Shown: piece after piece, positions 1 through 58,553 of the stretch | Layout: every line of letters starts with the position of its first letter | How positions within the stretch are numbered: position 1 is the first letter of the stretch | Assembly (NCBI GenBank): GCA_014236755.1 | Contig: JACCKY010000008.1 | Coordinates: forward strand, 1 to 58,553 | Source of the DNA: Candidatus Petromonas tenebris | GTDB lineage: Bacteria; Bacillota; Clostridia; Peptostreptococcales; Caminicellaceae | DNA length: 58,553 nt | Direction: 5' to 3' | Made by a program: the position numbers and the translations under genes | Notes under the pieces: generated by a model | Told to the model about the DNA's origin: nothing | Seen by the model: only the letters and a program-made list of their open reading frames with translations | Database searches by the model: none

Positions 1-63
1 AAAACCATAGGGACGGTTCTTCTGGTTTAAAATACAAAACCAGAAAAAACCGTCCCTATGGTT
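1..63. repeat. long palindrome, REP-like
   Basis: Arms AACCATAGGGACGGTT and AACCGTCCCTATGGTT flank an inner pair TTCTGGTTT / AAACCAGAA, so the segment can fold into one long hairpin. The GGGACGGTT core resembles palindromes spread by REP-associated tyrosine transposases in Firmicutes (inference; no transposase is present here). Bases 64-108 then repeat a CCTCTGTGGTTTTCT-like unit. The element sits just past the stop of the chemoreceptor gene and could also end its transcript. Confidence 0.6.
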
Positions 64-117
64 TTCCTCCTCTGTGGTTTTCTCCTCTGTGGTTTCCTAT
101 GGTCTTCTTTCTGCTTT

Positions 118-2295
118 TTACTCTTTATTTTCCTGGCTTTCTTCTTCTGCTGTTTTCTTCACACTATCCTCTACTGTTTCATCTTGTTTAGGTTCGTCAT
201 TACTATTTTCTACTTTAAACTTGTCCACTGCTTCCTCAAGGTTCTGGGCAAGGGCCTTCAAGTCTTGAGAATATGAAGCTACCTCCTCTATAGCTGCCAG
301 CTGTTCTTCAGTAGATGCTGAAACCTCCTGGGTTGCTGCTGATGTTTGTTGCGATGCTGCTGATATATTTTCAATAATTTCAACGATTTCGTTCTTTTTG
401 CTATTCATATCGTCGCCGTATTCTTTTATCTCTGCAATTTTCTCAATAAGAGTCTTTATTGAGCTTGATATTTTTTTAAATATATTTTCTGTTTCATTTA
501 CAGCGTCATTTTGAGCCTTTACAATATGTTTAGCTTCTTCCATAGAGTTCACTGCAGCCTGAGACTGATTTTGTATACCTGAAATTAGCTCTCTGATCTC
601 ATTGGTTGCCTTTGAAGACTGCTCAGCAAGTTTCCTTACCTCTTCAGCTACTACGGCAAAGCCTTTACCGTGCTCTCCTGCCCTTGCTGCTTCTATGGCT
701 GCATTTAGAGCAAGTAGATTTGTCTGCTCCGCTATTTCTGAGATTGTATCGGTTATAACTCCTATTTCATCTGCACTTTTATTAACTTGCTCTACTATAC
801 TGTTTACTTCCATTGAGGCGTTACTGCTTTCATTAGACTTATCAATAAGTACCTTTACTATTTCCAGACCCTTATCACTTAGTCCATTTGTTTCGGTAGA
901 TATCTCATTCATGTGTTTTGTTGATTTAGCCACCTGTTCAATCTTAGCGGCAAGCTCATTTACCTTAACGGCTCCCGCTTCCGTATCCTTAGCCTGTTCT
1001 CCAGCAGCTCTTGCTACTTCTTCTATAGTCTTAGCAACTTCATCGGTCGCCGTCGCAGTTTGTTCTGAAATGTCTGTTAGAGAATTTGAGGTGGTAAGTA
1101 CTGTAGAGGACGATTCCTTTATATCCTTGATAAGTCCACTTATGTTTTCAATCATTATATTAAAGTTGTTTCCTATCTCTCCAAACTCATCCTTGGATTT
1201 CATCTGAACACGAGTAGTCAGGTCTCCCATAGAAACCTTTGCGAAGGATTCTTTAAGTTGATTTAAAGGCTTTGATATCTGAGCAGCTATTAGTAGGGCT
1301 ATTATTACTGCAAGCAAGGCACCTATTAAGGCCCAAAATAGTGTAAAGTGTTTTATGATATTTGTATCGTTTATAAGCTCGCTTAGTCCCATGGTTCCCA
1401 TTAACTTCCATCCGGTTATATCATTTGTAACGTAGCTTAAAAATTTATCTTCTCCTTGATAGGAATAGTTTGAAAAACCACTATCACCCGCTTTTACTTC
1501 TTCCCAAAATTCTTGTTCTGTAGCTGATTCTGTACCAATCAGTTCCTTATTTGGATGGGCTAACATGATTCCATTTTCATCAGTTACAAAAACGTAGCCT
1601 TTTTTACCAATTTTTTTCTGTTTTATATCGTTAGCTAGTTCATCAAGATTAATGTCTATGCCTATTACCCCAAGAACCTTACCATTTTTTACTACTGCCT
1701 TTGCCGCAGTTATAACTGTTTCCTTTGAATTAGCATCTATGTAAGGATCTGACCAGACAACTTTTTCTTTGCTTTCTATAGCTTTCTTATACCAGGGTCT
1801 CACTCTAGGGTCATAGTCTTCAGGAAGGTCCTGCTCGGGATATAAGTACATATCACCTTCACTGGTTCCAAAGTATGTATTCATTATGTCATCATTACTA
1901 TCTGCAACGTTTTTTAATATCTCCATGGCTACTTCTTTGTCTGTATTTATAGTTATAACTGTAGCTTTTTGTTCATCATTTTCACTATTTGTCTCGGCAG
2001 GTTTAACCTCTTCCATCATTTTAGGGAAGTGTGAATCTGACGCCAGTACTTTCACCTGACTTCCTACTCCCTCTAAAAATCTGTTTAAAGAATCATTGAC
2101 TTCCATAATCTTTTGCTGTGTAGTAAGTTTTAAATTTTCCTTCAAAATTTTAAAGGATTTTTGGTATGAAAAGTATCCCAATGAGGCCATCGGTAATATG
2201 ATTGATATCAATATAAAAAGGATAAGTCTATTTCTCACTTTATTTTTATAGACCTTTTTATTAATATTTGGGGCCTCTTTTTTCTTTTCTCCCAT
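118..2295 (-). CDS. methyl-accepting chemotaxis protein, dCache_1 amino-acid type
   Basis: Transmembrane chemoreceptor of about 725 residues. Order: short cytoplasmic lysine-rich N-terminus, TM1 (about 21-43), periplasmic double Cache domain (about 50-310), TM2 (about 318-343), HAMP, then the coiled-coil signalling domain with the hairpin core [20 protein letters not shown]. The Cache domain has Y-x4-R-x-W-Y (YDPRVRPWY) followed by WSDPYID and GIDI, the residue pattern described for amino-acid-binding dCache_1 sensors. The start at 2295 is preferred because AGGAGAGGTG lies just upstream; an in-frame ATG at 2325 has no good RBS. The tail is acidic and lacks a CheR-tethering pentapeptide. It follows the lysine operon on the same strand but a terminator-like hairpin lies between. 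Attraction to lysine or a related amino acid is inference. Confidence 0.93.
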
Positions 2296-2420
2296 AACAC
2301 CTCTCCTTTCTAACATATTAAACATGTTTCAACTTCAATTTACATATTTCTACCATTTACTTATAACTTCAATTTTATCATATTTTTTGATAAATTCAAC
2401 TTTTTTTAAAAAGACATAAA

Positions 2421-2446
2421 ACAAAAGCGTCTGACGACGCTTTTGT
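2421..2446 (-). terminator. terminator-like hairpin after kamE
   Basis: GCGTC / GACGC with extended ACAAAA / TTTTGT arms and a TGAC loop; on the minus strand it is followed by a T-rich run. It is also one end of the heptad-repeat element in this gap. Confidence 0.55.
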
Positions 2447-2680
2447 TAGTTCGTAGTTGGTAGCATATTAAAGCCATACTTTGGTGCACTTCTTAATTAG
2501 CCCTTAGTTCTTAGGAAATTCAGGTTAATCGTTTTTCGCTACTCGGGTAGGGTCGTATTTTCAAGTGCTCTAGATATTGGGCATTGAGGTAATCTTTTAA
2601 GTCTTTCCGGTAACCGGCAACCGGTAACCCGTTCTTAAGTTTCTAAATTCTTAACTCTTTTTTCCCTGTCACCTATTTCA
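2421..2680 (-). repeat. heptad-repeat composite element, copy 1
   Basis: Fills most of the 390-bp gap between kamE and the chemoreceptor. Reading the plus strand: hairpin, GTTCGTAGTTGGTAG, a TTAGCCCTTAGTTCTTAG block, a TCGCTACTCGGG segment, and a GGTAACCGGTAACCCG block. Most blocks have a 7-bp period. Apart from the kamE end, nothing else is visible in the gap. Confidence 0.65.
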
Positions 2681-2685
2681 CTATA

Positions 2686-3450
2686 CTATTTTCTATGTTT
2701 CGCTTCCCTATGGGCAAGTTCAGTCACTATAAAAGAGGCAACATTTTCGGCATAGGTTTCTTTACCAAAGCCTGCATCATATCCCAGCTCCTTTGCAAGC
2801 TCATGACTTATCCTCGGTCCTCCACAGACAAGGAGCACCTTATCCCTTATACCTTCTGCCTCAATAAGTTCCACAAGCTGGCTAAGATTCGGTATGTGAA
2901 CATCTTTTTGAGTTACTACCTGGGAAACTAAGATTGCATCTGCCTCCAGTTCAATAGCCTTGACCACAAGTTCCTCGTTGGGAACTTGACTTCCAAGATT
3001 ATATGCTTTTATTCCCTTATACCTTTCAAGACCGTAATGGCCGTTATAGCCTTTCATGTTCATTATGGCATCTATACCAACCGTATGGGCATCTGTGCCT
3101 GTACATGCCCCTACTATAACTACGTCCCGTCCTATGTTTTCCTTTATAAAATTCTCAACTTCATACTTATCCATAACATCTACGTCAACTTTTGGGACTT
3201 GTATTTTTGTGTAATCTATTGTATGCAAACATTTTCCATAGACTATAAACATGGTGTATCCTACTCCTAGATCCTCGGCATGGACAACGCTGGGTTCTTC
3301 AAGTCCCATTTTAAGGGCGAGACGTCTGGCAGCTTCTTCTGCCTCGGCACCTGGAGGTACTGGTAGTGTAAAGCTTAGTTGCACTATCCCGTCATTCATT
3401 GTATCTCCATAGGGCTTAACTTTTGTTAAATCTATCTTCTCTACTGCCAT
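2686..3450 (-). CDS. kamE: lysine 5,6-aminomutase beta subunit (B12-binding)
   Basis: Small subunit of the adenosylcobalamin and PLP-dependent D-lysine/beta-lysine 5,6-aminomutase. It moves the terminal amino group of beta-lysine to give 3,5-diaminohexanoate in lysine fermentation. The cobalamin signature is clear: D120-A-H122-T-V-G125, then the SQVV segment and LLVCGGP of the Rossmann-type B12 domain. K133 in MKGYNGHYGLERY is in the place of the lysine that binds PLP in the known enzyme (by family memory, not aligned). Length 254 is normal. The ATG overlaps the kamD stop as TAATG, which suggests translational coupling. It is the last gene of the kam operon. Confidence 0.96.
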   Translation of the reverse strand: MAVEKIDLTKVKPYGDTMNDGIVQLSFTLPVPPGAEAEEAARRLALKMGLEEPSVVHAEDLGVGYTMFIVYGKCLHTIDYTKIQVPKVDVDVMDKYEVENFIKENIGRDVVIVGACTGTDAHTVGIDAIMNMKGYNGHYGLERYKGIKAYNLGSQVPNEELVVKAIELEADAILVSQVVTQKDVHIPNLSQLVELIEAEGIRDKVLLVCGGPRISHELAKELGYDAGFGKETYAENVASFIVTELAHREAKHRK

Positions 3451-5015
3451 TACCTCTCACCTCCTAGCATTAAGTCGATAAACGGATTAAAGTATTTTTC
3501 GTCCTTAACGGTAACTCCTTCCAAGCCCTTTCCACCGGTAAATGACCTTCTTACTCCAGCAAATTTACCTTCCTGTATTATGTTGAAAAGTCCTTCTTTT
3601 TCAATTTCCTCCAGCATATCCGCTCCCTTTTTCAGAACTTCCTGGGCTCTTTGCTGGATTATGCCTCCTTCTTTAAATTCTATTTCATCTCCTAAATTTC
3701 TCATGTTGTTGAATATATACTTTGCATTTTCTATTGATAGAGCTCTATCCTGTAAAAGTGGCGTGTGTATAGCTTCTGTAAGCATACCCAAAAGCTGTAT
3801 GCCTTGCCCGGTCATAATGGAGACTGCGTTAAATAGAGCATCCTGAATATGTCCTTTAAATATATTTCCAGTCATAAACTTAGTTGGTGGCATATATTTC
3901 AGAGGAGCCTTTGGGAATATTTCTCTGGCCATTTGTGCCTGGGCCAGCTCCCATAGAAACCCGTTTTCTATATCAGGATTCATTTCAAATGCATGGCCAA
4001 GTCCCATCTGTTCTTCAGGTATTCCAGCCTTTAGGGCAAACTGTTCGTTTATAAACTGAGATGCCAGCACCGTATGGGCTTCCTCCACCGCATCGGCTGT
4101 AGTAAGATAGTTGTCTTCACCTGTATTTATAATTATTCCTGCATATCCGTTAATTACTCTTGAAAAATATTGATCTACAAATGTTCTCTGCATATTTATG
4201 TCTCTGAAGAGTATACCATACAGGGCATCGTTAAGCATAACATCCAATCTTTCTATTGCACCCATGGCTGCAATTTCAGGCATGCAAAGACCAGAACAAT
4301 AGTTGCATACCCTGATATATCTTCCAACTTCTTCTCCTACCTTGTCCATGGCCTTTCTCATTATTCTGAAGTTTTCCTGAGTAGCATAGGTTCCTCCAAA
4401 TCCTTCAGTAGTAGGTCCATAGGGAACATAGTCTAAAAGGCTTTGAGCCGTACTCCTGATAACTGCTATGATGTCGGCTCCCTGCCTTGCTGCAGCTTCA
4501 GCCTGAAGTACGTCCTCATAAATATTTCCCGTTGCCACTATTACATAAAGATAGGGTTTTTTTCCCTCTCCTACGTTCTTTATAAAGTCTTCCCTTACTT
4601 CTCTGTTCTTTTTTATTCTATTTACCATGTCTAGTGCTAGTTTGTTTATTTCCTCTTTTATTTTCTCTTCATCGGTAGCTGGAAGTTTTGTAAGATCGAT
4701 TTCACCTGTACTTACGGCTTCTGCAATTTCTTGGGGAGTCTTTCCCGTATTTACGACTCCATTACCTATCCAGTAGGCAGCACCTCTGGAAAGCCCTCCC
4801 CCTTCTTTTATATTGTCTACTACTACATTTGGAAGGGGCTTATCTATATCGTCCACCCCATCTATGCCTAAAAGTCTAGCTATCGTTCTCTCAACGGTAA
4901 CAGTTGTATGTTTATCTATAAACTTCTGCACATCTTCAGCTATATTTTTGGCTGAATTTCGGGCCTTTTCAATTAACCCCCTATCCAAGTTAAGTTTACT
5001 TTCCATTATATTCAT
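3450..5015 (-). CDS. kamD: lysine 5,6-aminomutase alpha subunit
   Basis: Large TIM-barrel subunit (521 residues, normal size), partner of KamE. It carries the substrate and PLP-phosphate side of the active site, while KamE supplies the B12 domain. Typical stretches include the Gly-rich GPTTEGFGGTYATQENFR segment and NYCSGLCMPEIAAMGA. The start is supported by TATGGGGGT... spacing upstream of the MNIMESKL methionine, though the internal ATG four codons later is possible. It lies after kamC with a 180-bp gap holding a heptad-repeat array, and overlaps kamE by one base. No frame damage is seen. Confidence 0.96.
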   Translation of the reverse strand: MNIMESKLNLDRGLIEKARNSAKNIAEDVQKFIDKHTTVTVERTIARLLGIDGVDDIDKPLPNVVVDNIKEGGGLSRGAAYWIGNGVVNTGKTPQEIAEAVSTGEIDLTKLPATDEEKIKEEINKLALDMVNRIKKNREVREDFIKNVGEGKKPYLYVIVATGNIYEDVLQAEAAARQGADIIAVIRSTAQSLLDYVPYGPTTEGFGGTYATQENFRIMRKAMDKVGEEVGRYIRVCNYCSGLCMPEIAAMGAIERLDVMLNDALYGILFRDINMQRTFVDQYFSRVINGYAGIIINTGEDNYLTTADAVEEAHTVLASQFINEQFALKAGIPEEQMGLGHAFEMNPDIENGFLWELAQAQMAREIFPKAPLKYMPPTKFMTGNIFKGHIQDALFNAVSIMTGQGIQLLGMLTEAIHTPLLQDRALSIENAKYIFNNMRNLGDEIEFKEGGIIQQRAQEVLKKGADMLEEIEKEGLFNIIQEGKFAGVRRSFTGGKGLEGVTVKDEKYFNPFIDLMLGGER

Positions 5016-5028
5016 ACCCCCACAAATT

Positions 5029-5203
5029 ATTAGTTCTTAGAAAAATTTCGTGAATAGCTATTCGCTATTCAGGTTTTCGGTTAGGGTCGACTTTTTGGGT
5101 CTATCACGGTCACCGGTAACCGGTAACCCGTTCCCCGCAACCCGTCACCCGTTACCCGTCACCCGTTACCCGTCACCTGTCCCCTGTCCTTGTCACCTGT
5201 AAC
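5029..5203 (-). repeat. heptad-repeat composite element, copy 2, with G-rich array
   Basis: The plus strand shows about 13 near-perfect 7-bp units (CGTCACC / CGTTACC / GGTAACC types) from 5108 to 5203. On the minus (coding) strand this gives seven GGG runs spaced by mostly 4 bases between 5171 and 5127, a G-quadruplex-type pattern. The kamC stop codon (5193-5195) lies inside the array. Confidence 0.75.
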
Positions 5204-6797
5204 CTTCTTTTAATATTTCTTCCGCATTCTTAAGTATCTCTTCATCCAGTCCCATGAGCCTTGAGATCTTTATGGCATCCTTTGGGACTTCCTTTACATC
5301 TTTTATTTCTCTAAGTCTATAGTCCATGTAATAGTGAAGTGGTTGTGATACCTGTTCAAAGTCTTCTATAGATAGTCCCATCACCTGCAGATGCTTTACT
5401 TTTTGATCATCGGCAAGACCGTCAAAATGAGTAGTTATAACGGTTATTGTTTCCTTTTCTCTGAGATAATTTATAATGGCCTTTGATATGGCATATCCTT
5501 CCTTTGGATTGGTTCCGCGAGCCAGTTCATCTATCAAAATAAGTCCCTTTTTATCGGATCTCTTGATAGCTTCTTTTATCTTGACTATCTCACCTCCAAA
5601 GGTACTAAGTCCCATATCCGTTGACTGCATATCCCCCATTGAAAAGAATATAAAATCCTTTAAAGAAAAAATCATCCTTTCAGCAGGTACAAACATACCA
5701 TACTGAGCCATGGCAGAAAGCATTCCTATCAACCTGAGGGCTACCGTTTTTCCGCCCATATTTGCCCCAGTTATGCAAGTAACACCTTTATTAAGGTCCA
5801 AAGTGATAGGAGTAAACTCCCTGCCCTCCTGTCTTAGTCTTTGCTCAACTTTTATATGGCGCCCCTCTTGTATATATATCCGGCTCTCATCTGTTATTTC
5901 CGGTCTGACCGCCTTAAAACCTATGGCATGGTACCCCTTTGCTATCAAAAGGTCAAGTCTTGCGATTGCTTCAATATTTTTATCAATAATTTCAATGTAC
6001 TTATTGATCTCACGACTCAGGTATTGTCTGACTTTATACTCTTCCTCTTCTTCAAGAGATCTTAGCCCCTCCAGCTTGGAGCTTAATTTATCTATCCTGG
6101 AAGTAGACTTGATTTTAAAGGTTATGTTCATATAGGTCTCTACACCATAAGCAAGCAATTCATAATGTCGAAATTTTTCTATCAGCTCAGAATTAGTCTT
6201 GTTTATGGTTATTTCGCCATTGGGTCTAAGTTTAATATTCAGATCCTTCTCTACTTGATTTTTTACTTTTTTTCGTTCTTTGCTGATTTCGGCATCAACT
6301 TCTCTGATTTCTTTTCTGATTCTAGATAGGTTTTCAGAATACTCATCATATATATAAAATGTATTTGTTCCAGTTTTTTGAGGGTCAAAGAGTTCTTCTA
6401 AGTAGGAAATGGAAGTAATATTCAAATCATCGGGTATATCCCATTTCAATTTATTTAAGCTAATACTTAGTTTATTTAAAACACTGACAAACAGTTTGAT
6501 TTCAAATAGTTCCGTTGTGCTTAAAATCGATTCTTCCCTTACCCTTTTAAATGTCAGTCTTAAATCCTTCATGTGCTTAAAATAATTCCTCATTTCAACA
6601 AAGGTATACCTTTGTTTTTCTATCAGCTCTACGATTTTTGCTATCCTGTCCAGCTCCTTCATTAGCCCAGCTTTTTCATCACGGGTAAAGGGTCTCATGG
6701 ATTTTTTTAAATCCTTGCCATAAGGCGTATATACGGTAACCATGTCAAGCACAAAATCTAGATCCAGTTTTTTTGCCGTATCTTCTGACATGAACAT
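5193..6797 (-). CDS. kamC: MutS-like ATPase, lysine 5,6-aminomutase reactivase component
   Basis: About 534 residues with a C-terminal MutS/ABC-type ATPase domain: Walker A GANMGGKT, ABC-like STFGGE, Walker B LILIDELARGTNP, and the TTHFDG switch. The N-terminal half is a helical core and clamp-like region with a coiled coil (EISKERKKVKNQVEKD). The mismatch-recognition domain of MutS is absent. The gene lies between kamB and kamD, where family annotation names it KamC, thought to help reactivate the B12-dependent mutase. The ATG at 6797 is chosen because GGAGG stands 8 bases upstream; it directly follows the kamB TAA. The C-terminal codons and stop come from the heptad array, suggesting that the repeat has altered the gene end. 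Confidence 0.9.
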   Translation of the reverse strand: MFMSEDTAKKLDLDFVLDMVTVYTPYGKDLKKSMRPFTRDEKAGLMKELDRIAKIVELIEKQRYTFVEMRNYFKHMKDLRLTFKRVREESILSTTELFEIKLFVSVLNKLSISLNKLKWDIPDDLNITSISYLEELFDPQKTGTNTFYIYDEYSENLSRIRKEIREVDAEISKERKKVKNQVEKDLNIKLRPNGEITINKTNSELIEKFRHYELLAYGVETYMNITFKIKSTSRIDKLSSKLEGLRSLEEEEEYKVRQYLSREINKYIEIIDKNIEAIARLDLLIAKGYHAIGFKAVRPEITDESRIYIQEGRHIKVEQRLRQEGREFTPITLDLNKGVTCITGANMGGKTVALRLIGMLSAMAQYGMFVPAERMIFSLKDFIFFSMGDMQSTDMGLSTFGGEIVKIKEAIKRSDKKGLILIDELARGTNPKEGYAISKAIINYLREKETITVITTHFDGLADDQKVKHLQVMGLSIEDFEQVSQPLHYYMDYRLREIKDVKEVPKDAIKISRLMGLDEEILKNAEEILKEGYR

Positions 6798-6798
6798 C

Positions 6799-7836
6799 TT
6801 AAATACCTCCACCCTGCATTACATCAAACACTGGAACAGACTTTATGATGGTTTTCATCTTATGTAAAAAATCTCCAGGGTCAAAATAATATCCCTTTGG
6901 TGAGTAAGGATTTATGGTTACGGCCAAAATGTTTATCTTCTCTAAAACGGCTATTTTTACTTCTATTCGCTGATAATACTGCCAGTCAGTATAATCTATA
7001 AATATTTTAGTTGGGTCCTGAACTACAAAGGTCACATTTTTATAAAGCTTTGTATAGGTTGTAATATCCTTTAAAGTTTTGGATACTAATGGACCCTTTA
7101 TCAACACATATCTTGAATCTTCTTCAAGAGCATTTGCTATCTCCCTTCCGGCACTTAAGGCCGTCTTAATATCAAGACAGTGAATGTCATAGGATTCGCT
7201 TACTATACATACCTTATATTTCTCAAGGGCTTCCTCTGCTAGACATTTGAGTTTTTCGTCTTCAATTTTATTTAAATCAAAGAGATTTACCTGATGGACA
7301 GATTTTTCTATTACTTTATCCATGTCCCTGCTGATAACTGCCCCGGTAGCTAAAATCGTCGCCTCTGTAACCGCCGGTGAAGCCGTGGACACTCTATCTA
7401 TGGCTCCGTCAACAATAACTAAATCAGCTCCATAACTCAACATCTTCTCACAAGTCTTCTTTATCTCTAAATTAGTACTGGCACCCGCTATTTGAACATA
7501 ACCCGATGACAATGCTCTAGCTATCACCACGTCTCCAAGGGATGTTCTAAAGTCAGTTATCTCCAGTATTTCCATTCTTGTTTCGGATACATCGAAGGTT
7601 TCCTTTGCAGTTGCAATCAAAGTGCCTTCCTTTACATAAATCAAGGGTTTTTCAGTTGAAGTTACTATATCCTGTTTTTCTCCATCTCTTCCGATTGATG
7701 TTATTCCAATGTTAATATTTTTATCTTCAGCCTGGAGTATGAGCTCGTTTAAAGTAACAGTCTTACCCGCATTTTTTGCCATTCCAACTACTGATACTAT
7801 TTTGTATTTATTTTTTACTAGATCCAGCAACTGCAT
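6799..7836 (-). CDS. kamB: P-loop reactivase subunit of lysine 5,6-aminomutase
   Basis: 345 residues with an N-terminal P-loop GMAKNAGKT in a SIMIBI-like context (IVSVVGMAKNAGKTVTL), then DLVIVDGAIDR as a likely Walker B region. It has no membrane segment or signal peptide, so it should act in the cytoplasm. Known as KamB in lysine clusters, where KamB and KamC are taken as a pair that keeps the aminomutase active. RBS GGGGGG stands 8 bases before the ATG. The kamC ATG follows one base after the stop, so the two are surely co-translated. The exact nucleotide used (ATP or GTP) cannot be told. Confidence 0.88.
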   Translation of the reverse strand: MQLLDLVKNKYKIVSVVGMAKNAGKTVTLNELILQAEDKNINIGITSIGRDGEKQDIVTSTEKPLIYVKEGTLIATAKETFDVSETRMEILEITDFRTSLGDVVIARALSSGYVQIAGASTNLEIKKTCEKMLSYGADLVIVDGAIDRVSTASPAVTEATILATGAVISRDMDKVIEKSVHQVNLFDLNKIEDEKLKCLAEEALEKYKVCIVSESYDIHCLDIKTALSAGREIANALEEDSRYVLIKGPLVSKTLKDITTYTKLYKNVTFVVQDPTKIFIDYTDWQYYQRIEVKIAVLEKINILAVTINPYSPKGYYFDPGDFLHKMKTIIKSVPVFDVMQGGGI

Positions 7837-7858
7837 CGAAAAACCCCCCTTTCACCTG

Positions 7859-9115
7859 TTATCTGTTCCCTTTATTCCTATTTTTCCTCTCAAGATCTTC
7901 TGGTTCCATGGCCACCTGGTTTCCTTGAAGCAGTCCTGCTACCCCTGTCATTTTATGTTCATTTTCTTTTTTGCACTCAGGGCAGCTACACTCATCTTTG
8001 TATGGAGCAGGCTCAGTATAAGTGGTTATAACTCCTTCGTAATTTCTAAGTACTACTTTGCCCGGCGACTGAGAAATTACATAGTTTGGCATCACTGGAG
8101 TCTTTCCTCCTCCACCGGGAGCATCTACAACGAAGGTAGGTACTGCAAATCCTGATGTATGACCTCTTAGACTTTCAATTATTTCTATACCCTTGGCTAC
8201 AGGAGTTCTGAAGTGCTCTATTCCTGCAGAAAGGTCACATTGATAGATATAATAAGGTCTTACTCTGTTTTTTACAAGGTCATGCATAAGATTTCTCATT
8301 ACATGCACACAATCGTTTACCCCTCTTAGAAGAACAGTCTGATTCCCTAGAGGTATCCCTGCATCAGCCATCAGCTTACATGCCTTTTCAGCCTCCGGAG
8401 TAATTTCCTTAGAATGATTAAAATGAGTGTTTAGCCAAATCGGATGGTATTTCTTAAGCATATTTACAAGCTCAGGGGTAATTCTCTGAGGAAGTACCAC
8501 TGGAGTTCTTGACCCCAGTCTTACAATCTCAACATGAGGTATTTCTCTAAGCTTACTTATTATATATTCCAGTCTTTCATCTGAAACTAAAAGACAGTCT
8601 CCTCCAGATAACAACACGTCTCTGACTTGAGGAGTATTTCTTATATATTCTATAGCCTTATCTATGTTATCTAACGGCTGCTCATCATCTTTTTGTCCTG
8701 CAAATCTTCTTCTAGTACAGTGGCGGCAGTACATGGAACACATATCTGTTATAAGAAGAAGTACTCTATCAGGATATCTATGGGTCAGCCCCGGAACTGG
8801 TGAGTCTTCATCCTCATGCAGTGGATCATCCATATCTGCATCACTTATATATGTTTCATACATTGTAGGTACTGCTTGTTTTCTTATGGGACAGTCCGGA
8901 TCGTCCTTATCCATCAAAAGAGCATAGTATGGAGTAATACCCATTCTAAGCTTTTTCAGTGCTGCTCCTACTCCTTTTTCTTCCTCTGGCGTAAGATTTA
9001 TAACCTTCTTTAAATCCTCAACTGTAGTAATCCTGTTTCTAACCTGCCAGTGCCAATCATTCCACTGCTCTTCCGTAACATCCTTCCATAGTTCTATTTC
9101 TGTAAAATGTCTCAT
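7859..9115 (-). CDS. kamA: L-lysine 2,3-aminomutase (radical SAM, PLP)
   Basis: First enzyme of lysine fermentation: converts L-lysine to L-beta-lysine using S-adenosylmethionine, a 4Fe-4S cluster and PLP. The cluster motif C126-x3-C130-x2-C133 is present (CSMYCRHC). The PLP lysine lies in [14 protein letters not shown], and the zinc-type cysteines in CSCPEC near residue 380. Length 418 is standard. RBS GGGAGAGTG precedes the ATG. The stop lies next to a short heptad-like run (CACCTGTTATCTGTTCCC) at 7855-7872. Upstream is kdd after a 224-bp gap with a repeat element; downstream is kamB with a 22-bp gap. Confidence 0.97.
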
Positions 9116-9151
9116 ATTATTATCACTCTCCCATTATTCTAGATTTTGTAG

Positions 9152-9335
9152 GCACTTCTTAATTAGTCCTTAGTTCTTTGTCATTAGCCCTTAGCAAATT
9201 CATGTTAGTCGCTTTTCGCTAATCGCTATTCGGTTAAGGTCAGGCTTATGGTCGCTAGGTGCTGGACGCTGGGTTTGGGTCAATCTTTTGGGTCTTTCCT
9301 GCCACCTGTCCCCTGTTCCCTATCCCCTATCTACT
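9152..9335 (-). repeat. heptad-repeat composite element, copy 3
   Basis: Lies between kdd and kamA. The plus strand shows TTAGTCCTTAGTTCTTTG, AATCGCTATTCGGTTA, a GGTGCTGGACGCTGGG block and CCTGTCCCCTGTTCCC, all with a 7-bp step. It ends directly at the kdd stop. Confidence 0.6.
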
Positions 9336-9339
9336 GTCT

Positions 9340-10377
9340 CTAAGCATAAAGTTCCTCATATATCTTTCTTAAAGTTTCACTTTCTCTCATGATTTGAAGG
9401 GCTATTTTGGCATGATCCTTAGTGTAGCCGTTTCCTATTATCATTGTAGTATCCTTGCCAACTCCTTCAGCTCCAAGTGCTGCCTTGGTAAAGCTTGTAG
9501 CCATACTGAAAAAGTAAATCAATCCATCATCTTTAGTAGCTAGTATACTTGACATCTCCGTATCAGGAACATTTACACAATTTATGACTATATCCGCCAT
9601 TTCTCCATCTGTTACTTCGCTAACCTTTTCCATAACTTCTACAGGCTTAGTTGCATCGGCTACTATGTATTCATCGGCCAAATCAGCCTTCTTTACTCTC
9701 TCTATACTTTTTTCACTGTGACCTAGGCAAATAACCTTTCCTGAAATACCAGCCCTTTTCTTAGCTTCATAAAGACACAACATACCTGATTTTCCTGCTC
9801 CACCTATTATTACTACGGTATCTCCCGGCTTTACCAACTTTGCGGTTTGGGCAGGGGCTCCTGCTACATCAAGTACAGAAAGGGCAAGGTTTTCAGGTAT
9901 ATCATCGGGAAGTATAGAATAGATACCGCTTTCAAACAATATGGCCTTTCCTTCTATGTCCACCTGGTCTATATCCTTTCTTACTTCCTTTATTTTATTT
10001 ATTTGTAAAGGAGTAAGGGATAGAGAAACCAATGTAGCAATTTTATCTCCAACTTTAAGGTCTGTTTTGCTCTCAATTGAAGGTCCTATCTTTTCAACTG
10101 TACCTATAAGCATTCCTCCCGAACCGGTTACAGGATTGTGATGTTTTCCTCTTTTGGCAACTATGTCCATCATTATTTCCTTAATTTTTTCGATGTCGCC
10201 TTCAGCCTGTTGTTTGATTTGGGTAAAGCTTGCGGAGTCAATGTTAAGAGTCTGAACGTTGATTAGTATCTCATTGTCGTAGATTTCCATGTCATTGTCA
10301 ATTTTCCATGCCGGTTGTGGAAGGGCCCCTTTAGGCTCAATTACTCTGTGTGTACCAAATTTACAGCCTTTTTTCAT
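9340..10377 (-). CDS. kdd: L-erythro-3,5-diaminohexanoate dehydrogenase
   Basis: NAD(P)-linked deamination of 3,5-diaminohexanoate to 5-amino-3-oxohexanoate, third step of lysine fermentation. The 345-residue protein has the N-terminal HRVIEPKGALPQPAWKID typical of Kdd and a Rossmann fold at about 190-215 (VVIIGGAGKSGMLCLYEAK). It belongs to the zinc-less end of the MDR/alcohol-dehydrogenase fold. RBS GGGGG precedes the ATG. It is the first gene of the kam operon; a sigma-54 promoter sits about 140 bp upstream. Kce and Kal, which act next and often neighbour it, are not in this window. Confidence 0.94.
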   Translation of the reverse strand: MKKGCKFGTHRVIEPKGALPQPAWKIDNDMEIYDNEILINVQTLNIDSASFTQIKQQAEGDIEKIKEIMMDIVAKRGKHHNPVTGSGGMLIGTVEKIGPSIESKTDLKVGDKIATLVSLSLTPLQINKIKEVRKDIDQVDIEGKAILFESGIYSILPDDIPENLALSVLDVAGAPAQTAKLVKPGDTVVIIGGAGKSGMLCLYEAKKRAGISGKVICLGHSEKSIERVKKADLADEYIVADATKPVEVMEKVSEVTDGEMADIVINCVNVPDTEMSSILATKDDGLIYFFSMATSFTKAALGAEGVGKDTTMIIGNGYTKDHAKIALQIMRESETLRKIYEELYA

Positions 10378-10406
10378 TTTTTCATACCCCCATATAGTTT
10401 TTTAAA

Positions 10407-10460
10407 TTAACTTGCCTCGCTAGTTCCTTGCAGATATCCTTCAATAATCCGCTTCAGACT
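10407..10460. repeat. MITE fragment
   Basis: One end of the TTAA-bounded MITE (TTAACTTGCCTCGCTAGTTC and the ATATCCTTCAATAATCC motif), cut off after about 55 bases. It lies in the kdd leader. Confidence 0.7.
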
Positions 10461-10516
10461 CCGCAGAACCCTTCTCCCTGTCACCTGTTACCCCGAACTT
10501 TTGACCAATAAAGTAT

Positions 10517-10536
10517 ATTGCAAATAGCGTGCCAAG
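10517..10536 (-). promoter_or_regulatory. sigma-54 (-24/-12) promoter of the kdd-kam operon
   Basis: Minus strand TTGGCAC, 5 bases, TTGCA: consensus -24 (10534-10529) and -12 (10523-10519) with the invariant GG-N10-GC spacing. Transcription would start near 10507. A bacterial enhancer-binding protein gene (kamR) is immediately upstream. Confidence 0.85.
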
Positions 10537-10539
10537 AAC

Positions 10540-10750
10540 AAAGGGGTCTGACGACGATTTTATTAGTTCGTAGTTAGTAGTTCGTGGTTGGTAGCATATA
10601 AAAGCCATTCTTCAGGGGTTTTCATTAGTCCTTAGTTCTTTGACATTAGCCCTTAGCAAATTCAGGTCAATCGCTTTTTGCCACTGGCTGCTCAGTCAAA
10701 GTCAGAACTCTTAACTTTTATCCCCGTCACTGGTAACCTGTAACCGCCGC
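10540..10750 (-). repeat. heptad-repeat composite element, copy 4
   Basis: Plus strand: degenerate hairpin GGGGTCTGACGACGATTTT, then GTTCGTAGTTAGTAGTTCGT (7-bp period), a TTAGTCCTTAGTTC block and CACTGGTAACCTGTAACC. It separates the sigma-54 promoter from the putative activator sites. A further CCTGTCACCTGTTACC scrap lies at 10471-10488. Confidence 0.6.
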
Positions 10751-10768
10751 CCAATATTCAGCACCGAC

Positions 10769-10799
10769 TTTGCTTAAAACTTAGCAAAAAACTATTGCT
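10769..10799. promoter_or_regulatory. candidate activator (UAS) site for kdd promoter
   Basis: TTTGCT-N8-AGCAAA followed by overlapping AGCAA-N7-TTGCT, about 235-265 bp upstream of the sigma-54 promoter, a typical enhancer distance. Similar GCAAA/TTTGC dyads lie upstream of the two other sigma-54 promoters. Assignment to KamR is inference. Confidence 0.4.
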
Positions 10800-10816
10800 T
10801 ATCTACTCATCAAATA

Positions 10817-12208
10817 CTACAGGCGATATTTTTTTATTTTATATTGTAGTGTCTGTCTTGGAATGTCAAGCAGAGAGGCTGCTCTACTTATATTATGATT
10901 GCTTTTTTTAAGGGCTTTTATTATTAATTTCTTTTCTAGATTTTCAACTGCAGTTTTTAGGGGTAAGTCTTCTGTCTGAGCTTCAACTCCCGTTTCTCTA
11001 TGGAACTCAATGAGGTTCTCGGGCAAGTAGTCTAGGGCAATAATATCGCCATCTATAATATTCATTGCACCTTCGATAACGTGTTCAAGCTCTCTGACAT
11101 TGCCGGGCCAATGGTAGCTTTGAAATATGGAAGCAACTTCACTTGAGATTCCTTTAACATTTCTGTAGAGGAGTTTGTTATATTTTTTTATAAAGTGTTC
11201 AGTTAAGAGGGGTATATCTTCTTTTCTATCCTTTAGATCAGGTAATCCTATAGTAATCGTGTTAAGTCTGTAGTATAAATCCCTTCTCAAACAACCCTTT
11301 TGGACAGCCAAGGCGGGGTCTATATTGGTAGCTGCTATTACCCTTACATTTACTTTGGTAGTCTTAATATCTCCTACTCTTCTAATTCTGCCGTCCTGTA
11401 GTACTCTAAGGAGCTTTGCTTGAAGCTCTAAGGGCATTGAATTAATCTCGTCTAAAAACAGAGTTCCTCCGTCTGCCACTTCAAATAATCCCGGCCTGTT
11501 GTCGGCACCGGTAAAGCTTCCCTTTACAGTTCCAAAGAGTATTCCCTCCAGCAGATTTGCAGGAAGGGCTGCACAATTTTGGGCAACAAAGGATTTACTT
11601 CTTCTCAATCCCGCATTGTGTATCGCTTGAACTAAAAGTTCCTTACCGGTCCCCGTGTCACCATATACAAGTATTGGCGATACCGTCTGAGCAGCCTTCA
11701 TCGCCAGAGATTTTACTTTTAAAAGTTCTTTACTGTTACCTATGATGTCTTCAAAGGTGTATTTTGCTTCGTCACTTTCTGTCCTTTTTTTATCCTTTCC
11801 GCCATATATTTTGTTTTGAAGGTCTACAAGTTTTTCTGACAATGCTTTAACATCGGTTATGTTTCTGGATATCTCTATGGCACCTACGATTTCACCCTTT
11901 AGTTTTATAGGCAGGGTAGAGTTAACTGTGGTGATTTTCTTTCCTCGATAATTTGTGTAGGTCTGTTCTGCATTAAAGATAGATATCCCCGTTTCAACAA
12001 CCTTTAGAAGGGTGCTGGTTTCTTTTTTTAAGGACGGGTATATACTTAAAACATGTCTGCCAATTGCGTCCTCTCTGTTTATATCGTCCAACATTGCTGA
12101 GGTTCTGTTGCAGTAAATTATATTTCCTTTTTTATCTATAGCCTGTATGCCGTCACTTACATAATCTAAAATTATTTCCAGATTTTCTTGTGTAAGCAGC
12201 TCTCTCAT
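10817..12208 (-). CDS. kamR: sigma-54-dependent activator with PAS domain (KamR-like)
   Basis: 463 residues: N-terminal PAS sensor (about 8-120), AAA+ domain (about 150-375) with Walker A GDTGTGKE, the sigma-54 loop as GSFTGA in place of GAFTGA, Walker [10 protein letters not shown], and a C-terminal Fis-type helix-turn-helix ([20 protein letters not shown]). RBS AAGGAG precedes the ATG. The substitution A to S in the GAFTGA loop is seen in working activators. Its position next to the kdd sigma-54 promoter makes it the likely activator of the lysine operon. It is the only enhancer-binding protein in the window, so it may also serve the promoters at 23.3 and 54.0 kb. The PAS ligand is unknown. 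Confidence 0.9.
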
Positions 12209-12270
12209 AGACTATTCTCCTTACGCCATTTTTTCGGCACATTATGCCCAAATTTCATCAGTTTCTGTAA

Positions 12271-12401
12271 AATAAAAGCGCCTTGCGACGCTTTGTTAGC
12301 TCTTAGTTCCTAGCTCTTAGCTCTTGGTAAATTCGGGTCATTCTTTAGGATCTTTCCTGTAACCTGTTACCGGTCACCCGTAACCTGTAACCTGTTACCT
12401 A
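12271..12401 (-). repeat. heptad-repeat composite element, copy 5
   Basis: Plus strand: hairpin AAAAGCGCCTTGCGACGCTTT, TTAGCTCTTAGTTCCTAGCT runs and CCTGTTACCGGTCACCCGTA, each with 7-bp period. Between kamR and the ArgS-like gene, touching the latter's stop. Confidence 0.65.
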
Positions 12402-12406
12402 GAATC

Positions 12407-13576
12407 TCACATCTTTTCATACATTGGAACCTCAAGTAACATTAAAACTTCTTTAATAACTATTTTGACACAATTTAACGCTTTTAACAAAATCTCTAAT
12501 TTTTCTGTATGAAGCTGTCTGAATAATGTAAAATTATTTACCTTATAAAATACTTCACATAGTTCATCACCATACCTAATGAGCCTATAGGGCTGTCCCA
12601 ATTCCATGGAAGTCACAAGGGCATCCTTAAACTCCGGCAGTTTTTTTATAAGCTCCTTTTCTAAATCATTGTAGGAAAAGGCCTTATTATAATCTTCTAC
12701 ATTCTTTATATTTATTCCTTCTTTTTTTAAAATATTCATCAGGGAACTTATTCTGCTGTATGGATACTGTACATATTTTAAATCATCCCTTGTTATCTCC
12801 AGCTCTACTTCACTATTTAAGGATCTGGTACAGAAAGTATATTTTAATCTATTAAGTCCTATTTTTTCCATAAGACTATTTAAGGTCATGTTTTTAATTT
12901 CATGCTTATTTTTATACACCTTAACCCTTTCTACTACAAATCTTTCTGCCTCTAGATTATCATGAAATAACCATTGATTTTCAGGGGAGCAGAATACAAT
13001 ACTGCCCTCCAATCTATTATAATCGTCAGTTATTTCTATATTTTTAAAGTTAGACAGAAAATATGATGTATACATATCTTTGTCAATATAATTTACTACA
13101 ATCAGCTTTTCTACATCGTATCCTGCAAAGCTGTAAATGTTGCCAAGATAATACATATTCATAAAGGCTCTGAAGTTTTCCAGTCCTATTATGCTACTTA
13201 ATTTATCCAGGACTACACATATTTTTATAGTTTTTTTATTAGATTGTTCAAATTCCTTAAATTCACCACTTTCTACGGTCTCTAATATTGCGTTGTAAAG
13301 ATATTCTTCCTCTAAATAAAAGTTTATAAATCCAGGTCCCTCTATCTTTATTTCTTTAAAAAAATCATATTTTGATAGGATTTTATTTTTAATTTCGTTT
13401 CCAAGTTTTATGGGACTCATATTTGTTTTACTGCTTAGGGCCATAGCTATATTGGTAGAAAAGTCTCCATGTTCTTTGCTTTGAGGAATATGAACCTCTA
13501 CTTCTTTTAATCTCAAGGGGCTATCTAGAATATTTTCTGCAGTTTCCTTAATTATTTTTCTTAGTTTTTCTTTTAT
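12407..13576 (-). CDS. degenerate arginyl-tRNA synthetase-like protein
   Basis: Resembles ArgS end to end in order but is about 389 residues instead of about 560. The N-terminal additional domain is clear (EVEVHIPQSKEHGDFSTNIAM, then GPGFINFYL). The Rossmann core is shortened: where HVGHLR should follow, it reads IGLENFRAFMNMYYLGN, and no KMSKR-like motif is seen. KYVQYPYSRISSL and the C-terminal DALR anticodon-binding domain to LLEVPMYEKM remain. It should not aminoacylate; it may bind tRNA-Arg or be a regulator. It follows the DUF1934 gene, where clostridial argS normally stands. The best start is an ATA at 13576, with GGAGGGG 7 bases upstream and ArgS-like residues from there. The first conventional start (TTG, 13516) has no RBS and would cut the fold. 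The reading frame is open, so it seems maintained. Confidence 0.8.
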   Translation of the reverse strand: MKEKLRKIIKETAENILDSPLRLKEVEVHIPQSKEHGDFSTNIAMALSSKTNMSPIKLGNEIKNKILSKYDFFKEIKIEGPGFINFYLEEEYLYNAILETVESGEFKEFEQSNKKTIKICVVLDKLSSIIGLENFRAFMNMYYLGNIYSFAGYDVEKLIVVNYIDKDMYTSYFLSNFKNIEITDDYNRLEGSIVFCSPENQWLFHDNLEAERFVVERVKVYKNKHEIKNMTLNSLMEKIGLNRLKYTFCTRSLNSEVELEITRDDLKYVQYPYSRISSLMNILKKEGINIKNVEDYNKAFSYNDLEKELIKKLPEFKDALVTSMELGQPYRLIRYGDELCEVFYKVNNFTLFRQLHTEKLEILLKALNCVKIVIKEVLMLLEVPMYEKM

Positions 13577-13601
13577 AGTAGATCCCCTCCATATATTAAG
13601 G

Positions 13602-14018
13602 TTACATTATTTCTATGTCCAGCTTATTTGTGCCTTCTGCAAGTCCCTGCAAACTGATATTGTAACTTAATGATATATTTCCTTTTATATTTTCGTCAAT
13701 GGAGCATTCAATCTCTTTTGTCAGAATTTCTATTTTAAAATTTCCAAAGGGTGTACTGTAAGTGGAAATATACCTTTTTCCCTTTTCAAATATAAGCTCT
13801 GAGGTCGCATTTCCATATCTTTTCATCACAATTTTATCATCGGAAATCTTCAGGGTGGTTGTACATCCTTCCATTCCCGATAACTCTGATTCTTGATAGA
13901 CTAAATATTTTGAATTGCCTTTATCATAGTATTTGCCTTCAGTTATGAGTTCTATTGTATCTTCTTCATTTGCTCTTGGGGATTGTTTCCCTTTTATCTT
14001 TAGCATAACGTTTTTCAT
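13602..14018 (-). CDS. DUF1934 beta-barrel protein (YwiB family)
   Basis: 138 residues matching the DUF1934/YwiB family in size and in pattern: alternating beta-strands, GKYYDKGNSKYLVYQESELSG-type segment, then KISDDKIVMKRYGN and a TPFGNFKIEILT strand. It is a small lipocalin-like cytoplasmic barrel of unknown job. In clostridial genomes it commonly stands directly before argS, as it does here before the ArgS-like gene (25 bp gap). RBS AAGGTGGG precedes the ATG. Downstream of ddl by 20 bp, so ddl, this gene and the ArgS-like gene probably form one transcript. Confidence 0.85.
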   Translation of the reverse strand: MKNVMLKIKGKQSPRANEEDTIELITEGKYYDKGNSKYLVYQESELSGMEGCTTTLKISDDKIVMKRYGNATSELIFEKGKRYISTYSTPFGNFKIEILTKEIECSIDENIKGNISLSYNISLQGLAEGTNKLDIEIM

Positions 14019-14038
14019 AGTCTATTTAACCCACCTTC

Positions 14039-15148
14039 TCATCTCTTTTCTTTAGCTCTTTCTAATGCTAGCTGTATTAGCCTATCTATAAGTTTATCAT
14101 AGGGAAGCCCTGATTCTTGCCATAACAGCGGGTACATGCTGTATCTTGTAAATCCGGGCATAGTGTTTATCTCGTTTATATAAACTTTGTCGGTTTCCCT
14201 TTCCAAGAAAAAATCAACCCTTGACAGTCCGCTACAGTCCAGTGCCTTATATGCCTGAACCGCCATTTTTCTGATTTCTTCAGCCTTTTCCTCGGAAACA
14301 TCTGCCGGGATTATCAACTTTGACTTTCCATCATCAAAATATTTGGCTTCATAGTCATAAAACTCATGGGAAGGTATTATTTCTCCAACAACCGAAGCCT
14401 GGGGTTCTTCATTTCCTAAAACGGCACATTCTATTTCCCTTGCATCTATACCCTTTTCCGCCATTATCTTTTTATCATATTTTGCAGCCTCTTTAAGTCC
14501 TGTCATGAGTTCATCTCTATCATGGGCTTTGGTTATCCCTACACTCGATCCTAGATTGGCCGGCTTTACAAATACAGGATATCCAAAGCTTTTTTCTATT
14601 ATACTAACATAGTCACTTATATTTGCATTCAGCTTGCTTCTGGATACTACTATATAATCTACTACATTAAGCCCTTCCATTTCAAATATTTTTTTTGCAT
14701 AGACCTTATCCATACATAAAGCAGATGCCAGTACTCCAGCTCCTACATAGGGTATATCTGCCATCTCAAGAAGTCCTTGAATAGTTCCATCCTCTCCGTA
14801 GGGCCCATGAAGCACAGGGAAAACTACATCAATTTTGCTTTCCAGATAGGGAGGAATCGTGTTTTCAACATGCATTTCTCTGCTTCCTATAGGTATGACA
14901 GAAAAAATATTTTCCTTGGGCCTATCCTCTAGGAGTTTGTTTGAAATACACTCCCATTCTCCATTTTCTATTTTCTCTATCGGCCCGTTATAAAGCATCC
15001 AGCTTCCGTCTTTAGTTATTCCTATAGGTATTACATTATACTTTTCTTTATCTATAGCCCTCATGACTGAAACAGCTGACATAAGGGACACTTCATGTTC
15101 TGCTGATTTTCCTCCAAAGACGATACCAACATTGATTTTTTTAGTCAT
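14039..15148 (-). CDS. ddl: D-alanine--D-alanine ligase
   Basis: ATP-dependent ligase making the D-Ala-D-Ala dipeptide for peptidoglycan. 369 residues, DdlA length. The start is MTKKINVGIVFGGKSAEHEVSLMSA. The ATP-grasp fold shows PVLHGPYGEDGTIQGLLE, PVFVKPANLGSSVGI, the omega-loop with FYDYEAKYF (tyrosine of the D-Ala type rather than the VanA or VanC pattern) and RVDFFLE...INEINTMPGFT for metal binding. RBS GGGAGGG precedes the ATG. It heads a probable three-gene unit with the DUF1934 and ArgS-like genes. Confidence 0.95.
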   Translation of the reverse strand: MTKKINVGIVFGGKSAEHEVSLMSAVSVMRAIDKEKYNVIPIGITKDGSWMLYNGPIEKIENGEWECISNKLLEDRPKENIFSVIPIGSREMHVENTIPPYLESKIDVVFPVLHGPYGEDGTIQGLLEMADIPYVGAGVLASALCMDKVYAKKIFEMEGLNVVDYIVVSRSKLNANISDYVSIIEKSFGYPVFVKPANLGSSVGITKAHDRDELMTGLKEAAKYDKKIMAEKGIDAREIECAVLGNEEPQASVVGEIIPSHEFYDYEAKYFDDGKSKLIIPADVSEEKAEEIRKMAVQAYKALDCSGLSRVDFFLERETDKVYINEINTMPGFTRYSMYPLLWQESGLPYDKLIDRLIQLALERAKEKR

Positions 15149-15270
15149 AGTAACCCTCCCAGTTAGGAGAAATATTCTATATTTCTCATTTTTTATATAT
15201 TTTTATTCTATAATTATTAAATTTATTATTCAAATGTTTTTTATATTCGATTCTAGCTTTAGAAAGATTT

Positions 15271-15299
15271 AAAAAAATTCGAGGATAACTCCTCGAATT
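15271..15299 (-). terminator. terminator after ypeB
   Basis: Minus strand AATTCGAGG / CCTCGAATT stem with loop, followed by a run of seven T. It ends the sleB-ypeB transcript. Confidence 0.85.
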
Positions 15300-15302
15300 C
15301 TT

Positions 15303-16664
15303 TTAAATCATTAGTGTTCCATTTTCGCCCTTTATAACCTTGAGTATCTTTTCTTCTTCTCCAGTTTCGGCATTTATATATATAAAAAATGTGTCCCCTT
15401 TATAGGTTGCCTTTAGTTCATAACAGTAAATCTCTCTAAAGGAAGGTGTTGGAATATAGGCCAGCCTTGGTTTGCCTTCTATTTTTGCCCTCATGCTTGC
15501 CTTCTTTATGGCCTCTTCTGGAGTCAATTTTGGCTTCGGTATATCTCTTTCATAGTTTGCCGTTAAAAACTTGCTGGCATCGAAGCCTACAATGCCGCCA
15601 TCGTCCAGAGCAATTTTTACTTTTATTAAGTCAGGATACATTATTACGTTATCCTGCCTATGAACATAATTGATAACAACAACATTATCATATTTTAAAG
15701 AAAACATAGGTATCATGCTCTTGTATCCCTTTTCTTTCAAAAACTTTGTAGCTTTGTTTATAGCTTGTTTAGCCGATATATTTGCCTTTTCTACTTTTCT
15801 GTTGTTTAGCATGTAGACTATTCTTCCACCGATTTGACTAATATCGATGTATATAGGATTCTGCTGTCCTTTTGCCTTATTTTTGGGGTTTACCGTAAAA
15901 CTGTATGTATCTATTCTTCCCCTTGCATCATCTCTTTTTTCTACTTTTTCAATAGTTCCTTCCCCTAAAAACTGAATAACCTTTTTTTGTGCTTCCTCTT
16001 TACTAACCTTTTCTCCCTTAAGTCTCGGTTTCATACCTTGTATGGCATGTTCTGAAAAGGGGCCATCATAAATGAGTTCAGGATATTCTACCATTCTTTC
16101 TGCAAACTTTTCAAATTTTACCTGTATTGGGTTTTCTTTTTCAGCTTCTCTATTTAGCTTCTTGCTCCCTTCATTTCTAAGTTCGTTCTTCCATACTACA
16201 TCCTTTAATGCCTTACGTCTAAGTTCATGCAAATCCTGTCCTAGTTCCATGGCATAGCTTTGAAGCTGCTCTAAGTTATTTATATCCTTTTCTGTTAATT
16301 CATCACCGCTCAGGCTCTTCTGAGCCAAGGCGAAGGTATAATCCCCAACTTGACTTAAAAATTTTTCTATCTTTGTAACATCTCCGTGTCTTATAGGCAG
16401 CTGAGCTAAATTTTCCTGAGCGTTGTAGGCATTCATCAATATATTTGAATATAAAACTATATTTTCCTTTGCCTGTGAAGATACCAGTAATTTTGATATA
16501 TCCGTAGTAATAGTCTCAACGCTTCCTATGAGGTCATAAAACATCCTTTGAAACTGATTGTCCAAAAACGTGTAGTAATCGTTTTTCTCCTGATATTGCA
16601 AGTATCCCCAGACACCTGCTGCTGCTAATGCTATAACCAGTACTACTATAACTGTATTTCTCAA
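15303..16664 (-). CDS. ypeB: germination protein YpeB
   Basis: 453-residue spore protein needed for stable assembly and control of the cortex-lytic enzyme SleB. It has an N-terminal signal anchor (about 4-22, VIVVLVIALAAAGVWGYL), a helical YpeB domain in the first half and PepSY-like repeats in the second (ISAKQAINKATKFLKEKGY; LTPEEAIKKASMRAK). It ends in FFIYINAETGEEEKILKV. Length matches the family. It lies 18 bp behind sleB, the conserved bicistronic pair, and a terminator follows. Expression in the forespore (sigma-G) is known for the family; no promoter was resolved here. Confidence 0.94.
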   Translation of the reverse strand: MRNTVIVVLVIALAAAGVWGYLQYQEKNDYYTFLDNQFQRMFYDLIGSVETITTDISKLLVSSQAKENIVLYSNILMNAYNAQENLAQLPIRHGDVTKIEKFLSQVGDYTFALAQKSLSGDELTEKDINNLEQLQSYAMELGQDLHELRRKALKDVVWKNELRNEGSKKLNREAEKENPIQVKFEKFAERMVEYPELIYDGPFSEHAIQGMKPRLKGEKVSKEEAQKKVIQFLGEGTIEKVEKRDDARGRIDTYSFTVNPKNKAKGQQNPIYIDISQIGGRIVYMLNNRKVEKANISAKQAINKATKFLKEKGYKSMIPMFSLKYDNVVVINYVHRQDNVIMYPDLIKVKIALDDGGIVGFDASKFLTANYERDIPKPKLTPEEAIKKASMRAKIEGKPRLAYIPTPSFREIYCYELKATYKGDTFFIYINAETGEEEKILKVIKGENGTLMI

Positions 16665-16682
16665 TCCATCACCTCCTCTCTG

Positions 16683-17399
16683 CTAATTTCCAAACCAGTG
16701 CTTTCCTATTTTAAGTTTTACTTTTCGAGTCCATATCCATTTGCTTGTAGCCGTAGCAGGATTCCAGTAATAAATAGATCCATAGGTTGGATCCCATCCA
16801 TTTAGTGCATCTCTAGCTGCCTTTAGACAGCTTTCTGTAGGAGGTAGATTTATCTGACCGTCAGAAACTGCTGTGAATGCCCCAGGCTGGTATATTACTC
16901 CTGCTATACTATTTGGAAAAGACGGATTTTCAACTCTGTTTAGTATTACTGCTCCTACAGCCACCTGTCCCAAGTAGGGTTCGCCCCTTGCCTCTCCCGT
17001 TATTGCCTTTGCTAACAGATTTATATCATCACTCCTAGATACGCCTTTATTTCCAGGCGTATACCCCCTTGCCGCTGCAGCTGGTCTATTCCCGTCTATT
17101 CTAAGTCCCAATGCCCTGGCTGTTTCAGGTCCTACAACACCGTCAACGGCCAAGCCATTTTTTCTCTGAAATTCCTTTACAGCGGTAAAGGTTCCTCCTC
17201 CATAAACTCCATCTATAGGTCCATCATAATAGTCCCATCTCTTGAGGGTCTGTTGAAGCAATCTGACTTCACTACCGCTGGAACCCCAATATAGAATTCC
17301 TTGAGCCGAGGCTTTGTTTAAAAGTATATTCATAGCCAATAAGGAAAAGGAAAACAGACATATTAGAATAGCACACGTTATTACTGTAATCTTTTTCAA
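16683..17399 (-). CDS. sleB: spore cortex-lytic enzyme SleB
   Basis: Lytic transglycosylase that breaks spore cortex containing muramic lactam during germination. About 238 residues: signal peptide (about 4-30), PG_binding_1 domain (about 36-95, GSEVRLLQQTLKRWDYYDGP), linker, and Hydrolase_2 catalytic domain from about 125 with LLAKAITGEARGEPYLGQVAVGA (catalytic glutamate in GEARGE). The start is taken as a TTG at 17399 with GGAGG 10 bases upstream, giving MKKITVITCAILIC. The ATG at 17432 would add residues before a normal signal peptide. Followed by ypeB. Confidence 0.93.
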   Translation of the reverse strand: MKKITVITCAILICLFSFSLLAMNILLNKASAQGILYWGSSGSEVRLLQQTLKRWDYYDGPIDGVYGGGTFTAVKEFQRKNGLAVDGVVGPETARALGLRIDGNRPAAAARGYTPGNKGVSRSDDINLLAKAITGEARGEPYLGQVAVGAVILNRVENPSFPNSIAGVIYQPGAFTAVSDGQINLPPTESCLKAARDALNGWDPTYGSIYYWNPATATSKWIWTRKVKLKIGKHWFGN

Positions 17400-17473
17400 A
17401 GTTTCACATCCTCCCTTCATATTATTATGCAAGTTTATTTTTTGTAGAGGATGATGTGTTTATTCAATTACAT

Positions 17474-17504
17474 AAAAAAAAACTGAAAGGCAAATGTCTT
17501 TCAG
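17474..17504 (-). terminator. terminator after STAS gene
   Basis: CTGAAAG / CTTTCAG stem followed on the minus strand by nine T. Confidence 0.85.
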
Positions 17505-17517
17505 TAAAGGCAAAAAT

Positions 17518-17859
17518 TTATTTTTTTGTAAATTCTTTGATAGCTTCTTCAAGTCCGTCATAAATGATAATTACTTCATTTAACTTAGTAATAGAAAATA
17601 ATTTCTTTATATGGCTTTGAAGCCGACAAAGTCTTAATTCTCCTTTTTCTTTTTTTGCTTTTGAATAGGCTTTTAATATGGCACTGAGTCCCATGCTGTT
17701 TAAATAACTAAGCTCCTCCATATCTAACAGTATTTTGGGACGCTCTCCTGTAATATGCTTTAAAAGGTCATCTCTAAACTTATTGTAATTTTCGAAATTA
17801 ACTTCACCTGAGATTCGTACTATCTTTATGTTATTATTTGTAAAGCTTTGAACATTCAT
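17518..17859 (-). CDS. anti-sigma factor antagonist (STAS domain)
   Basis: 113 residues, a single STAS domain. The motif KILLDMEELSYLNSMGLSAILKAY contains the serine (in LNSMG) that is phosphorylated in RsbV and SpoIIAA. It should bind or release the kinase-like protein encoded just upstream; the two overlap by four bases as ATGA. No sigma factor gene accompanies the pair, so the target is elsewhere or is not a sigma factor. It is not SpoIIAA, which is followed by SpoIIAB and sigF. A terminator follows directly. Confidence 0.88.
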   Translation of the reverse strand: MNVQSFTNNNIKIVRISGEVNFENYNKFRDDLLKHITGERPKILLDMEELSYLNSMGLSAILKAYSKAKKEKGELRLCRLQSHIKKLFSITKLNEVIIIYDGLEEAIKEFTKK

Positions 17860-18311
17860 GTACTGTCTCCCCTCTTAAAATATATACTGACCTCCGTTCC
17901 TAAGTCTCCATGGGACTTAACAGATAATTTATCGCATAGATTTTTTACTATAAATAGTCCTCTTCCCCTTTCTGTAAGTAGGTTCTCGTTTAATTCAATA
18001 TTGCCATCTTCCAAGCTTTTAGATATCCCTTTACCATAATCTCTTATACGAATTATCAGATAGTTGTCATTTAAAATATATTTTACGTCTATTTTTCCTC
18101 CCTGATTTCTATATCCGTGAGTGATGCTATTCATAAATATTTCATCAATGCACAATAGATATTCAATCATTCTACCTTTACTGCCTATAGGGCCCATTCC
18201 AAGCTTCATGCTAGACTCCATAAGCTTTGCCAAACTTCTCATATCTGCCTCTAGAGTCAGCCTACATATAACATTGACTTCCTCATCTTTGCCCTCATTA
18301 TTGCTAACCAA
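17856..18311 (-). CDS. RsbW-like serine kinase / anti-sigma factor (HATPase_c)
   Basis: About 151 residues of the GHKL ATPase fold. N box EIFMNSITHGYRN, G1 RDYGKGI and G2 ERGRGLFIV are intact. Partner-switch proteins of this type bind a sigma factor or phosphorylate a STAS protein, and here the STAS gene follows with ATGA overlap. The start is taken as TTG at 18311, six bases after AGGAGGGG. A longer ORF from ATG 18383 would begin inside the terminator hairpin of the symporter gene. The gene order kinase then antagonist, and the lack of a sigma gene, mark it as an orphan module. Confidence 0.85.
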   Translation of the reverse strand: MVSNNEGKDEEVNVICRLTLEADMRSLAKLMESSMKLGMGPIGSKGRMIEYLLCIDEIFMNSITHGYRNQGGKIDVKYILNDNYLIIRIRDYGKGISKSLEDGNIELNENLLTERGRGLFIVKNLCDKLSVKSHGDLGTEVSIYFKRGDST

Positions 18312-18381
18312 TTTCAGCCCCTCCTGCTCATCAATGCAAACTCCGTCAATGTGTATTCCTCTAATATGTTTATACCCAAAC

Positions 18382-18418
18382 AAAAAGAGTCCTAAGCAAA
18401 GTTCTTAGGACTCTTTTT
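18382..18418 (-). terminator. strong terminator after alanine symporter
   Basis: AAAAAGAGTCCTAAG / CTTAGGACTCTTTTT, a 15-bp perfect stem with T runs on both strands. Confidence 0.92.
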
Positions 18419-18425
18419 GTTTATG

Positions 18426-19811
18426 TTATTGGTTCTTTGCCTTTCCAACATCCTTTAGATAAAATTTCTCCGAAGAAAAAAATTCTTTAGTAAGTTCAAC
18501 TACATCCTTGTGGAGCAGGAGTATTGCCAGCATGTTTGGAAAGATAATAGCTGCCAATAGTATATCAAGGAACTGCCATAAGAACTTAGCTCCACCGATA
18601 GCTCCTATAACTATGGAAATAAGATAAACATACCTCATAACCTTGGAAAATCCAAGTCCAAATAGGAACTCTGCCTGTTTTTCACCGTAAAACACTACAA
18701 CTATGAGTGTAGATACAACAAAAAATAACAGAGAAATAGTTACTAAAAACCCACCTATTGGTCCAAAGTAATGGGTAAATGCTGCTGCCGGAAGCCCAGA
18801 CGGATTGTCCATTGCTCCTGGAGTTTGCCAAATGCCTGATGATAATACAACAAAGGCAGTTACACTGCAAATAATCAATGTATCAACTATGATTTCAAAT
18901 ATGGCCCAAAAACCTTGCCTTACAGCATGGTCGTTAGTTGCAGCTGCGTGGGCCATAGGAGCAGTTCCCATACCAGCTTCGTTTGAGTAAACTCCTCTTG
19001 CTATACCCCATCTTATGGTTGCAGCTATAGCTGACCCTGCAAATCCACCAACGGCTGCCATAGGTCTGAAGGCATAACCAAATATCAATGCAATAACACC
19101 AGGAATTTTACCAATGTTTATGATGATTATAATTAATGCGCCAAGAACATAAAGTCCTGCCATAAAGGGAACTAATTTTTCAGTAACTTTACCGATTCTC
19201 TTAATACCACCGATTACAACAGCACCAACAATTATCAATGTAAAAATACCAGTAATTATAGGTGAAAGATTAAAAGATTCCTGTGCAGAAGCTGCAACGG
19301 AATTAGCCTGAACCATGATACTTGGAACCAGCTCAACCATTAAACCAAATGAAAAAACTATTCCCAGCCATTTCATTTTAAGGCCTTTAGTCATATAGTA
19401 CATAGGTCCACCGACATATTCGCCTTCTTCATTCTTTTCTCTGTACTTAAATCCAAGGACTGTTTCAGTAAACTTTGATCCCATACCCATTATAGCCATA
19501 ACCCACATCCAAAATACCGCACCGGGTCCACCAAACATAATAGCCGCCGGCACACCAATAATATTAGATGCACCTACTGTCGATGCAAGAGCTGCAGTTA
19601 CGGCTTGGAAAGGTGATACAGTCCCTTCTCCTTCTTCTGATTTTCCAAACATCTTACCAAATGTCTGGCTAAGAATATAAGGAGCATACCTGATTTGAAA
19701 AAATCCTAACCGTGCTGAAAGAAAAAGTCCACCAAGGCCTAACGTTAGGAGCATTGGGAGACCCCATATCCATGCGGATATAGCTCCTATCAGTTCCATA
19801 AACTTGTCCAT
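18426..19811 (-). CDS. sodium:alanine symporter family protein
   Basis: 461 residues, 10-11 membrane helices, of the AGCS (alanine or glycine:cation symporter) family. Family marks: GGLFLSARLGFFQIRY near the start, FQAVTAALASTVGASNIIG, GGPGAVFWMWVMAIMGMGSKF and GIARGVYSNEAGMGTAPMAHA. It takes up alanine or glycine with sodium; the precise substrate is not readable. RBS GGGGG precedes the ATG. It stands alone, with a short 118-bp gap before the M20 peptidases and a strong terminator after it. It fits the amino-acid-fermenting life style suggested by the flanks. Confidence 0.93.
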   Translation of the reverse strand: MDKFMELIGAISAWIWGLPMLLTLGLGGLFLSARLGFFQIRYAPYILSQTFGKMFGKSEEGEGTVSPFQAVTAALASTVGASNIIGVPAAIMFGGPGAVFWMWVMAIMGMGSKFTETVLGFKYREKNEEGEYVGGPMYYMTKGLKMKWLGIVFSFGLMVELVPSIMVQANSVAASAQESFNLSPIITGIFTLIIVGAVVIGGIKRIGKVTEKLVPFMAGLYVLGALIIIIINIGKIPGVIALIFGYAFRPMAAVGGFAGSAIAATIRWGIARGVYSNEAGMGTAPMAHAAATNDHAVRQGFWAIFEIIVDTLIICSVTAFVVLSSGIWQTPGAMDNPSGLPAAAFTHYFGPIGGFLVTISLLFFVVSTLIVVVFYGEKQAEFLFGLGFSKVMRYVYLISIVIGAIGGAKFLWQFLDILLAAIIFPNMLAILLLHKDVVELTKEFFSSEKFYLKDVGKAKNQ

Positions 19812-19929
19812 TTTTTTCCCCCTTTAACAATTTTTATTTATCTCACCTCTCCCAGAAGCTGCTTATAAGGCAAGTAACTTCCTAGAAGAGTTAAGACCGC
19901 AATTTTATAATATTATAATTGTTACTTAA

Positions 19930-21573
19930 CTATTCAGACAGCAAATTTAATATGGTCTTATATACAAGCTTTGGAGCAATATCAAAGGAATATTTCTTTT
20001 CCAGTCTCTCTGTAAACTTGTGAGCATCCTTCCCAAAAGGCCCTATATTTACTACCGGCAGACTTAGTTTTTGCATATCTCCTAAGGGAAGATTATATTT
20101 TGAACTAAGGGCAGGCATGTTATTTTTAAGTGCCTTCATCACATTCTCATCCTTAGGTGCTGAAACAAAGCTTAGGTCAGATATATATGGATAGAATTTC
20201 TTATTAACTATGTTATAGTCTGTGTTAACTTCCTTTACAGATTTTTCCACGGACTTTAAAAGTAGTTTTTCTTTATAGTCATTACCTTTCACATATATAT
20301 GAGGATAGTATGGCGGTGAAAAGTAGATTATAACTATAGGGTCTTTATCTGACCATAATTTATGTACCTCTTCAACTATTCTGAGACTGAAATCGCGCTC
20401 ATCAAGGCCCCCATCCTTCATCAGTTCATCAGTAAGTTCCTTGACTTTGCTGTCAAGATTGTCTCCCATTTCTTCCTTAACTCTATTATAAAGTTCCTGA
20501 TATGACATTACCCTCGGCTGCCATGGCAATTTTTTATGTGGAAAGCCACTTTGCTTACAGAAAACTTCATACTGTTTGTTTAGATTTTCAACTACATTTT
20601 CAAATGCCTCATGGGCAGCATTCTTCATCTTTTCCATTACTTCATCAGGAGTACTTTTATGTGTAGAGTAATTGAAGTATAATGTAGCCGTCTTAGCTAT
20701 CTGGACAGAATATTCTTGCTTTAAATCCTGTTGTCTTAGAGTTATTGGTGGTAATGAAACCTCTCCCTCGGCTATGTCGCAAAAATCAAAATTAAGGTTG
20801 ATCTTTTCTGTTATGGCACCGGCTATCTGATTTGGATCCAATCCTTTATATGCCTCACCTACGTGAGTTTCCTTACCAACAATGTAAAAAGACGGCATAA
20901 GCTTACCCACTGTTCCTATATAAATATATCTGTTATTATCATCGGCATAGCGAGGCGCCATATAGTCAGTATCTATAACAGCTAAATATTCATATCCTTC
21001 TTTTTCTTGCATTTTAACAAATTGCGGCACCACTGACAGCATACCACCGGAGTTACCCTCTTCATCTGCAACAGCTGCAAATACCAGATTACCCTCAAAA
21101 TCCTCAATATTTTTGGATATATCTTCTATGATACACATAAGAGTTGCTACACCGCATTTCATATCGAAAATACCTCTACCAAAAAGCCATTCTCCAGATT
21201 CCAGATCCTTTTTGGCATCTTCGGGCAAAGTGACCTTTTTAAGCTGATCTACAAGTTCCAAAGGCTTAGTTGCATATTCTTTCAGATTACCATAATCGGA
21301 GATTCCAACGGTATCGGTATGTCCTATAAGAACGATTGTTTTTTTACTGTTTCCCTTTTTCCCCTTTAATGTAGCCAATACACTCTTTCTACCCAATTTG
21401 TCATCAATAAAATCTACATATTTAAGAAATTCCGGATGTTTTTTATAATAATCCATCTCACTAAGCTTCTGATATATCTTCTCTACAATATCCAGTTCGG
21501 TTTTTGTTCCTACAATGCTTTTTATATTGGTTAATTCAATGGTGAGCTCTTCAATCTTTTTTGAAAGTTCCAT
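19930..21573 (-). CDS. M20 family metallopeptidase (RocB-like), second copy
   Basis: 547 residues, an M20/M28-fold zinc peptidase or deacylase of the RocB-like group. Metal ligands: GHTDTVG, GRGIFDMKCG (bridging Asp) and AVADEEGNSGG; a late PVVNIGPFGKDAHKFTER carries the last histidine. It has no signal peptide, so the enzyme is cytoplasmic. It follows the next upstream paralog with 29 bp between, which suggests a tandem duplication that has diverged. The group is linked to arginine and peptide use in Bacillus, but the substrate here is not known. The operon has a sigma-54 promoter. Confidence 0.88.
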   Translation of the reverse strand: MELSKKIEELTIELTNIKSIVGTKTELDIVEKIYQKLSEMDYYKKHPEFLKYVDFIDDKLGRKSVLATLKGKKGNSKKTIVLIGHTDTVGISDYGNLKEYATKPLELVDQLKKVTLPEDAKKDLESGEWLFGRGIFDMKCGVATLMCIIEDISKNIEDFEGNLVFAAVADEEGNSGGMLSVVPQFVKMQEKEGYEYLAVIDTDYMAPRYADDNNRYIYIGTVGKLMPSFYIVGKETHVGEAYKGLDPNQIAGAITEKINLNFDFCDIAEGEVSLPPITLRQQDLKQEYSVQIAKTATLYFNYSTHKSTPDEVMEKMKNAAHEAFENVVENLNKQYEVFCKQSGFPHKKLPWQPRVMSYQELYNRVKEEMGDNLDSKVKELTDELMKDGGLDERDFSLRIVEEVHKLWSDKDPIVIIYFSPPYYPHIYVKGNDYKEKLLLKSVEKSVKEVNTDYNIVNKKFYPYISDLSFVSAPKDENVMKALKNNMPALSSKYNLPLGDMQKLSLPVVNIGPFGKDAHKFTERLEKKYSFDIAPKLVYKTILNLLSE

Positions 21574-21602
21574 GCATATCCCCTTCCTGAAATGATTGGT
21601 AG

Positions 21603-23258
21603 CTACTTCAATAAATAGTCGATAGTATGCTTTAATATTTTTGGAGTTCTTTCTAATAAATCTGTTTTATAAACCCTTTCAGTAAACTTATGAAGATCCT
21701 TGCCCCATGGTCCTATATTTATTATTGGAATAGAAAGCTCTTTCATTTTTTCAAAAGGTACAGAGTACATTCTTTCCCAGTGGGGCATATTAGGCCCAAC
21801 GTAAGGTATAACCTCATCGCTGTCATTTAAAGCCACATAGCTTAAATCTGAAATTCCCATGAAGTAATTTACCTTTACATATCTTTCATTCCAGTTTTCA
21901 TTGGTAAATCTATTTATTTCCTCACTTAGATTCAGTATAGTTTCTGGAAGTCCCTTGAAATCGATATTTGACACATGAGGATAAAATGGAGGTGAAAAGG
22001 CAATTATAACAATCGGCTTCTTATCGTGAGTATATTCTAAAGTTTTTTCAATTAAAACAAAGGTACTTTCAGGAATATTGATTTTGCCTTCCACGATCTC
22101 TTCCTTTAGCTTGTCTACAGTAGCGTCAAAATCCTTTATAAATTTATCTCCAGAGGTTTTGACAGCTTCTTCATATACTGCAGAGAAGGTTTTTACATTA
22201 GCAACCCAGGGAAGCCTTTCTTCGGACTTGTTTCCCTTTTTCCTAAATTCCGCATAATTTTTGTTCATTCTCTCTATAACTGTGTCAAAGGCATCATTAC
22301 ATACTTTCTCCATCTGCTCTAATATATCCTTCGGGGTTCTAGTAAGAGTTAATATGCTGAAATAGCCTCCAGCTGATTCCGGTATGGATGCATCATAGCA
22401 TTCTTTATTATCTCTACAAAAGCTCCAGGAAGGTGGAGGTGATACTTCATCTCCTACCACATCTGAAAAGTATGGGTTTGCATCGGTCCTGGCAACGATT
22501 TCAGACAGCAGCGCCACCGGGTTTAATCCTTGAAAGATGTCTCCCAAGTGTGTTTTTTTACCCCTAACATATATAACAGGCATTATTTTTCCAACGGAGC
22601 CTTCATATAAAACCCCTATGTTTTCATCTTCCCTCTGATGAGGCTCTGAATCAATACAAATAGTATACTCTAAATCAAATTTATCCTTTAGCTCTTGAAG
22701 TAATCCCGTACTGCCCCTCATTCCATGGGACAGAAATTCCTCATCAGGTACAGATAGTACTAGAAGATTACCATTAAAATCTTCCATCTTTGAGTATTCC
22801 TTTAGCAATACCAATTGAATAGCTGCTCCGGCCTTCATGTCGGAAGTTCCTCTCCCGAAATACCATTTACCGCTTTCCAGATCCTGTTTTACTTCCTCAG
22901 TAATATCCACACTCTTCATTTTTTCTGCCAACGCATCAGGATCATATGCATACTCCTGCAACGTTCCATAGTCAAAGGAGTCAACAACATCGTGGTGATT
23001 TATAAGTATAACTGTCTTTTTCCCTTTCCCCTTTAAAAGTCCCCAAACTACAGACCTCTTTAGTGGGTCTTCCTCTAAAAGATAGGCTCCGAAGTTCTCA
23101 GGATTGTTTTTAAAATATTCCACTTCTTTAAGCCAGTCTAAAAGGTATTTCTCTGCATCCTTTTCAAGCTCAGTTCCTGTATTACTTTTAACTGCAACAA
23201 AATCCTTAAAGGTCTTTTCAATTTCCTTTGATATAACTTTTTCATCAAACAAACTCAA
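21603..23258 (-). CDS. M20 family metallopeptidase (RocB-like), first copy
   Basis: 551 residues with the same fold as its neighbour. Metal ligands: NHHDVVDS, GRGTSDMKAGAA, SVPDEEFLSHG and IPIINIGPWGKDLHKFTERV. The start is a TTG with TAGGAGTGGGG just upstream. The pair shares architecture, the MKxG metal motif and the C-terminal GPxGKDxHKFTER motif. Cytoplasmic, no membrane segment. A -24/-12 promoter at 23.33 kb lies about 60-75 bp before the start with a palindromic activator site further up, so the pair should be induced together with amino-acid catabolism. The natural substrate is unknown. Confidence 0.88.
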   Translation of the reverse strand: MSLFDEKVISKEIEKTFKDFVAVKSNTGTELEKDAEKYLLDWLKEVEYFKNNPENFGAYLLEEDPLKRSVVWGLLKGKGKKTVILINHHDVVDSFDYGTLQEYAYDPDALAEKMKSVDITEEVKQDLESGKWYFGRGTSDMKAGAAIQLVLLKEYSKMEDFNGNLLVLSVPDEEFLSHGMRGSTGLLQELKDKFDLEYTICIDSEPHQREDENIGVLYEGSVGKIMPVIYVRGKKTHLGDIFQGLNPVALLSEIVARTDANPYFSDVVGDEVSPPPSWSFCRDNKECYDASIPESAGGYFSILTLTRTPKDILEQMEKVCNDAFDTVIERMNKNYAEFRKKGNKSEERLPWVANVKTFSAVYEEAVKTSGDKFIKDFDATVDKLKEEIVEGKINIPESTFVLIEKTLEYTHDKKPIVIIAFSPPFYPHVSNIDFKGLPETILNLSEEINRFTNENWNERYVKVNYFMGISDLSYVALNDSDEVIPYVGPNMPHWERMYSVPFEKMKELSIPIINIGPWGKDLHKFTERVYKTDLLERTPKILKHTIDYLLK

Positions 23259-23318
23259 AGTTCCCCACTCCTAATTATTTTTTTGCATAGATTTTCCCCA
23301 CAGCCCTTATTAATTTGT

Positions 23319-23337
23319 TCGCAATTTTTGTGCCATT
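23319..23337 (-). promoter_or_regulatory. sigma-54 promoter of the M20 peptidase operon
   Basis: Minus strand TGGCAC (23335-23330), 5 bases, TTGC (23324-23321): consensus spacing. It sits about 65 bp upstream of the TTG start. Confidence 0.8.
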
Positions 23338-23462
23338 TAGAAAAGTTATTATTATCAGAAAATTAATAATCATTCATTTTTGCTGCATATATCTTGTGTA
23401 TCATGTATATTTATAAGATTTTAAATAAAAATCACGCAGTTTTAAATCTAGTATAGAATTAG

Positions 23463-23499
23463 AGCAAAATATTTTGCTTTAACCTGCAAGATATTTTGC
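23463..23499. promoter_or_regulatory. candidate enhancer sites for the M20 operon
   Basis: A perfect 16-bp palindrome AGCAAAATATTTTGCT (23463-23478) and a second similar dyad GCAAGATATTTTGC (23486-23499), 130-165 bp upstream of the sigma-54 promoter. The rest of the 470-bp gap is AT-rich with no gene seen. Confidence 0.5.
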
Positions 23500-23690
23500 C
23501 TTAACTCCCATTTTAATTTCACTTATCACTTTGATGCTTTATTCAACTACTATAATATTTCTCTCTTATATATTTTAATTATGGATTTGTGGTTTTTTTC
23601 CTATGCAATTTTTTTTGCATAGATGTTGTGTTTTGGAAAATTTTCTCAATATTCCTGTCTAAGTGTATGAAAAATATATCTATAAATAGT

Positions 23691-23730
23691 AAAAGGTATA
23701 AGAGAAGTTTTTTCTCCTATACCTTTTTTT
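23691..23730 (-). terminator. terminator after the GGDEF-EAL gene
   Basis: AAAAGGTATA / TATACCTTTT outer stem with an AGAGAA / TTCTC inner stem and long T run; works in either direction. Confidence 0.85.
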
Positions 23731-25435
23731 AAGAATATTCAGGCTGCACTGTCAACTTTGGCAGCCCCAGTAAATCTTCGAATTCATCACTGGTAAGGGG
23801 TTTACTAAAGAGATATCCCTGTATAGCATCACAGTTTTGCTTTTTAAGATACTTAAACTGGTCCATAGTTTCCACTCCCTCTGCAGTTATCTTTAGGTTT
23901 AAATTATGTCCTAAAGCTATAATTGAGGAAGCAATAGGGGCACTATTTTCTTTTTCATCCATAAGGGTTTTTATGAAGGATTTATCTATTTTTAATGTAT
24001 CGATAGGAAATTTATTTAAATATCCCAAGGAAGAGTATCCGGTGCCAAAATCATCAATTGCTAAGTATAATCCCATATCTTTTAATTCCCTTAATACCTC
24101 GATTGTATAGTCTTCATTTTCCATAGCTATACTTTCAGTAATTTCAAGTCCCAAATATTTGGAGTCAAAACTCGTTTCATTTAATATATCCTTTATCATT
24201 TTTACAAAGTTTTTATTTTGAAATTGCCTTAAAGAAATATTTACAGAAACAAATATTTTTTTAAATCCTGCATTCTGCCAGGCTTTATTTTGTCTGCAAG
24301 CAGTTTTCAAAACCCACTCCCCTAAGGTTACTATAAATCCATTTTCCTCTGCTATAGGTATAAACTTTTCGGGAGAAATCATTCCAAGCACAGGATGATT
24401 CCAGCGCACAAGAGCTTCCATACCTATTATAGACAGTGTTTTAACATCAATAATTGGTTGATAATAGAGCTTAAACTCTCCATTTTCTATACCCTTTGGC
24501 ATCATCTTCTCAAGCTCCATCTGCTCTAGAATTTCTTCCTTCATGAGAGGTGTATAAAGCTGGTATGTTCCTGCTCCTTTTTGCTTGGACCTACTTAGAG
24601 CTATAGTTGCATTTTTAAGTAGCCCATCCTTACAAATTCCATCCTTTGGATAAAAGGCTAGTCCTGCACTTGCGGACACGTGTATTTCATTATTGTCTAT
24701 AATAAGCGGTTTTTTTATAACTTCAAGGATTCTTTCTACATATCTTATAACATGCTTTTCATTTTCAACCTCGGGAAAAAACACAGCAAACTCGTCTCCC
24801 GTTATTCTAGATAAAAGGTATTCTTCCCTAATACTTCCATTTATCCTTCGAGAAATCTCTTTCAGAACCTTATCCCCCATCGAAAGGCCGAAGGCATCAT
24901 TTACCTTTTTGAATTTATCAATTCCTATTATCATAACAGCCAAATTTTCTTTGTTTCGCTTTGAGTGAGTTATAGCCAAATCCAGCTGTTCCTCAAACAC
25001 CTTTCTAGATGCCAAATTCGTTAAAGGATCATAGTAAGTAAGCTCACTTATAACATCCATCATTTGATTGAATTCCTGCCCCAATATTCCGATCTCATCT
25101 TTAGAACTTATATCTACCTTAACCATTAGATTTCCCTTACTGGCCTCTGTAATTGCTTTCTTTAGATTAATAATGGGCCTTGATATGGTTTTTGCCATGA
25201 AAATACTAAAAACAGCTGAAAGAATAATGCCAACTAGTGCTACAAGAAATAAGTCTTTACTAATACTTTCAAAGGACAAGTTTACATATTCTATACCTAA
25301 ATTCTCATCTGCTATTTTTCGAAAAGCTCTTTCAGTGAGAATGTTAGCCATGGATATAAGCACTAAAGTAAGCAATATAGTAGACATTAAGCTGATAATT
25401 AGAATCTTGGTCGTGATACTTCTTGTAGGTTTCAT
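23729..25435 (-). CDS. membrane GGDEF-EAL protein (cyclic-di-GMP)
   Basis: 568 residues: TM1 (about 10-30), short external loop, TM2 (about 60-82), HAMP, GGDEF domain (about 135-290) and EAL domain (about 310-555). The cyclase motif is TGDEF (SRITGDEFAVFF), not GGDEF, so cyclase activity is doubtful. The EAL domain keeps EALVRW, the NISLRQF segment, DDFGTGYSS and KIDKSFI, so phosphodiesterase activity is likely. It probably lowers cyclic-di-GMP in response to a membrane or external signal. RBS AAAGAGGTG precedes the ATG. Monocistronic, with a strong terminator. Confidence 0.92.
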   Translation of the reverse strand: MKPTRSITTKILIISLMSTILLTLVLISMANILTERAFRKIADENLGIEYVNLSFESISKDLFLVALVGIILSAVFSIFMAKTISRPIINLKKAITEASKGNLMVKVDISSKDEIGILGQEFNQMMDVISELTYYDPLTNLASRKVFEEQLDLAITHSKRNKENLAVMIIGIDKFKKVNDAFGLSMGDKVLKEISRRINGSIREEYLLSRITGDEFAVFFPEVENEKHVIRYVERILEVIKKPLIIDNNEIHVSASAGLAFYPKDGICKDGLLKNATIALSRSKQKGAGTYQLYTPLMKEEILEQMELEKMMPKGIENGEFKLYYQPIIDVKTLSIIGMEALVRWNHPVLGMISPEKFIPIAEENGFIVTLGEWVLKTACRQNKAWQNAGFKKIFVSVNISLRQFQNKNFVKMIKDILNETSFDSKYLGLEITESIAMENEDYTIEVLRELKDMGLYLAIDDFGTGYSSLGYLNKFPIDTLKIDKSFIKTLMDEKENSAPIASSIIALGHNLNLKITAEGVETMDQFKYLKKQNCDAIQGYLFSKPLTSDEFEDLLGLPKLTVQPEYS

Positions 25436-25616
25436 TCTGACACCTCTTTATTGAGTCTCATTTAAGCCTTGCTTTTACTGACTGCTTATACAAAATAAAC
25501 TTTATTAATTTTCGATTGTTTTAGACATTTTTTGCTATATTATTTATTAGATAATTTTTGATGTTTTCCTTCTTTTTGATTAAAATTTTATTTAAATATA
25601 AATATATCCAACTTTG

Positions 25617-25687
25617 AAATTTAAGTCGCTTCTGAGGAAACATTGAAGGATATTTAAAGCTATACTGTTAGAGTAACTAGCACAAGT
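25617..25687. repeat. MITE fragment (one half)
   Basis: The right half of the MITE only: CGCTTCTGAGGAAACATTG, AAGGATATTTAAAGCTATAC, AGAGTAACTAGCACAAG. Bases 25745-25810 of the same gap resemble the far end of the heptad element (ACTGCAAATTTT-like, ATTTAAACTCC). No gene is seen in the 397-bp gap. Confidence 0.7.
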
Positions 25688-25832
25688 ACCCTTGAACTTT
25701 GTTATTTATACTTTGCTTTTAATAGTTTATAATTTCTTGCATTTCTTGCATTTACTTTGTTTTACGCCTGCAAATTTTCGCAGAAAATATTTAAACTCCT
25801 ATACAAAAACAAAAGCCGCGAGTATTTGCGAC

Positions 25833-26501
25833 TTAGTTTTTATAGCCTACCAGCTTACTTATTTTCCATTTTGATTTTTCTAGTATCTCTACAACTTTAA
25901 ATTTTAGCTTGATTGGAAGTTCTCCTTCATTTGCTGCTGCGGCACTAATCATATTAAATTCATCCTCTGTCATTACCTGTTTTAACTCTTGCTGTGTCTT
26001 TTGGTCTGTTAAACCATGCTTTACATCAATAAAGCACAGTGGAGGAAATAGCACACACCACCAGTTTTTTCCTTGTCCACTACCTATAACTACTTTAAGT
26101 GCATTATAGGTTCCTGCTGGCAACGCTATACTGCCATAGGATTTTGTGGGAAATGTGGATTTTCCTAAAACTGCTTTCACGGGATAATTGAAGCCATGTT
26201 TCTTTACTTCATCATTAGCTATCTTTTCAATATATGTAAGATTATCTTTTATTATTGACTTTGCCTCGCTTATATCTCGCGCATCGAATTTTGTATACAT
26301 TTCCTTTAGTACTCTGTCCCTTACCTCAAGCTTTAGAGCTTGGTCTATAGGAGAATCGCTATTGGCAATAACATGGAATCTTACAAGATCCTCTTTATAG
26401 CTTTCCCTGTTTTTATAAACATCAAAGATATAAAAAGATAAAATAGAAACTATAAGTCCTGCAATAACAAATCCCATTATATAAAACTTTTTATTTCCCA
26501 T
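25833..26501 (-). CDS. spoIIR: stage II sporulation protein R
   Basis: 222 residues. SpoIIR is secreted from the forespore and triggers SpoIIGA to process pro-sigma-E. An N-terminal signal anchor (about 5-25) is followed by the family core: LVRFHVIANSDSPIDQALKL, the VRDRVL helix, FPTKSYGSIALPAGTYNALK and GKNWWCVLFPPLCFIDV. Length is normal. RBS GGGGGA precedes the ATG. It stands alone between the GGDEF-EAL gene and the ger operon. Family knowledge predicts sigma-F control; I could not fix a convincing sigma-F promoter. Confidence 0.94.
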   Translation of the reverse strand: MGNKKFYIMGFVIAGLIVSILSFYIFDVYKNRESYKEDLVRFHVIANSDSPIDQALKLEVRDRVLKEMYTKFDARDISEAKSIIKDNLTYIEKIANDEVKKHGFNYPVKAVLGKSTFPTKSYGSIALPAGTYNALKVVIGSGQGKNWWCVLFPPLCFIDVKHGLTDQKTQQELKQVMTEDEFNMISAAAANEGELPIKLKFKVVEILEKSKWKISKLVGYKN

Positions 26502-26606
26502 AAAAATTCCCCCATTTCCTATACTTTGTTTGTACTATAAGTATTAGCAAACAAGGGAATTTTTAAACGTATATGTAATTTTTTTGTTATGGTAATTTCT
26601 GTATTA

Positions 26607-27770
26607 TTATCCTTCTATTCCAACCCTTCTTACATGCATTTTCACATCAATATTTACTTTGGTCTCAGGATAAATTTCATCCCAATTATTCTTAACCTTT
26701 TCCCAAGTTTTCGGTTCAAACTTTCTCAAGTATTCACCAACCTTAAATATATCGGTTTTATATTGCTTCTGTATTTTTTCAACTACTTGTAAAAATTCAT
26801 TGGTCAACTGTTTCTCTGTAACCTTGTTTATCTTTTCTATATATGATGAATCAAAGGGCTCCCCGGGAACTCCATAGTAGTGCTGAAGCAAAATACCTTC
26901 TGCTTCTACTTCGAAATCTATATTTATCCTTTTATCTTCTCCTTCATAGGCTTTCATTTTTGACCTAAGATTCATTTGTTCAACCACAATGTATAATTTA
27001 TCAATTTTTATTGTATAATCGGCTATTTTTCCTCTTCCCTTTAGGATATTTACATCCCTCGTTTCTATGGGATCGAGCCATCCAACTAGTTTATATCCCT
27101 TTAATACTGCCGCTCCCCCTGTAGTAACCTCCTTTTCGCCCTTGGCTATTCTAGGAAACATACTGGCATTGCTTTCCCTGAGATTTGTTATTATTGCATC
27201 GAAGCTAGTTTCAGGTCTTCGTGGAGAAGTTATTTCCTTTTCTATAAGTTCTTCAAGGAATAGACCCATATCCATGTTTTTGCCAGTGTCCATAGTGAGT
27301 ATTTCCTGAGCTTTTTGAGGTGTTATAAAAATATGTATTTTCCTATTTATATATATACTTCTCTGTATTACATCTAAAATTTCCCTCATCATTTTTTCAT
27401 CCCTTGCAAGCTCAGCACCAATAATTGCAACTTTAGAATGATTTAGATAAAAATTCTTGTTGTTTCTAAGATTTATCTGCTGTTTGCCATCGGATGGTGA
27501 AGCACAAACAGTACTATATATGTAGGAGGGATCCCCTTCTGCTTTTTGTGCTATCATGGCTACATTTGGATAAGTGACAGTCAATATATATCGCTTTAAG
27601 TTACTTACTTGTGTTTCCTTTTCTTCCTCTCCCTTTTTTTCTTTTTCTTCATATTTATCGAATCCCATCCCGGTGATAAAGGCCCTCTCATCTATTTCTA
27701 TGTTGTCCCAGCAACCGGAAAAAAATAAGGGGATTATACATAATAAAAACAGACTTAATATTTTACGCAT
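26607..27770 (-). CDS. gerC: spore germinant receptor C subunit, lipoprotein
   Basis: Ger(x)C-family lipoprotein of about 387 residues, third subunit of a spore germinant receptor in the inner spore membrane. The signal peptide ends in a lipobox FFSGC followed by WDNIEIDERAF, the family hallmark. The ATG at 27770 is chosen because GGGAGGGG stands six bases before it; the longer frame from 27818 lies inside gerB. It overlaps the end of gerB by eight bases. C-terminal domain ends near KTWEKVKNNWDEIYP. Germinant specificity cannot be read from the sequence. Confidence 0.92.
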   Translation of the reverse strand: MRKILSLFLLCIIPLFFSGCWDNIEIDERAFITGMGFDKYEEKEKKGEEEKETQVSNLKRYILTVTYPNVAMIAQKAEGDPSYIYSTVCASPSDGKQQINLRNNKNFYLNHSKVAIIGAELARDEKMMREILDVIQRSIYINRKIHIFITPQKAQEILTMDTGKNMDMGLFLEELIEKEITSPRRPETSFDAIITNLRESNASMFPRIAKGEKEVTTGGAAVLKGYKLVGWLDPIETRDVNILKGRGKIADYTIKIDKLYIVVEQMNLRSKMKAYEGEDKRINIDFEVEAEGILLQHYYGVPGEPFDSSYIEKINKVTEKQLTNEFLQVVEKIQKQYKTDIFKVGEYLRKFEPKTWEKVKNNWDEIYPETKVNIDVKMHVRRVGIEG

Positions 27771-28875
27771 TTTTTCCCCTCCCATGTTTAGATTTCCTTT
27801 TAAAGTAGCTAATCGCAAGCAGAAAAGAGGGTATAATCACTGCGGATATGCTTCCAAAAAAATTGGAAAACAGACCTAGAAAATCATATACTTGAGCTAC
27901 ATTTTCAGGTATCAGTGATATTAGATAAACTACAGGAATGATGGGAAGAGCCAAATAATTATGCTCCCTGGATTTTAGCAATCTGCTAAGTAAAAATACA
28001 GCACCAAAATGTGTAATCACAACCGTCATAAATATAGAAAGTAGCCATATAGACATTATTACAACCTCTACATTTTCAAAGATGGTTCCCGGTATTTCAA
28101 CAGTCTTAAACAAAGTTACCACAGGCCATATCAAACTTTTTGTTTCAGCTATTCCGAATCTCGCTATAGTGATAAAAACGGTAATAAAATATATAACTGA
28201 AACAGTTCCAAGGGACCACATGGAAACTCTCTTTATTTTGTCAAAATCCTTAACAAAAAAACCTAAAAACAATATAAACTCAAAGCCTAAAAAACTGAAG
28301 GCTACTTCCGGAATAGCCTTAATCAGTTTTAAAGGCGGAGTATGAAAAAACGGTAAGAAATATGATGGGTCTAATTCACCCATAACGAAAAACATTGTAA
28401 ATATTGCAGGAATTATGGATAAGGGCAGAATCAATACTGACATCCTGGCTATAGTCTCTATTCCGCTTCTTACAGTATACACACTTGCTAGCAGAAATGT
28501 TATCATTATAACCTCTATGGGAGTAGCAAGCAATAGAAAGTTTTTGCTTATTTCGCCAAAGGCTCTAATCTCTAATATGATTAGTACCACAAGATAAAAT
28601 AAATAAATGAATCCTATTATTGTTCCTATTGGCTTTGAAGTAATAGAACTCCCTATTTCTATTATGGTTTTATTTGGAAATTTAGTAATCAGCTTTAATA
28701 TTATCAAAGCTATAACTCCAAAAACTATGGCACCGGCTACCATAACTATCAAACTGTCAGGGCCTGCTTTATCAGCCAAATTCCTTGGTAGTGATAATAT
28801 TCCTATCCCTATTATCAATGTAACAAGTACAGAAAACAACTGATCGCTCGTTATCCTATCATTGTTTCTATTCAC
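27763..28875 (-). CDS. gerB: spore germinant receptor B subunit, permease-like
   Basis: 370 residues, about 10 membrane helices, of the GerB part of the APC amino-acid permease superfamily. The start ITSDQLFSVLVTLIIGIGIL with the LPRNLA segment is typical, as is the C-terminal KRKSKHG. It forms the germinant-binding subunit with GerA and GerC in the spore inner membrane. It lies 5 bp after gerA and overlaps gerC. No damage visible. Confidence 0.92.
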   Translation of the reverse strand: MNRNNDRITSDQLFSVLVTLIIGIGILSLPRNLADKAGPDSLIVMVAGAIVFGVIALIILKLITKFPNKTIIEIGSSITSKPIGTIIGFIYLFYLVVLIILEIRAFGEISKNFLLLATPIEVIMITFLLASVYTVRSGIETIARMSVLILPLSIIPAIFTMFFVMGELDPSYFLPFFHTPPLKLIKAIPEVAFSFLGFEFILFLGFFVKDFDKIKRVSMWSLGTVSVIYFITVFITIARFGIAETKSLIWPVVTLFKTVEIPGTIFENVEVVIMSIWLLSIFMTVVITHFGAVFLLSRLLKSREHNYLALPIIPVVYLISLIPENVAQVYDFLGLFSNFFGSISAVIIPSFLLAISYFKRKSKHGRGKNA

Positions 28876-28880
28876 GGTAT

Positions 28881-30449
28881 CTACATCCTTTTTTTATTAT
28901 TATCATGTACATGGTCAACAAGTCTGTCCTTATCATCTTTTGCTATAAATTCCGGTCTTTTTTTCATTTTGTGTAAAGGTGCCTTAAATAAAGTATCCTT
29001 AAAGTCTTTTAAACTAATGTTATATATGTTAAAGGGCGTTAGATAAGGTACACCAAAGCTTTTCAGATTGCATAAATGGGTCAATGTTATCAAAAAAGCC
29101 AACATTACTCCATAAAGACCCAATACGGCAGCAAAACCCATGTACACAAACCTAAGCAGTCTAAAGCCAATTGCAAAGCTGTAACTCGGTGTAGTGTAGG
29201 CAGCTATGGCAGTTAAAGCTACTATTATAACCATAAGAGAACTCACTATTCCTGCTTCAACGGCAGCCTGACCAAGCACCAGACCTCCTACTATCCCTAT
29301 GGTAGCTCCTATAGGGCCTGGAAGTCTTATACCTGCTTCCCTTAAGAGTTCAAGGGAAAACTCCATAATAAATGCTTCTATAAAGGAAGGAAAAGGTACT
29401 CCATCCCTACTACCAGCTATGTAAAGGGCAAGCTCCGTAGGAATCATTCCCGGATGATAAGAGGTCATTGCTATATAAAGTGAGGGAAGAAAAAGAGATG
29501 TAATAACTGCTACGTACCTCAATATTCTTATTGCATTTCCTATTAAAAATCTTTCATTGTAATCCTCTACTGACTGCAACAGACTGTTAAAGGTAGTTGG
29601 AATTATAAGAGCAAAGGGAGTATTATCTACTATTATTCCTATCTTACCCTCGTACAGTGCTCCTACAACCTTTTCTGGTCTCTCTGTAGATTGAATCTGA
29701 GGAAAGGGAGACCGCCAATTATCTTCTAATAGCTGTTCTATATATCCGCTTTCTAAAATACCGTCTATATCTATGTTCTTAAGTCGCCTTACTACTTTTT
29801 TTAATATATCCTTATTTACAATTTCATCTATAAAAAGCACTGCTATATCGGTTTTAGACCTCTTTCCTATCTGCATCTGTTTTATCTTAAATTTAGGGTC
29901 CCTTATTCTTCTTCTTACTAGAGATGTATTAACCCTCATTGTTTCTACAAAGCCTTCTCTTGAGCCTCTGATTACTGCTTCAGTTTCGGGTTCTGATACG
30001 CTTCTCATAGGCCATCCTTTCGAGGCAATAACTATTGCTTTGTTCCATTTGTCAATCAGGAGTACTGTTTCTCCAGTCAAAATATTATCTACCACTAAGT
30101 TAATATCTTCAATTTCCTTGAGGTCTGAAACAGAAAGCACACCATCTTTGATGAGATCATATACCTTCTCCCTTATCGTATTGACATCAGGGTCCGTCAT
30201 CCTGGCTAAAATCATGAGGTTTTTCAGTACGTATTCATTGACCAAGTTTTTATCTGCTAATCCTTCCGCATAAATAGTAGCAAATTTTAACTTCTGCCCC
30301 TTTCCAACGCTAAACTCTCTATATATCACATCATCACAATTATTTAATATTTCTTTTACCTTTCCTAAATTTTGATCCAAACTTTTTGTGATTTTTATTT
30401 TATTTCTCTTATCTTCCTCAGGTGCAAAGAGTTCCTCATAAAACCCCAT
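28881..30449 (-). CDS. gerA: spore germinant receptor A subunit
   Basis: 522 residues, GerA family. The soluble N-terminal domain (about 1-300) contains EVLLIDKWNKAIVIASKGWP-like family stretches and SEPETEAVIRGSREGFVETM, RRRIRDPKFK. Four to five membrane helices follow (about 310-470) with PFPSFIEAFIMEFSLELLREAG and the short C-terminal cytosolic tail. RBS GGAGG precedes the ATG. First gene of the gerA-gerB-gerC receptor operon. Forespore expression is expected from the family. Confidence 0.94.
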   Translation of the reverse strand: MGFYEELFAPEEDKRNKIKITKSLDQNLGKVKEILNNCDDVIYREFSVGKGQKLKFATIYAEGLADKNLVNEYVLKNLMILARMTDPDVNTIREKVYDLIKDGVLSVSDLKEIEDINLVVDNILTGETVLLIDKWNKAIVIASKGWPMRSVSEPETEAVIRGSREGFVETMRVNTSLVRRRIRDPKFKIKQMQIGKRSKTDIAVLFIDEIVNKDILKKVVRRLKNIDIDGILESGYIEQLLEDNWRSPFPQIQSTERPEKVVGALYEGKIGIIVDNTPFALIIPTTFNSLLQSVEDYNERFLIGNAIRILRYVAVITSLFLPSLYIAMTSYHPGMIPTELALYIAGSRDGVPFPSFIEAFIMEFSLELLREAGIRLPGPIGATIGIVGGLVLGQAAVEAGIVSSLMVIIVALTAIAAYTTPSYSFAIGFRLLRFVYMGFAAVLGLYGVMLAFLITLTHLCNLKSFGVPYLTPFNIYNISLKDFKDTLFKAPLHKMKKRPEFIAKDDKDRLVDHVHDNNKKRM

Positions 30450-30489
30450 AATATTAACCTCCTAAACTGGTCTACGATCATATCTTTAT

Positions 30490-30695
30490 TAGCTTCTCGT
30501 TACTCAGGATATGGGCGCTGGGCACTTCTTGATTAGTCCTTAGTTCTTAGCCATTAGACCTTAGTAAATTTAGGTGAATCTTTTAAGGTGCTGAGCGCTG
30601 GGTATTAGGTTTTGAGAGTTACTCTAATCTTTTAAGTCTTGCCGGTCACCTGTTACCCGTAACCCGTTTTTAAGTCTCTTAACTCTAAACTCTTA
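30490..30695 (-). repeat. heptad-repeat composite element, copy 6
   Basis: Plus strand: TCTCGTTACTCAGG, GGGCGCTGGGCAC, TTAGTCCTTAGTTCTTAG, a second GTGCTGAGCGCTGGG block and CACCTGTTACCCGTAACCCG. Fills the gap before gerA together with the MITE that follows. Confidence 0.65.
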
Positions 30696-30730
30696 ATCAC
30701 TACCTCTTATATCCCTATCTCAAACATAAA

Positions 30731-30851
30731 TTAACTTGCCTCGCTAGTTCCTTATAGATATCCTTCAATAATCCTCTTCAAATTCGCTTCAGAGGAAACA
30801 TTGAAGGATATTTAAAGCTATACTGTTAGAGTAACTAGCACAAGAGGTTAA
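30731..30851. repeat. MITE, short form
   Basis: Complete 121-bp copy: TTAACTTGCCTCGCTAGTTC ... CTAGCACAAGAGGTTAA, near-palindromic, bounded by TTAA. It lacks the central AAAACAGTTCTT segment of the long form. It overlaps the end of the next small gene. Confidence 0.85.
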
Positions 30852-30852
30852 A

Positions 30853-31062
30853 TTATAGTATAAAGTTAGCAAGTATCAAAAAAGCTCCCCCAACTATTAA
30901 ATATCCATATCCTATTATTCTCGATATTTTTTCTTCTCTTTTTAAATTCTTTTTTTTCAGCTGTTTAGAATCTATATACAAATTGAACATAGCCGTTCCA
31001 AATATAAGCATATATATATATAAAGTAGAAAGGTCTTTAATCTTGTGCACTATCTGTGACAA
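30853..31062 (-). CDS. small membrane protein (CLC_0170-like)
   Basis: 69 residues, two predicted membrane helices (about 12-28 and 48-67) joined by a charged loop DSKQLKKKNLKREEKISR. Size, the YIDSK motif and helix layout resemble the small clostridial CLC_0170 family of unknown role (from memory, not searched). The start is a TTG with GAGG somewhat far upstream, so it is less sure than most. The stop codon adjoins a MITE, which may have supplied the end of the gene. It is upstream of the ger operon but separated by repeats. Confidence 0.65.
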   Translation of the reverse strand: MSQIVHKIKDLSTLYIYMLIFGTAMFNLYIDSKQLKKKNLKREEKISRIIGYGYLIVGGAFLILANFIL

Positions 31063-31179
31063 TTAATCACATCCCTCGAATAAAAAATGTTTTAGTAAAA
31101 AAGAAAAACAGGCCTTCATCGTAGTCCAAAGTAGATTCTTATAGGCAGCTATTATGAAAAACTAGCAAGGCGAGTTAAC

Positions 31180-31300
31180 TTAACTTGTCTCGCTAGTTCC
31201 TTATAGATATCCTTCAATAATCCTCTTCAAATTCGCTTCAGAGGAAACATTGAAGGATATTTAAAGACATACTGTTAGAGTAACTAGCACAAGTGGTTAA
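31180..31300. repeat. MITE, short form
   Basis: Second complete 121-bp copy. A piece of another inverted end (ACTAGCAAGGCGAGTTAA) directly abuts it at 31161-31178. Nothing else is seen in the 343-bp gap 31063-31405. Confidence 0.85.
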
Positions 31301-31405
31301 GTTAAATTTTCTCTATAATATAATTTGCAAATTTAAACTCACATATTCATATTATAGAAATAAAAAAAAACAGTAGAAATCATTTTTCTACCGTCTCTTT
31401 AATAC

Positions 31406-32101
31406 TTATATCCAAAAATCTGATTTTTTCTTTTTCTTCCAGGAAAGTATGGATTCTTCAACTTTTTCAATATGAATTTGTGCATATCTTTGTGCCTTTT
31501 TAGGATCTCTGGCTTCAATGGCATCTACTATGGCCTTATGATATTTAACCAGGTCTTCATGCTGACTGTATTCATTAAAATATATAACCCTAAATCTTTG
31601 AACTTGCTCATGAAGCCCTTGGACAATCTGTATAAGCTTATTATTTTTTGATCCTTCAATTATTTTATCATGGAATTTATTATCTAGGGCAATCATTCCT
31701 TCTCTGTCCATATTCCCTAAAGAATTTTCAAACTGACTTTGAACATTTTTAAGCTCTTCAACTTCTTCATCCGCCATTCTTTCGGCAGCCAGATAGGCAG
31801 CCAATCCCTCTAAATAAGCCCTAACTTCTAAAACGTCTAAAATGTCCTTTACCGATAGATCAGCTACATAGGCCCCTTTCCTGGGAACCATCTCAACCAG
31901 TCCTTCAAGCTCAAGCTTTCTTATAGCCTCTCTAACCGGAGTACGACTAACTCCAAGCTGATCTGCCAGTTGCAGCTCCATTAATCTCTCGCCAGGTTCC
32001 AGTTCTCCATTTAATATAGAAGTTCTAAGATATTCGAAAACTACTTCCCTTAAAGGCTTATAGTTTCCCAGTTCTAACTTATTAATCTTTTCTTCTTTCA
32101 T
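31406..32101 (-). CDS. GntR-family regulator, FCD (FadR) domain
   Basis: 231 residues: N-terminal winged helix (about 15-80, ERLMELQLADQLGVSRTPVREAIRKLELEGLV) and C-terminal FCD helical ligand domain (about 90-220) with metal-type residues in DNKFHDKI and YHKAIVDAI. It probably senses an organic acid or related metabolite. It follows ispE by one base, an arrangement seen in several Clostridia, but it need not control isoprenoid synthesis. RBS GGGAGG precedes the ATG. Target unknown. Confidence 0.92.
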   Translation of the reverse strand: MKEEKINKLELGNYKPLREVVFEYLRTSILNGELEPGERLMELQLADQLGVSRTPVREAIRKLELEGLVEMVPRKGAYVADLSVKDILDVLEVRAYLEGLAAYLAAERMADEEVEELKNVQSQFENSLGNMDREGMIALDNKFHDKIIEGSKNNKLIQIVQGLHEQVQRFRVIYFNEYSQHEDLVKYHKAIVDAIEARDPKKAQRYAQIHIEKVEESILSWKKKKKSDFWI

Positions 32102-32102
32102 A

Positions 32103-32966
32103 TTACTGCCTCCCGTTATAAGTCCTAACCATATAAGTTTGCTTAAATAATAGTTTTAATTTTCCGTATGCCGATTTCGCCCTTTCATAATCCTTAAAAA
32201 TACCAAAGACGCTTGGTCCACTACCGCTCATAAGACTTCCCATAGCTCCATACTGCATCATCTTTCTTTTAATTCTTTTTACGATAGGATGTCTTTTTTG
32301 GATACCGGCTTCAAACACATTACATAGATTTTTGGATACATCATACAGGTTATCTCTTTCAATAGCATCAACTAGAGCATCTGTATCAGGTCGCTTCTTA
32401 ATGTTTCCCAGCTGAAGGCTCCCATAGGCTTCAGCCGTTGAAACGCTGACAGTTGGTTTAGACAAAACTATCCATCCACTTCTTAAGCCATTTATTTTAG
32501 TCAGCTTTTCTCCAATACCTTCAGCTAATGCTCCCCCTCCCAATATGCAAAAAGGTACATCAGCCCCTATACCAGTTCCAAGTTCAAGCATTTCCTTCAA
32601 AGATAAATTCAGTTGAAATAAAGCATTCAGTCCCTTTATAACTGCTGCTGCATCAGTACTTCCACCAGCTAAGCCAGCTGCAATTGGAATATTCTTTTTT
32701 ATATAAATATATATTCCTTTATCTATATTATATTTTTTTATCACTAAATCAGCTGCCTTGTATGCTATATTTGAAATGTCCGTCGGCAGGAAGGTGCAAT
32801 CCGTTTCCAATATTATTCCCTTTTCTATTTTCTTTAAATAAATTTCATCATAAAGTCCTATCTGCTGCATCACCATCTTTACATTATGGTATCCATCAGG
32901 CCGTTTATTTAATACATCGAGGGATAAATTGATTTTAGCCATGGCTTGTAACTTTAGTTCATCCAT
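32103..32966 (-). CDS. ispE: 4-diphosphocytidyl-2-C-methyl-D-erythritol kinase
   Basis: 287 residues, GHMP kinase fold. It phosphorylates CDP-methylerythritol in the MEP isoprenoid pathway. Motif 1 is AMAKINLSLDVL near the start; the ATP motif is NIPIAAGLAGGSTDAAAV (about 88-105); the C-terminal motif is GSLMSGSGPSVFGIF. Length is standard and RBS AGAGGTG precedes the ATG. Next to a GntR regulator; upstream are a repeat scrap and a terminator. Confidence 0.96.
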   Translation of the reverse strand: MDELKLQAMAKINLSLDVLNKRPDGYHNVKMVMQQIGLYDEIYLKKIEKGIILETDCTFLPTDISNIAYKAADLVIKKYNIDKGIYIYIKKNIPIAAGLAGGSTDAAAVIKGLNALFQLNLSLKEMLELGTGIGADVPFCILGGGALAEGIGEKLTKINGLRSGWIVLSKPTVSVSTAEAYGSLQLGNIKKRPDTDALVDAIERDNLYDVSKNLCNVFEAGIQKRHPIVKRIKRKMMQYGAMGSLMSGSGPSVFGIFKDYERAKSAYGKLKLLFKQTYMVRTYNGRQ

Positions 32967-33045
32967 TAGTTCACCTCTTTCTATAGGATCACAACCTTAA
33001 ACTATAAGTCGGAATCCTATAAATCTCCAGCCAGTTATTCTACAA

Positions 33046-33114
33046 CATTTTGTTAGTTCGCAGTTAGTAGCATATGCAGGTCCAGCTCTTGGTCTTCCCT
33101 GTTACCTGTTAACT
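33046..33114 (-). repeat. heptad-repeat composite element, copy 7 (short)
   Basis: Plus strand TTAGTTCGCAGTTAGTAGCA and CCCTGTTACCTGTTAAC. Internally deleted relative to other copies. Confidence 0.5.
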
Positions 33115-33171
33115 ATATTATCCGTATACAAAATACAAAATTCAAAATGCATACCACTTATATTATAAACA

Positions 33172-33199
33172 AAAAATCCGTAGTAAACTACGGATTTTT
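33172..33199 (-). terminator. terminator between the SPOCS-LysM gene and ispE
   Basis: AAAATCCGTAG / CTACGGATTTT with a 4-base loop and T runs both ways. Confidence 0.85.
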
Positions 33200-33222
33200 G
33201 CAGATTTTAAAATTTTATTAAA

Positions 33223-33403
33223 TTAACTCCTTGTGCTAGTTACTCTAATAGTATAGCTTTAAATATCCTTCAATGTTTCCTCTGAAGCGACTTTGAAAAG
33301 CTATTTTTATCTCTAAATCTTTTTCTATTAAAACAGCTCTTCTACGGAACCTGAAGAGGATTATTGAAGGATATCTATAAAAGGAACTAGCGAGGCAAAT
33401 TAA
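33223..33403. repeat. MITE, long form, inverted orientation
   Basis: 181-bp copy reading TTAACTCCTTGTGCTAGTTA ... CTAGCGAGGCAAATTAA, opposite to the other copies. The gap 32967-33586 otherwise holds a heptad scrap, a terminator, and at 33512-33590 a stretch resembling the far end of heptad copy 8 (GTTAGCTGTTAACTGTTAGCC). Confidence 0.85.
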
Positions 33404-33586
33404 GTTAACCTCACATTTTCAATTACATGTTCCATATTGAATGTTGCAAGTAAATATCTCAAGTCAAAACTCTAGGTGCATCGCTACTAGCTTCTTAGGT
33501 TAATTCATCTTTGCCATAAACGGTTAGCTGTTAACTGTTAGCCTTTTTAAAATTTCACTAAAAATAATTTTCATTTTCTTGTATCA

Positions 33587-35161
33587 TTAGAGTTTGTATT
33601 TATAGGTCTTTTGAATGATTATACGATCTCCCGGCATAATTTCATCAGGATTTTCTATATCGTTCGCTTCGAGTATCTCCCGCACTGTGGTATTATATCT
33701 CTTAGCAATCTCCCACAATGTATCTCCTTTTTGAACAAAGTATATAGTTATACTTGCCCTATTATCTTCTTTATTCTCTTCCCCTAAATCTTCAAGATTG
33801 ACGATTACTTCCTTTTCACAGCCTTCACTAATCTCTGCATACAGACCTAAGTTTAATTTGCATTCTACCTGCTTTGAATTGATACTTGAAAAATTAATTT
33901 CTTCGATATTTACCTTTATATTTGAATCCATATGGTCCTTTATACCAGGCATTTCAACAAAATGTCTAAATGGTATTTCTTCATTAAAGGAATATACCTG
34001 CATTTCTTCTGTGTTCGCTACATAAAGCACTGTTACTTTAATAAAACCCTCAACGATATTTTTTTCCTCAACTATCCTATAATCTGTAACTGTAGGTTTG
34101 GCATTTACAGTAAAGACTTTGAAAATACTTGGGTGACCATCGGGTAGATCTAAAGTTTCTTTTATAACTGTTTGGGCTGAATCTTTTCCAACCTTTCTCG
34201 TGAACTTTAGTCGACTCTTTTGAAGATTCAAGTTGCGGGATGGTGAGTAAGCATCCAGCAACACCTCTTTTTCTTCCTTATCAAATACTTCTACATGGGC
34301 CTTTAATACCACTTCCATATCATAGACCTTGTTTTGTTCCTCTAAATTTTTCTTAACTTCTGTAAATATATCACCAATCATCAAGTCAGTCTTGCAGTCC
34401 ATATCTTCCAAGGCCTTTGGAACTTCTACAAAATGAGTAAAGGGAAGTTCATGATTTACTTCATATACCGGATTTCTTGGCTCCTCGGTTGCATAGAGTA
34501 TACTGAGCTTAATATTACCTCCTATTATTACTTTACCGTCTGTAAGCTTTGTTTCATTGACTACAACGAACCCTTTGGTCTGAAGTACTTGAAAAATTTC
34601 CGGTGTATCTTCTGCCATTTCAAAGGTCTCTCTTAAAACTGTCTGAGCTGAATTAGAGCCAACTAAATTATCATACTTTATTTTATCCTTTAATGCCTGC
34701 ATATCTTCTATTCCTTCTGCTCCCTTAAGAACATCTACTTTATCGGTTTTGAATACTCTGCCCGTTAAATTTAAAACAGCTTGCATAGAAACTTTTCTTT
34801 CATTCATTATGCTATAATCTATATGCTCTAACTTGCACTCTACCTCTGGTGTCATTAGTGCATCTATATCGTTCATTTCTATACTTTGGTTAAAGTTTGC
34901 TGAGGCTTTCATGCTATGTAAAGGCTGTTCTGAACCCGCTGGTGCATAAAGTATTTCAAAATTCACTACTCCATCAACAAGGATTTTGTTCTGCATTATC
35001 TCCTTATCCAATATGATGACTTTTCCTTCAACTGATAAAATCCTTGAAATATCCGGTTTGGAATCCGGAACAACAACATCCTCCTCAATTAATGTTTGAA
35101 GATTTTCGACTCCGACTATTCTATCTAATTTAAGCGTTTCCCTTACTAAATTCACGGCCAC
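33587..35161 (-). CDS. SPOCS (DUF3794) and LysM domain protein
   Basis: About 524 residues: three DUF3794/SPOCS beta domains (about 40-130, 190-290, 350-440) and one C-terminal LysM domain (about 475-520, VQKGDTLWEIAKRYNTTVREI). Such proteins occur only in spore formers and are thought to be coat or cortex-associated morphogenetic proteins. The start is taken as GTG 35161 (MAVNLVRETLK) with AGGAGG nine bases upstream; the ATG at 35170 touches the Shine-Dalgarno itself. The pattern VLRETFEMAEDTPEIFQVL / VIKETLDLPDGHPSIFKVF shows internal repetition. Monocistronic. Confidence 0.9.
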   Translation of the reverse strand: MAVNLVRETLKLDRIVGVENLQTLIEEDVVVPDSKPDISRILSVEGKVIILDKEIMQNKILVDGVVNFEILYAPAGSEQPLHSMKASANFNQSIEMNDIDALMTPEVECKLEHIDYSIMNERKVSMQAVLNLTGRVFKTDKVDVLKGAEGIEDMQALKDKIKYDNLVGSNSAQTVLRETFEMAEDTPEIFQVLQTKGFVVVNETKLTDGKVIIGGNIKLSILYATEEPRNPVYEVNHELPFTHFVEVPKALEDMDCKTDLMIGDIFTEVKKNLEEQNKVYDMEVVLKAHVEVFDKEEKEVLLDAYSPSRNLNLQKSRLKFTRKVGKDSAQTVIKETLDLPDGHPSIFKVFTVNAKPTVTDYRIVEEKNIVEGFIKVTVLYVANTEEMQVYSFNEEIPFRHFVEMPGIKDHMDSNIKVNIEEINFSSINSKQVECKLNLGLYAEISEGCEKEVIVNLEDLGEENKEDNRASITIYFVQKGDTLWEIAKRYNTTVREILEANDIENPDEIMPGDRIIIQKTYKYKL

Positions 35162-35402
35162 TCTTTTCATCCTCCTTACAATTTACTATGGAATTCCTAT
35201 TATATTAATATTTTATGGACACAAAAATATGTCAAAAAAATTTTGTCACAGCTTATTTTTCAATGTATATCATATATATGCATGTATATTCCAAAAAATA
35301 CAAAAAGAAGGGAAAATATTTTTCCACTTCTTTTTGTACAGGAAGTCGATTTATAATTTCAATAAAATAAAAATAAAATACCTGTATAATACAGGCATTC
35401 TC

Positions 35403-35669
35403 CTATGATGCTTGAATTTTTCTATCATTACTGCAAAGAGTGATTTCTACGGTTTCTGTCAATATATCTGAATAGCTATAAGATACCTTTCTTTCAGAAC
35501 TTAGTCCTCTGTCAATTCTAACTACAAAAATACTTGGATATACTTCCTCCAAAACTCCTTCTTTTACAAATATTCTTTTTCTTCCTTTGTTTGTTTTTAG
35601 TATGACTTTTTGACCTAAACAGTTTTCCACATTTTTTCTAAGTTCTATTAAAGTCTCTCTTGTGGCCAA
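35403..35669 (-). CDS. veg: Veg family protein
   Basis: 88 residues, full length for Veg: ETLIELRKNVENCLGQKVILKTNKGRKR, then EGVLEEVYPSIFVVRID and SYSYSDILTETVEI. In Bacillus subtilis Veg stimulates biofilm matrix genes by opposing SinR; in Clostridia its role is not established. The start is a TTG after GGAAGGTGA. It stands alone, followed by an AT-rich gap before the SPOCS-LysM gene. Strong family match. Confidence 0.93.
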   Translation of the reverse strand: MATRETLIELRKNVENCLGQKVILKTNKGRKRIFVKEGVLEEVYPSIFVVRIDRGLSSERKVSYSYSDILTETVEITLCSNDRKIQAS

Positions 35670-35848
35670 AAAAAATCACCTTCCTTCAATTGTATACAGT
35701 ATAATATTATCACATAATTATATAAAAGTCAAATTTTAAGTATAATATTATACAATGATTGATTTAACTTGTCAATACAATATTTGTCTACTTCTATTAA
35801 TTCCTTAAATTGTAAGAAAATATTCAATAATTTTTTTCCATCTTGAAC

Positions 35849-36120
35849 AAAGGCGTCTTCGACGCATTTGTTGGTTCGTAGTTAGTAGTTCGTAGTTGGT
35901 AGCCCTAATTAGTTCTTAGCTCTTGGCTCTTGGCAAATCCTAGTCGTTCTTTAGGGTCTTTCTTGTGGCCCGTCACCTTTTTGCCATGAGCGGTCAACAG
36001 TTAGCTGTTAGCCTTTTTAATATTTCAGTGGAAATAATTTGCAATTAGTTGTATCAATTGAATTTATTTCATTTTATGACTGCAATTTTTTTGGAAAAAA
36101 TGTTTGAGCCCTTTGCTATA
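35849..36120 (-). repeat. heptad-repeat composite element, copy 8 (longest)
   Basis: Plus strand: hairpin AAGGCGTCTTCGACGCATTT, four GTTNGTA units, four TTAGCTC-type units, GGCCCGTCACC, GTTAGCTGTTAGCC, then a tail TATGACTGCAATTTTTTTGG to about 36120. Its ends match those of copy 11, which defines the element borders. Nothing else is seen in the gap 35670-36163 besides the next terminator. Confidence 0.75.
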
Positions 36121-36124
36121 AAAA

Positions 36125-36157
36125 GCCGGCGATGATTAATAATTAATCATCGCCGGC
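36125..36157 (-). terminator. strong terminator of the XRE gene
   Basis: GCCGGCGATGATTA / TAATCATCGCCGGC, an uninterrupted GC-rich stem with A/T runs on both sides. Confidence 0.92.
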
Positions 36158-36163
36158 AAAAAA

Positions 36164-36598
36164 TTAAACCTTTTCATTTCTGCATATATAATTGTTATCT
36201 TCTTTGTGTAAAGATACGGAGATAAACCCCTGTATATCCCTTCTTTTCTCTTCATCTAATTTTCTGTAGTCTTCCAAAAGTTTTTGTTCTTCTGCACTTA
36301 GCGAATATGCTATACATTTTCTATCTTTTATAACGAATTCACAGTCTTCTTTATTTTTATCGATACTATTATTTTCTAATAAATCCCTTTTCATCGGTCC
36401 TTCCCCGGTCAAAATCCAATCGATTGATACGTTTAGAATCTTTTTTAAAGCAATAAGGGCATTAGCCGAAGGCATAAATTTATCGTTTTCCAGTTCGCTT
36501 AAATTCCCTGTAGATAATCCGGTAAGCTTATTAATATCCGTCAAGGTTAAGTTCTGCTTTTTACGAGCAAAGCGAATTCTTTTTCCAATAGATTCCAA
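36164..36598 (-). CDS. XRE/Cro-CI-family regulator
   Basis: 144 residues: N-terminal helix-turn-helix (about 5-62, IRFARKKQNLTLTDINKLTGLSTGNLSELEND) and a C-terminal part of about 70 residues ending in LSAEEQKLLEDYRKLDEEKRRDIQGFI, a common helical dimerisation tail in clostridial CI-like repressors. The start is a TTG with GGAGGTG five bases upstream. It is divergent from a second small XRE gene, and the shared gap has inverted repeats, so it likely represses itself and perhaps the neighbour. No phage genes are near. Confidence 0.88.
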   Translation of the reverse strand: MESIGKRIRFARKKQNLTLTDINKLTGLSTGNLSELENDKFMPSANALIALKKILNVSIDWILTGEGPMKRDLLENNSIDKNKEDCEFVIKDRKCIAYSLSAEEQKLLEDYRKLDEEKRRDIQGFISVSLHKEDNNYICRNEKV

Positions 36599-36612
36599 AA
36601 TAACACCTCCAA

Positions 36613-36752
36613 CTTCTCTTTTAATAGAGAAAAATATGGGAAAATTTGAAAATAACTATTGACATTATCTGATTTCAGAGATAATATATAAATATAATTC
36701 CTGATTAAATATTAATCTACTCTATTGTACCATATATTTCTAATAAAAGAGA
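36613..36752. promoter_or_regulatory. divergent regulatory region with operator-like dyads
   Basis: TTCTCTTTTAATAGAGAA (36615-36632), ATTATCTGATTTCAGAGATAA (near 36664-36684) and a half site AATAAAAGAGAA (36742-36753) share a TCTCT/AGAGA arm. They lie between the two XRE genes. Confidence 0.45.
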
Positions 36753-36784
36753 ATGAAATTATTGGTATACCGGAGGTGACGCGG

Positions 36785-37000
36785 TTGCGCAAGCGAAATT
36801 TAACTCCATTTGGAAGGTTAGTTAATGAACAACTGGTTAAATTAAATATGACTCAGAAAAAGCTGGCGGAAAAAGTAGGTACTTCAGAGGTATATCTAAG
36901 CATGATACTTCGCGGAGAGCGTTCTGGCCAGAAATATTTGGATAAAATTATGAAGGTATTAGATATTAATAAAAATGACATTACTAGAAATATAAAATAA
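36785..37000 (+). CDS. small XRE-type DNA-binding protein
   Basis: 71 residues, almost only a helix-turn-helix: FGRLVNEQLVKLNMTQKKLAEKVGTSEVYLSMILRGERSG. The start is TTG 36785 with GGAGGTGA ten bases upstream; an ORF from ATG 36725 would include the promoter region. Transcribed away from the other XRE gene and ended by a strong terminator. It could be an antagonist or a Cro-like partner of the divergent repressor (inference). Confidence 0.82.
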   Translation: MRKRNLTPFGRLVNEQLVKLNMTQKKLAEKVGTSEVYLSMILRGERSGQKYLDKIMKVLDINKNDITRNIK

Positions 37001-37002
37001 GA

Positions 37003-37054
37003 TTCCACAATAATTTAACGGAAATATTTCCGTTAAGTTATCGTGGAGTTTTTA
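37003..37054 (+). terminator. long terminator hairpin
   Basis: CCAC-ATAA-TTAACGGAAAT / ATTTCCGTTAA-TTAT-GTGG stem of about 20 pairs with small mismatches, then TTTTT. Serves the small XRE gene and possibly the convergent amidase gene. Confidence 0.85.
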
Positions 37055-37060
37055 TATATA

Positions 37061-38491
37061 CTAAGAATAGTACTCAATTATCCCTTTAGCTATGGAAGCT
37101 GCAATGGATTCAATATATTTTTCATCTAACAGCTTTGTTTCCTCTTCAGGATTGGTCAAATATGCAACTTCTATATGAATTGAACTGGTAGTTATCGATC
37201 GTAGCAGATAAAAATCTTCAGTTTTAACTCCCTTGTTTACAGTACCCAATGCCTTTACCATATTTTCTATGATAAAATTTGACAGAATTTCCCCTTCTTT
37301 ATCTCCTCTATAATGATATATTTCTGTTCCAGATATGCTTGAATTTCCGAAGGAATTCATGTGAATGCTTATAAAAAAATCCGGTCTTACTTCATTTCCA
37401 GTTTTGGCTCTGTTACTCAGGGGCACATATATGTCACTTTCTCTTGTAAGCACTGCTGTTGCCCCTAGCCTTTCAATCTCCTCTTTTAATTTTGCTGCTA
37501 TGGTAAGATCAATATCTTTTTCCTTAAGTCCTCCTTCACCAATAACACCAGGATTTTCTTCTCCTCCATGACCAGGGTCTATAACTATGGTCCTATTACT
37601 TAAAGGCTTGTTTTTACTGGGCCTTTCATATTCCTTTATGTCTACCCCTGTATAATAATATTTAAAAATTTCTTCCAGAGTTTTTCCTTGCTTCGCCATT
37701 TCATTGGCTCCATACTGACATACTCCAAGTCCATGACCCTCACCCCTGGTTTCAAATTTCAAAACCGTCGGTTTCCATCCAAATCTAGTTGAATTTAATC
37801 CTAGTTGTTCTCTTATCTCGTTTCCCTTAAATATTTTATCTCCTATTTTTATCTTTAAAACTCTGCCATGTTCATCTCTTTCAATGTCTTCTACTATTCC
37901 TTCAATATTAGCTCCGTAAAATGGGGAACTGTCGGGAAGCTTAACTCCCAGTTTTTTTTCTATTTCATCTATGTCTAAATCCTTTACATTATCCCAATAG
38001 GGAGAACTTTTACAGTGATCACATAATACTTTCCTTAAATAAATGACTTTATTGTTTTCAACATTTTCCGAATTGTCTGTGGCTCCTCCACATGTGGAGT
38101 GGAATTTTGGATCTATCACCTTATTATTAAAGGTTAAAATCAAGTATTTTGTTTCTTCCTCGGCCCTTACAAGTTTTTCCCAAATCCATCTAAAGTCATC
38201 CTTCCATTTCTTCATCAGTTCATCCTTAGGAATTATATCTCCACAATGACCTTCCAAGCAAAAATCTGCGTCATGATACTTTGTGCATCCATCTCCTCCA
38301 AAGGCCTTAGCCTTTCTAATTAACATAGTTCTAGCTATTATGGATTGAACCTTTAGAGTTTCCAGTTCAAAATCTATATTAATTTGGGCTGCTACCATTT
38401 CCGGTATCAGCTCATCTACTGGTCTATTTATAAGTTGGTTCATATGTCCATCATATAACTTTATTAGCACATCGTCTTTACTGCTTCTCAC
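37061..38491 (-). CDS. SpoIID/LytB-domain and amidase_3 fusion protein
   Basis: About 476 residues. The N-terminal SpoIID-like domain (about 10-285) shows LETLKVQSIIARTM, STCGGATDNSE and GHGLGVCQYGANEMAKQGKTL. The C-terminal N-acetylmuramoyl-L-alanine amidase_3 domain (about 305-475) has zinc ligands in VIDPGHGG, the glutamate in KEKDIDLTIAAKL, SIHMNS, and catalytic E in HIEVAYLTNPEE. In SpoIID the VAxEM segment holds the catalytic glutamate; here it reads VAAQI, so the transglycosylase side may be inactive. No signal peptide or membrane segment is seen, odd for a wall enzyme. Start GTG 38491 has AGGAGG seven bases upstream. Its place next to yabG suggests a mother-cell spore role. Confidence 0.88.
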   Translation of the reverse strand: MRSSKDDVLIKLYDGHMNQLINRPVDELIPEMVAAQINIDFELETLKVQSIIARTMLIRKAKAFGGDGCTKYHDADFCLEGHCGDIIPKDELMKKWKDDFRWIWEKLVRAEEETKYLILTFNNKVIDPKFHSTCGGATDNSENVENNKVIYLRKVLCDHCKSSPYWDNVKDLDIDEIEKKLGVKLPDSSPFYGANIEGIVEDIERDEHGRVLKIKIGDKIFKGNEIREQLGLNSTRFGWKPTVLKFETRGEGHGLGVCQYGANEMAKQGKTLEEIFKYYYTGVDIKEYERPSKNKPLSNRTIVIDPGHGGEENPGVIGEGGLKEKDIDLTIAAKLKEEIERLGATAVLTRESDIYVPLSNRAKTGNEVRPDFFISIHMNSFGNSSISGTEIYHYRGDKEGEILSNFIIENMVKALGTVNKGVKTEDFYLLRSITTSSIHIEVAYLTNPEEETKLLDEKYIESIAASIAKGIIEYYS

Positions 38492-38519
38492 CTTCAAACC
38501 TCCTTCGAATTTCAGCTTT

Positions 38520-38660
38520 TGCTGCTGGTATTAAGTGAAACTTAGTTCAGATGGAGTTTAAGCTCCAATATGAACTGTAGCTAATCCCGAGGATTTAACT
38601 GCTATTTGTCTCTCACTTGTAGAGAGGAGAATATTAGGGCAATCAATCATCGGGCAAATT
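38520..38660 (-). other. possible structured remnant of an IS605-type element
   Basis: Two hairpins: TTCAGATGGAG / CTCCAATATGAA (near 38545-38573) and CTCTCACTTGTAGAGAG (38611-38627), joined by AATCCCGAGGATTTAAC. From memory this resembles ends of IS200/IS605-type elements in Clostridia. It lies between yabG and the amidase gene. Weakly supported. Confidence 0.3.
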
Positions 38661-38670
38661 TTAACTTCAT

Positions 38671-39549
38671 TTATTGATAGGGTGATTTTGGTAATCCCAT
38701 CCTATATTTACCTCTAGTTTGGAGGCCTCCCACTCCTCGTACTCCCGTAATAGTATTTTCCAGTATTTCTTCAATAGATACAAATCTATCTACACTTGTA
38801 TACGCAATTTTTTCACTAATAAATACAGGGTCTAAGCAATGGATTAGTGTCCTATGGGGTGAACTTGCAAAGTTTGCCCCTGCTTCTATTATGGCTTCAT
38901 AGAGTGAGTGACAAGCTCCTGCAAATATTACCAACTCATCCATGCCAGGTTCATACCTTCTCGCTTCTTTTACAGCTTCTATAAAGTGTTTAGTGTTTCT
39001 ATAACTGTTTATATCCGTAAAGTTTCTATATTCCTTCAGGAAACTGTCATGTCCAGTTAGTATCAATATATCGGGATTGTGTTCCCTTAAAAGACTTCCT
39101 ACAACTTTAGGTTGCTCCGATTCGGGTATGATTTTTCCTTTGGCATCTATTTCAAGTTCTGCATATACCTTGAGGCATACATCCATATATTCTCCATCTC
39201 CATCTATATGGAGTACTCTTCCTGGTTTACCAAAGTGAAAGCTGTCTATCAGGTGACCTGAAGAATGTCGGGTAAAGCTTTTAGTCTGATACACTCTTCT
39301 TTCTCTCAATATATTTTTGATTATTTTATTTATTTTTTTATTAAAGTTTTTATTAAACTGTTCTATTTTTTTAGACGGCATTTTTTCGATATCACTCTCA
39401 GGAGAATCTGCAACAATTCTCATGTTTACCCCCTTAAGGGCTATCGTTCTATCTTGATCCTGACCGTCTACTATATCTGTAACCTTGAATAAAATATCAT
39501 GATTATATGACTTTCTTGCAACTATATCTCCTATCTTTAGATTACTCAT
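38671..39549 (-). CDS. yabG: sporulation-specific protease YabG
   Basis: 292 residues, peptidase family U57. YabG trims spore coat and other spore proteins in the mother cell. Family marks: N-terminal KIGDIVARKSYNHDILFKV, HSSGHLIDSFHFGKPGRVLHIDGD, DILILTGHDSF and FAGACHSLYEAIIEAGANFASSPHR (the conserved Cys-His region). RBS TAGGAGGG precedes the ATG. A matching sigma-K promoter lies about 35 bp upstream, in agreement with YabG in Bacillus. Confidence 0.95.
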   Translation of the reverse strand: MSNLKIGDIVARKSYNHDILFKVTDIVDGQDQDRTIALKGVNMRIVADSPESDIEKMPSKKIEQFNKNFNKKINKIIKNILRERRVYQTKSFTRHSSGHLIDSFHFGKPGRVLHIDGDGEYMDVCLKVYAELEIDAKGKIIPESEQPKVVGSLLREHNPDILILTGHDSFLKEYRNFTDINSYRNTKHFIEAVKEARRYEPGMDELVIFAGACHSLYEAIIEAGANFASSPHRTLIHCLDPVFISEKIAYTSVDRFVSIEEILENTITGVRGVGGLQTRGKYRMGLPKSPYQ

Positions 39550-39582
39550 TGGAACCCTCCTAAAATATATACTGCCGTAGTA

Positions 39583-39610
39583 TATTTTATGTACATACTG
39601 ATATTTAGGT
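39583..39610 (-). promoter_or_regulatory. sigma-K promoter of yabG
   Basis: Minus strand AC (-35), 17 bases, CATAAAATA (-10, 39591-39583), a full match to the sigma-K -10 consensus CATAnnnTA. Confidence 0.7.
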
Positions 39611-39693
39611 GCATAATCACCATCAAAATATAAGCTGAGTACAATAATATAAAGAACCGTAGATTCTAAATTCTCAGTCTAAGAGGTGAAATA

Positions 39694-40479
39694 ATGATAT
39701 ATACTATAGTTCCTGCTAGAAATGTTGAAAATAGAATAGATAAAACTTTAAAGATACTTCTTAAAACAAAAACTGATAGGATATTGGCAGTAGTTAATGG
39801 TTGTATGGATAATACCCTCCAACGGATTTTAGATATAAAGAGTGACAGGGTGGATATTCTTAATTTCAATAAACCTTTAGGACTAGATGTTCCTAGAGCA
39901 GTTGGAGCATATACCGCCTATAAAGAAGGGGCTTCTACCTTTGTCTTTGTGGATGGAGATATGATAGGAAATATTGAAAAAAATATAAACGAAATAATAA
40001 CCGACATATGTGAAAAAGGCGTTGATATGGCCCTCACTGACTGTTATCCCCAAAAAGGTAAAAATAGCAATATGGCAAGGATACTTCTAGCCTTCAGAAG
40101 ACAGCTTAATATAGAGCTGGGCATTTTCGATAAAATAGGCTATGCTATTCCTAGTCACGGCCCCCATGGCTTGTCTAAAAAAATTTTAGAAAAAATCGGC
40201 TTTAGAAGCCTGGCTGTTCCTCCCGTCTCTTTAGCCCTTGCCCTAATGTTTTGTGGAAATATCAAAGTATCTACTAAAATATCAGATGAGGATTTAAAAT
40301 CTCAGGTGAGAGATGAATTTCATGCCAAACAGATTGCTAATACCATCATAGGTGATTGCATCGAAGCTCTAAGCATTTTTAGAGGCGATAGGAGGAAAAG
40401 GGGTTTTGATGGGGAAAAATTCCTAGGATATCATAAAAATAGAAGGTTTGATATATTGGATATTGTTTTAGATTCCTAA
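39694..40479 (+). CDS. glycosyltransferase family 2-like protein
   Basis: 261 residues, GT-A fold: IYTIVPARNVENRIDKTLKILL, VVNGCMDNT, GAYTAYKEGASTFVFVDGD with the metal-binding D-x-D-like VDGD. The C-terminal half is less typical. No membrane segment. It could modify spore surface or envelope glycans; the acceptor cannot be told. RBS AGAGGTGA precedes the ATG. It is on the plus strand, divergent from yabG, unlike nearly all neighbours in this part. Confidence 0.8.
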   Translation: MIYTIVPARNVENRIDKTLKILLKTKTDRILAVVNGCMDNTLQRILDIKSDRVDILNFNKPLGLDVPRAVGAYTAYKEGASTFVFVDGDMIGNIEKNINEIITDICEKGVDMALTDCYPQKGKNSNMARILLAFRRQLNIELGIFDKIGYAIPSHGPHGLSKKILEKIGFRSLAVPPVSLALALMFCGNIKVSTKISDEDLKSQVRDEFHAKQIANTIIGDCIEALSIFRGDRRKRGFDGEKFLGYHKNRRFDILDIVLDS

Positions 40480-40486
40480 TTTATGG

Positions 40487-40648
40487 GTCAAAGAACAAGT
40501 TCATAGTTGGTAGCCATATGAAAGTCTTTCTTTAGGATCATAACTATTCGATATTCAATTATTTTAGGGGTGTTGAGTACTGGACGATGGCTCTAGGTCA
40601 ATCTTTATCCTGTCTCCTTTCTCCTATACCCTATCACCTGTTATCTTT
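40487..40648 (-). repeat. heptad-repeat composite element, copy 9 (decayed)
   Basis: Plus strand AAGTTCATAGTTGGTAGCC, a GTGTTGAGTACTGGACG block and CTCCTATACCCTATCACC. More diverged than other copies; it abuts the CotS-like stop. Confidence 0.5.
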
Positions 40649-40655
40649 TATACCT

Positions 40656-41657
40656 CTACATAAATTCTCTACAATATCTATCTAAAAATCGAATTTGAGA
40701 ATTAATATTTTCTACTGCATGCCTTAAGCCCTTGTAATAAATTTTCTCATTGAGGCTATAACTGCCACAATAGTATTCACTGGATATTTTCCAAATTCTG
40801 TGAGGAAATTTAAAAAGAGAATCCATCACCTTATATTCTTGTTCTTGTATAGTTCTAATACAGTTGTATGCTTCTATTATTTTTAAAGCTATATCAAAAT
40901 TCCACCAAGTTCTATATGAAAAATCCATAATCAAGTTAACTATATCAAGACACCTTAGTTCATATCTGCAATAGTCAAAGTTTATTATATTATACTTGTC
41001 CCTATCATCTACAATAATGTTTAAATAATTATAATTTCCATGACATAAGTAACACTTTTTTTCTTCCTCTTCCACCTGTTTAAAATAGCCGTTCCTTTGT
41101 AAGGTTTTCACAGCTTCAATTGCCATGTAATAGATTGTATCAATATTTTGTAAAAAAAGTATATCTGTAGGTTTTTTTACTGATTTCATCTTTGCAAGAC
41201 TTTTCATGTATGTAAAGTCCTCACATCTTTTTAGAAGAATTTCCGGCCACTTTCCCAGGTTTGATCTCCAAGTACTTCCCTCTGAAGGTTTATAACCCTT
41301 AGATGATTTATGGAAATAAGCTAAGGTCTTTGCAGCCATTTCAATATCATAAAAACTATAAGGATTACATCTCTTTCCCTTTATCCATCTTGCCATTACA
41401 TATAACTTTTTGTTTAATTCTACATATGGTTTCCCCCCAGCAGTCACATATCTATCTGTAAATAAAAATCCCCTTTCTGCCAAATGCTCTTTAGCACCGT
41501 GTAAAAAAAGAAGGTCTAATTTATCATCATTCACTGGTTTAAGACTGTAAAGTCCTCTATCGGTTCTTATTATACAGTAAGTTCCAAAATAAAAAATGGT
41601 TTTAGTCTCTAACCCAAATTTCTCAACTATTTCTTTTAGTTCGTTTTTGTTTATCAA
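40656..41657 (-). CDS. CotS-family spore coat kinase-like protein
   Basis: About 333 residues of the CotS/YutH/YsxE type, an aminoglycoside-phosphotransferase fold found in spore coats. Marks: YCIIRTDRGLYSLKPV, ARWIKGKRCNPYSFYDIEMAAKTLAYFHKSSKGYKP, then CHGNYNYLNIIVDDRDKYNIINFDYCR. The catalytic-loop HGDxxxxN is here HGNYNYLN and the DFD-like metal site is NFDYCR, so kinase activity is uncertain. Start TTG 41657 has GGAGG eight bases upstream; the GTG at 41666 touches the Shine-Dalgarno. Confidence 0.88.
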   Translation of the reverse strand: MINKNELKEIVEKFGLETKTIFYFGTYCIIRTDRGLYSLKPVNDDKLDLLFLHGAKEHLAERGFLFTDRYVTAGGKPYVELNKKLYVMARWIKGKRCNPYSFYDIEMAAKTLAYFHKSSKGYKPSEGSTWRSNLGKWPEILLKRCEDFTYMKSLAKMKSVKKPTDILFLQNIDTIYYMAIEAVKTLQRNGYFKQVEEEEKKCYLCHGNYNYLNIIVDDRDKYNIINFDYCRYELRCLDIVNLIMDFSYRTWWNFDIALKIIEAYNCIRTIQEQEYKVMDSLFKFPHRIWKISSEYYCGSYSLNEKIYYKGLRHAVENINSQIRFLDRYCREFM

Positions 41658-41671
41658 ATATTCCACCTCCA

Positions 41672-41868
41672 GAACAAAGGCGTCTGGCTACGCTTTGTTA
41701 GTTCTTAGTCCTTAGCTCTTGCAAAGTCAAGTTAATCGATTTTCGCCATTCAGTTAGAGTCAGACTTTCGTGTGCTCTAGGTATTGGCTTTAGGGTAATC
41801 TTTTAAATCTTTCCGATTACCGGTAACCGGTAACTCGTTACCTATCACCTGTCACCCGTTGCCTATTT
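41672..41868 (-). repeat. heptad-repeat composite element, copy 10
   Basis: Plus strand: hairpin AAGGCGTCTGGCTACGCTTT, TTAGTTCTTAGTCCTTAGCT, GTGCTCTAGGTATTGG and ACCGGTAACCGGTAACTCG. Begins next to the CotS-like start. The rest of the gap to 42060 holds AT-rich promoter-like DNA only. Confidence 0.7.
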
Positions 41869-42060
41869 TTTATCATAATATAGTTTATTTATTTTAAAGG
41901 AATTATATGATTTGTGTAGAATAACTAATTTATGGGGTGCCAACTTTAAAACAAAAGTTAGTTGTTTATATCTTGTATAAACATATTATTATGGTAAAAT
42001 CCCAAATTAAATTTTAATAAATGAATTATAGGGTAATAATAAATCTAGGAGGTGGATTAA

Positions 42061-42288
42061 ATGAAAAAGGTGGTAATATTCACAAGCAATACTTGACCCC
42101 ATTGTCACACAGCGAAGGAGTATCTTTCGCAAAAAGGTGTGGATTTTCAGGAAAGAAACATTAATGAAGATCCAAATGCAAGAAAAGAACTTATGAAGAA
42201 AAAAATCATGGGTGTACCTGCAATTTTTGTAGAAGATGAAGTAGTAGTTGGTTTTGACAAAAACAGACTTGATCAGCTACTGTCCTAA
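42061..42288 (+). CDS. selenocysteine-containing glutaredoxin-like protein
   Basis: 75 residues if the TGA at 42094-42096 is read as selenocysteine: MKKVVIFTSNT-U-PHCHTAKEYL. It is a complete glutaredoxin/YruB-like fold: redox motif U-P-H-C in place of C-P-H-C, cis-proline motif GVPAIF (about 52-57), the VGFDK loop and C-terminal helix to LLS. Without recoding the product would stop after 11 residues, although the rest is intact and well coded. RBS GGAGGTGG stands upstream, and a hairpin fit for a bacterial SECIS begins 10 bases after the TGA. Likely role: cytoplasmic thiol-disulfide exchange in an anaerobe. A terminator follows. Confidence 0.9.
42106..42141 (+). ncRNA. SECIS-like hairpin inside the selenoprotein mRNA
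   Basis: Inner stem GCGAAGG / CTTTCGC (seven pairs, one G-T) with 5-base loop AGTAT, and an outer stem CACAC / GTGTG. The loop begins 23 bases after the TGA, within the usual distance for bacterial SECIS elements. Confidence 0.75.
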
Positions 42289-42291
42289 ACA

Positions 42292-42320
42292 GAGGGCCGA
42301 GAAAAATCTCGGCTCTTTTT
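42292..42320 (+). terminator. terminator of the selenoprotein gene
   Basis: GAG-GCCGAGA / TCTCGGCTC stem followed by TTTTTATTTTTT. Confidence 0.9.
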
Positions 42321-42384
42321 ATTTTTTGAGTTTTCATAATGTAACCCTTTATACATCTCTTGAATATGATGGTATATAGCTAAA

Positions 42385-42562
42385 TTAACTGGCCTTACTG
42401 GTTCCTTATAAATATCCTTCAATAATTCTCTTTAGTCTCCATAGAAGAGCTGTTTTAATACAAAATAATTTAGAGGTAAAAACAGTTCTTCAAAGTCGCT
42501 TCAGAAGAAAGATTAAAGGATATTTAAAGCTCTGTTATCAGATTAACAGGCACAAGAGTTAA
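42385..42562. repeat. MITE, long form
   Basis: 178-bp copy with AAAACAGTTCTT centre and TTAACTGGCCTTACTGGTTC / CAGGCACAAGAGTTAA ends. It fills the gap 42321-42600, in which no gene is seen. Confidence 0.8.
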
Positions 42563-42610
42563 ATTAATTTTTAAAAAGCTCCATATCAATCTTGTCTAGG
42601 AGGTAATTTC

Positions 42611-42718
42611 ATGGGAAATAACAAATGCATGGATAAAAAACTTGATAATAATTTGCTTATTTTGCTATTAATATTGCTATGCTGTCTATGTAAGCCAAAG
42701 CATGATAAATGTAACTAA
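42611..42718 (+). CDS. Cys-rich hydrophobic peptide, 35 aa
   Basis: Not recognised. MGNNKCMDKKLDNNLLIL start, a leucine-rich core LLILLLILLCCLC and a basic Cys-containing tail KPKHDKCN. RBS AGGAGG ends ten bases before the ATG. One predicted short membrane segment. A terminator follows. First of eight similar short genes in a row; on its own it would be hard to defend, but the RBS, terminator and neighbours support it. Confidence 0.65.
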   Translation: MGNNKCMDKKLDNNLLILLLILLCCLCKPKHDKCN

Positions 42719-42735
42719 ATATCTTTCAAAAATAT

Positions 42736-42764
42736 GTGAGGGTTAACCTCACAATTCTTTTTTT
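42736..42764 (+). terminator. terminator
   Basis: GTGAGG / CCTCAC stem followed by CTTTTTTTTC. Confidence 0.85.
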
Positions 42765-42788
42765 CACAAATTTATTCCTAATTTTGTA

Positions 42789-42815
42789 ACGAAAATAAAC
42801 ATAAAGAATATTATG
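42789..42815 (+). promoter_or_regulatory. sigma-K-like promoter
   Basis: AC, 16 bases, AATATTATG (xATAnnnTA with the last base changed), about 65 bp before the 53-aa peptide gene. Confidence 0.5.
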
Positions 42816-42877
42816 ATATTGAGCTAACAAAACAGCTCTACTAGGATAGGAAGTAATTATCAGGAGGTGCAAACTAG

Positions 42878-43039
42878 ATGTCATATAGAAGAGGTTTTTT
42901 TGGTGATAAAGATTTTATATTACCACTACTATTAATATTATGTTTATGCTTTTTCAATGATGATGATATATTAGGCGACTTTGATGAATTATTGCCTCTA
43001 CTAATCATTCTGTTTTGCTGTTGTTTCAATAGGTATTAG
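42878..43039 (+). CDS. acidic-hydrophobic peptide, 53 aa (DDDILGDFDELL type)
   Basis: Not recognised. MSYRRGFFGDKDF, hydrophobic stretch ILPLLLILCLCFF, the acidic motif NDDDILGDFDELL, and PLLIILFCCCFNRY. RBS CAGGAGGTG precedes the ATG by eight bases. The motif DDxILGDFDELLPxLxILFCCCF recurs twice in the next gene, so the two are relatives by duplication. The mix of an acidic centre and cysteine-rich hydrophobic ends suggests a small coat or membrane peptide of the spore (inference). Confidence 0.75.
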   Translation: MSYRRGFFGDKDFILPLLLILCLCFFNDDDILGDFDELLPLLIILFCCCFNRY

Positions 43040-43150
43040 AATTAGATAAATTCTAAGTTTACACAGATAAAAAATTTGTCACCTTTTGTCTCCAGACTTA
43101 ATATCATGATACTAAGTCTGGGGACTTAAAAACCCTAAGGAGGTGCAGGT

Positions 43151-43366
43151 ATGGGCTATCTTGGTCATAGAGATAACAAATGGTTGTGGATAGTATTACT
43201 ATGCTGCTTGTTCAAGGATGATAACATTTTAGGAGACTTTGACGATTTACTGCTATTGCTAATCTTATTCTTCTGCTTATGTGACGGCGACGATATACTA
43301 GGTGACTTTGACGAGTTGCTACCTTTTTTAGTAATACTTTTCTGCTGCTGTTTCAACCATCATTAA
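43151..43366 (+). CDS. acidic-hydrophobic peptide with internal duplication, 71 aa
   Basis: Not recognised. After MGYLGHRDNKWLWIVLL it carries two copies of one unit: KDDNILGDFDDLLLLLILFF and GDDILGDFDELLPFLVILFC, each followed by cysteines. It is thus the 53-aa neighbour plus one more repeat. RBS AAGGAGGTG precedes the ATG. A terminator (GCTGGG / CCCAGC) follows. Upstream at 43092-43121 lies a palindrome CCAGACTTA / TAAGTCTGG. Confidence 0.78.
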   Translation: MGYLGHRDNKWLWIVLLCCLFKDDNILGDFDDLLLLLILFFCLCDGDDILGDFDELLPFLVILFCCCFNHH

Positions 43367-43384
43367 AATCTAATTAACAAGTTG

Positions 43385-43410
43385 GCTGGGATATAGTTCC
43401 CAGCTTTTTT
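43385..43410 (+). terminator. terminator
   Basis: GCTGGG / CCCAGC stem followed by TTTTTT. Confidence 0.88.
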
Positions 43411-43542
43411 AATGTGGAATTTTTTTACTTTCTGTAACAGTTTATACTAAACTGAATAATATAATACTAAACCAAGGCACTAGTTCCAAATAGATAAATC
43501 AAGTAAAATTTAGTTTTTTTAGTTATATCTTTTATACTTGTC

Positions 43543-43569
43543 ACTTTTTTTATATTCATAAATATAATA
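43543..43569 (+). promoter_or_regulatory. sigma-K-like promoter
   Basis: AC, 16 bases, AATATAATA; fits AC-N16-xATAnnnTA. About 45 bp before the 24-aa peptide gene. Confidence 0.55.
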
Positions 43570-43614
43570 GTACTGAGAAGAGTTACTTTATCCTTCTTAA
43601 AAGGAGGTGACATT

Positions 43615-43689
43615 ATGTCAGGTTTTAAATTTGACAACTGGTGGATTATACTATTGGTAATATTCTTTTGCTTTTGTATAGATCCATAA
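43615..43689 (+). CDS. hydrophobic peptide, 24 aa
   Basis: Not recognised. MSGFKFDNWWIILLVIFFCF followed by CIDP. One membrane-length segment. RBS AAGGAGGTGA five bases before the ATG, its own sigma-K-like promoter and its own terminator. Too short for homology judgement; the full transcription unit is the argument for it. Confidence 0.68.
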   Translation: MSGFKFDNWWIILLVIFFCFCIDP

Positions 43690-43702
43690 ATCCTAATAAT
43701 TT

Positions 43703-43727
43703 AGCTGGGACTTATCCCAGCTTTTTT
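43703..43727 (+). terminator. terminator
   Basis: AGCTGGGA / TCCCAGCT stem followed by TTTTTT. Confidence 0.9.
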
Positions 43728-43871
43728 ATTTAAAGAGGATAAATCTTCACATGAACTAGAAGGATTCTCAAAATCCTAATAAATTTAACCTTGAACTTTG
43801 TTTATCTATAGTTGAAACTTAAAAATACATTTCTACAAGGCATTCTAGCTCCATTCTAAGGAGGTGAGATA

Positions 43872-43955
43872 ATGTCAAAGTCTAATTTCTTTGGAGGAAA
43901 CATCTTCTTTCTTATAATCATCTTATTCTTTATCTTTGGATTCGGAAAACATTAG
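43872..43955 (+). CDS. hydrophobic peptide, 27 aa
   Basis: Not recognised. MSKSNFFGGNIFFLIIILFF followed by IFGFGKH. The Gly-containing start and single hydrophobic helix recall YjcZ-type small sporulation peptides in layout only. RBS AAGGAGGTGA and terminator present. A weak sigma-K-like box (AC-N17-TATAGTTGA) lies at 43788-43815. Confidence 0.68.
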   Translation: MSKSNFFGGNIFFLIIILFFIFGFGKH

Positions 43956-43969
43956 GTCCACGAATTTGA

Positions 43970-43992
43970 AGCTGGGTTTATCCCAGCTCTTT
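43970..43992 (+). terminator. terminator
   Basis: AGCTGGG / CCCAGCT stem followed by CTTTTG. Confidence 0.75.
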
Positions 43993-44036
43993 TGTATTCA
44001 AGTAGGAAATTATATAATTTTTTAATCTTCTTTTAC

Positions 44037-44063
44037 ACACTTTGTACACTCTTGAATATTATA
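44037..44063 (+). promoter_or_regulatory. sigma-K-like promoter
   Basis: AC, 16 bases, AATATTATA. About 40 bp before the 48-aa peptide gene. Confidence 0.6.
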
Positions 44064-44103
44064 TTACTACAAAAAGTCCTATAGATTTAAAGGAGGTGTT
44101 ATC

Positions 44104-44250
44104 TTGACATCTCATATCTATAACTATCCATTTTTGCTATTTCTGATTTTGATTTTGTTAATCTTAGGGTTTAATGACGATAATGATTCAACGAATCCCT
44201 TTACACTATTTTTAATATTGATACTTTTAATACTTAGTTTTGGAAATTAA
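44104..44250 (+). CDS. hydrophobic peptide with duplicated helix, 48 aa
   Basis: Not recognised. TTG start after AAGGAGGTG. Two copies of FLILILLIL (about 13-21 and 36-44) separated by an acidic linker GFNDDNDSTNPFT; ends LSFGN. The repeated helix also appears in the following three genes as VLFLILILLILS, so this gene looks like a fusion of two units. Confidence 0.7.
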   Translation: MTSHIYNYPFLLFLILILLILGFNDDNDSTNPFTLFLILILLILSFGN

Positions 44251-44276
44251 GTTTTATAGATTTGTCTTAACTTGTC

Positions 44277-44303
44277 ACACTTTAATTTGTCCTGAATATT
44301 ATA
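44277..44303 (+). promoter_or_regulatory. sigma-K-like promoter
   Basis: AC, 16 bases, AATATTATA. About 48 bp before the 30-aa peptide gene. Confidence 0.6.
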
Positions 44304-44350
44304 TTATTGACCAAAAGCCCATACACCTATCATTTTAAGGAGGTGCTATA

Positions 44351-44443
44351 ATGCCAAAAAAAAGCAGCTATATCGACAATGAATTAGCTTTTGTGCTATT
44401 TCTAATCCTAATACTTCTAATTCTAAGTTATGACCATGATTAA
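44351..44443 (+). CDS. YIDNELAFVLFL-type hydrophobic peptide, 30 aa
   Basis: Not recognised. MPKKSS, then the shared core YIDNELAFVLFLILILLILS and YDHD. RBS AAGGAGGTG seven bases before the ATG. Its leader is almost identical for over 25 bases to that of the next gene, evidence of recent tandem duplication. Confidence 0.72.
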   Translation: MPKKSSYIDNELAFVLFLILILLILSYDHD

Positions 44444-44477
44444 TTAAGCTTTAAATGATAATTAATCTTAACTCGTA

Positions 44478-44504
44478 ACAATCTGCATACTTGTGAATAT
44501 TATA
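44478..44504 (+). promoter_or_regulatory. sigma-K-like promoter
   Basis: AC, 16 bases, AATATTATA. About 48 bp before the 28-aa peptide gene. Confidence 0.6.
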
Positions 44505-44551
44505 ATACTGACCAAGAGCCCATACACCTATCATTTTAAGGAGGTGCTGAA

Positions 44552-44638
44552 ATGTCATTCTTTGGCGACTATATCGATAATGAATTAGCTTTTGTGCTAT
44601 TTCTAATCTTAATACTTCTAATTCTAAGTTATGATTGA
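44552..44638 (+). CDS. YIDNELAFVLFL-type hydrophobic peptide, 28 aa (copy 2)
   Basis: Not recognised. MSFFGD followed by the shared core YIDNELAFVLFLILILLILS and YD. RBS AAGGAGGTG. Codon-level similarity to the genes before and after is very high over the core, while the tails differ. Confidence 0.72.
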   Translation: MSFFGDYIDNELAFVLFLILILLILSYD

Positions 44639-44795
44639 TATTAAATACTGCACTATAGTTTATACTCCTGAATTCATAGATGAGGGGTCTTTCTCCCGTT
44701 TATATTGAAATCTATTTGAAATTGCATATATTGTGCTTTCTCAGTAACATTATTTAATAAAGATAGCCAGAACATTTTTTTAAGGAGGTGTTAAA

Positions 44796-44882
44796 ATGTC
44801 ATTCTTCGGCGACTATATCGATAATGAATTAGCTTTTGTGCTATTTTTGCTTTTAATTCTTCTGGTTTTAAGTCTTAACTAA
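44796..44882 (+). CDS. YIDNELAFVLFL-type hydrophobic peptide, 28 aa (copy 3)
   Basis: Not recognised. MSFFGD, core YIDNELAFVLFLLLILLVLS, ending LN. RBS AAGGAGGTG. Conservation of the protein start with changes in later codons that keep hydrophobic residues argues for selection on the peptide. No sigma-K-like box as good as those of the other genes was found upstream. Confidence 0.72.
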   Translation: MSFFGDYIDNELAFVLFLLLILLVLSLN

Positions 44883-44944
44883 AACATATTAAATTTTAAC
44901 AGTATACTATATAGACATTCATTTTTAAAATTTAATTTGATCAT

Positions 44945-44970
44945 GTAGCGGAGAATTAATTCTCCGCTAC
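44945..44970. repeat. perfect 26-bp palindrome
   Basis: GTAGCGGAGAATT / AATTCTCCGCTAC. No T run follows. It marks the end of the peptide gene cluster and lies just before a MITE. Confidence 0.75.
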
Positions 44971-44985
44971 TCAAGATATATTAAA

Positions 44986-45164
44986 TTAACTCGCCTCGCT
45001 AGTTCCTTATAGATATCCTTCAATGATCCTCTTCAGGCTCCGTAGAAGAACTGTTTTATATAGAAAAGATTTAGAGGTAAAAACAGTTCTTCAAAGTCGC
45101 TTCAGAGAAAAGATTGAAGGATATTTAAAGCTATACTGTTAGAGTAACTAGCACAAGAGGTTAA
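44986..45164. repeat. MITE, long form
   Basis: 179-bp copy, TTAACTCGCCTCGCTAGTTC ... CTAGCACAAGAGGTTAA. Beyond it, 45165-45391 shows only a sigma-A-like promoter (TGATTT, 16 bases, TATAAT at about 45350) ahead of the next small ORF. Confidence 0.85.
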
Positions 45165-45391
45165 ATTAGTTTTTGTAAGCGAAGATTTATGCAAATACTT
45201 TTTACACACTCTTAATTTATTATATGTTATTTCGGATAAAATGTTCCTAAAACATTAATTTTTTTATTAAGTATCATAGGCTTATTACAGAATTTACAAG
45301 TTTTTTACAAATGTATTACATTCCTGATTTTCAAAAGCTTTCATGGTATAATTATATTGTAAGGAAACATAAATCCTCTGGTGGTGATACT

Positions 45392-45475
45392 ATGGAAGTT
45401 CTAATGATTATTATGAGCGTCATTATTTATCTCTTACTGGATAAATCCAGTAAGGAGACTGAAAAAAATTTATAA
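45392..45475 (+). CDS. small membrane peptide, 27 aa (possible type I toxin-like)
   Basis: Not recognised. MEVLMIIMSVIIYLLLDKSS followed by KETEKNL: one hydrophobic helix with a charged tail, the layout of Fst/Ldr-type toxins and also of many harmless small membrane proteins. RBS GGTGGTGAT lies before the ATG, and a sigma-A-like promoter precedes it. A second mini-ORF follows 12 bp later and a terminator closes the unit. No antisense RNA promoter was identified with confidence. Confidence 0.5.
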   Translation: MEVLMIIMSVIIYLLLDKSSKETEKNL

Positions 45476-45487
45476 AGGAGTATTGAT

Positions 45488-45523
45488 ATGTCTTTATCAC
45501 TTATACTCAAAATATTAGAGTAA
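45488..45523 (+). CDS. mini-ORF, 11 aa
   Basis: MSLSLILKILE, with AAAGGAG six bases before the ATG and a terminator overlapping its stop. It could be a translated peptide or a leader. Evidence is only the RBS and position. Confidence 0.3.
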   Translation: MSLSLILKILE

Positions 45524-45572
45524 GACCTTTATTTTAATGATTCTTTAGAATTATTGGAGTAAGGGTCTTTTC
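45522..45572 (+). terminator. terminator of the small two-ORF unit
   Basis: AAGACC / GGTCTT outer stem, AATGATTC / GAATTATT inner stem, then TTTTCC. Confidence 0.7.
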
Positions 45573-45760
45573 CTGTTTATATATAATGTCCCAACTTTAG
45601 AGTTGAAGTAAAAAGAACGCTTATTCCGACAAGGGTTTAGAGAAAAAATTACAAATTGGTTGCCTATATATGCAAAACTTTAAAATCATATATTAAACCC
45701 TACTTACATATACTTTGTTTAACAAAAGAGGGTTCTGTATTTATAAGGAGGTGTTTTTTA

Positions 45761-46171
45761 ATGCTGTCTCCCAGCCTCGAAGACTATTTAGAAGAAATAT
45801 ATAATCTGGACCAGAAAAAAGAAAAGATAAGAATACGAGACATAGCGACAAAACTAGGGGTTTCTCCTCCTTCTGTTGTTAAGGCTCTAAAAAAGCTTCA
45901 TGATGAAAGCTACATAATATACCAGAAATATAAGAAAATCAAGCTTACTGAAAAGGGAAAAAAAATGGGAAAATCCCTTGTAAACAGAAATGATATACTT
46001 CAGGAGTTCTTAATAATAATTGACAGCAGATGTGACCCTGAAAAAGAAGCTGAAGCTATGGAACATTACTTGAGTCCATCTACTGTGAAAACCTTTGAAA
46101 ACTTATCAGCCTTTCTCAAGGATAATAAAGATATTCTTGAAAAGTTCAAAAAATATAATAAAAGCGACTGA
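45761..46171 (+). CDS. DtxR-family metal-dependent regulator
   Basis: 136 residues, MntR/IdeR type: SPSLEDYLEEIYNLDQKKEKIRIRDIATKLGVSPPSVVKALKKL is the winged helix; the second half is a short dimerisation domain with metal-type residues (LQEFL, CDPEKEAEAMEHYLSP). No SH3 domain, as in MntR. Start ATG 45761 has AAGGAGGTG upstream; a longer ORF lacks an RBS. It is convergent with the feo genes, with a MITE between, and is a reasonable candidate to control feo and the zinc/manganese ABC genes (inference). Confidence 0.9.
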   Translation: MLSPSLEDYLEEIYNLDQKKEKIRIRDIATKLGVSPPSVVKALKKLHDESYIIYQKYKKIKLTEKGKKMGKSLVNRNDILQEFLIIIDSRCDPEKEAEAMEHYLSPSTVKTFENLSAFLKDNKDILEKFKKYNKSD

Positions 46172-46198
46172 TGTCGCTTCTATCAGTTCAATGCTTCA

Positions 46199-46552
46199 AC
46201 TTCCTGTGCCGGTTGATCTAATAACAGGGTTTTAAGTATCCTTTAATCTTTCTTCTAAAGCGACTTTGAAGAGCTGTTTTCACCTCTAAATTATTTTGTA
46301 TGAACAAAGGCGTCTTCGACGCATTTGTTGGTTCGTAGTTAGTAGTTCGTAGTTGGTAGCCCTGATTAGCTCTTAGTTCTTAGCTCTTGGCTCTTGGCAA
46401 ATCCTAGTCGTTCTTTACTTGAATTTACTTTGCTTTATGACTGCAATTTTTTTTAAAAAATGTTTGAGTTCCTTTACTATAAAAAAGCTCTTCTAAGGAG
46501 CCTGAAGCGGATTATTGAAAGATATTTATAAGGAACTAGTAAGGCAAGTTAA
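46199..46552. repeat. MITE split by a heptad element
   Basis: Left part 46199-46300 and right part 46481-46552 together rebuild one long-form MITE (inverted orientation). Between the halves lies heptad copy 11. The join TTTTGTA / (T)AAAAAAGCTC corresponds to an unbroken stretch in the intact copy at 42.4 kb. Confidence 0.8.
46301..46480 (-). repeat. heptad-repeat composite element, copy 11, inserted in a MITE
   Basis: Begins TGAACAAAGGCGTCTTCGAC and ends near GAGTTCCTTTACTAT, the same ends as copy 8, but it lacks about 90 internal bases. It contains four GTTNGTA and four TTAGCTC-type heptads. Confidence 0.78.
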
Positions 46553-46558
46553 TTAAAG

Positions 46559-47953
46559 TTATACTAACCCTAATAATCGAGCTCCTTGTGCAACAATAAG
46601 ACACACTATTATTCCGACTGCCGTTGGAATTAGAGCAGACAATATGGTCCATTTAATGCTTCTGCACTCTTTCCTTATAGTCCATAATGTTGTTCCACAA
46701 GGATAGTGAAATAGTGAGAACAAAATAACGTTTAAGGCAGTGAGCCAGGTCCATCCGTTTTCTACAAATAACTGTTTCATCTCTGTCAGACTTTCAAGCT
46801 CAAGCATAGCTCCTGTAGACATATAACTCATTATTAATATTGGAATCACTATTTCATTAGCAGGCAATCCCAATACAAATGCCATTAATATAAAACCGTC
46901 TAATCCTATAGCTTTGCCTAAAGGGTTTAAAAAGGCTGCAGCATGGTTTAGCATACTCATATTCCCAATAGTGATATTAGCAAGCAACCAGATAATAAGC
47001 CCGGCAGGTGCTGCCACAGCCACTGCACGACCAAGTACGAATATAGCTCTATCAATCAGAGATGTATATATGATTCTGCCTATTTGCGGTTTTCTGTAGG
47101 GAGGTAGTTCTAGAGCAAAGGATGAAGGAACACCCCTTAAAAGTGTTTTGGTCAAAAACCATGAAACAACTAAAGTTATTACTATACTAAGGACCACAAG
47201 TAGAGTTACAAACAATGAAGCTACAATGCTACTATATTGACTTGTAACTGCCCCACCTACAAATATGCTGGCTAGAGCAATTAACGTTGGAAACCTACCA
47301 TTACACGGAACAAAATTATTAGTTAACGTTGCTATAAGCCTTTCCCTTGGTGATTCTATTATTCTGCATGCAGTTACTCCTGCCGCATTGCATCCAAATC
47401 CCATACACATAGTAAGAGCCTGCTTACCATGGGCTCCTGCCTTTTTAAAAAGTTTATCAAGATTAAAAGCTACTCTAGGTAAATACCCTAGATCCTCAAG
47501 TAGGGTAAATAAAGGAAAGAAGATCGCCATGGGAGGCAGCATAACAGATACAACCCAAGCCAGTGTCCTATACATTCCAAGTACCAATGCTCCATGCAGC
47601 CATTCGGGGGTTCCAACCATCATAAACACTTGAGTTAGTTTTCCTTCGAACCATAAAAATACCTTGGCAAGTATAGATGAAGGATAATTGGCTCCTGCTA
47701 TCGTAATCCAAAATACTACGCTTAAAAGCATAATCATTATTGGAAATCCAAAAAGCTTAGATGTTAATAAATCGTCTATCTTCTTGTCAAAGTTTAATTT
47801 TGTACTCCTTTTATCTTTTACAACCCTTTTAGCTATTGTTTCAGCATTTGTATTTATATCCTTAACTATACTATCCTGCAATCTTCTATAGCCGGATATC
47901 TTAATATCATATGATATACTTTTTAATTGATTAAACTTCTCCATACCATTCAT
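46559..47953 (-). CDS. feoB: FeoB membrane permease part (separate gene)
   Basis: 464 residues with about 8 membrane helices: the nucleoside-recognition/Gate domains of FeoB, without the GTPase. Marks: GMYRTLAWVVSVMLPPMAIFFPLFTLLEDLGYLPRVAF, MCMGFGCNAAGV (the Cys-containing Gate motif) and CNGRFPTL. It forms the ferrous iron channel, and the GTPase is supplied by the overlapping upstream gene (23 bp overlap, different frame). RBS GAGGTG precedes its ATG, so the split appears natural, not a frameshift. The C-terminus LFHYPCGTTLWTIRKE is complete. Confidence 0.9.
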   Translation of the reverse strand: MNGMEKFNQLKSISYDIKISGYRRLQDSIVKDINTNAETIAKRVVKDKRSTKLNFDKKIDDLLTSKLFGFPIMIMLLSVVFWITIAGANYPSSILAKVFLWFEGKLTQVFMMVGTPEWLHGALVLGMYRTLAWVVSVMLPPMAIFFPLFTLLEDLGYLPRVAFNLDKLFKKAGAHGKQALTMCMGFGCNAAGVTACRIIESPRERLIATLTNNFVPCNGRFPTLIALASIFVGGAVTSQYSSIVASLFVTLLVVLSIVITLVVSWFLTKTLLRGVPSSFALELPPYRKPQIGRIIYTSLIDRAIFVLGRAVAVAAPAGLIIWLLANITIGNMSMLNHAAAFLNPLGKAIGLDGFILMAFVLGLPANEIVIPILIMSYMSTGAMLELESLTEMKQLFVENGWTWLTALNVILFSLFHYPCGTTLWTIRKECRSIKWTILSALIPTAVGIIVCLIVAQGARLLGLV

Positions 47954-48731
47954 TCTTATTTTTCACCTCGCTTTTGCCACTGGATGATTTTCCATCGTAT
48001 ATATACTCTTTTATGGAATCCAGAATAGAATCATCACCGTCTATCAACCTTAAAGCCACCCATCTAGGATCCATCTTACCCTTTAAAATCCTGTCTATTC
48101 TGGGCACTAGCTTTGCTACTACTTTTTCTACTTCCTCTGAGTAAATTATCTTTTTAGCCTTCATTTTTTCTATTCTCGTGGCTACATTATATACTCTTTT
48201 CATTAACTCTTCTAAGCCTTGTCCTTTTCTGGCAACAGTTGCAACAACGGGCACTCCTAATTCCTTTTCTAATGCATTAATATTTATAGAAATCCCTTTT
48301 CTCTTGGCTTCATCCATCAGATTAACGCATACAACTACATTATCGGTTAATTCCATAACTTGAAGAACCAAATTTAAATTTCTTTCAAGACAAGTAGCAT
48401 CTGTAACAACAATAGTAACATGTGGTCTTGCAAAACAAATGAAATCTCTAGCTACCTGTTCCTCAACCGAATGGGCTAGCAAAGAATATGTTCCTGGTAA
48501 ATCCATTAGAACGAATCGTCTATCTTTATATATATAACATCCTCTTGCATTTGCAACTGTTTTCCCCGGCCAATTACCCGTATGCTGCTTCAAGCCAGTT
48601 AATGCATTAAAAACTGTACTTTTGCCTACATTAGGATTACCAGCTAAGGCTATAACAAGCTCATTATTACATTGTAAATTAAATTTTTCCTTTAATATAT
48701 TTACTCCGACAGATTCACAAGTCAATCCCAT
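47931..48731 (-). CDS. feoB: FeoB GTPase domain (separate gene)
   Basis: 266 residues: G1 GNPNVGKST, G2 region NWPGKT, G3 DLPG, G4 NLMD, followed by the helical GDI domain to about 235 and a short tail SSSGKSEVKNK. It corresponds to the N-terminal cytosolic half of FeoB and should drive Fe(II) uptake with the permease encoded next. RBS GGAGGTGAG precedes the ATG. It lies 30 bp behind feoA. The tail runs past the start of the permease gene in another frame. Confidence 0.92.
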   Translation of the reverse strand: MGLTCESVGVNILKEKFNLQCNNELVIALAGNPNVGKSTVFNALTGLKQHTGNWPGKTVANARGCYIYKDRRFVLMDLPGTYSLLAHSVEEQVARDFICFARPHVTIVVTDATCLERNLNLVLQVMELTDNVVVCVNLMDEAKRKGISININALEKELGVPVVATVARKGQGLEELMKRVYNVATRIEKMKAKKIIYSEEVEKVVAKLVPRIDRILKGKMDPRWVALRLIDGDDSILDSIKEYIYDGKSSSGKSEVKNKNEWYGEV

Positions 48732-48761
48732 TTTCTCACCTCCAAGATGAAGCTTTGATTT

Positions 48762-49022
48762 TTACATAATCTCTCTAACTACTATTAATTTAGACTCTTC
48801 TTCGCGGAGAGCAATTAAAGCCCCTTTTATGTTATATAATGTTGGATCCCCAAGGGGACTCTTTCTCATAACTTCAATGAGAGTATTTGGAACCAATCCC
48901 AAATCCATCATTCTCCGTCTCACAAGTCCTTTACTAACTAGTCTTACTACTTGAAGTCGTGATCCAATTGGAGCATTTGATAATAAAATCTCATCTTTAT
49001 TATACTTAGTCTCCAATCCCAT
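48762..49022 (-). CDS. feoA: FeoA-family SH3-like protein
   Basis: 86 residues, one FeoA domain: LSNAPIGSRLQVVRLVSKGLVRRRMMDLGLVPNTLIEVMRKSPLGDP and YNIKGALIALREEES. FeoA assists FeoB. RBS GAGGGGG precedes the ATG. First gene of feoA - FeoB GTPase - FeoB permease. A MITE lies upstream, so the promoter may lie in or next to it. Confidence 0.93.
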   Translation of the reverse strand: MGLETKYNKDEILLSNAPIGSRLQVVRLVSKGLVRRRMMDLGLVPNTLIEVMRKSPLGDPTLYNIKGALIALREEESKLIVVREIM

Positions 49023-49050
49023 ATCCCCCTCTCAATAACACCAATTTAAA

Positions 49051-49228
49051 TTAACTTGCCTTGCTAGTTCCTTATAGATATCCTTCAATAATCCTCTTTT
49101 GGCTCCGTAAAAGAGCTATTTTAATAGAAAAGATTTAGAGGTAAAAACAATTCTTCAAAGTCGCTTCAGAGGAAACATTGAAAGATATTTAAAGCTATAC
49201 TGTTAGAGTAACTAACACAAGAGGTTAA
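49051..49228. repeat. MITE, long form, upstream of feoA
   Basis: 178-bp copy, TTAACTTGCCTTGCTAGTTC ... CTAACACAAGAGGTTAA. It fills most of the gap 49023-49331; a terminator for the ABC genes is the only other thing seen. Confidence 0.85.
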
Positions 49229-49301
49229 ATTAGCCAAAGCTAACAAATTAGCTTTCATAGTTCTATAATATGAACTTTCTTTTACTTTAGTTACAAAAAA
49301 T

Positions 49302-49326
49302 AAAATAAAAGCCCTTAATGGGCTTT
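49302..49326 (-). terminator. terminator of the metal ABC genes
   Basis: AAAGCCC / GGGCTTT stem; on the minus strand a T-rich run follows. Confidence 0.85.
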
Positions 49327-49331
49327 ATATG

Positions 49332-50168
49332 TTATAAACTATTTGTAACTTTCTTCCTTATAAAGTGTTTATTTAGTCTCTTAAATCCCAGCACCAATAA
49401 AAGCATACCGACGGAAATCAATACAATAGTTCCTCCTGAAGCTAGTTCAAGATAATATGATATGAAAATTCCAAAAATAACTGAAACCTCGGCGAAAATT
49501 ATAGACAGAAATGTGGCATGCTTAAAACTTTTTGCCAGTTGAAGACTAGTGGCCACAGGTATGACCATAAGAGACGAAACCAACAAAATCCCCACTATTC
49601 TCATAGACAAGGTTATGACTAAAGCTATAAATATAATAAACAACAGGTTAATATAGTTTATAGGTATCCCTGCAAGTCTCGCAGACATTTCATCAAAGGC
49701 TATGTAAAAAAGTTCCTTGTATAAAAACTTTATGGCAGCAATAATGCAAAAACCCAATCCTCCAATAACCCATAAATCCCTTGGAAGTACCGTAGTAATA
49801 TTTCCGAATAAATATCCGAACAAGTCAATGTTAAAAGATTTTGCAAGGCTGATAAGTACTACTGCAAGTCCTATACCCGCTGAAAGTATTACAGCTATGG
49901 AAAGTTCCGCATATTCATTATAGCTCTTCCTTAGCTTTTCGATAGCTAAGGCGGCAATAACTGAAAATAGCAGTGCTGTACCTAAGGGATATATCCCTGA
50001 TAGTATACCGGCCGCAACCCCTGATAGAGCAACATGAGAAAGACTGTCTCCAATTAGTGACATTCTCCTTAGAACTATAAATATACCTATCAAAGGACAA
50101 AGTACTCCAATGATTATGCCAGCTAAAAGAGCTCTCTGCATAAAACCATATTGTAGTATTTCTAGCAT
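49332..50168 (-). CDS. metal ABC transporter permease (ZnuB/MntB type)
   Basis: 278 residues, ABC-3 family, 8 helices. Marks: MQRALLAGIIIGVLCPLIGIFIVLRRMSLIGDSLSHVALSGVAAG, AILSAGIGLAVV, and GILLVSSLMVIPVATSLQL. It imports zinc or manganese with the ATPase encoded upstream. The usual operon spacing is broken by a 450-bp insert with an IS605-like RNA element. No substrate-binding lipoprotein gene is in the window. Confidence 0.92.
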   Translation of the reverse strand: MLEILQYGFMQRALLAGIIIGVLCPLIGIFIVLRRMSLIGDSLSHVALSGVAAGILSGIYPLGTALLFSVIAALAIEKLRKSYNEYAELSIAVILSAGIGLAVVLISLAKSFNIDLFGYLFGNITTVLPRDLWVIGGLGFCIIAAIKFLYKELFYIAFDEMSARLAGIPINYINLLFIIFIALVITLSMRIVGILLVSSLMVIPVATSLQLAKSFKHATFLSIIFAEVSVIFGIFISYYLELASGGTIVLISVGMLLLVLGFKRLNKHFIRKKVTNSL

Positions 50169-50189
50169 TTTAATTATCCTTTTCTATAT

Positions 50190-50550
50190 TTATTAGTATG
50201 AACTACTCGCCACTTGCTCACGCAGAAGTGGGAGCTTCTGGTATCATGTACTAAAACTTTTCCTGTTTCCAAGAACATTGCCTACAGAAGTAGGGCTTAT
50301 GCGTTCTCCACAGGCTTAACTTCCCCTCGTACCGAGGGTAGATGCCAATTTTATCGGTTTCTTTAGTGCCTTGGATATTTTACACAAGGAAGGCAAAGCT
50401 TGGTTTTCGCCACTTTCAGATTCTCCTTGCAACCTTATATATCCAGTTATCAAAAAACTATCATACTTATATTATATCATAAAATCAATGACATCGAGAC
50501 ATTGATTTTATAGTGCTTACATCTCCCACTTGCAGAAGATGGGAGACTTA
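50190..50550 (-). mobile_element. orphan IS605-type element with omega-RNA-like structure
   Basis: No transposase or TnpB/IscB gene. Minus-strand order: left-end hairpin TCTCCCATCT...TGGGAGA (50546-50522), a 10-bp stem AAAATCAATG / CATTGATTTT with a TATAAT box, several small stems (CCTTGTG..CCAAGG, CCGATAAAATTGG, CCCTCGGTACGAGGG, CTACTTCTGTAG), then a right-end hairpin ending GAGTAGTTCA (about 50233-50201). From memory, AGAAGC(C/T)CCCAC...GAGTAGTTCA is how IS200/IS605 right ends with TnpB guide RNAs end. It sits between the zinc/manganese ATPase and permease genes. Guide, if any, would be the flank TACTAATAAATATAG. Confidence 0.6.
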
Positions 50551-50619
50551 CACACTAATGGTTAAAATTTTTATTAGAAATAATTTTTAATTCTTTTTCA
50601 AAAAAATATTTTCAAATAT

Positions 50620-51381
50620 TTAATGTTCATGATTATGGTGATGAACAAGCAACTTCATCTCGTCCCCATAAAATTCCGATAGGACTTCCTTGAAGGGTAT
50701 GTCACAGCATTTATTATGAACTATAAGTCTTCTATCTCCCATACAAGCTACTCTATTTACTTTTTCGGTTATAGCTCCTATGTCATGGGATATCATGACA
50801 ATGGTAATCTTCATTTTCTTGTTAAGCTTTTCCATAAGATCGTAAAACTCTTTTTTAGAACTTATATCTATACCCACCGTAGGCTCATCCAAAAAAATGA
50901 TTTCCGGCTCACTTACTAATGTTCTGGCGATAAACACTTTTTGTTGTTGTCCTCCCGACAGATTTCCTATAAGCCTGTGATGATAATCCTTCATTCCTAC
51001 AATCTCCAAAACCCTATAAACTCTATCCATATCCTTCTTTTTAATAGATTTAAAGAGTCCGATCTTCGGGTATAGATTTGCTGCCACCACCTCCTCTACA
51101 GTAGCAGGAAAACTTGAGTTAAAGGAGGCTGCCTTTTGGGCCACGTATCCAATCCTTCCCCACTCTCTGAACTTTTCAATTTTCTGTCCAAAAAGTTCTA
51201 TTTTGCCTCTTTGAGGCTTAAGGAGTCCCAACATCAACTTAACCAAGGTACTTTTGGCTGAACCGTTAGGTCCTACGATTCCTAAATAGTCCCCTTTAAA
51301 TATGTCCAGGTTTATATTTTCAAGCACAAATTTGGTATCGTATCCAAAAGTTACATTTTTAACACTTACTACCTTATCCAT
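50620..51381 (-). CDS. metal ABC transporter ATPase (ZnuC/MntA type)
   Basis: 253 residues: Walker A GPNGSAKST (Ala where Gly is usual), Q loop YVAQK, signature LSGGQQQK, Walker B EIIFLDEPTVGID, H loop ISHD. The C-terminus ends in the histidine-rich VHHHNHEH, common in zinc-linked ATPases. RBS AAAGGAG precedes the ATG. It belongs with the permease gene 450 bp downstream. Confidence 0.94.
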   Translation of the reverse strand: MDKVVSVKNVTFGYDTKFVLENINLDIFKGDYLGIVGPNGSAKSTLVKLMLGLLKPQRGKIELFGQKIEKFREWGRIGYVAQKAASFNSSFPATVEEVVAANLYPKIGLFKSIKKKDMDRVYRVLEIVGMKDYHHRLIGNLSGGQQQKVFIARTLVSEPEIIFLDEPTVGIDISSKKEFYDLMEKLNKKMKITIVMISHDIGAITEKVNRVACMGDRRLIVHNKCCDIPFKEVLSEFYGDEMKLLVHHHNHEH

Positions 51382-51486
51382 ATCTTTTCTCCTTTTCCAG
51401 AGTCTAATCCTAGATTATCACAAAAAAATTTTTCCTACAACTAGGTTATATTTTTAAAATTATAACCATATTTGGTACTATTAAAA

Positions 51487-51548
51487 CAAAATCATTTGGC
51501 GACCCATTTGTTAGCCTTTAGTTCTTAGTCTTAGGGTAAATCTTTAGG
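51487..51548 (-). repeat. heptad-repeat element scrap, copy 12
   Basis: Plus strand CATTTGGCGACCCATTTG and TTAGCCTTTAGTTCTTAGTC. Only the hairpin end and one heptad block remain. Confidence 0.5.
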
Positions 51549-51574
51549 GCCAAAAAAACAAAACCAATATTTAA

Positions 51575-51612
51575 AAGACTTCAGATAAGTTTTAAAAACT
51601 ATCTGAAGTCTT
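51575..51612 (-). terminator. terminator-like hairpin after the thiolase gene
   Basis: AAGACTTCAGATA / TATCTGAAGTCTT, 13 perfect pairs, then a short T run. The remainder of the gap 51382-51730 shows a GTTAGTT / AACTAAC dyad near 51650 and no gene. Confidence 0.75.
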
Positions 51613-51730
51613 ACTTTAAAGAGGGTAAAATTTTGAGAAGTCTTATTTGTTAGTTAACAAACTAACAATAACTGTGTTTTTATAGCCAGCTTCGAAAACA
51701 AGCTTTCAAAGCTGACATTTTTAAACTTTA

Positions 51731-52909
51731 TTATCTTTCTACTACAACAGCTGTTCCCTGGCCGCCACCTATACATAGAGTGGCTAAGCCTCTTTTAGAA
51801 TCTCTTTTTAACATTTCATGGATTAAAGTAACTAAAATCCTTGCTCCAGAAGCTCCTATAGGATGACCTAGTGCTATAGCTCCTCCATTTACGTTTACCT
51901 TATCCATATCAAGTTCCAAGTCCTTTGCAACTGCTAAAGATTGCGCAGCAAAGGCTTCATTAGCTTCAACCAAATCTATATCTTTTACAGTTAATCCCGC
52001 TTTATCTAAGGCCTTCTTAGATGAAGGTACCGGGCCATAACCCATTATTTGAGGATCAAGAGCAGCGGAAGCGTAAGATTTGATAGTTACAAGAGGCTTT
52101 AAACCAAGCTCTTCTGCCTTATCCTTTGACATAACTACAAGCATTGCTGCACCATCATTTATACCTGATGCATTACCTGCAGTTACTGTGCCATCTTTTT
52201 TGAATGCTGGTTTAAGCTTTGAAAGTTTTTCAAAGGTTGTTCCAAATCTAGGATACTCATCTGTATCGACTACAATAGGGTCACCTTTTCTCTGTGGCAC
52301 TTCAACAGATACAATTTCATCTTTAAATCTTCCTTCTTTTATTGCTTTTTCAGCTTTTTGCTGGCTTGCAGCAGCAAACTTATCCTGCTCTTCTCTGCTG
52401 ATATTCCACTTTTCTGCTACATTTTCCGCTGTAATTCCCATATGATAATCATTAAAGGCATCCCAAAGACCGTCATTTATCATGGTGTCAACTACTTTAC
52501 CATGTCCCATTCTGTGTCCCCATCTTCCACCATGAAGAAGGTATGGAGCATTGCTCATACTTTCCGTACCACCTACTAGTACCACATCTGCATCTCCGGC
52601 TTTAATGAATTGAGCTGCCATACTTACAGTTCTAAGACCTGAACCGCATACTTTATTAATGGTTATTGCCGGAACTGTTTCAGGGATACCTGCCTTTATT
52701 AAGACCTATCTTGCAACATTCTGTCCTAATCCTGCTTGAAGTACATTTCCTATAAGTACCTCATCTATAATTTCCGCTTTTATACCTGCTCTTTTTATAG
52801 CCTCCTTGGCAGCAATTGCACCTAAATCAACTGCTGAAAGGGACTTGAAACTACCACCAAAGGATCCTATCGGTGTTCTAACAGCACTTACTATTACAGC
52901 TTCTCTCAT
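51731..52909 (-). pseudogene. thl: acetyl-CoA acetyltransferase with in-frame TAG at codon 68
   Basis: Thiolase that makes acetoacetyl-CoA, or cleaves it. The frame is open over 392 codons except for one TAG (52708-52706) between GLGQNVAR and VLIKAGIP, where thiolases normally have glutamine; CAG to TAG is a single change. All catalytic parts remain: C88 in [22 protein letters not shown] and C378-type CIGGGQG. Without readthrough only a 67-residue fragment is made, while a downstream restart would lack the first cysteine region. Causes could be sequencing error, a fresh mutation or amber suppression. It is the partner of hbd, 60 bp upstream, under the same sigma-54 promoter. Confidence 0.85.
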
Positions 52910-52969
52910 AAGTTTAACCCTCCTAAAGTAAAAATTTTATAACAGTTTGAAATTTCACAACTCTTTCAA

Positions 52970-53815
52970 TTACTTTTTATAATCATAAAAACCTTTGCCA
53001 GTTTTTCTTCCCAGTAGTCCGCCTCTTACCATCTTTCTTAGAAGTGGATGTGGTCTGTATTTTGGATCTCCAAATTCGTTATACAATACTTCCATTATAG
53101 CTAAGTTTACATCATTTCCTATAAGATCTGCCAAAGCCAAAGGTCCTATTGGATGATTTGCGCCAAGTTTCATTGCATTATCTATATCCTCTGCAGTAGC
53201 TACTCCATCTGCCAATATGCCTATGGCTTCATTAATCATAGGGATTAAGATCCTGTTTACTACAAAGCCTGGTGCTTCCTCAACTTCCACTGGAGTTTTG
53301 CCAAGTTTCTTTGATAATTCCACTACTGTATTTTTAGTTTCTTCTGATGTGGTAATTCCCTTTATTACTTCTACCAACTTCATAACGGGTACAGGATTGA
53401 AAAAATGCATTCCTACAACCTTGTCAGGTCTCATGGTCGCACTTGCTATTTCAGTTATTGATAGTGATGAGGTATTTGTTGCAAGTATTGTTTCTTTTTT
53501 ACAGATTTCGTCCATCTCTGCAAATATCTTTTTCTTTATTTCTATATTTTCTACTGCTGCTTCCACTACTATATCGGCTTCCTTGGCAAGACCTATATCA
53601 GTGGTTGTGGTGATTCTGCCAAGCACCTCACTTTTTTCTTCTTCTGTCATTCTTTCTTTTTTTACATGTCTGTCTAGGTTTTTTGTAATAATCCCTAGTC
53701 CTCTTTGAACAAATTCTTCTTTTATGTCTCTCATTGTTACTTCATAGCCTGCTTGTGCAAAAACCTGAGCTATGCCTGAACCCATAGTTCCAGCACCTAA
53801 AATAAATATTTTCAC
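52970..53815 (-). CDS. hbd: 3-hydroxybutyryl-CoA dehydrogenase
   Basis: About 281 residues, NAD(P)-dependent reduction of acetoacetyl-CoA in butyrate formation. Rossmann motif [17 protein letters not shown] with the catalytic serine region, [15 protein letters not shown] (catalytic His) and the C-terminal helical domain ending [13 protein letters not shown]. The start is GTG 53815, seven bases after GGAGG; a TTG at 53818 is the alternative. In lysine fermenters acetoacetate and butyrate are the end route, so coupling with the kam operon is sensible. A sigma-54 promoter lies about 150 bp upstream. Confidence 0.95.
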
Positions 53816-53962
53816 CAAAATTCCTCCTTCCCTTTGTTATCTCATTTACTGCAAAACCTTTTCCTATAATACATTTTACCACAATATATATACTGTATCC
53901 CCTATTTCATTTATAGCCCCATAATTTCTAGTAAAATTGTCCACAGTTTTCACTTTGCATTA

Positions 53963-53981
53963 TAGCAAAATCTGTGCCAAC
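53963..53981 (-). promoter_or_regulatory. sigma-54 promoter of hbd-thl
   Basis: Minus strand TTGGCAC (-24, 53980-53974), 5 bases, TTGCT (-12, 53968-53964). Same form as the kdd promoter. Confidence 0.82.
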
Positions 53982-54065
53982 ATGCATAATAGAAAACTAT
54001 TTTGATTGAGGTTAAGGTCAATTGAAGTTCTATACCCTGTTTGAAAAATATAATTTGGGGTAAAA

Positions 54066-54444
54066 ATGTTTCAGTTTTTAGACAAAGTATATGCAAACAA
54101 AGTTTACATGCAAACTTTGTTTGCATATTTTTTTGGGATCGCCCTGGTTATACCTGACGGAATAGCCTACTCAGTCAACCGAAAAAAATCATCAGCTTTT
54201 TATGGCATGCTTATAGGAACGCTTTTCATGGGTATAATAGGAGCAATCACAAATTATTTTATCCTACTTCCCTTTTATTCTAAAATAATGCCTTTAGAGC
54301 AAATTATACAGATGAGTGCTGCTGCAAATACTGCTATAAAAGATGTAAAGACCCTTGTACTATATGGCTAATATTTTAAAAGGAATTATTATATCAACCC
54401 TTACATTGCTTGTCTATAAAAAGATATCGCCGATTCTTAAATAA
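54066..54444 (+). pseudogene. ribU: riboflavin ECF transporter RibU remnant
   Basis: The C-terminal half of a RibU-like S component: FGIALVIPDGIAYSVNRKKS, GMLIGTLFMGIIGAITNYFILLPFY, and AANTAIKDVKTLVL. After TLVLYG the frame shifts: NILKGIIISTLTLLVYKKIS-PILK continues in another frame to the stop at 54444. The N-terminal half is missing and is replaced by a 17-bp-arm palindrome at 54089-54128. So it is 5-prime truncated and frameshifted. No FMN riboswitch is seen. Confidence 0.8.
54089..54128. repeat. palindrome with 17-bp arms
   Basis: ATATGCAAACAAAGTTT / AAACTTTGTTTGCATAT around a 6-base spacer. It lies at the broken end of ribU and 110-150 bp upstream of the hbd sigma-54 promoter, so it may also serve as an activator site (inference). 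Confidence 0.75.
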
Positions 54445-54451
54445 AATTAAC

Positions 54452-54629
54452 TTAACTCGCCTCGCTAGTTCCTTATAGATATCCTTTAATAATCCTCTTT
54501 TGGCTCCGTAGAAGAGCTGTTTTAATAGAAAAGATTTAGAGGTAAAAACAGCTCTTCAAAGTCGCTTCAGAGGAAGCATTGAAGGATATTTAAAGCTATA
54601 CTGTTAGAATAACTAACACAAGAGGTTAA
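54452..54629. repeat. MITE, long form
   Basis: 178-bp copy, TTAACTCGCCTCGCTAGTTC ... CTAACACAAGAGGTTAA, directly after the ribU remnant. Confidence 0.85.
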
Positions 54630-54674
54630 CTTATAAAATTATTATAAGAAAAAGAAAAACGGCAACTTAGCAGT

Positions 54675-55385
54675 TTACTTTTTCTTTTTCTTTGCAATTA
54701 TTGTTGAAAGGTAACTATTTTTTATTCCTCTTCTATTTTCAATATCACCCTCTATAATCTCTCCATCGAGTCCCAATCTCGATACAAATACTGAGTTTTC
54801 TTTATGTCCCGATTCTTCCAAAAGATCTATCAGTTTATCTATATTGCCGCTTGCCTTCATAAAGACTATATTATCAAAGTCTTTCACGATTTCTTCAATA
54901 TTTTCATCCTGCAGTGAGTACACCGAGGGAATTATTGCAATATTTTCTCCTGTTTCTGCTAAGGGTACTCCCACTTTACTAGCTATACCGCAAAATGAAG
55001 TTATTCCCGGTATAGTTTCTATATCTATATTCTTTTCTACTAGTCTTTTAAATAAATATATATATGTACTGTAAACCATCGGATCACCAAGGGTTAAAAA
55101 TGCTACTTTATACCCTCTATCTATAAGTTCTTTTATATATTCAGCTATTTCATCATGGGATTTATCCAAAATCTCCTGATTATAAGTCATTGGGAAATTT
55201 TTTTCTACAATTTTTACATCTTTTTTAAGATAGGGACTTACTATGTCAAGGGCTATACTTCCCTTTCCATCCTTAGTTTCTGGTGCCACTATTATATCTA
55301 CTTTTTCTAATATTTTTTGGGCTTTGATAGTAAGTAAATCAGGATCTCCTGGTCCTACACCTATACCATAAAATTTGCCACTCAT
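54675..55385 (-). CDS. cbiL: precorrin-2 / cobalt-factor II C20-methyltransferase
   Basis: 236 residues, SAM-dependent corrin methyltransferase. Family marks: N-terminal KFYGIGVGPGDPDLLTIKA, FLTLGDPMVYSTYIYLF, and ETIPGITSFCGIASKVGVPL. In an anaerobe the cobalt-factor II form (CbiL) is likely. It overlaps the preceding TIM-barrel gene by one base (TAATG). No other corrin-ring gene is in the window, so it is separated from the main cobalamin cluster. The C-terminal KKKKK is written by an A-rich run next to a T-rich hairpin. Confidence 0.93.
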   Translation of the reverse strand: MSGKFYGIGVGPGDPDLLTIKAQKILEKVDIIVAPETKDGKGSIALDIVSPYLKKDVKIVEKNFPMTYNQEILDKSHDEIAEYIKELIDRGYKVAFLTLGDPMVYSTYIYLFKRLVEKNIDIETIPGITSFCGIASKVGVPLAETGENIAIIPSVYSLQDENIEEIVKDFDNIVFMKASGNIDKLIDLLEESGHKENSVFVSRLGLDGEIIEGDIENRRGIKNSYLSTIIAKKKKK

Positions 55386-56260
55386 TATTTTTCCTCCTCA
55401 AAATACTTCTTTATGCTCTTTATTCCTTCTATCATATAATCTGCTCCTTTATATCTAATGGAAGGTTCAATTATTACAGGCTTGTTCTTTGATGCCAAAA
55501 CTTTCATAATTTCTCCTGTATCAAAGGCCCATCCTTCTTTCTTTGATTGATTTTCATGGGGAGTTATATGGTGATACTTTTTATAATATTTCGATCCACA
55601 GTAGGCTTTATCTCCCTTAGTTGTCCAAACATGAAAGGCTTCTGAGTTGTCTGCCAATACTTTAAGGGCCTCTAAAAAATCAAACCGATTTATAATCGAT
55701 GCAAAGTACAAATGTCCTGTATCGGTTAAAATCCCTAGATTATCATAATTTTTTATAGTTTTAGCCCATTCACTGTAATCATAAAAGTTCTTATTTGAAC
55801 CGAAATATTCAAGATATATTTTTGTTTCATAATCTTTAGCTATAGACTGAACTCTCTCTAAGGAGACTAAAAGAACATTATAAAAGGCTTCTTTGTCATC
55901 CCAGTTTTGATCTATCCCTGGAAAATGTAGCACAAAATAATCCGGCGAAAAACATTTAAGCCTTTCCAGATTATGTTTTAATAGTCTAAATGATAATTCC
56001 CTTTTAAATTCATCTTTATCTATAAAAAACGCCGAAAAGTAATCGTATTTATACCAATCCTCAACATATACCGGAAGATGAATACTATAGGGGATTTTTA
56101 ATTTTTCTATTTTATCGATATTATTTTTAAACTTTGTCAGCTTATCTTCATATTTTTCAGCCTTTCCAAGGGAAAGTTCAATCCTTCCAAGTCCTAAATC
56201 TAAAGCTTTTTCAATTTCCAGATTCACAGTATTTATTCCTAAATTATGTAAGGTATTCAT
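55385..56260 (-). CDS. TIM-barrel protein of the AP-endonuclease/xylose-isomerase-like superfamily
   Basis: 291 residues, sugar-phosphate-isomerase/AP-endonuclease-2-like barrel: IPYSIHLPVY, DYFVLHFPGI, IYLEYFGSN, GILTDTGHLYFA, and KPVIIEPSIRY give metal-binding His, Glu and Asp at strand ends. It is coupled to cbiL by overlap, which hints at a cobamide role. The cobamide-remodelling phosphodiesterase CbiR belongs to this superfamily, so a CbiR-like function is a candidate. This is not shown by sequence alone. RBS AAGGAGT precedes the ATG. No B12 riboswitch is seen in the 110-bp leader. Confidence 0.75.
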   Translation of the reverse strand: MNTLHNLGINTVNLEIEKALDLGLGRIELSLGKAEKYEDKLTKFKNNIDKIEKLKIPYSIHLPVYVEDWYKYDYFSAFFIDKDEFKRELSFRLLKHNLERLKCFSPDYFVLHFPGIDQNWDDKEAFYNVLLVSLERVQSIAKDYETKIYLEYFGSNKNFYDYSEWAKTIKNYDNLGILTDTGHLYFASIINRFDFLEALKVLADNSEAFHVWTTKGDKAYCGSKYYKKYHHITPHENQSKKEGWAFDTGEIMKVLASKNKPVIIEPSIRYKGADYMIEGIKSIKKYFEEEK

Positions 56261-56330
56261 GTGATACTCCTTTATAGTTTACTATTTATATGATAGTATA
56301 ATTTTCCCAAGGAAACAAATAAAAATTAAT

Positions 56331-56358
56331 AAGGTGCAGAAGATTTCTCCCGCACCTT
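56331..56358 (-). terminator. terminator of the larA-like gene
   Basis: AAGGTGC / GCACCTT stem followed on the minus strand by ATTAATTTTTATTT. Confidence 0.82.
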
Positions 56359-56370
56359 AAGTTTTTTACA

Positions 56371-57657
56371 TTATTTAAGTTTAGGCAAAGTATTTGCTCC
56401 ATGGGGCATGAGATAGGTTTTAAGGTCTTTACCCTTCATTTTATAGGCTAAATCCAGTGCCTCATCTATTGTTTTAACAACATATATATTTGCCATTGAT
56501 AGATCATCAGGCTCCATAGTAGACACCAGTATGAGTAAATGTTTTTGAGCTACTTCACTTACATAATATCCTATATATTTTGCTATAGAGTAATCTGCCC
56601 TCAAATCCCTTTCTCTATCAACCAAAGTATCAAAGTCTTGAATTATTTTTCTTATGTGTTCATTTCCAAAACCGTCACTACATTGGCTGATTATTATCAT
56701 AACTCCACCTTCTTTGACGGCTTCTTTAGCATTGATTACTGTTTTTATAGTCTGATAAAAGTTTATATCCTTAGGGTATCCACCGGCGGTAGCTATCACC
56801 ATATCGGCCTTTTTATCAATTTCAACCCCATCTATATTATCTACTATTTTACATCCAGCTTCATGGGCTTTAATGTAATTCCCTGCTACGGCATGGGCTA
56901 TATTTCCTTTGGAATTCATAACTACATTGAATAAAAATGATGGTTTTACAAAGCCGGCTGCCTCCAGCATATCTTCATGTATGGGATTATTTATAACCTT
57001 ACCACTTCTAATTTCCGGATTAGATCCGCTTCCCATCTCGGGCCCTAAGGACATTGCGTGATTTGCCATTATAGTTTCATAGCCGCAGATTCCAGGCAAA
57101 ATAGATTTTTTTCCTCCACCCCAACCTGCTAACAGATGAAATACTATGGCTCCGGTAATTACTATATGGTCACAGTCCATAGCTATCTTATTTACCTTAA
57201 CAGGTGTTCCATAGCTGGTTGTACCTAGATATACCAGGTTATCTTCATCAAGACAATCATGATCTATAACTTTAAATCTATCTGCTAGTTTTTCTCCAAG
57301 CAGTATTCTGTGCTCTTCCTCAGTCTGTTTTCTGTGGGAACCAGTAGCACAAAGAAATACTATATCCTCATCTGAAATCCCACCTCTACTCAATTCATCA
57401 ACAATGTAGTGAAGATAGCTTCCCATTTTCTGCCATGCCCTTGTTATGTCTGATATTACTATACATATTTTTTCACCTGGCTTTACTATCTCACTGAGTC
57501 TTTTACTTCCTATGGGATTTTCAAGGGCATCTAATATTATCTCTTCTTCTGTTTTTTCATTATCTATACTATTGCTTTCTATAACTCCTATCAGATTTTT
57601 TTCGGGTATGGAAAAATCTACTGTTTCCTTGCCATATTTCATTTTGTATGTTCTCAT
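56371..57657 (-). CDS. larA: LarA-family nickel-dependent racemase-like protein
   Basis: About 428 residues of the lactate racemase LarA family, which use a nickel-pincer nucleotide. Marks: the histidine motif ATGSHRKQTEEEHRILLGE, the second motif IDHDCLDED, and GGGKSILPGICGYETIMANH with the lysine that anchors the cofactor. Real substrates in this large family include several 2-hydroxy acids, so lactate is not certain. The start is M4 at 57657, nine bases after GGAGG; ATG 57666 touches the Shine-Dalgarno. The larB, larC and larE cofactor genes are not in the window. Confidence 0.9.
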   Translation of the reverse strand: MRTYKMKYGKETVDFSIPEKNLIGVIESNSIDNEKTEEEIILDALENPIGSKRLSEIVKPGEKICIVISDITRAWQKMGSYLHYIVDELSRGGISDEDIVFLCATGSHRKQTEEEHRILLGEKLADRFKVIDHDCLDEDNLVYLGTTSYGTPVKVNKIAMDCDHIVITGAIVFHLLAGWGGGKKSILPGICGYETIMANHAMSLGPEMGSGSNPEIRSGKVINNPIHEDMLEAAGFVKPSFLFNVVMNSKGNIAHAVAGNYIKAHEAGCKIVDNIDGVEIDKKADMVIATAGGYPKDINFYQTIKTVINAKEAVKEGGVMIIISQCSDGFGNEHIRKIIQDFDTLVDRERDLRADYSIAKYIGYYVSEVAQKHLLILVSTMEPDDLSMANIYVVKTIDEALDLAYKMKGKDLKTYLMPHGANTLPKLK

Positions 57658-57685
57658 TGCCTCCATCCTCCGTCTTTAACATATT

Positions 57686-58310
57686 TTAATATTCTGCTGG
57701 CGTAGGAATCTTTACCGAATCAAATACAGCTACCAATAAGAAAGTCACAGTGCAGCATATCCACTCTAGGTATATTACGTGAGGAAATATCCTTATGGAA
57801 GGCACTAACTGCCATAACACTAATACTAATATGCCTATCAAAGTAGTATAAAAGGCAGAACCCCTTCTACACAGACAAGGAAGCAAGTATGGCTCCTCCT
57901 GCTATGTACTGAAGGGAAGTGATTACCAGCAGCATCAGTATTTGACTAAGTACGCAAATAATGCGTCCTCTAGTGTCATAAAACCTTTCAAAGAGCTCGG
58001 GAACGGTTGAAATATTAAGCTTTCTATATTTTGCAGCTGCAACCAGTCCCATTACTACTGCTCCTGCTGCCCAGGCTACATTATACCATCCGGCAGCCAG
58101 TCCTACACTATAGGCCCTTTCTGCAACTCCTATAGTCGACGCTCCACCTATGGCAAGCCCGGTAACGGTAACGGCTATAAGAGGAGTAGTGAGCTTTCTC
58201 CCAGCCAGTATAAAGCTTTCAGTACCGCTTGAAGCAAGCTTTCTGGCATAAGCACTTATAGCAAATAAAGCAGCAATATAACATACAACAATTATTAATG
58301 GAAGATTCAT
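57686..58310 (-). pseudogene. sodium:solute symporter with a large internal deletion
   Basis: The N-terminal 147 residues match the SSS family (LPLIIVVCYIAALFAISAYA, FILAGRKLTTPLIAVTVTGLAIGGASTIG, TVPELFERFYDTRGR). After GGAILASL the frame is lost, and in the next frame CRRGSAFYTTLIGILVLVLWQ to IPTPAEY matches the C-terminal end of the family. About 250-300 middle residues are missing. One deletion with a frame change explains both halves. RBS GAGGTG precedes ATG 58310. It is next to the larA-like gene and may once have carried a related organic acid. Confidence 0.82.
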
Positions 58311-58406
58311 TTTATTCACCTCATCATATTATTTTTAATCTCTTATCGAGCTGTACACACCCGCTTAGAATATTGAGGTGACGCGTCACATATTAATATA
58401 TATATA

Positions 58407-58442
58407 TAAAAGGAGACCCATCTTTCTTTTAGTGAGTCTCCC
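58407..58442 (-). terminator. terminator of a gene beyond the right edge
   Basis: GGAGAC / GTCTCC stem; minus-strand reading is followed by TTTTATATATA. Nothing else is recognised in 58311-58553. Confidence 0.6.
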
Positions 58443-58553
58443 TCGTTCATCAAACCTTTATAGCAATTTTGAACTTCCTTTTTTATGAAGGTATGATTTC
58501 TATATTAAGAAGAACCCACTAAAACTCCATATCCATTATTTTTAAATGCAAAA

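Follow-up and report, generated by a model that had tools for sequence, protein, structure and literature searches.

A predicted selenocysteine glutaredoxin gene with an in-frame TGA in Candidatus Petromonas tenebris

We conclude that positions 42061-42288 (+ strand) of the window, that is, of the whole 58,553-nucleotide stretch of Candidatus Petromonas tenebris DNA analysed, almost certainly encode a small redox protein whose active site is predicted to carry selenocysteine (Sec) through readthrough of an internal TGA. The evidence computed here comprises the coding sequence, the Sec machinery of the genome, a TGA common to homologs, a link between a hairpin and the TGA, and constraint on the codons after the TGA. 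Sec glutaredoxins have been described before in related bacteria; what is new here is the member in Petromonas, hereafter Sec-Grx. The features of the locus are as follows.

40656-41666, - strand: CotS-family spore coat protein, the divergent upstream neighbour (TIGR02906, 247.4 bits against a cut-off of 172.7)
42047-42055, + strand: Shine-Dalgarno-like AGGAGGTGG, read from the sequence, 5 nt before the ATG; a good ribosome-binding site
42061-42288, + strand: predicted selenocysteine glutaredoxin coding sequence, 75 residues plus TAA (translation with TGA as U, PF00462, TIGR02196, PDB 7c10)
42094-42105, + strand: redox motif U-P-H-C, with the TGA (Sec) codon at 42094-42096, a codon compared across 98 distinct homologs
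42112-42130, + strand: putative bacterial SECIS hairpin GCGAAGG-AGUAU-CUUUCGC, or 8 pairs with the loop GUA (published constraints, stem energy, homolog pair counts)
42211-42219, + strand: cis-Pro motif G-V-P (translation, aligned homologs)
42291-42318, + strand: intrinsic-terminator-like hairpin with 12 pairs and a T tail (pattern scan)

The gene and the selenocysteine machinery of the genome

With TGA read as U, the frame from the ATG at 42061 to the TAA at 42286-42288 translates as MKKVVIFTSNTUPHCHTAKEYLSQKGVDFQERNINEDPNARKELMKKKIMGVPAIFVEDEVVVGFDKNRLDQLLS. The predicted protein has both the C/U-x-x-C motif (UPHC) and the cis-Pro loop (GVP). A first-pass annotation of this DNA had described an in-frame TGA at the first cysteine of T-U-P-H-C-H, a cis-Pro motif GVPAIF, and a TAA followed by a terminator. 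The translation bore out these points: the TGA is codon 12, GVPAIF occupies residues 51-56, and the terminator-like hairpin follows the TAA. The terminator scan returned two terminator-like sites, which are both strands of one hairpin, against a shuffled mean of 0.2. The annotation had also counted 64 in-frame codons after the TGA; the frame is indeed intact, and the correct count is 63 sense codons plus the stop. Its statement that ordinary ORF calling misses the gene is right for a table-11 list with a 60-residue minimum, which contains no ORF here, and is demonstrated for such a list only. Reading the TGA as Sec would thus give the correct call of a gene that the table-11 ORF list leaves out.

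The CotS neighbour adjoins the Sec or Cys glutaredoxin gene in all five genomes of the family that were compared, and by neighbour clustering it marks the orthologous locus. A functional link to the adjoining spore genes was considered and rejected, as the CotS neighbour occurs only in these five family genomes among the loci whose flanks were compared. The upstream region 37061-41666 contains sporulation-related genes, including those of a SpoIID/amidase protein, a YabG peptidase and the CotS protein. On the 3' side of Sec-Grx lie three small ORFs on the + strand (42611-42718, 42878-43039 and 43151-43366), each behind an AGGAGGT-type site. Their products are Leu- and Cys-rich, and the last two have DDILGDFDELLP in common as well as CCCF-type tails. 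A Pfam scan of the three gave zero matches.

The Petromonas genome (2.94 Mb in 120 contigs, 99.95% complete) carries tRNA-Sec, selB, selA and selD on a single contig (C113), each above its cut-off in profile searches. The scores were 410.8 bits for selB, 643.8 for selA and 401.9 for selD; among 14 controls, selB was above cut-off in two, selA in one and selD in two. The tRNA-Sec scored 76.7 bits against a gathering score of 47, and ARAGORN assigned it the anticodon TCA. The tRNA-Sec model also matched elsewhere: it had hits in all 14 controls, five of them above cut-off, and its second above-cut-off match in the Petromonas genome is a tRNA-Ser by ARAGORN. Given that the model matches all controls, the tRNA-Sec call depends on ARAGORN and the score gap. 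The first-pass annotation had named the sel genes as the check on its reading and their absence as the evidence against it; selA, selB, selC and selD were all found.

Other genes of this genome also contain a TGA in frame. The selD gene (L137:3046-4092) has one, at SGUAAKIG, and the SelD score is 408 bits when it is read through. Contig C65 carries a thioredoxin gene, a gene for reductase component B, grdA and grdB, with one TGA each in grdA and grdB. Since selD, grdA and grdB each contain a TGA, three further genes need TGA as Sec to be whole. Sec-Grx would join the genes of SelD, GrdA and GrdB as a further selenoprotein gene of the Petromonas genome. We also note that L145:160-6997 is a glycine/sarcosine-type reductase cluster with a thioredoxin gene and the TGA-containing grdA and grdB.

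Protein family and possible redox partners

The Sec-Grx protein matched PF00462 (Glutaredoxin) with 72.4 bits (E 3.4e-20), against a gathering cut-off of 22.9. The top NCBIfam model was TIGR02196 (YruB family), at 87.3 bits with U read as C, marginally below its cut-off of 88.55; YruB and Cp9 are, we assume, the same line. The best PDB matches were 7c10 (E 4.3e-27) and 7c12/7c13 (E 1.2e-25), and 43 of the 73 residues aligned with 7c10 are identical when U is read as C. The BC3987 structures 3zij and 3zit were also matched (E 3e-10 and 1.6e-9). The glutaredoxin family, the Sec reading and the comparison with clostridial Sec glutaredoxins proposed in the first pass all hold.

We take 7c10, 7c12 and 7c13 to be cGrx1 of C. 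oremlandii, because the residues and numbering in the accessible part of PMC7642778 agree with these chains and Ser occupies the second Cys position in 7c12; a search of that text for the three PDB codes gave no hit. That text names Cys13, Cys16, Asn11, His15, Glu25 and Asn26 of cGrx1, and describes cGrx1 as a native selenoprotein whose Sec was swapped for Cys in its structures. Like cGrx1 of Clostridium (Alkaliphilus) oremlandii, as presented there, the Petromonas protein is predicted to combine a glutaredoxin fold, a native catalytic Sec and a U(C)PXC motif. With Cp9 of C. pasteurianum and BC3987 of Bacillus cereus it shares TIGR02196 as the best model, the 3zij/3zit matches and the Leu/Met near position 44, but it has Sec in place of the first Cys, and neither a thioredoxin reductase nor a peroxiredoxin gene adjoins it. 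It also resembles the Uxx-star selenoproteins (NF041212, NF041114, NF041211, NF047338), which are small, glutaredoxin-like and have an N-terminal Sec. Family 1 of these is tabulated as UxxT in the available portion of PMC13188914, whereas Sec-Grx has a Cys (UxxC). Membership of the Uxx-star families was rejected, as the scores stood below the cut-offs throughout (NF041212 57.4 against 66, NF041114 34.1 against 72, NF041211 31 against 100, NF047338 32.9 against 97). According to the part of PMC1794560 available, a 2006 table already included Sec glutaredoxins from Alkaliphilus metalliredigenes (two), Moorella thermoacetica and Geobacter sulfurreducens. The accessible parts of two reviews (PMC9312934, PMC13188914) place the Sec glutaredoxin family above the rows marked 'predicted', citing the 2011 cGrx1 paper.

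Sec insertion, the redox chemistry and the partners are proposed from these comparisons. The hairpin at 42112-42130 would direct SelB and Sec-tRNA(Sec) to decode the UGA at 42094-42096. In the protein, Sec12 as selenolate would attack an oxidised substrate, and Cys15 would resolve the mixed bond to give a selenenyl-sulfide, which would then be reduced by a reductase. With Cp9-like partners, the donor would be a thioredoxin-reductase-like flavoprotein and the acceptor a peroxiredoxin or another thiol enzyme, with no glutathione involved.

Such a Cp9-like role, drawn by analogy, is the partner reading that we favour, and we hold it tentatively. In the accessible part of PMC3720550, the Cp9 redoxin gene is flanked by the genes of a peroxiredoxin and of an NADH-dependent thioredoxin reductase, and the redoxin shuttles electrons between these two enzymes. 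According to the same text, NrdH lacks the Leu/Met that Cp9 and BC3987 redoxins have, and Sec-Grx carries Leu/Met at residues 44-45 as the latter two do, a comparison made by position and not by alignment. Thr8, Pro and Gly-Phe are common to Cp9, BC3987 and NrdH in that source; since they occur in all three redoxin groups, they do not single out Cp9. The motif of Sec-Grx, CPHC with U as C, differs from the prevalent Cp9 motif CP[YW]C. A Cp9-type operon flanked by thioredoxin-reductase-like and peroxiredoxin genes is absent at this locus, where the neighbours scanned were CotS, a glycosyltransferase, YabG and small ORFs. Thioredoxin reductase (TIGR01292) had no match above cut-off in the Petromonas genome, and 12 of the 14 controls passed. 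At the end of contig C89, a TrxR/AhpF-like flavoprotein is represented by its first 40 residues only (TIGR03143, 60.6 bits), and a 34-residue stretch at the end of contig C83 matches this start. With the same flavoprotein start at two contig ends (L143:6052-6173 and the L144 end), the assembly was probably interrupted at these points by a TrxR/AhpF-like gene present as a repeat.

We consider it improbable that Sec-Grx instead acts as proposed for cGrx1, with glutathione as its reductant and methionine sulfoxide reductase A (MsrA) as the enzyme that it serves. The 43 of 73 identical residues shared with the cGrx1 structure speak for this, as does the proposal, in the parts of PMC7642778 and PMC4479559 available, that cGrx1 reduces the Sec-MsrA of its own organism. 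MsrA, the proposed partner of cGrx1, was however not found in the Petromonas genome by TIGR00401 or PF01625, each of which matches 12 of the 14 controls. The glutathione ligase model TIGR01435 had no match in this genome either, a weak negative given that none of the 14 controls was above cut-off and three matched. The pairing was further examined across genomes. At E 1e-20, 107 of the 393 genomes of the order had a match to the redoxin, and 80 were compared for MsrA: the 37 listed with a Sec-Grx and 43 of the 70 other matching genomes (the first in list order with completeness >=95%). A genome was called 'Cys-only' when it had no TGA match among the matches listed. MsrA had no match in 10 of the 37 listed Sec-Grx genomes (7 of 30 at >=90% completeness) and in 8 of the 43 genomes without Sec-Grx. 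An MsrA with an in-frame TGA occurred in 7 of 37 Sec-Grx genomes and in 7 of 43 without, so no association was seen (Fisher p 0.78); a TGA-containing MsrA was counted wherever the TGA falls in frame, and the partial MsrA of G064, with a TGA and a TAG, was left out. The comparison weakens Sec-MsrA as an explanation for the retention of Sec glutaredoxins. In the literature searched on the topic we found no statement on the co-occurrence of Sec-Grx and Sec-MsrA across genomes, and one may exist in print.

The Petromonas genome also encodes a Cys paralog (L136:2867-3109, motif CIYC). It too is a glutaredoxin, 49% identical to Sec-Grx, but it differs in having a Cys codon and other neighbours, and it sits in an all-Cys tree group of 25 rows. 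Its presence would suit a reading in which the gene is mainly a selenium-dependent switch, the UGA acting as a stop under selenium shortage while the Cys paralog substitutes. The UGA of a Sec codon competes with termination, which is a further point for this reading. We nevertheless judge the switch as the main function to be highly improbable.

Selenocysteine and cysteine codons among homologs

The homolog set was gathered from the order-wide genomes, a family search and a contig scan; it comprised 106 loci, and removal of 8 duplicates left 98 distinct homologs. The codon at the Sec position was TGA in 46, TGT in 33 and TGC in 19, so that the TGA of Sec-Grx aligns with Cys in 52 of them. The ratio of 46 to 98 is no frequency, since the set is non-random: it holds all listed TGA matches except G028 C49, and only a part of the Cys matches, taken with the best E-values first.

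We then compared Sec-Grx with L025, a TGA copy from another genus. After the TGA, the two differ at 11, 5 and 31 sites at codon positions 1, 2 and 3, respectively. The third-position share of 31 in 47 exceeds one third (binomial p 5e-6), indicating that translation beyond the TGA is under selection.

These results bear on the idea that the gene is in truth a Cys glutaredoxin gene, in which the TGA arose by sequencing error or by a nonsense mutation that made it a pseudogene. TGC and TGT are each one base from TGA, and the CotS-adjoining copies of G002 and G003 carry TGC; against this, the CotS-adjoining copies of G001 and G004 have TGA at this codon, as do 46 distinct homologs, those in other genera arguing against sequencing error, and the hairpin at 42112-42130, the third-position pattern and the Sec machinery oppose both error and pseudogene, so we regard this idea as virtually ruled out. 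A recent phage origin was rejected as well: 115 phage records matched, all at less than 60% identity, the best at 41%.

A tree was built from 96 proteins with the Sec column blanked and L033 and L044 left out. It was a quick tree that gave long-branch warnings, with 13 of 92 inner branches starred. The best tree shows 19 changes of the Sec/Cys label, and starred (supported) branches account for five at the least. This indicates that Sec and Cys have been exchanged repeatedly within the redoxin family. Such exchange is already a known theme, as the available part of PMC1794560 documents. Near orthologs at one locus, some with Sec and some with Cys, would offer a gauge of the benefit of selenium to a small redoxin.

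Several paralogs were noted in the course of this comparison. Two of the family's genomes have a second Sec-type paralog (L029 and L032), and the frame of L032 continues into a Cys-rich tail in which CPxC occurs twice. The Cys paralogs L027, L028, L030 and L031, from four genomes, have in common an upstream gene whose product, about 170 residues long, contains several Cys motifs.

The SECIS-like hairpin

The loop of the putative SECIS hairpin starts 22-23 nt after the UGA, and the stem-only energy is -8.3 kcal/mol in the 8-pair form. Section 5 of PMC13188914, in its accessible part, gives the constraints on bacterial SECIS elements as a loop of 3-9 nt located 16-37 nt after the UGA, a stem of 4-16 bp, a G in the first two loop positions and an energy <= -7.5 kcal/mol. 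The hairpin at 42112-42130 agrees with all four, the energy being that of the stem only. Synonymous resampling, in which the protein was held fixed and codons followed the usage in six genes of the window, reached the hairpin energy in 61 of 20000 sequences. Across both strands of the window, 11 of 1930 TGA triplets, the one of Sec-Grx included, have an equally good hairpin.

The hairpin is linked to the TGA among the homologs. The mean stem energy was -5.47 in the 46 TGA homologs and -0.07 in the 52 Cys homologs (Mann-Whitney p 3e-16, a test that ignores kinship). Within the PHC motif, the means were -5.65 (41 TGA homologs) and -1.07 (21 Cys homologs), with p 7e-9, which likewise ignores kinship. 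A stem energy <= -5 was reached by 28 of 46 TGA homologs compared with 3 of 52 Cys homologs, and <= -7.5 kcal/mol, again for the stem only, by just 8 of 46 compared with 0 of 52. In a kinship-aware test, a hairpin (<= -2.5) tracked Sec in a mean of 4.5 of 5 independent pairs (median p 0.0625).

The pairing itself was assessed in the 46 TGA homologs. Paired cells made up 76.6% of the helix, compared with 72.0 in shuffles and 66.3 in the best slid version. Double-sided changes occurred in 17 cells compared with 4.8 in shuffles, and one slid version likewise gave 17. RNAalifold on the 46 TGA homologs returned zero consensus pairs. The fold of the hairpin region was not unusual (z -1.15; 30 of 200 shuffles folded equally well), and Rfam had zero matches in the window at the gathering score.

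Taking the tree, the hairpins and the partner searches together, we propose with some reserve that the redoxin family may form a natural series of Sec/Cys switches, with many changes within one order and the SECIS hairpin coming and going alongside. In this series the Sec form would operate independently of MsrA and glutathione, with a thioredoxin-reductase-like flavoprotein as its electron donor. If this is true, the published pairing of a Sec glutaredoxin with a Sec MsrA would be a local case and not the reason why the Sec form is kept.

Finally, the stem of the TGA genes is retained in the Cys homologs L036 and L113, and in part in a third, L023. The hairpins in these three are possibly remnants of a Sec past, left by recent changes from Sec to Cys.
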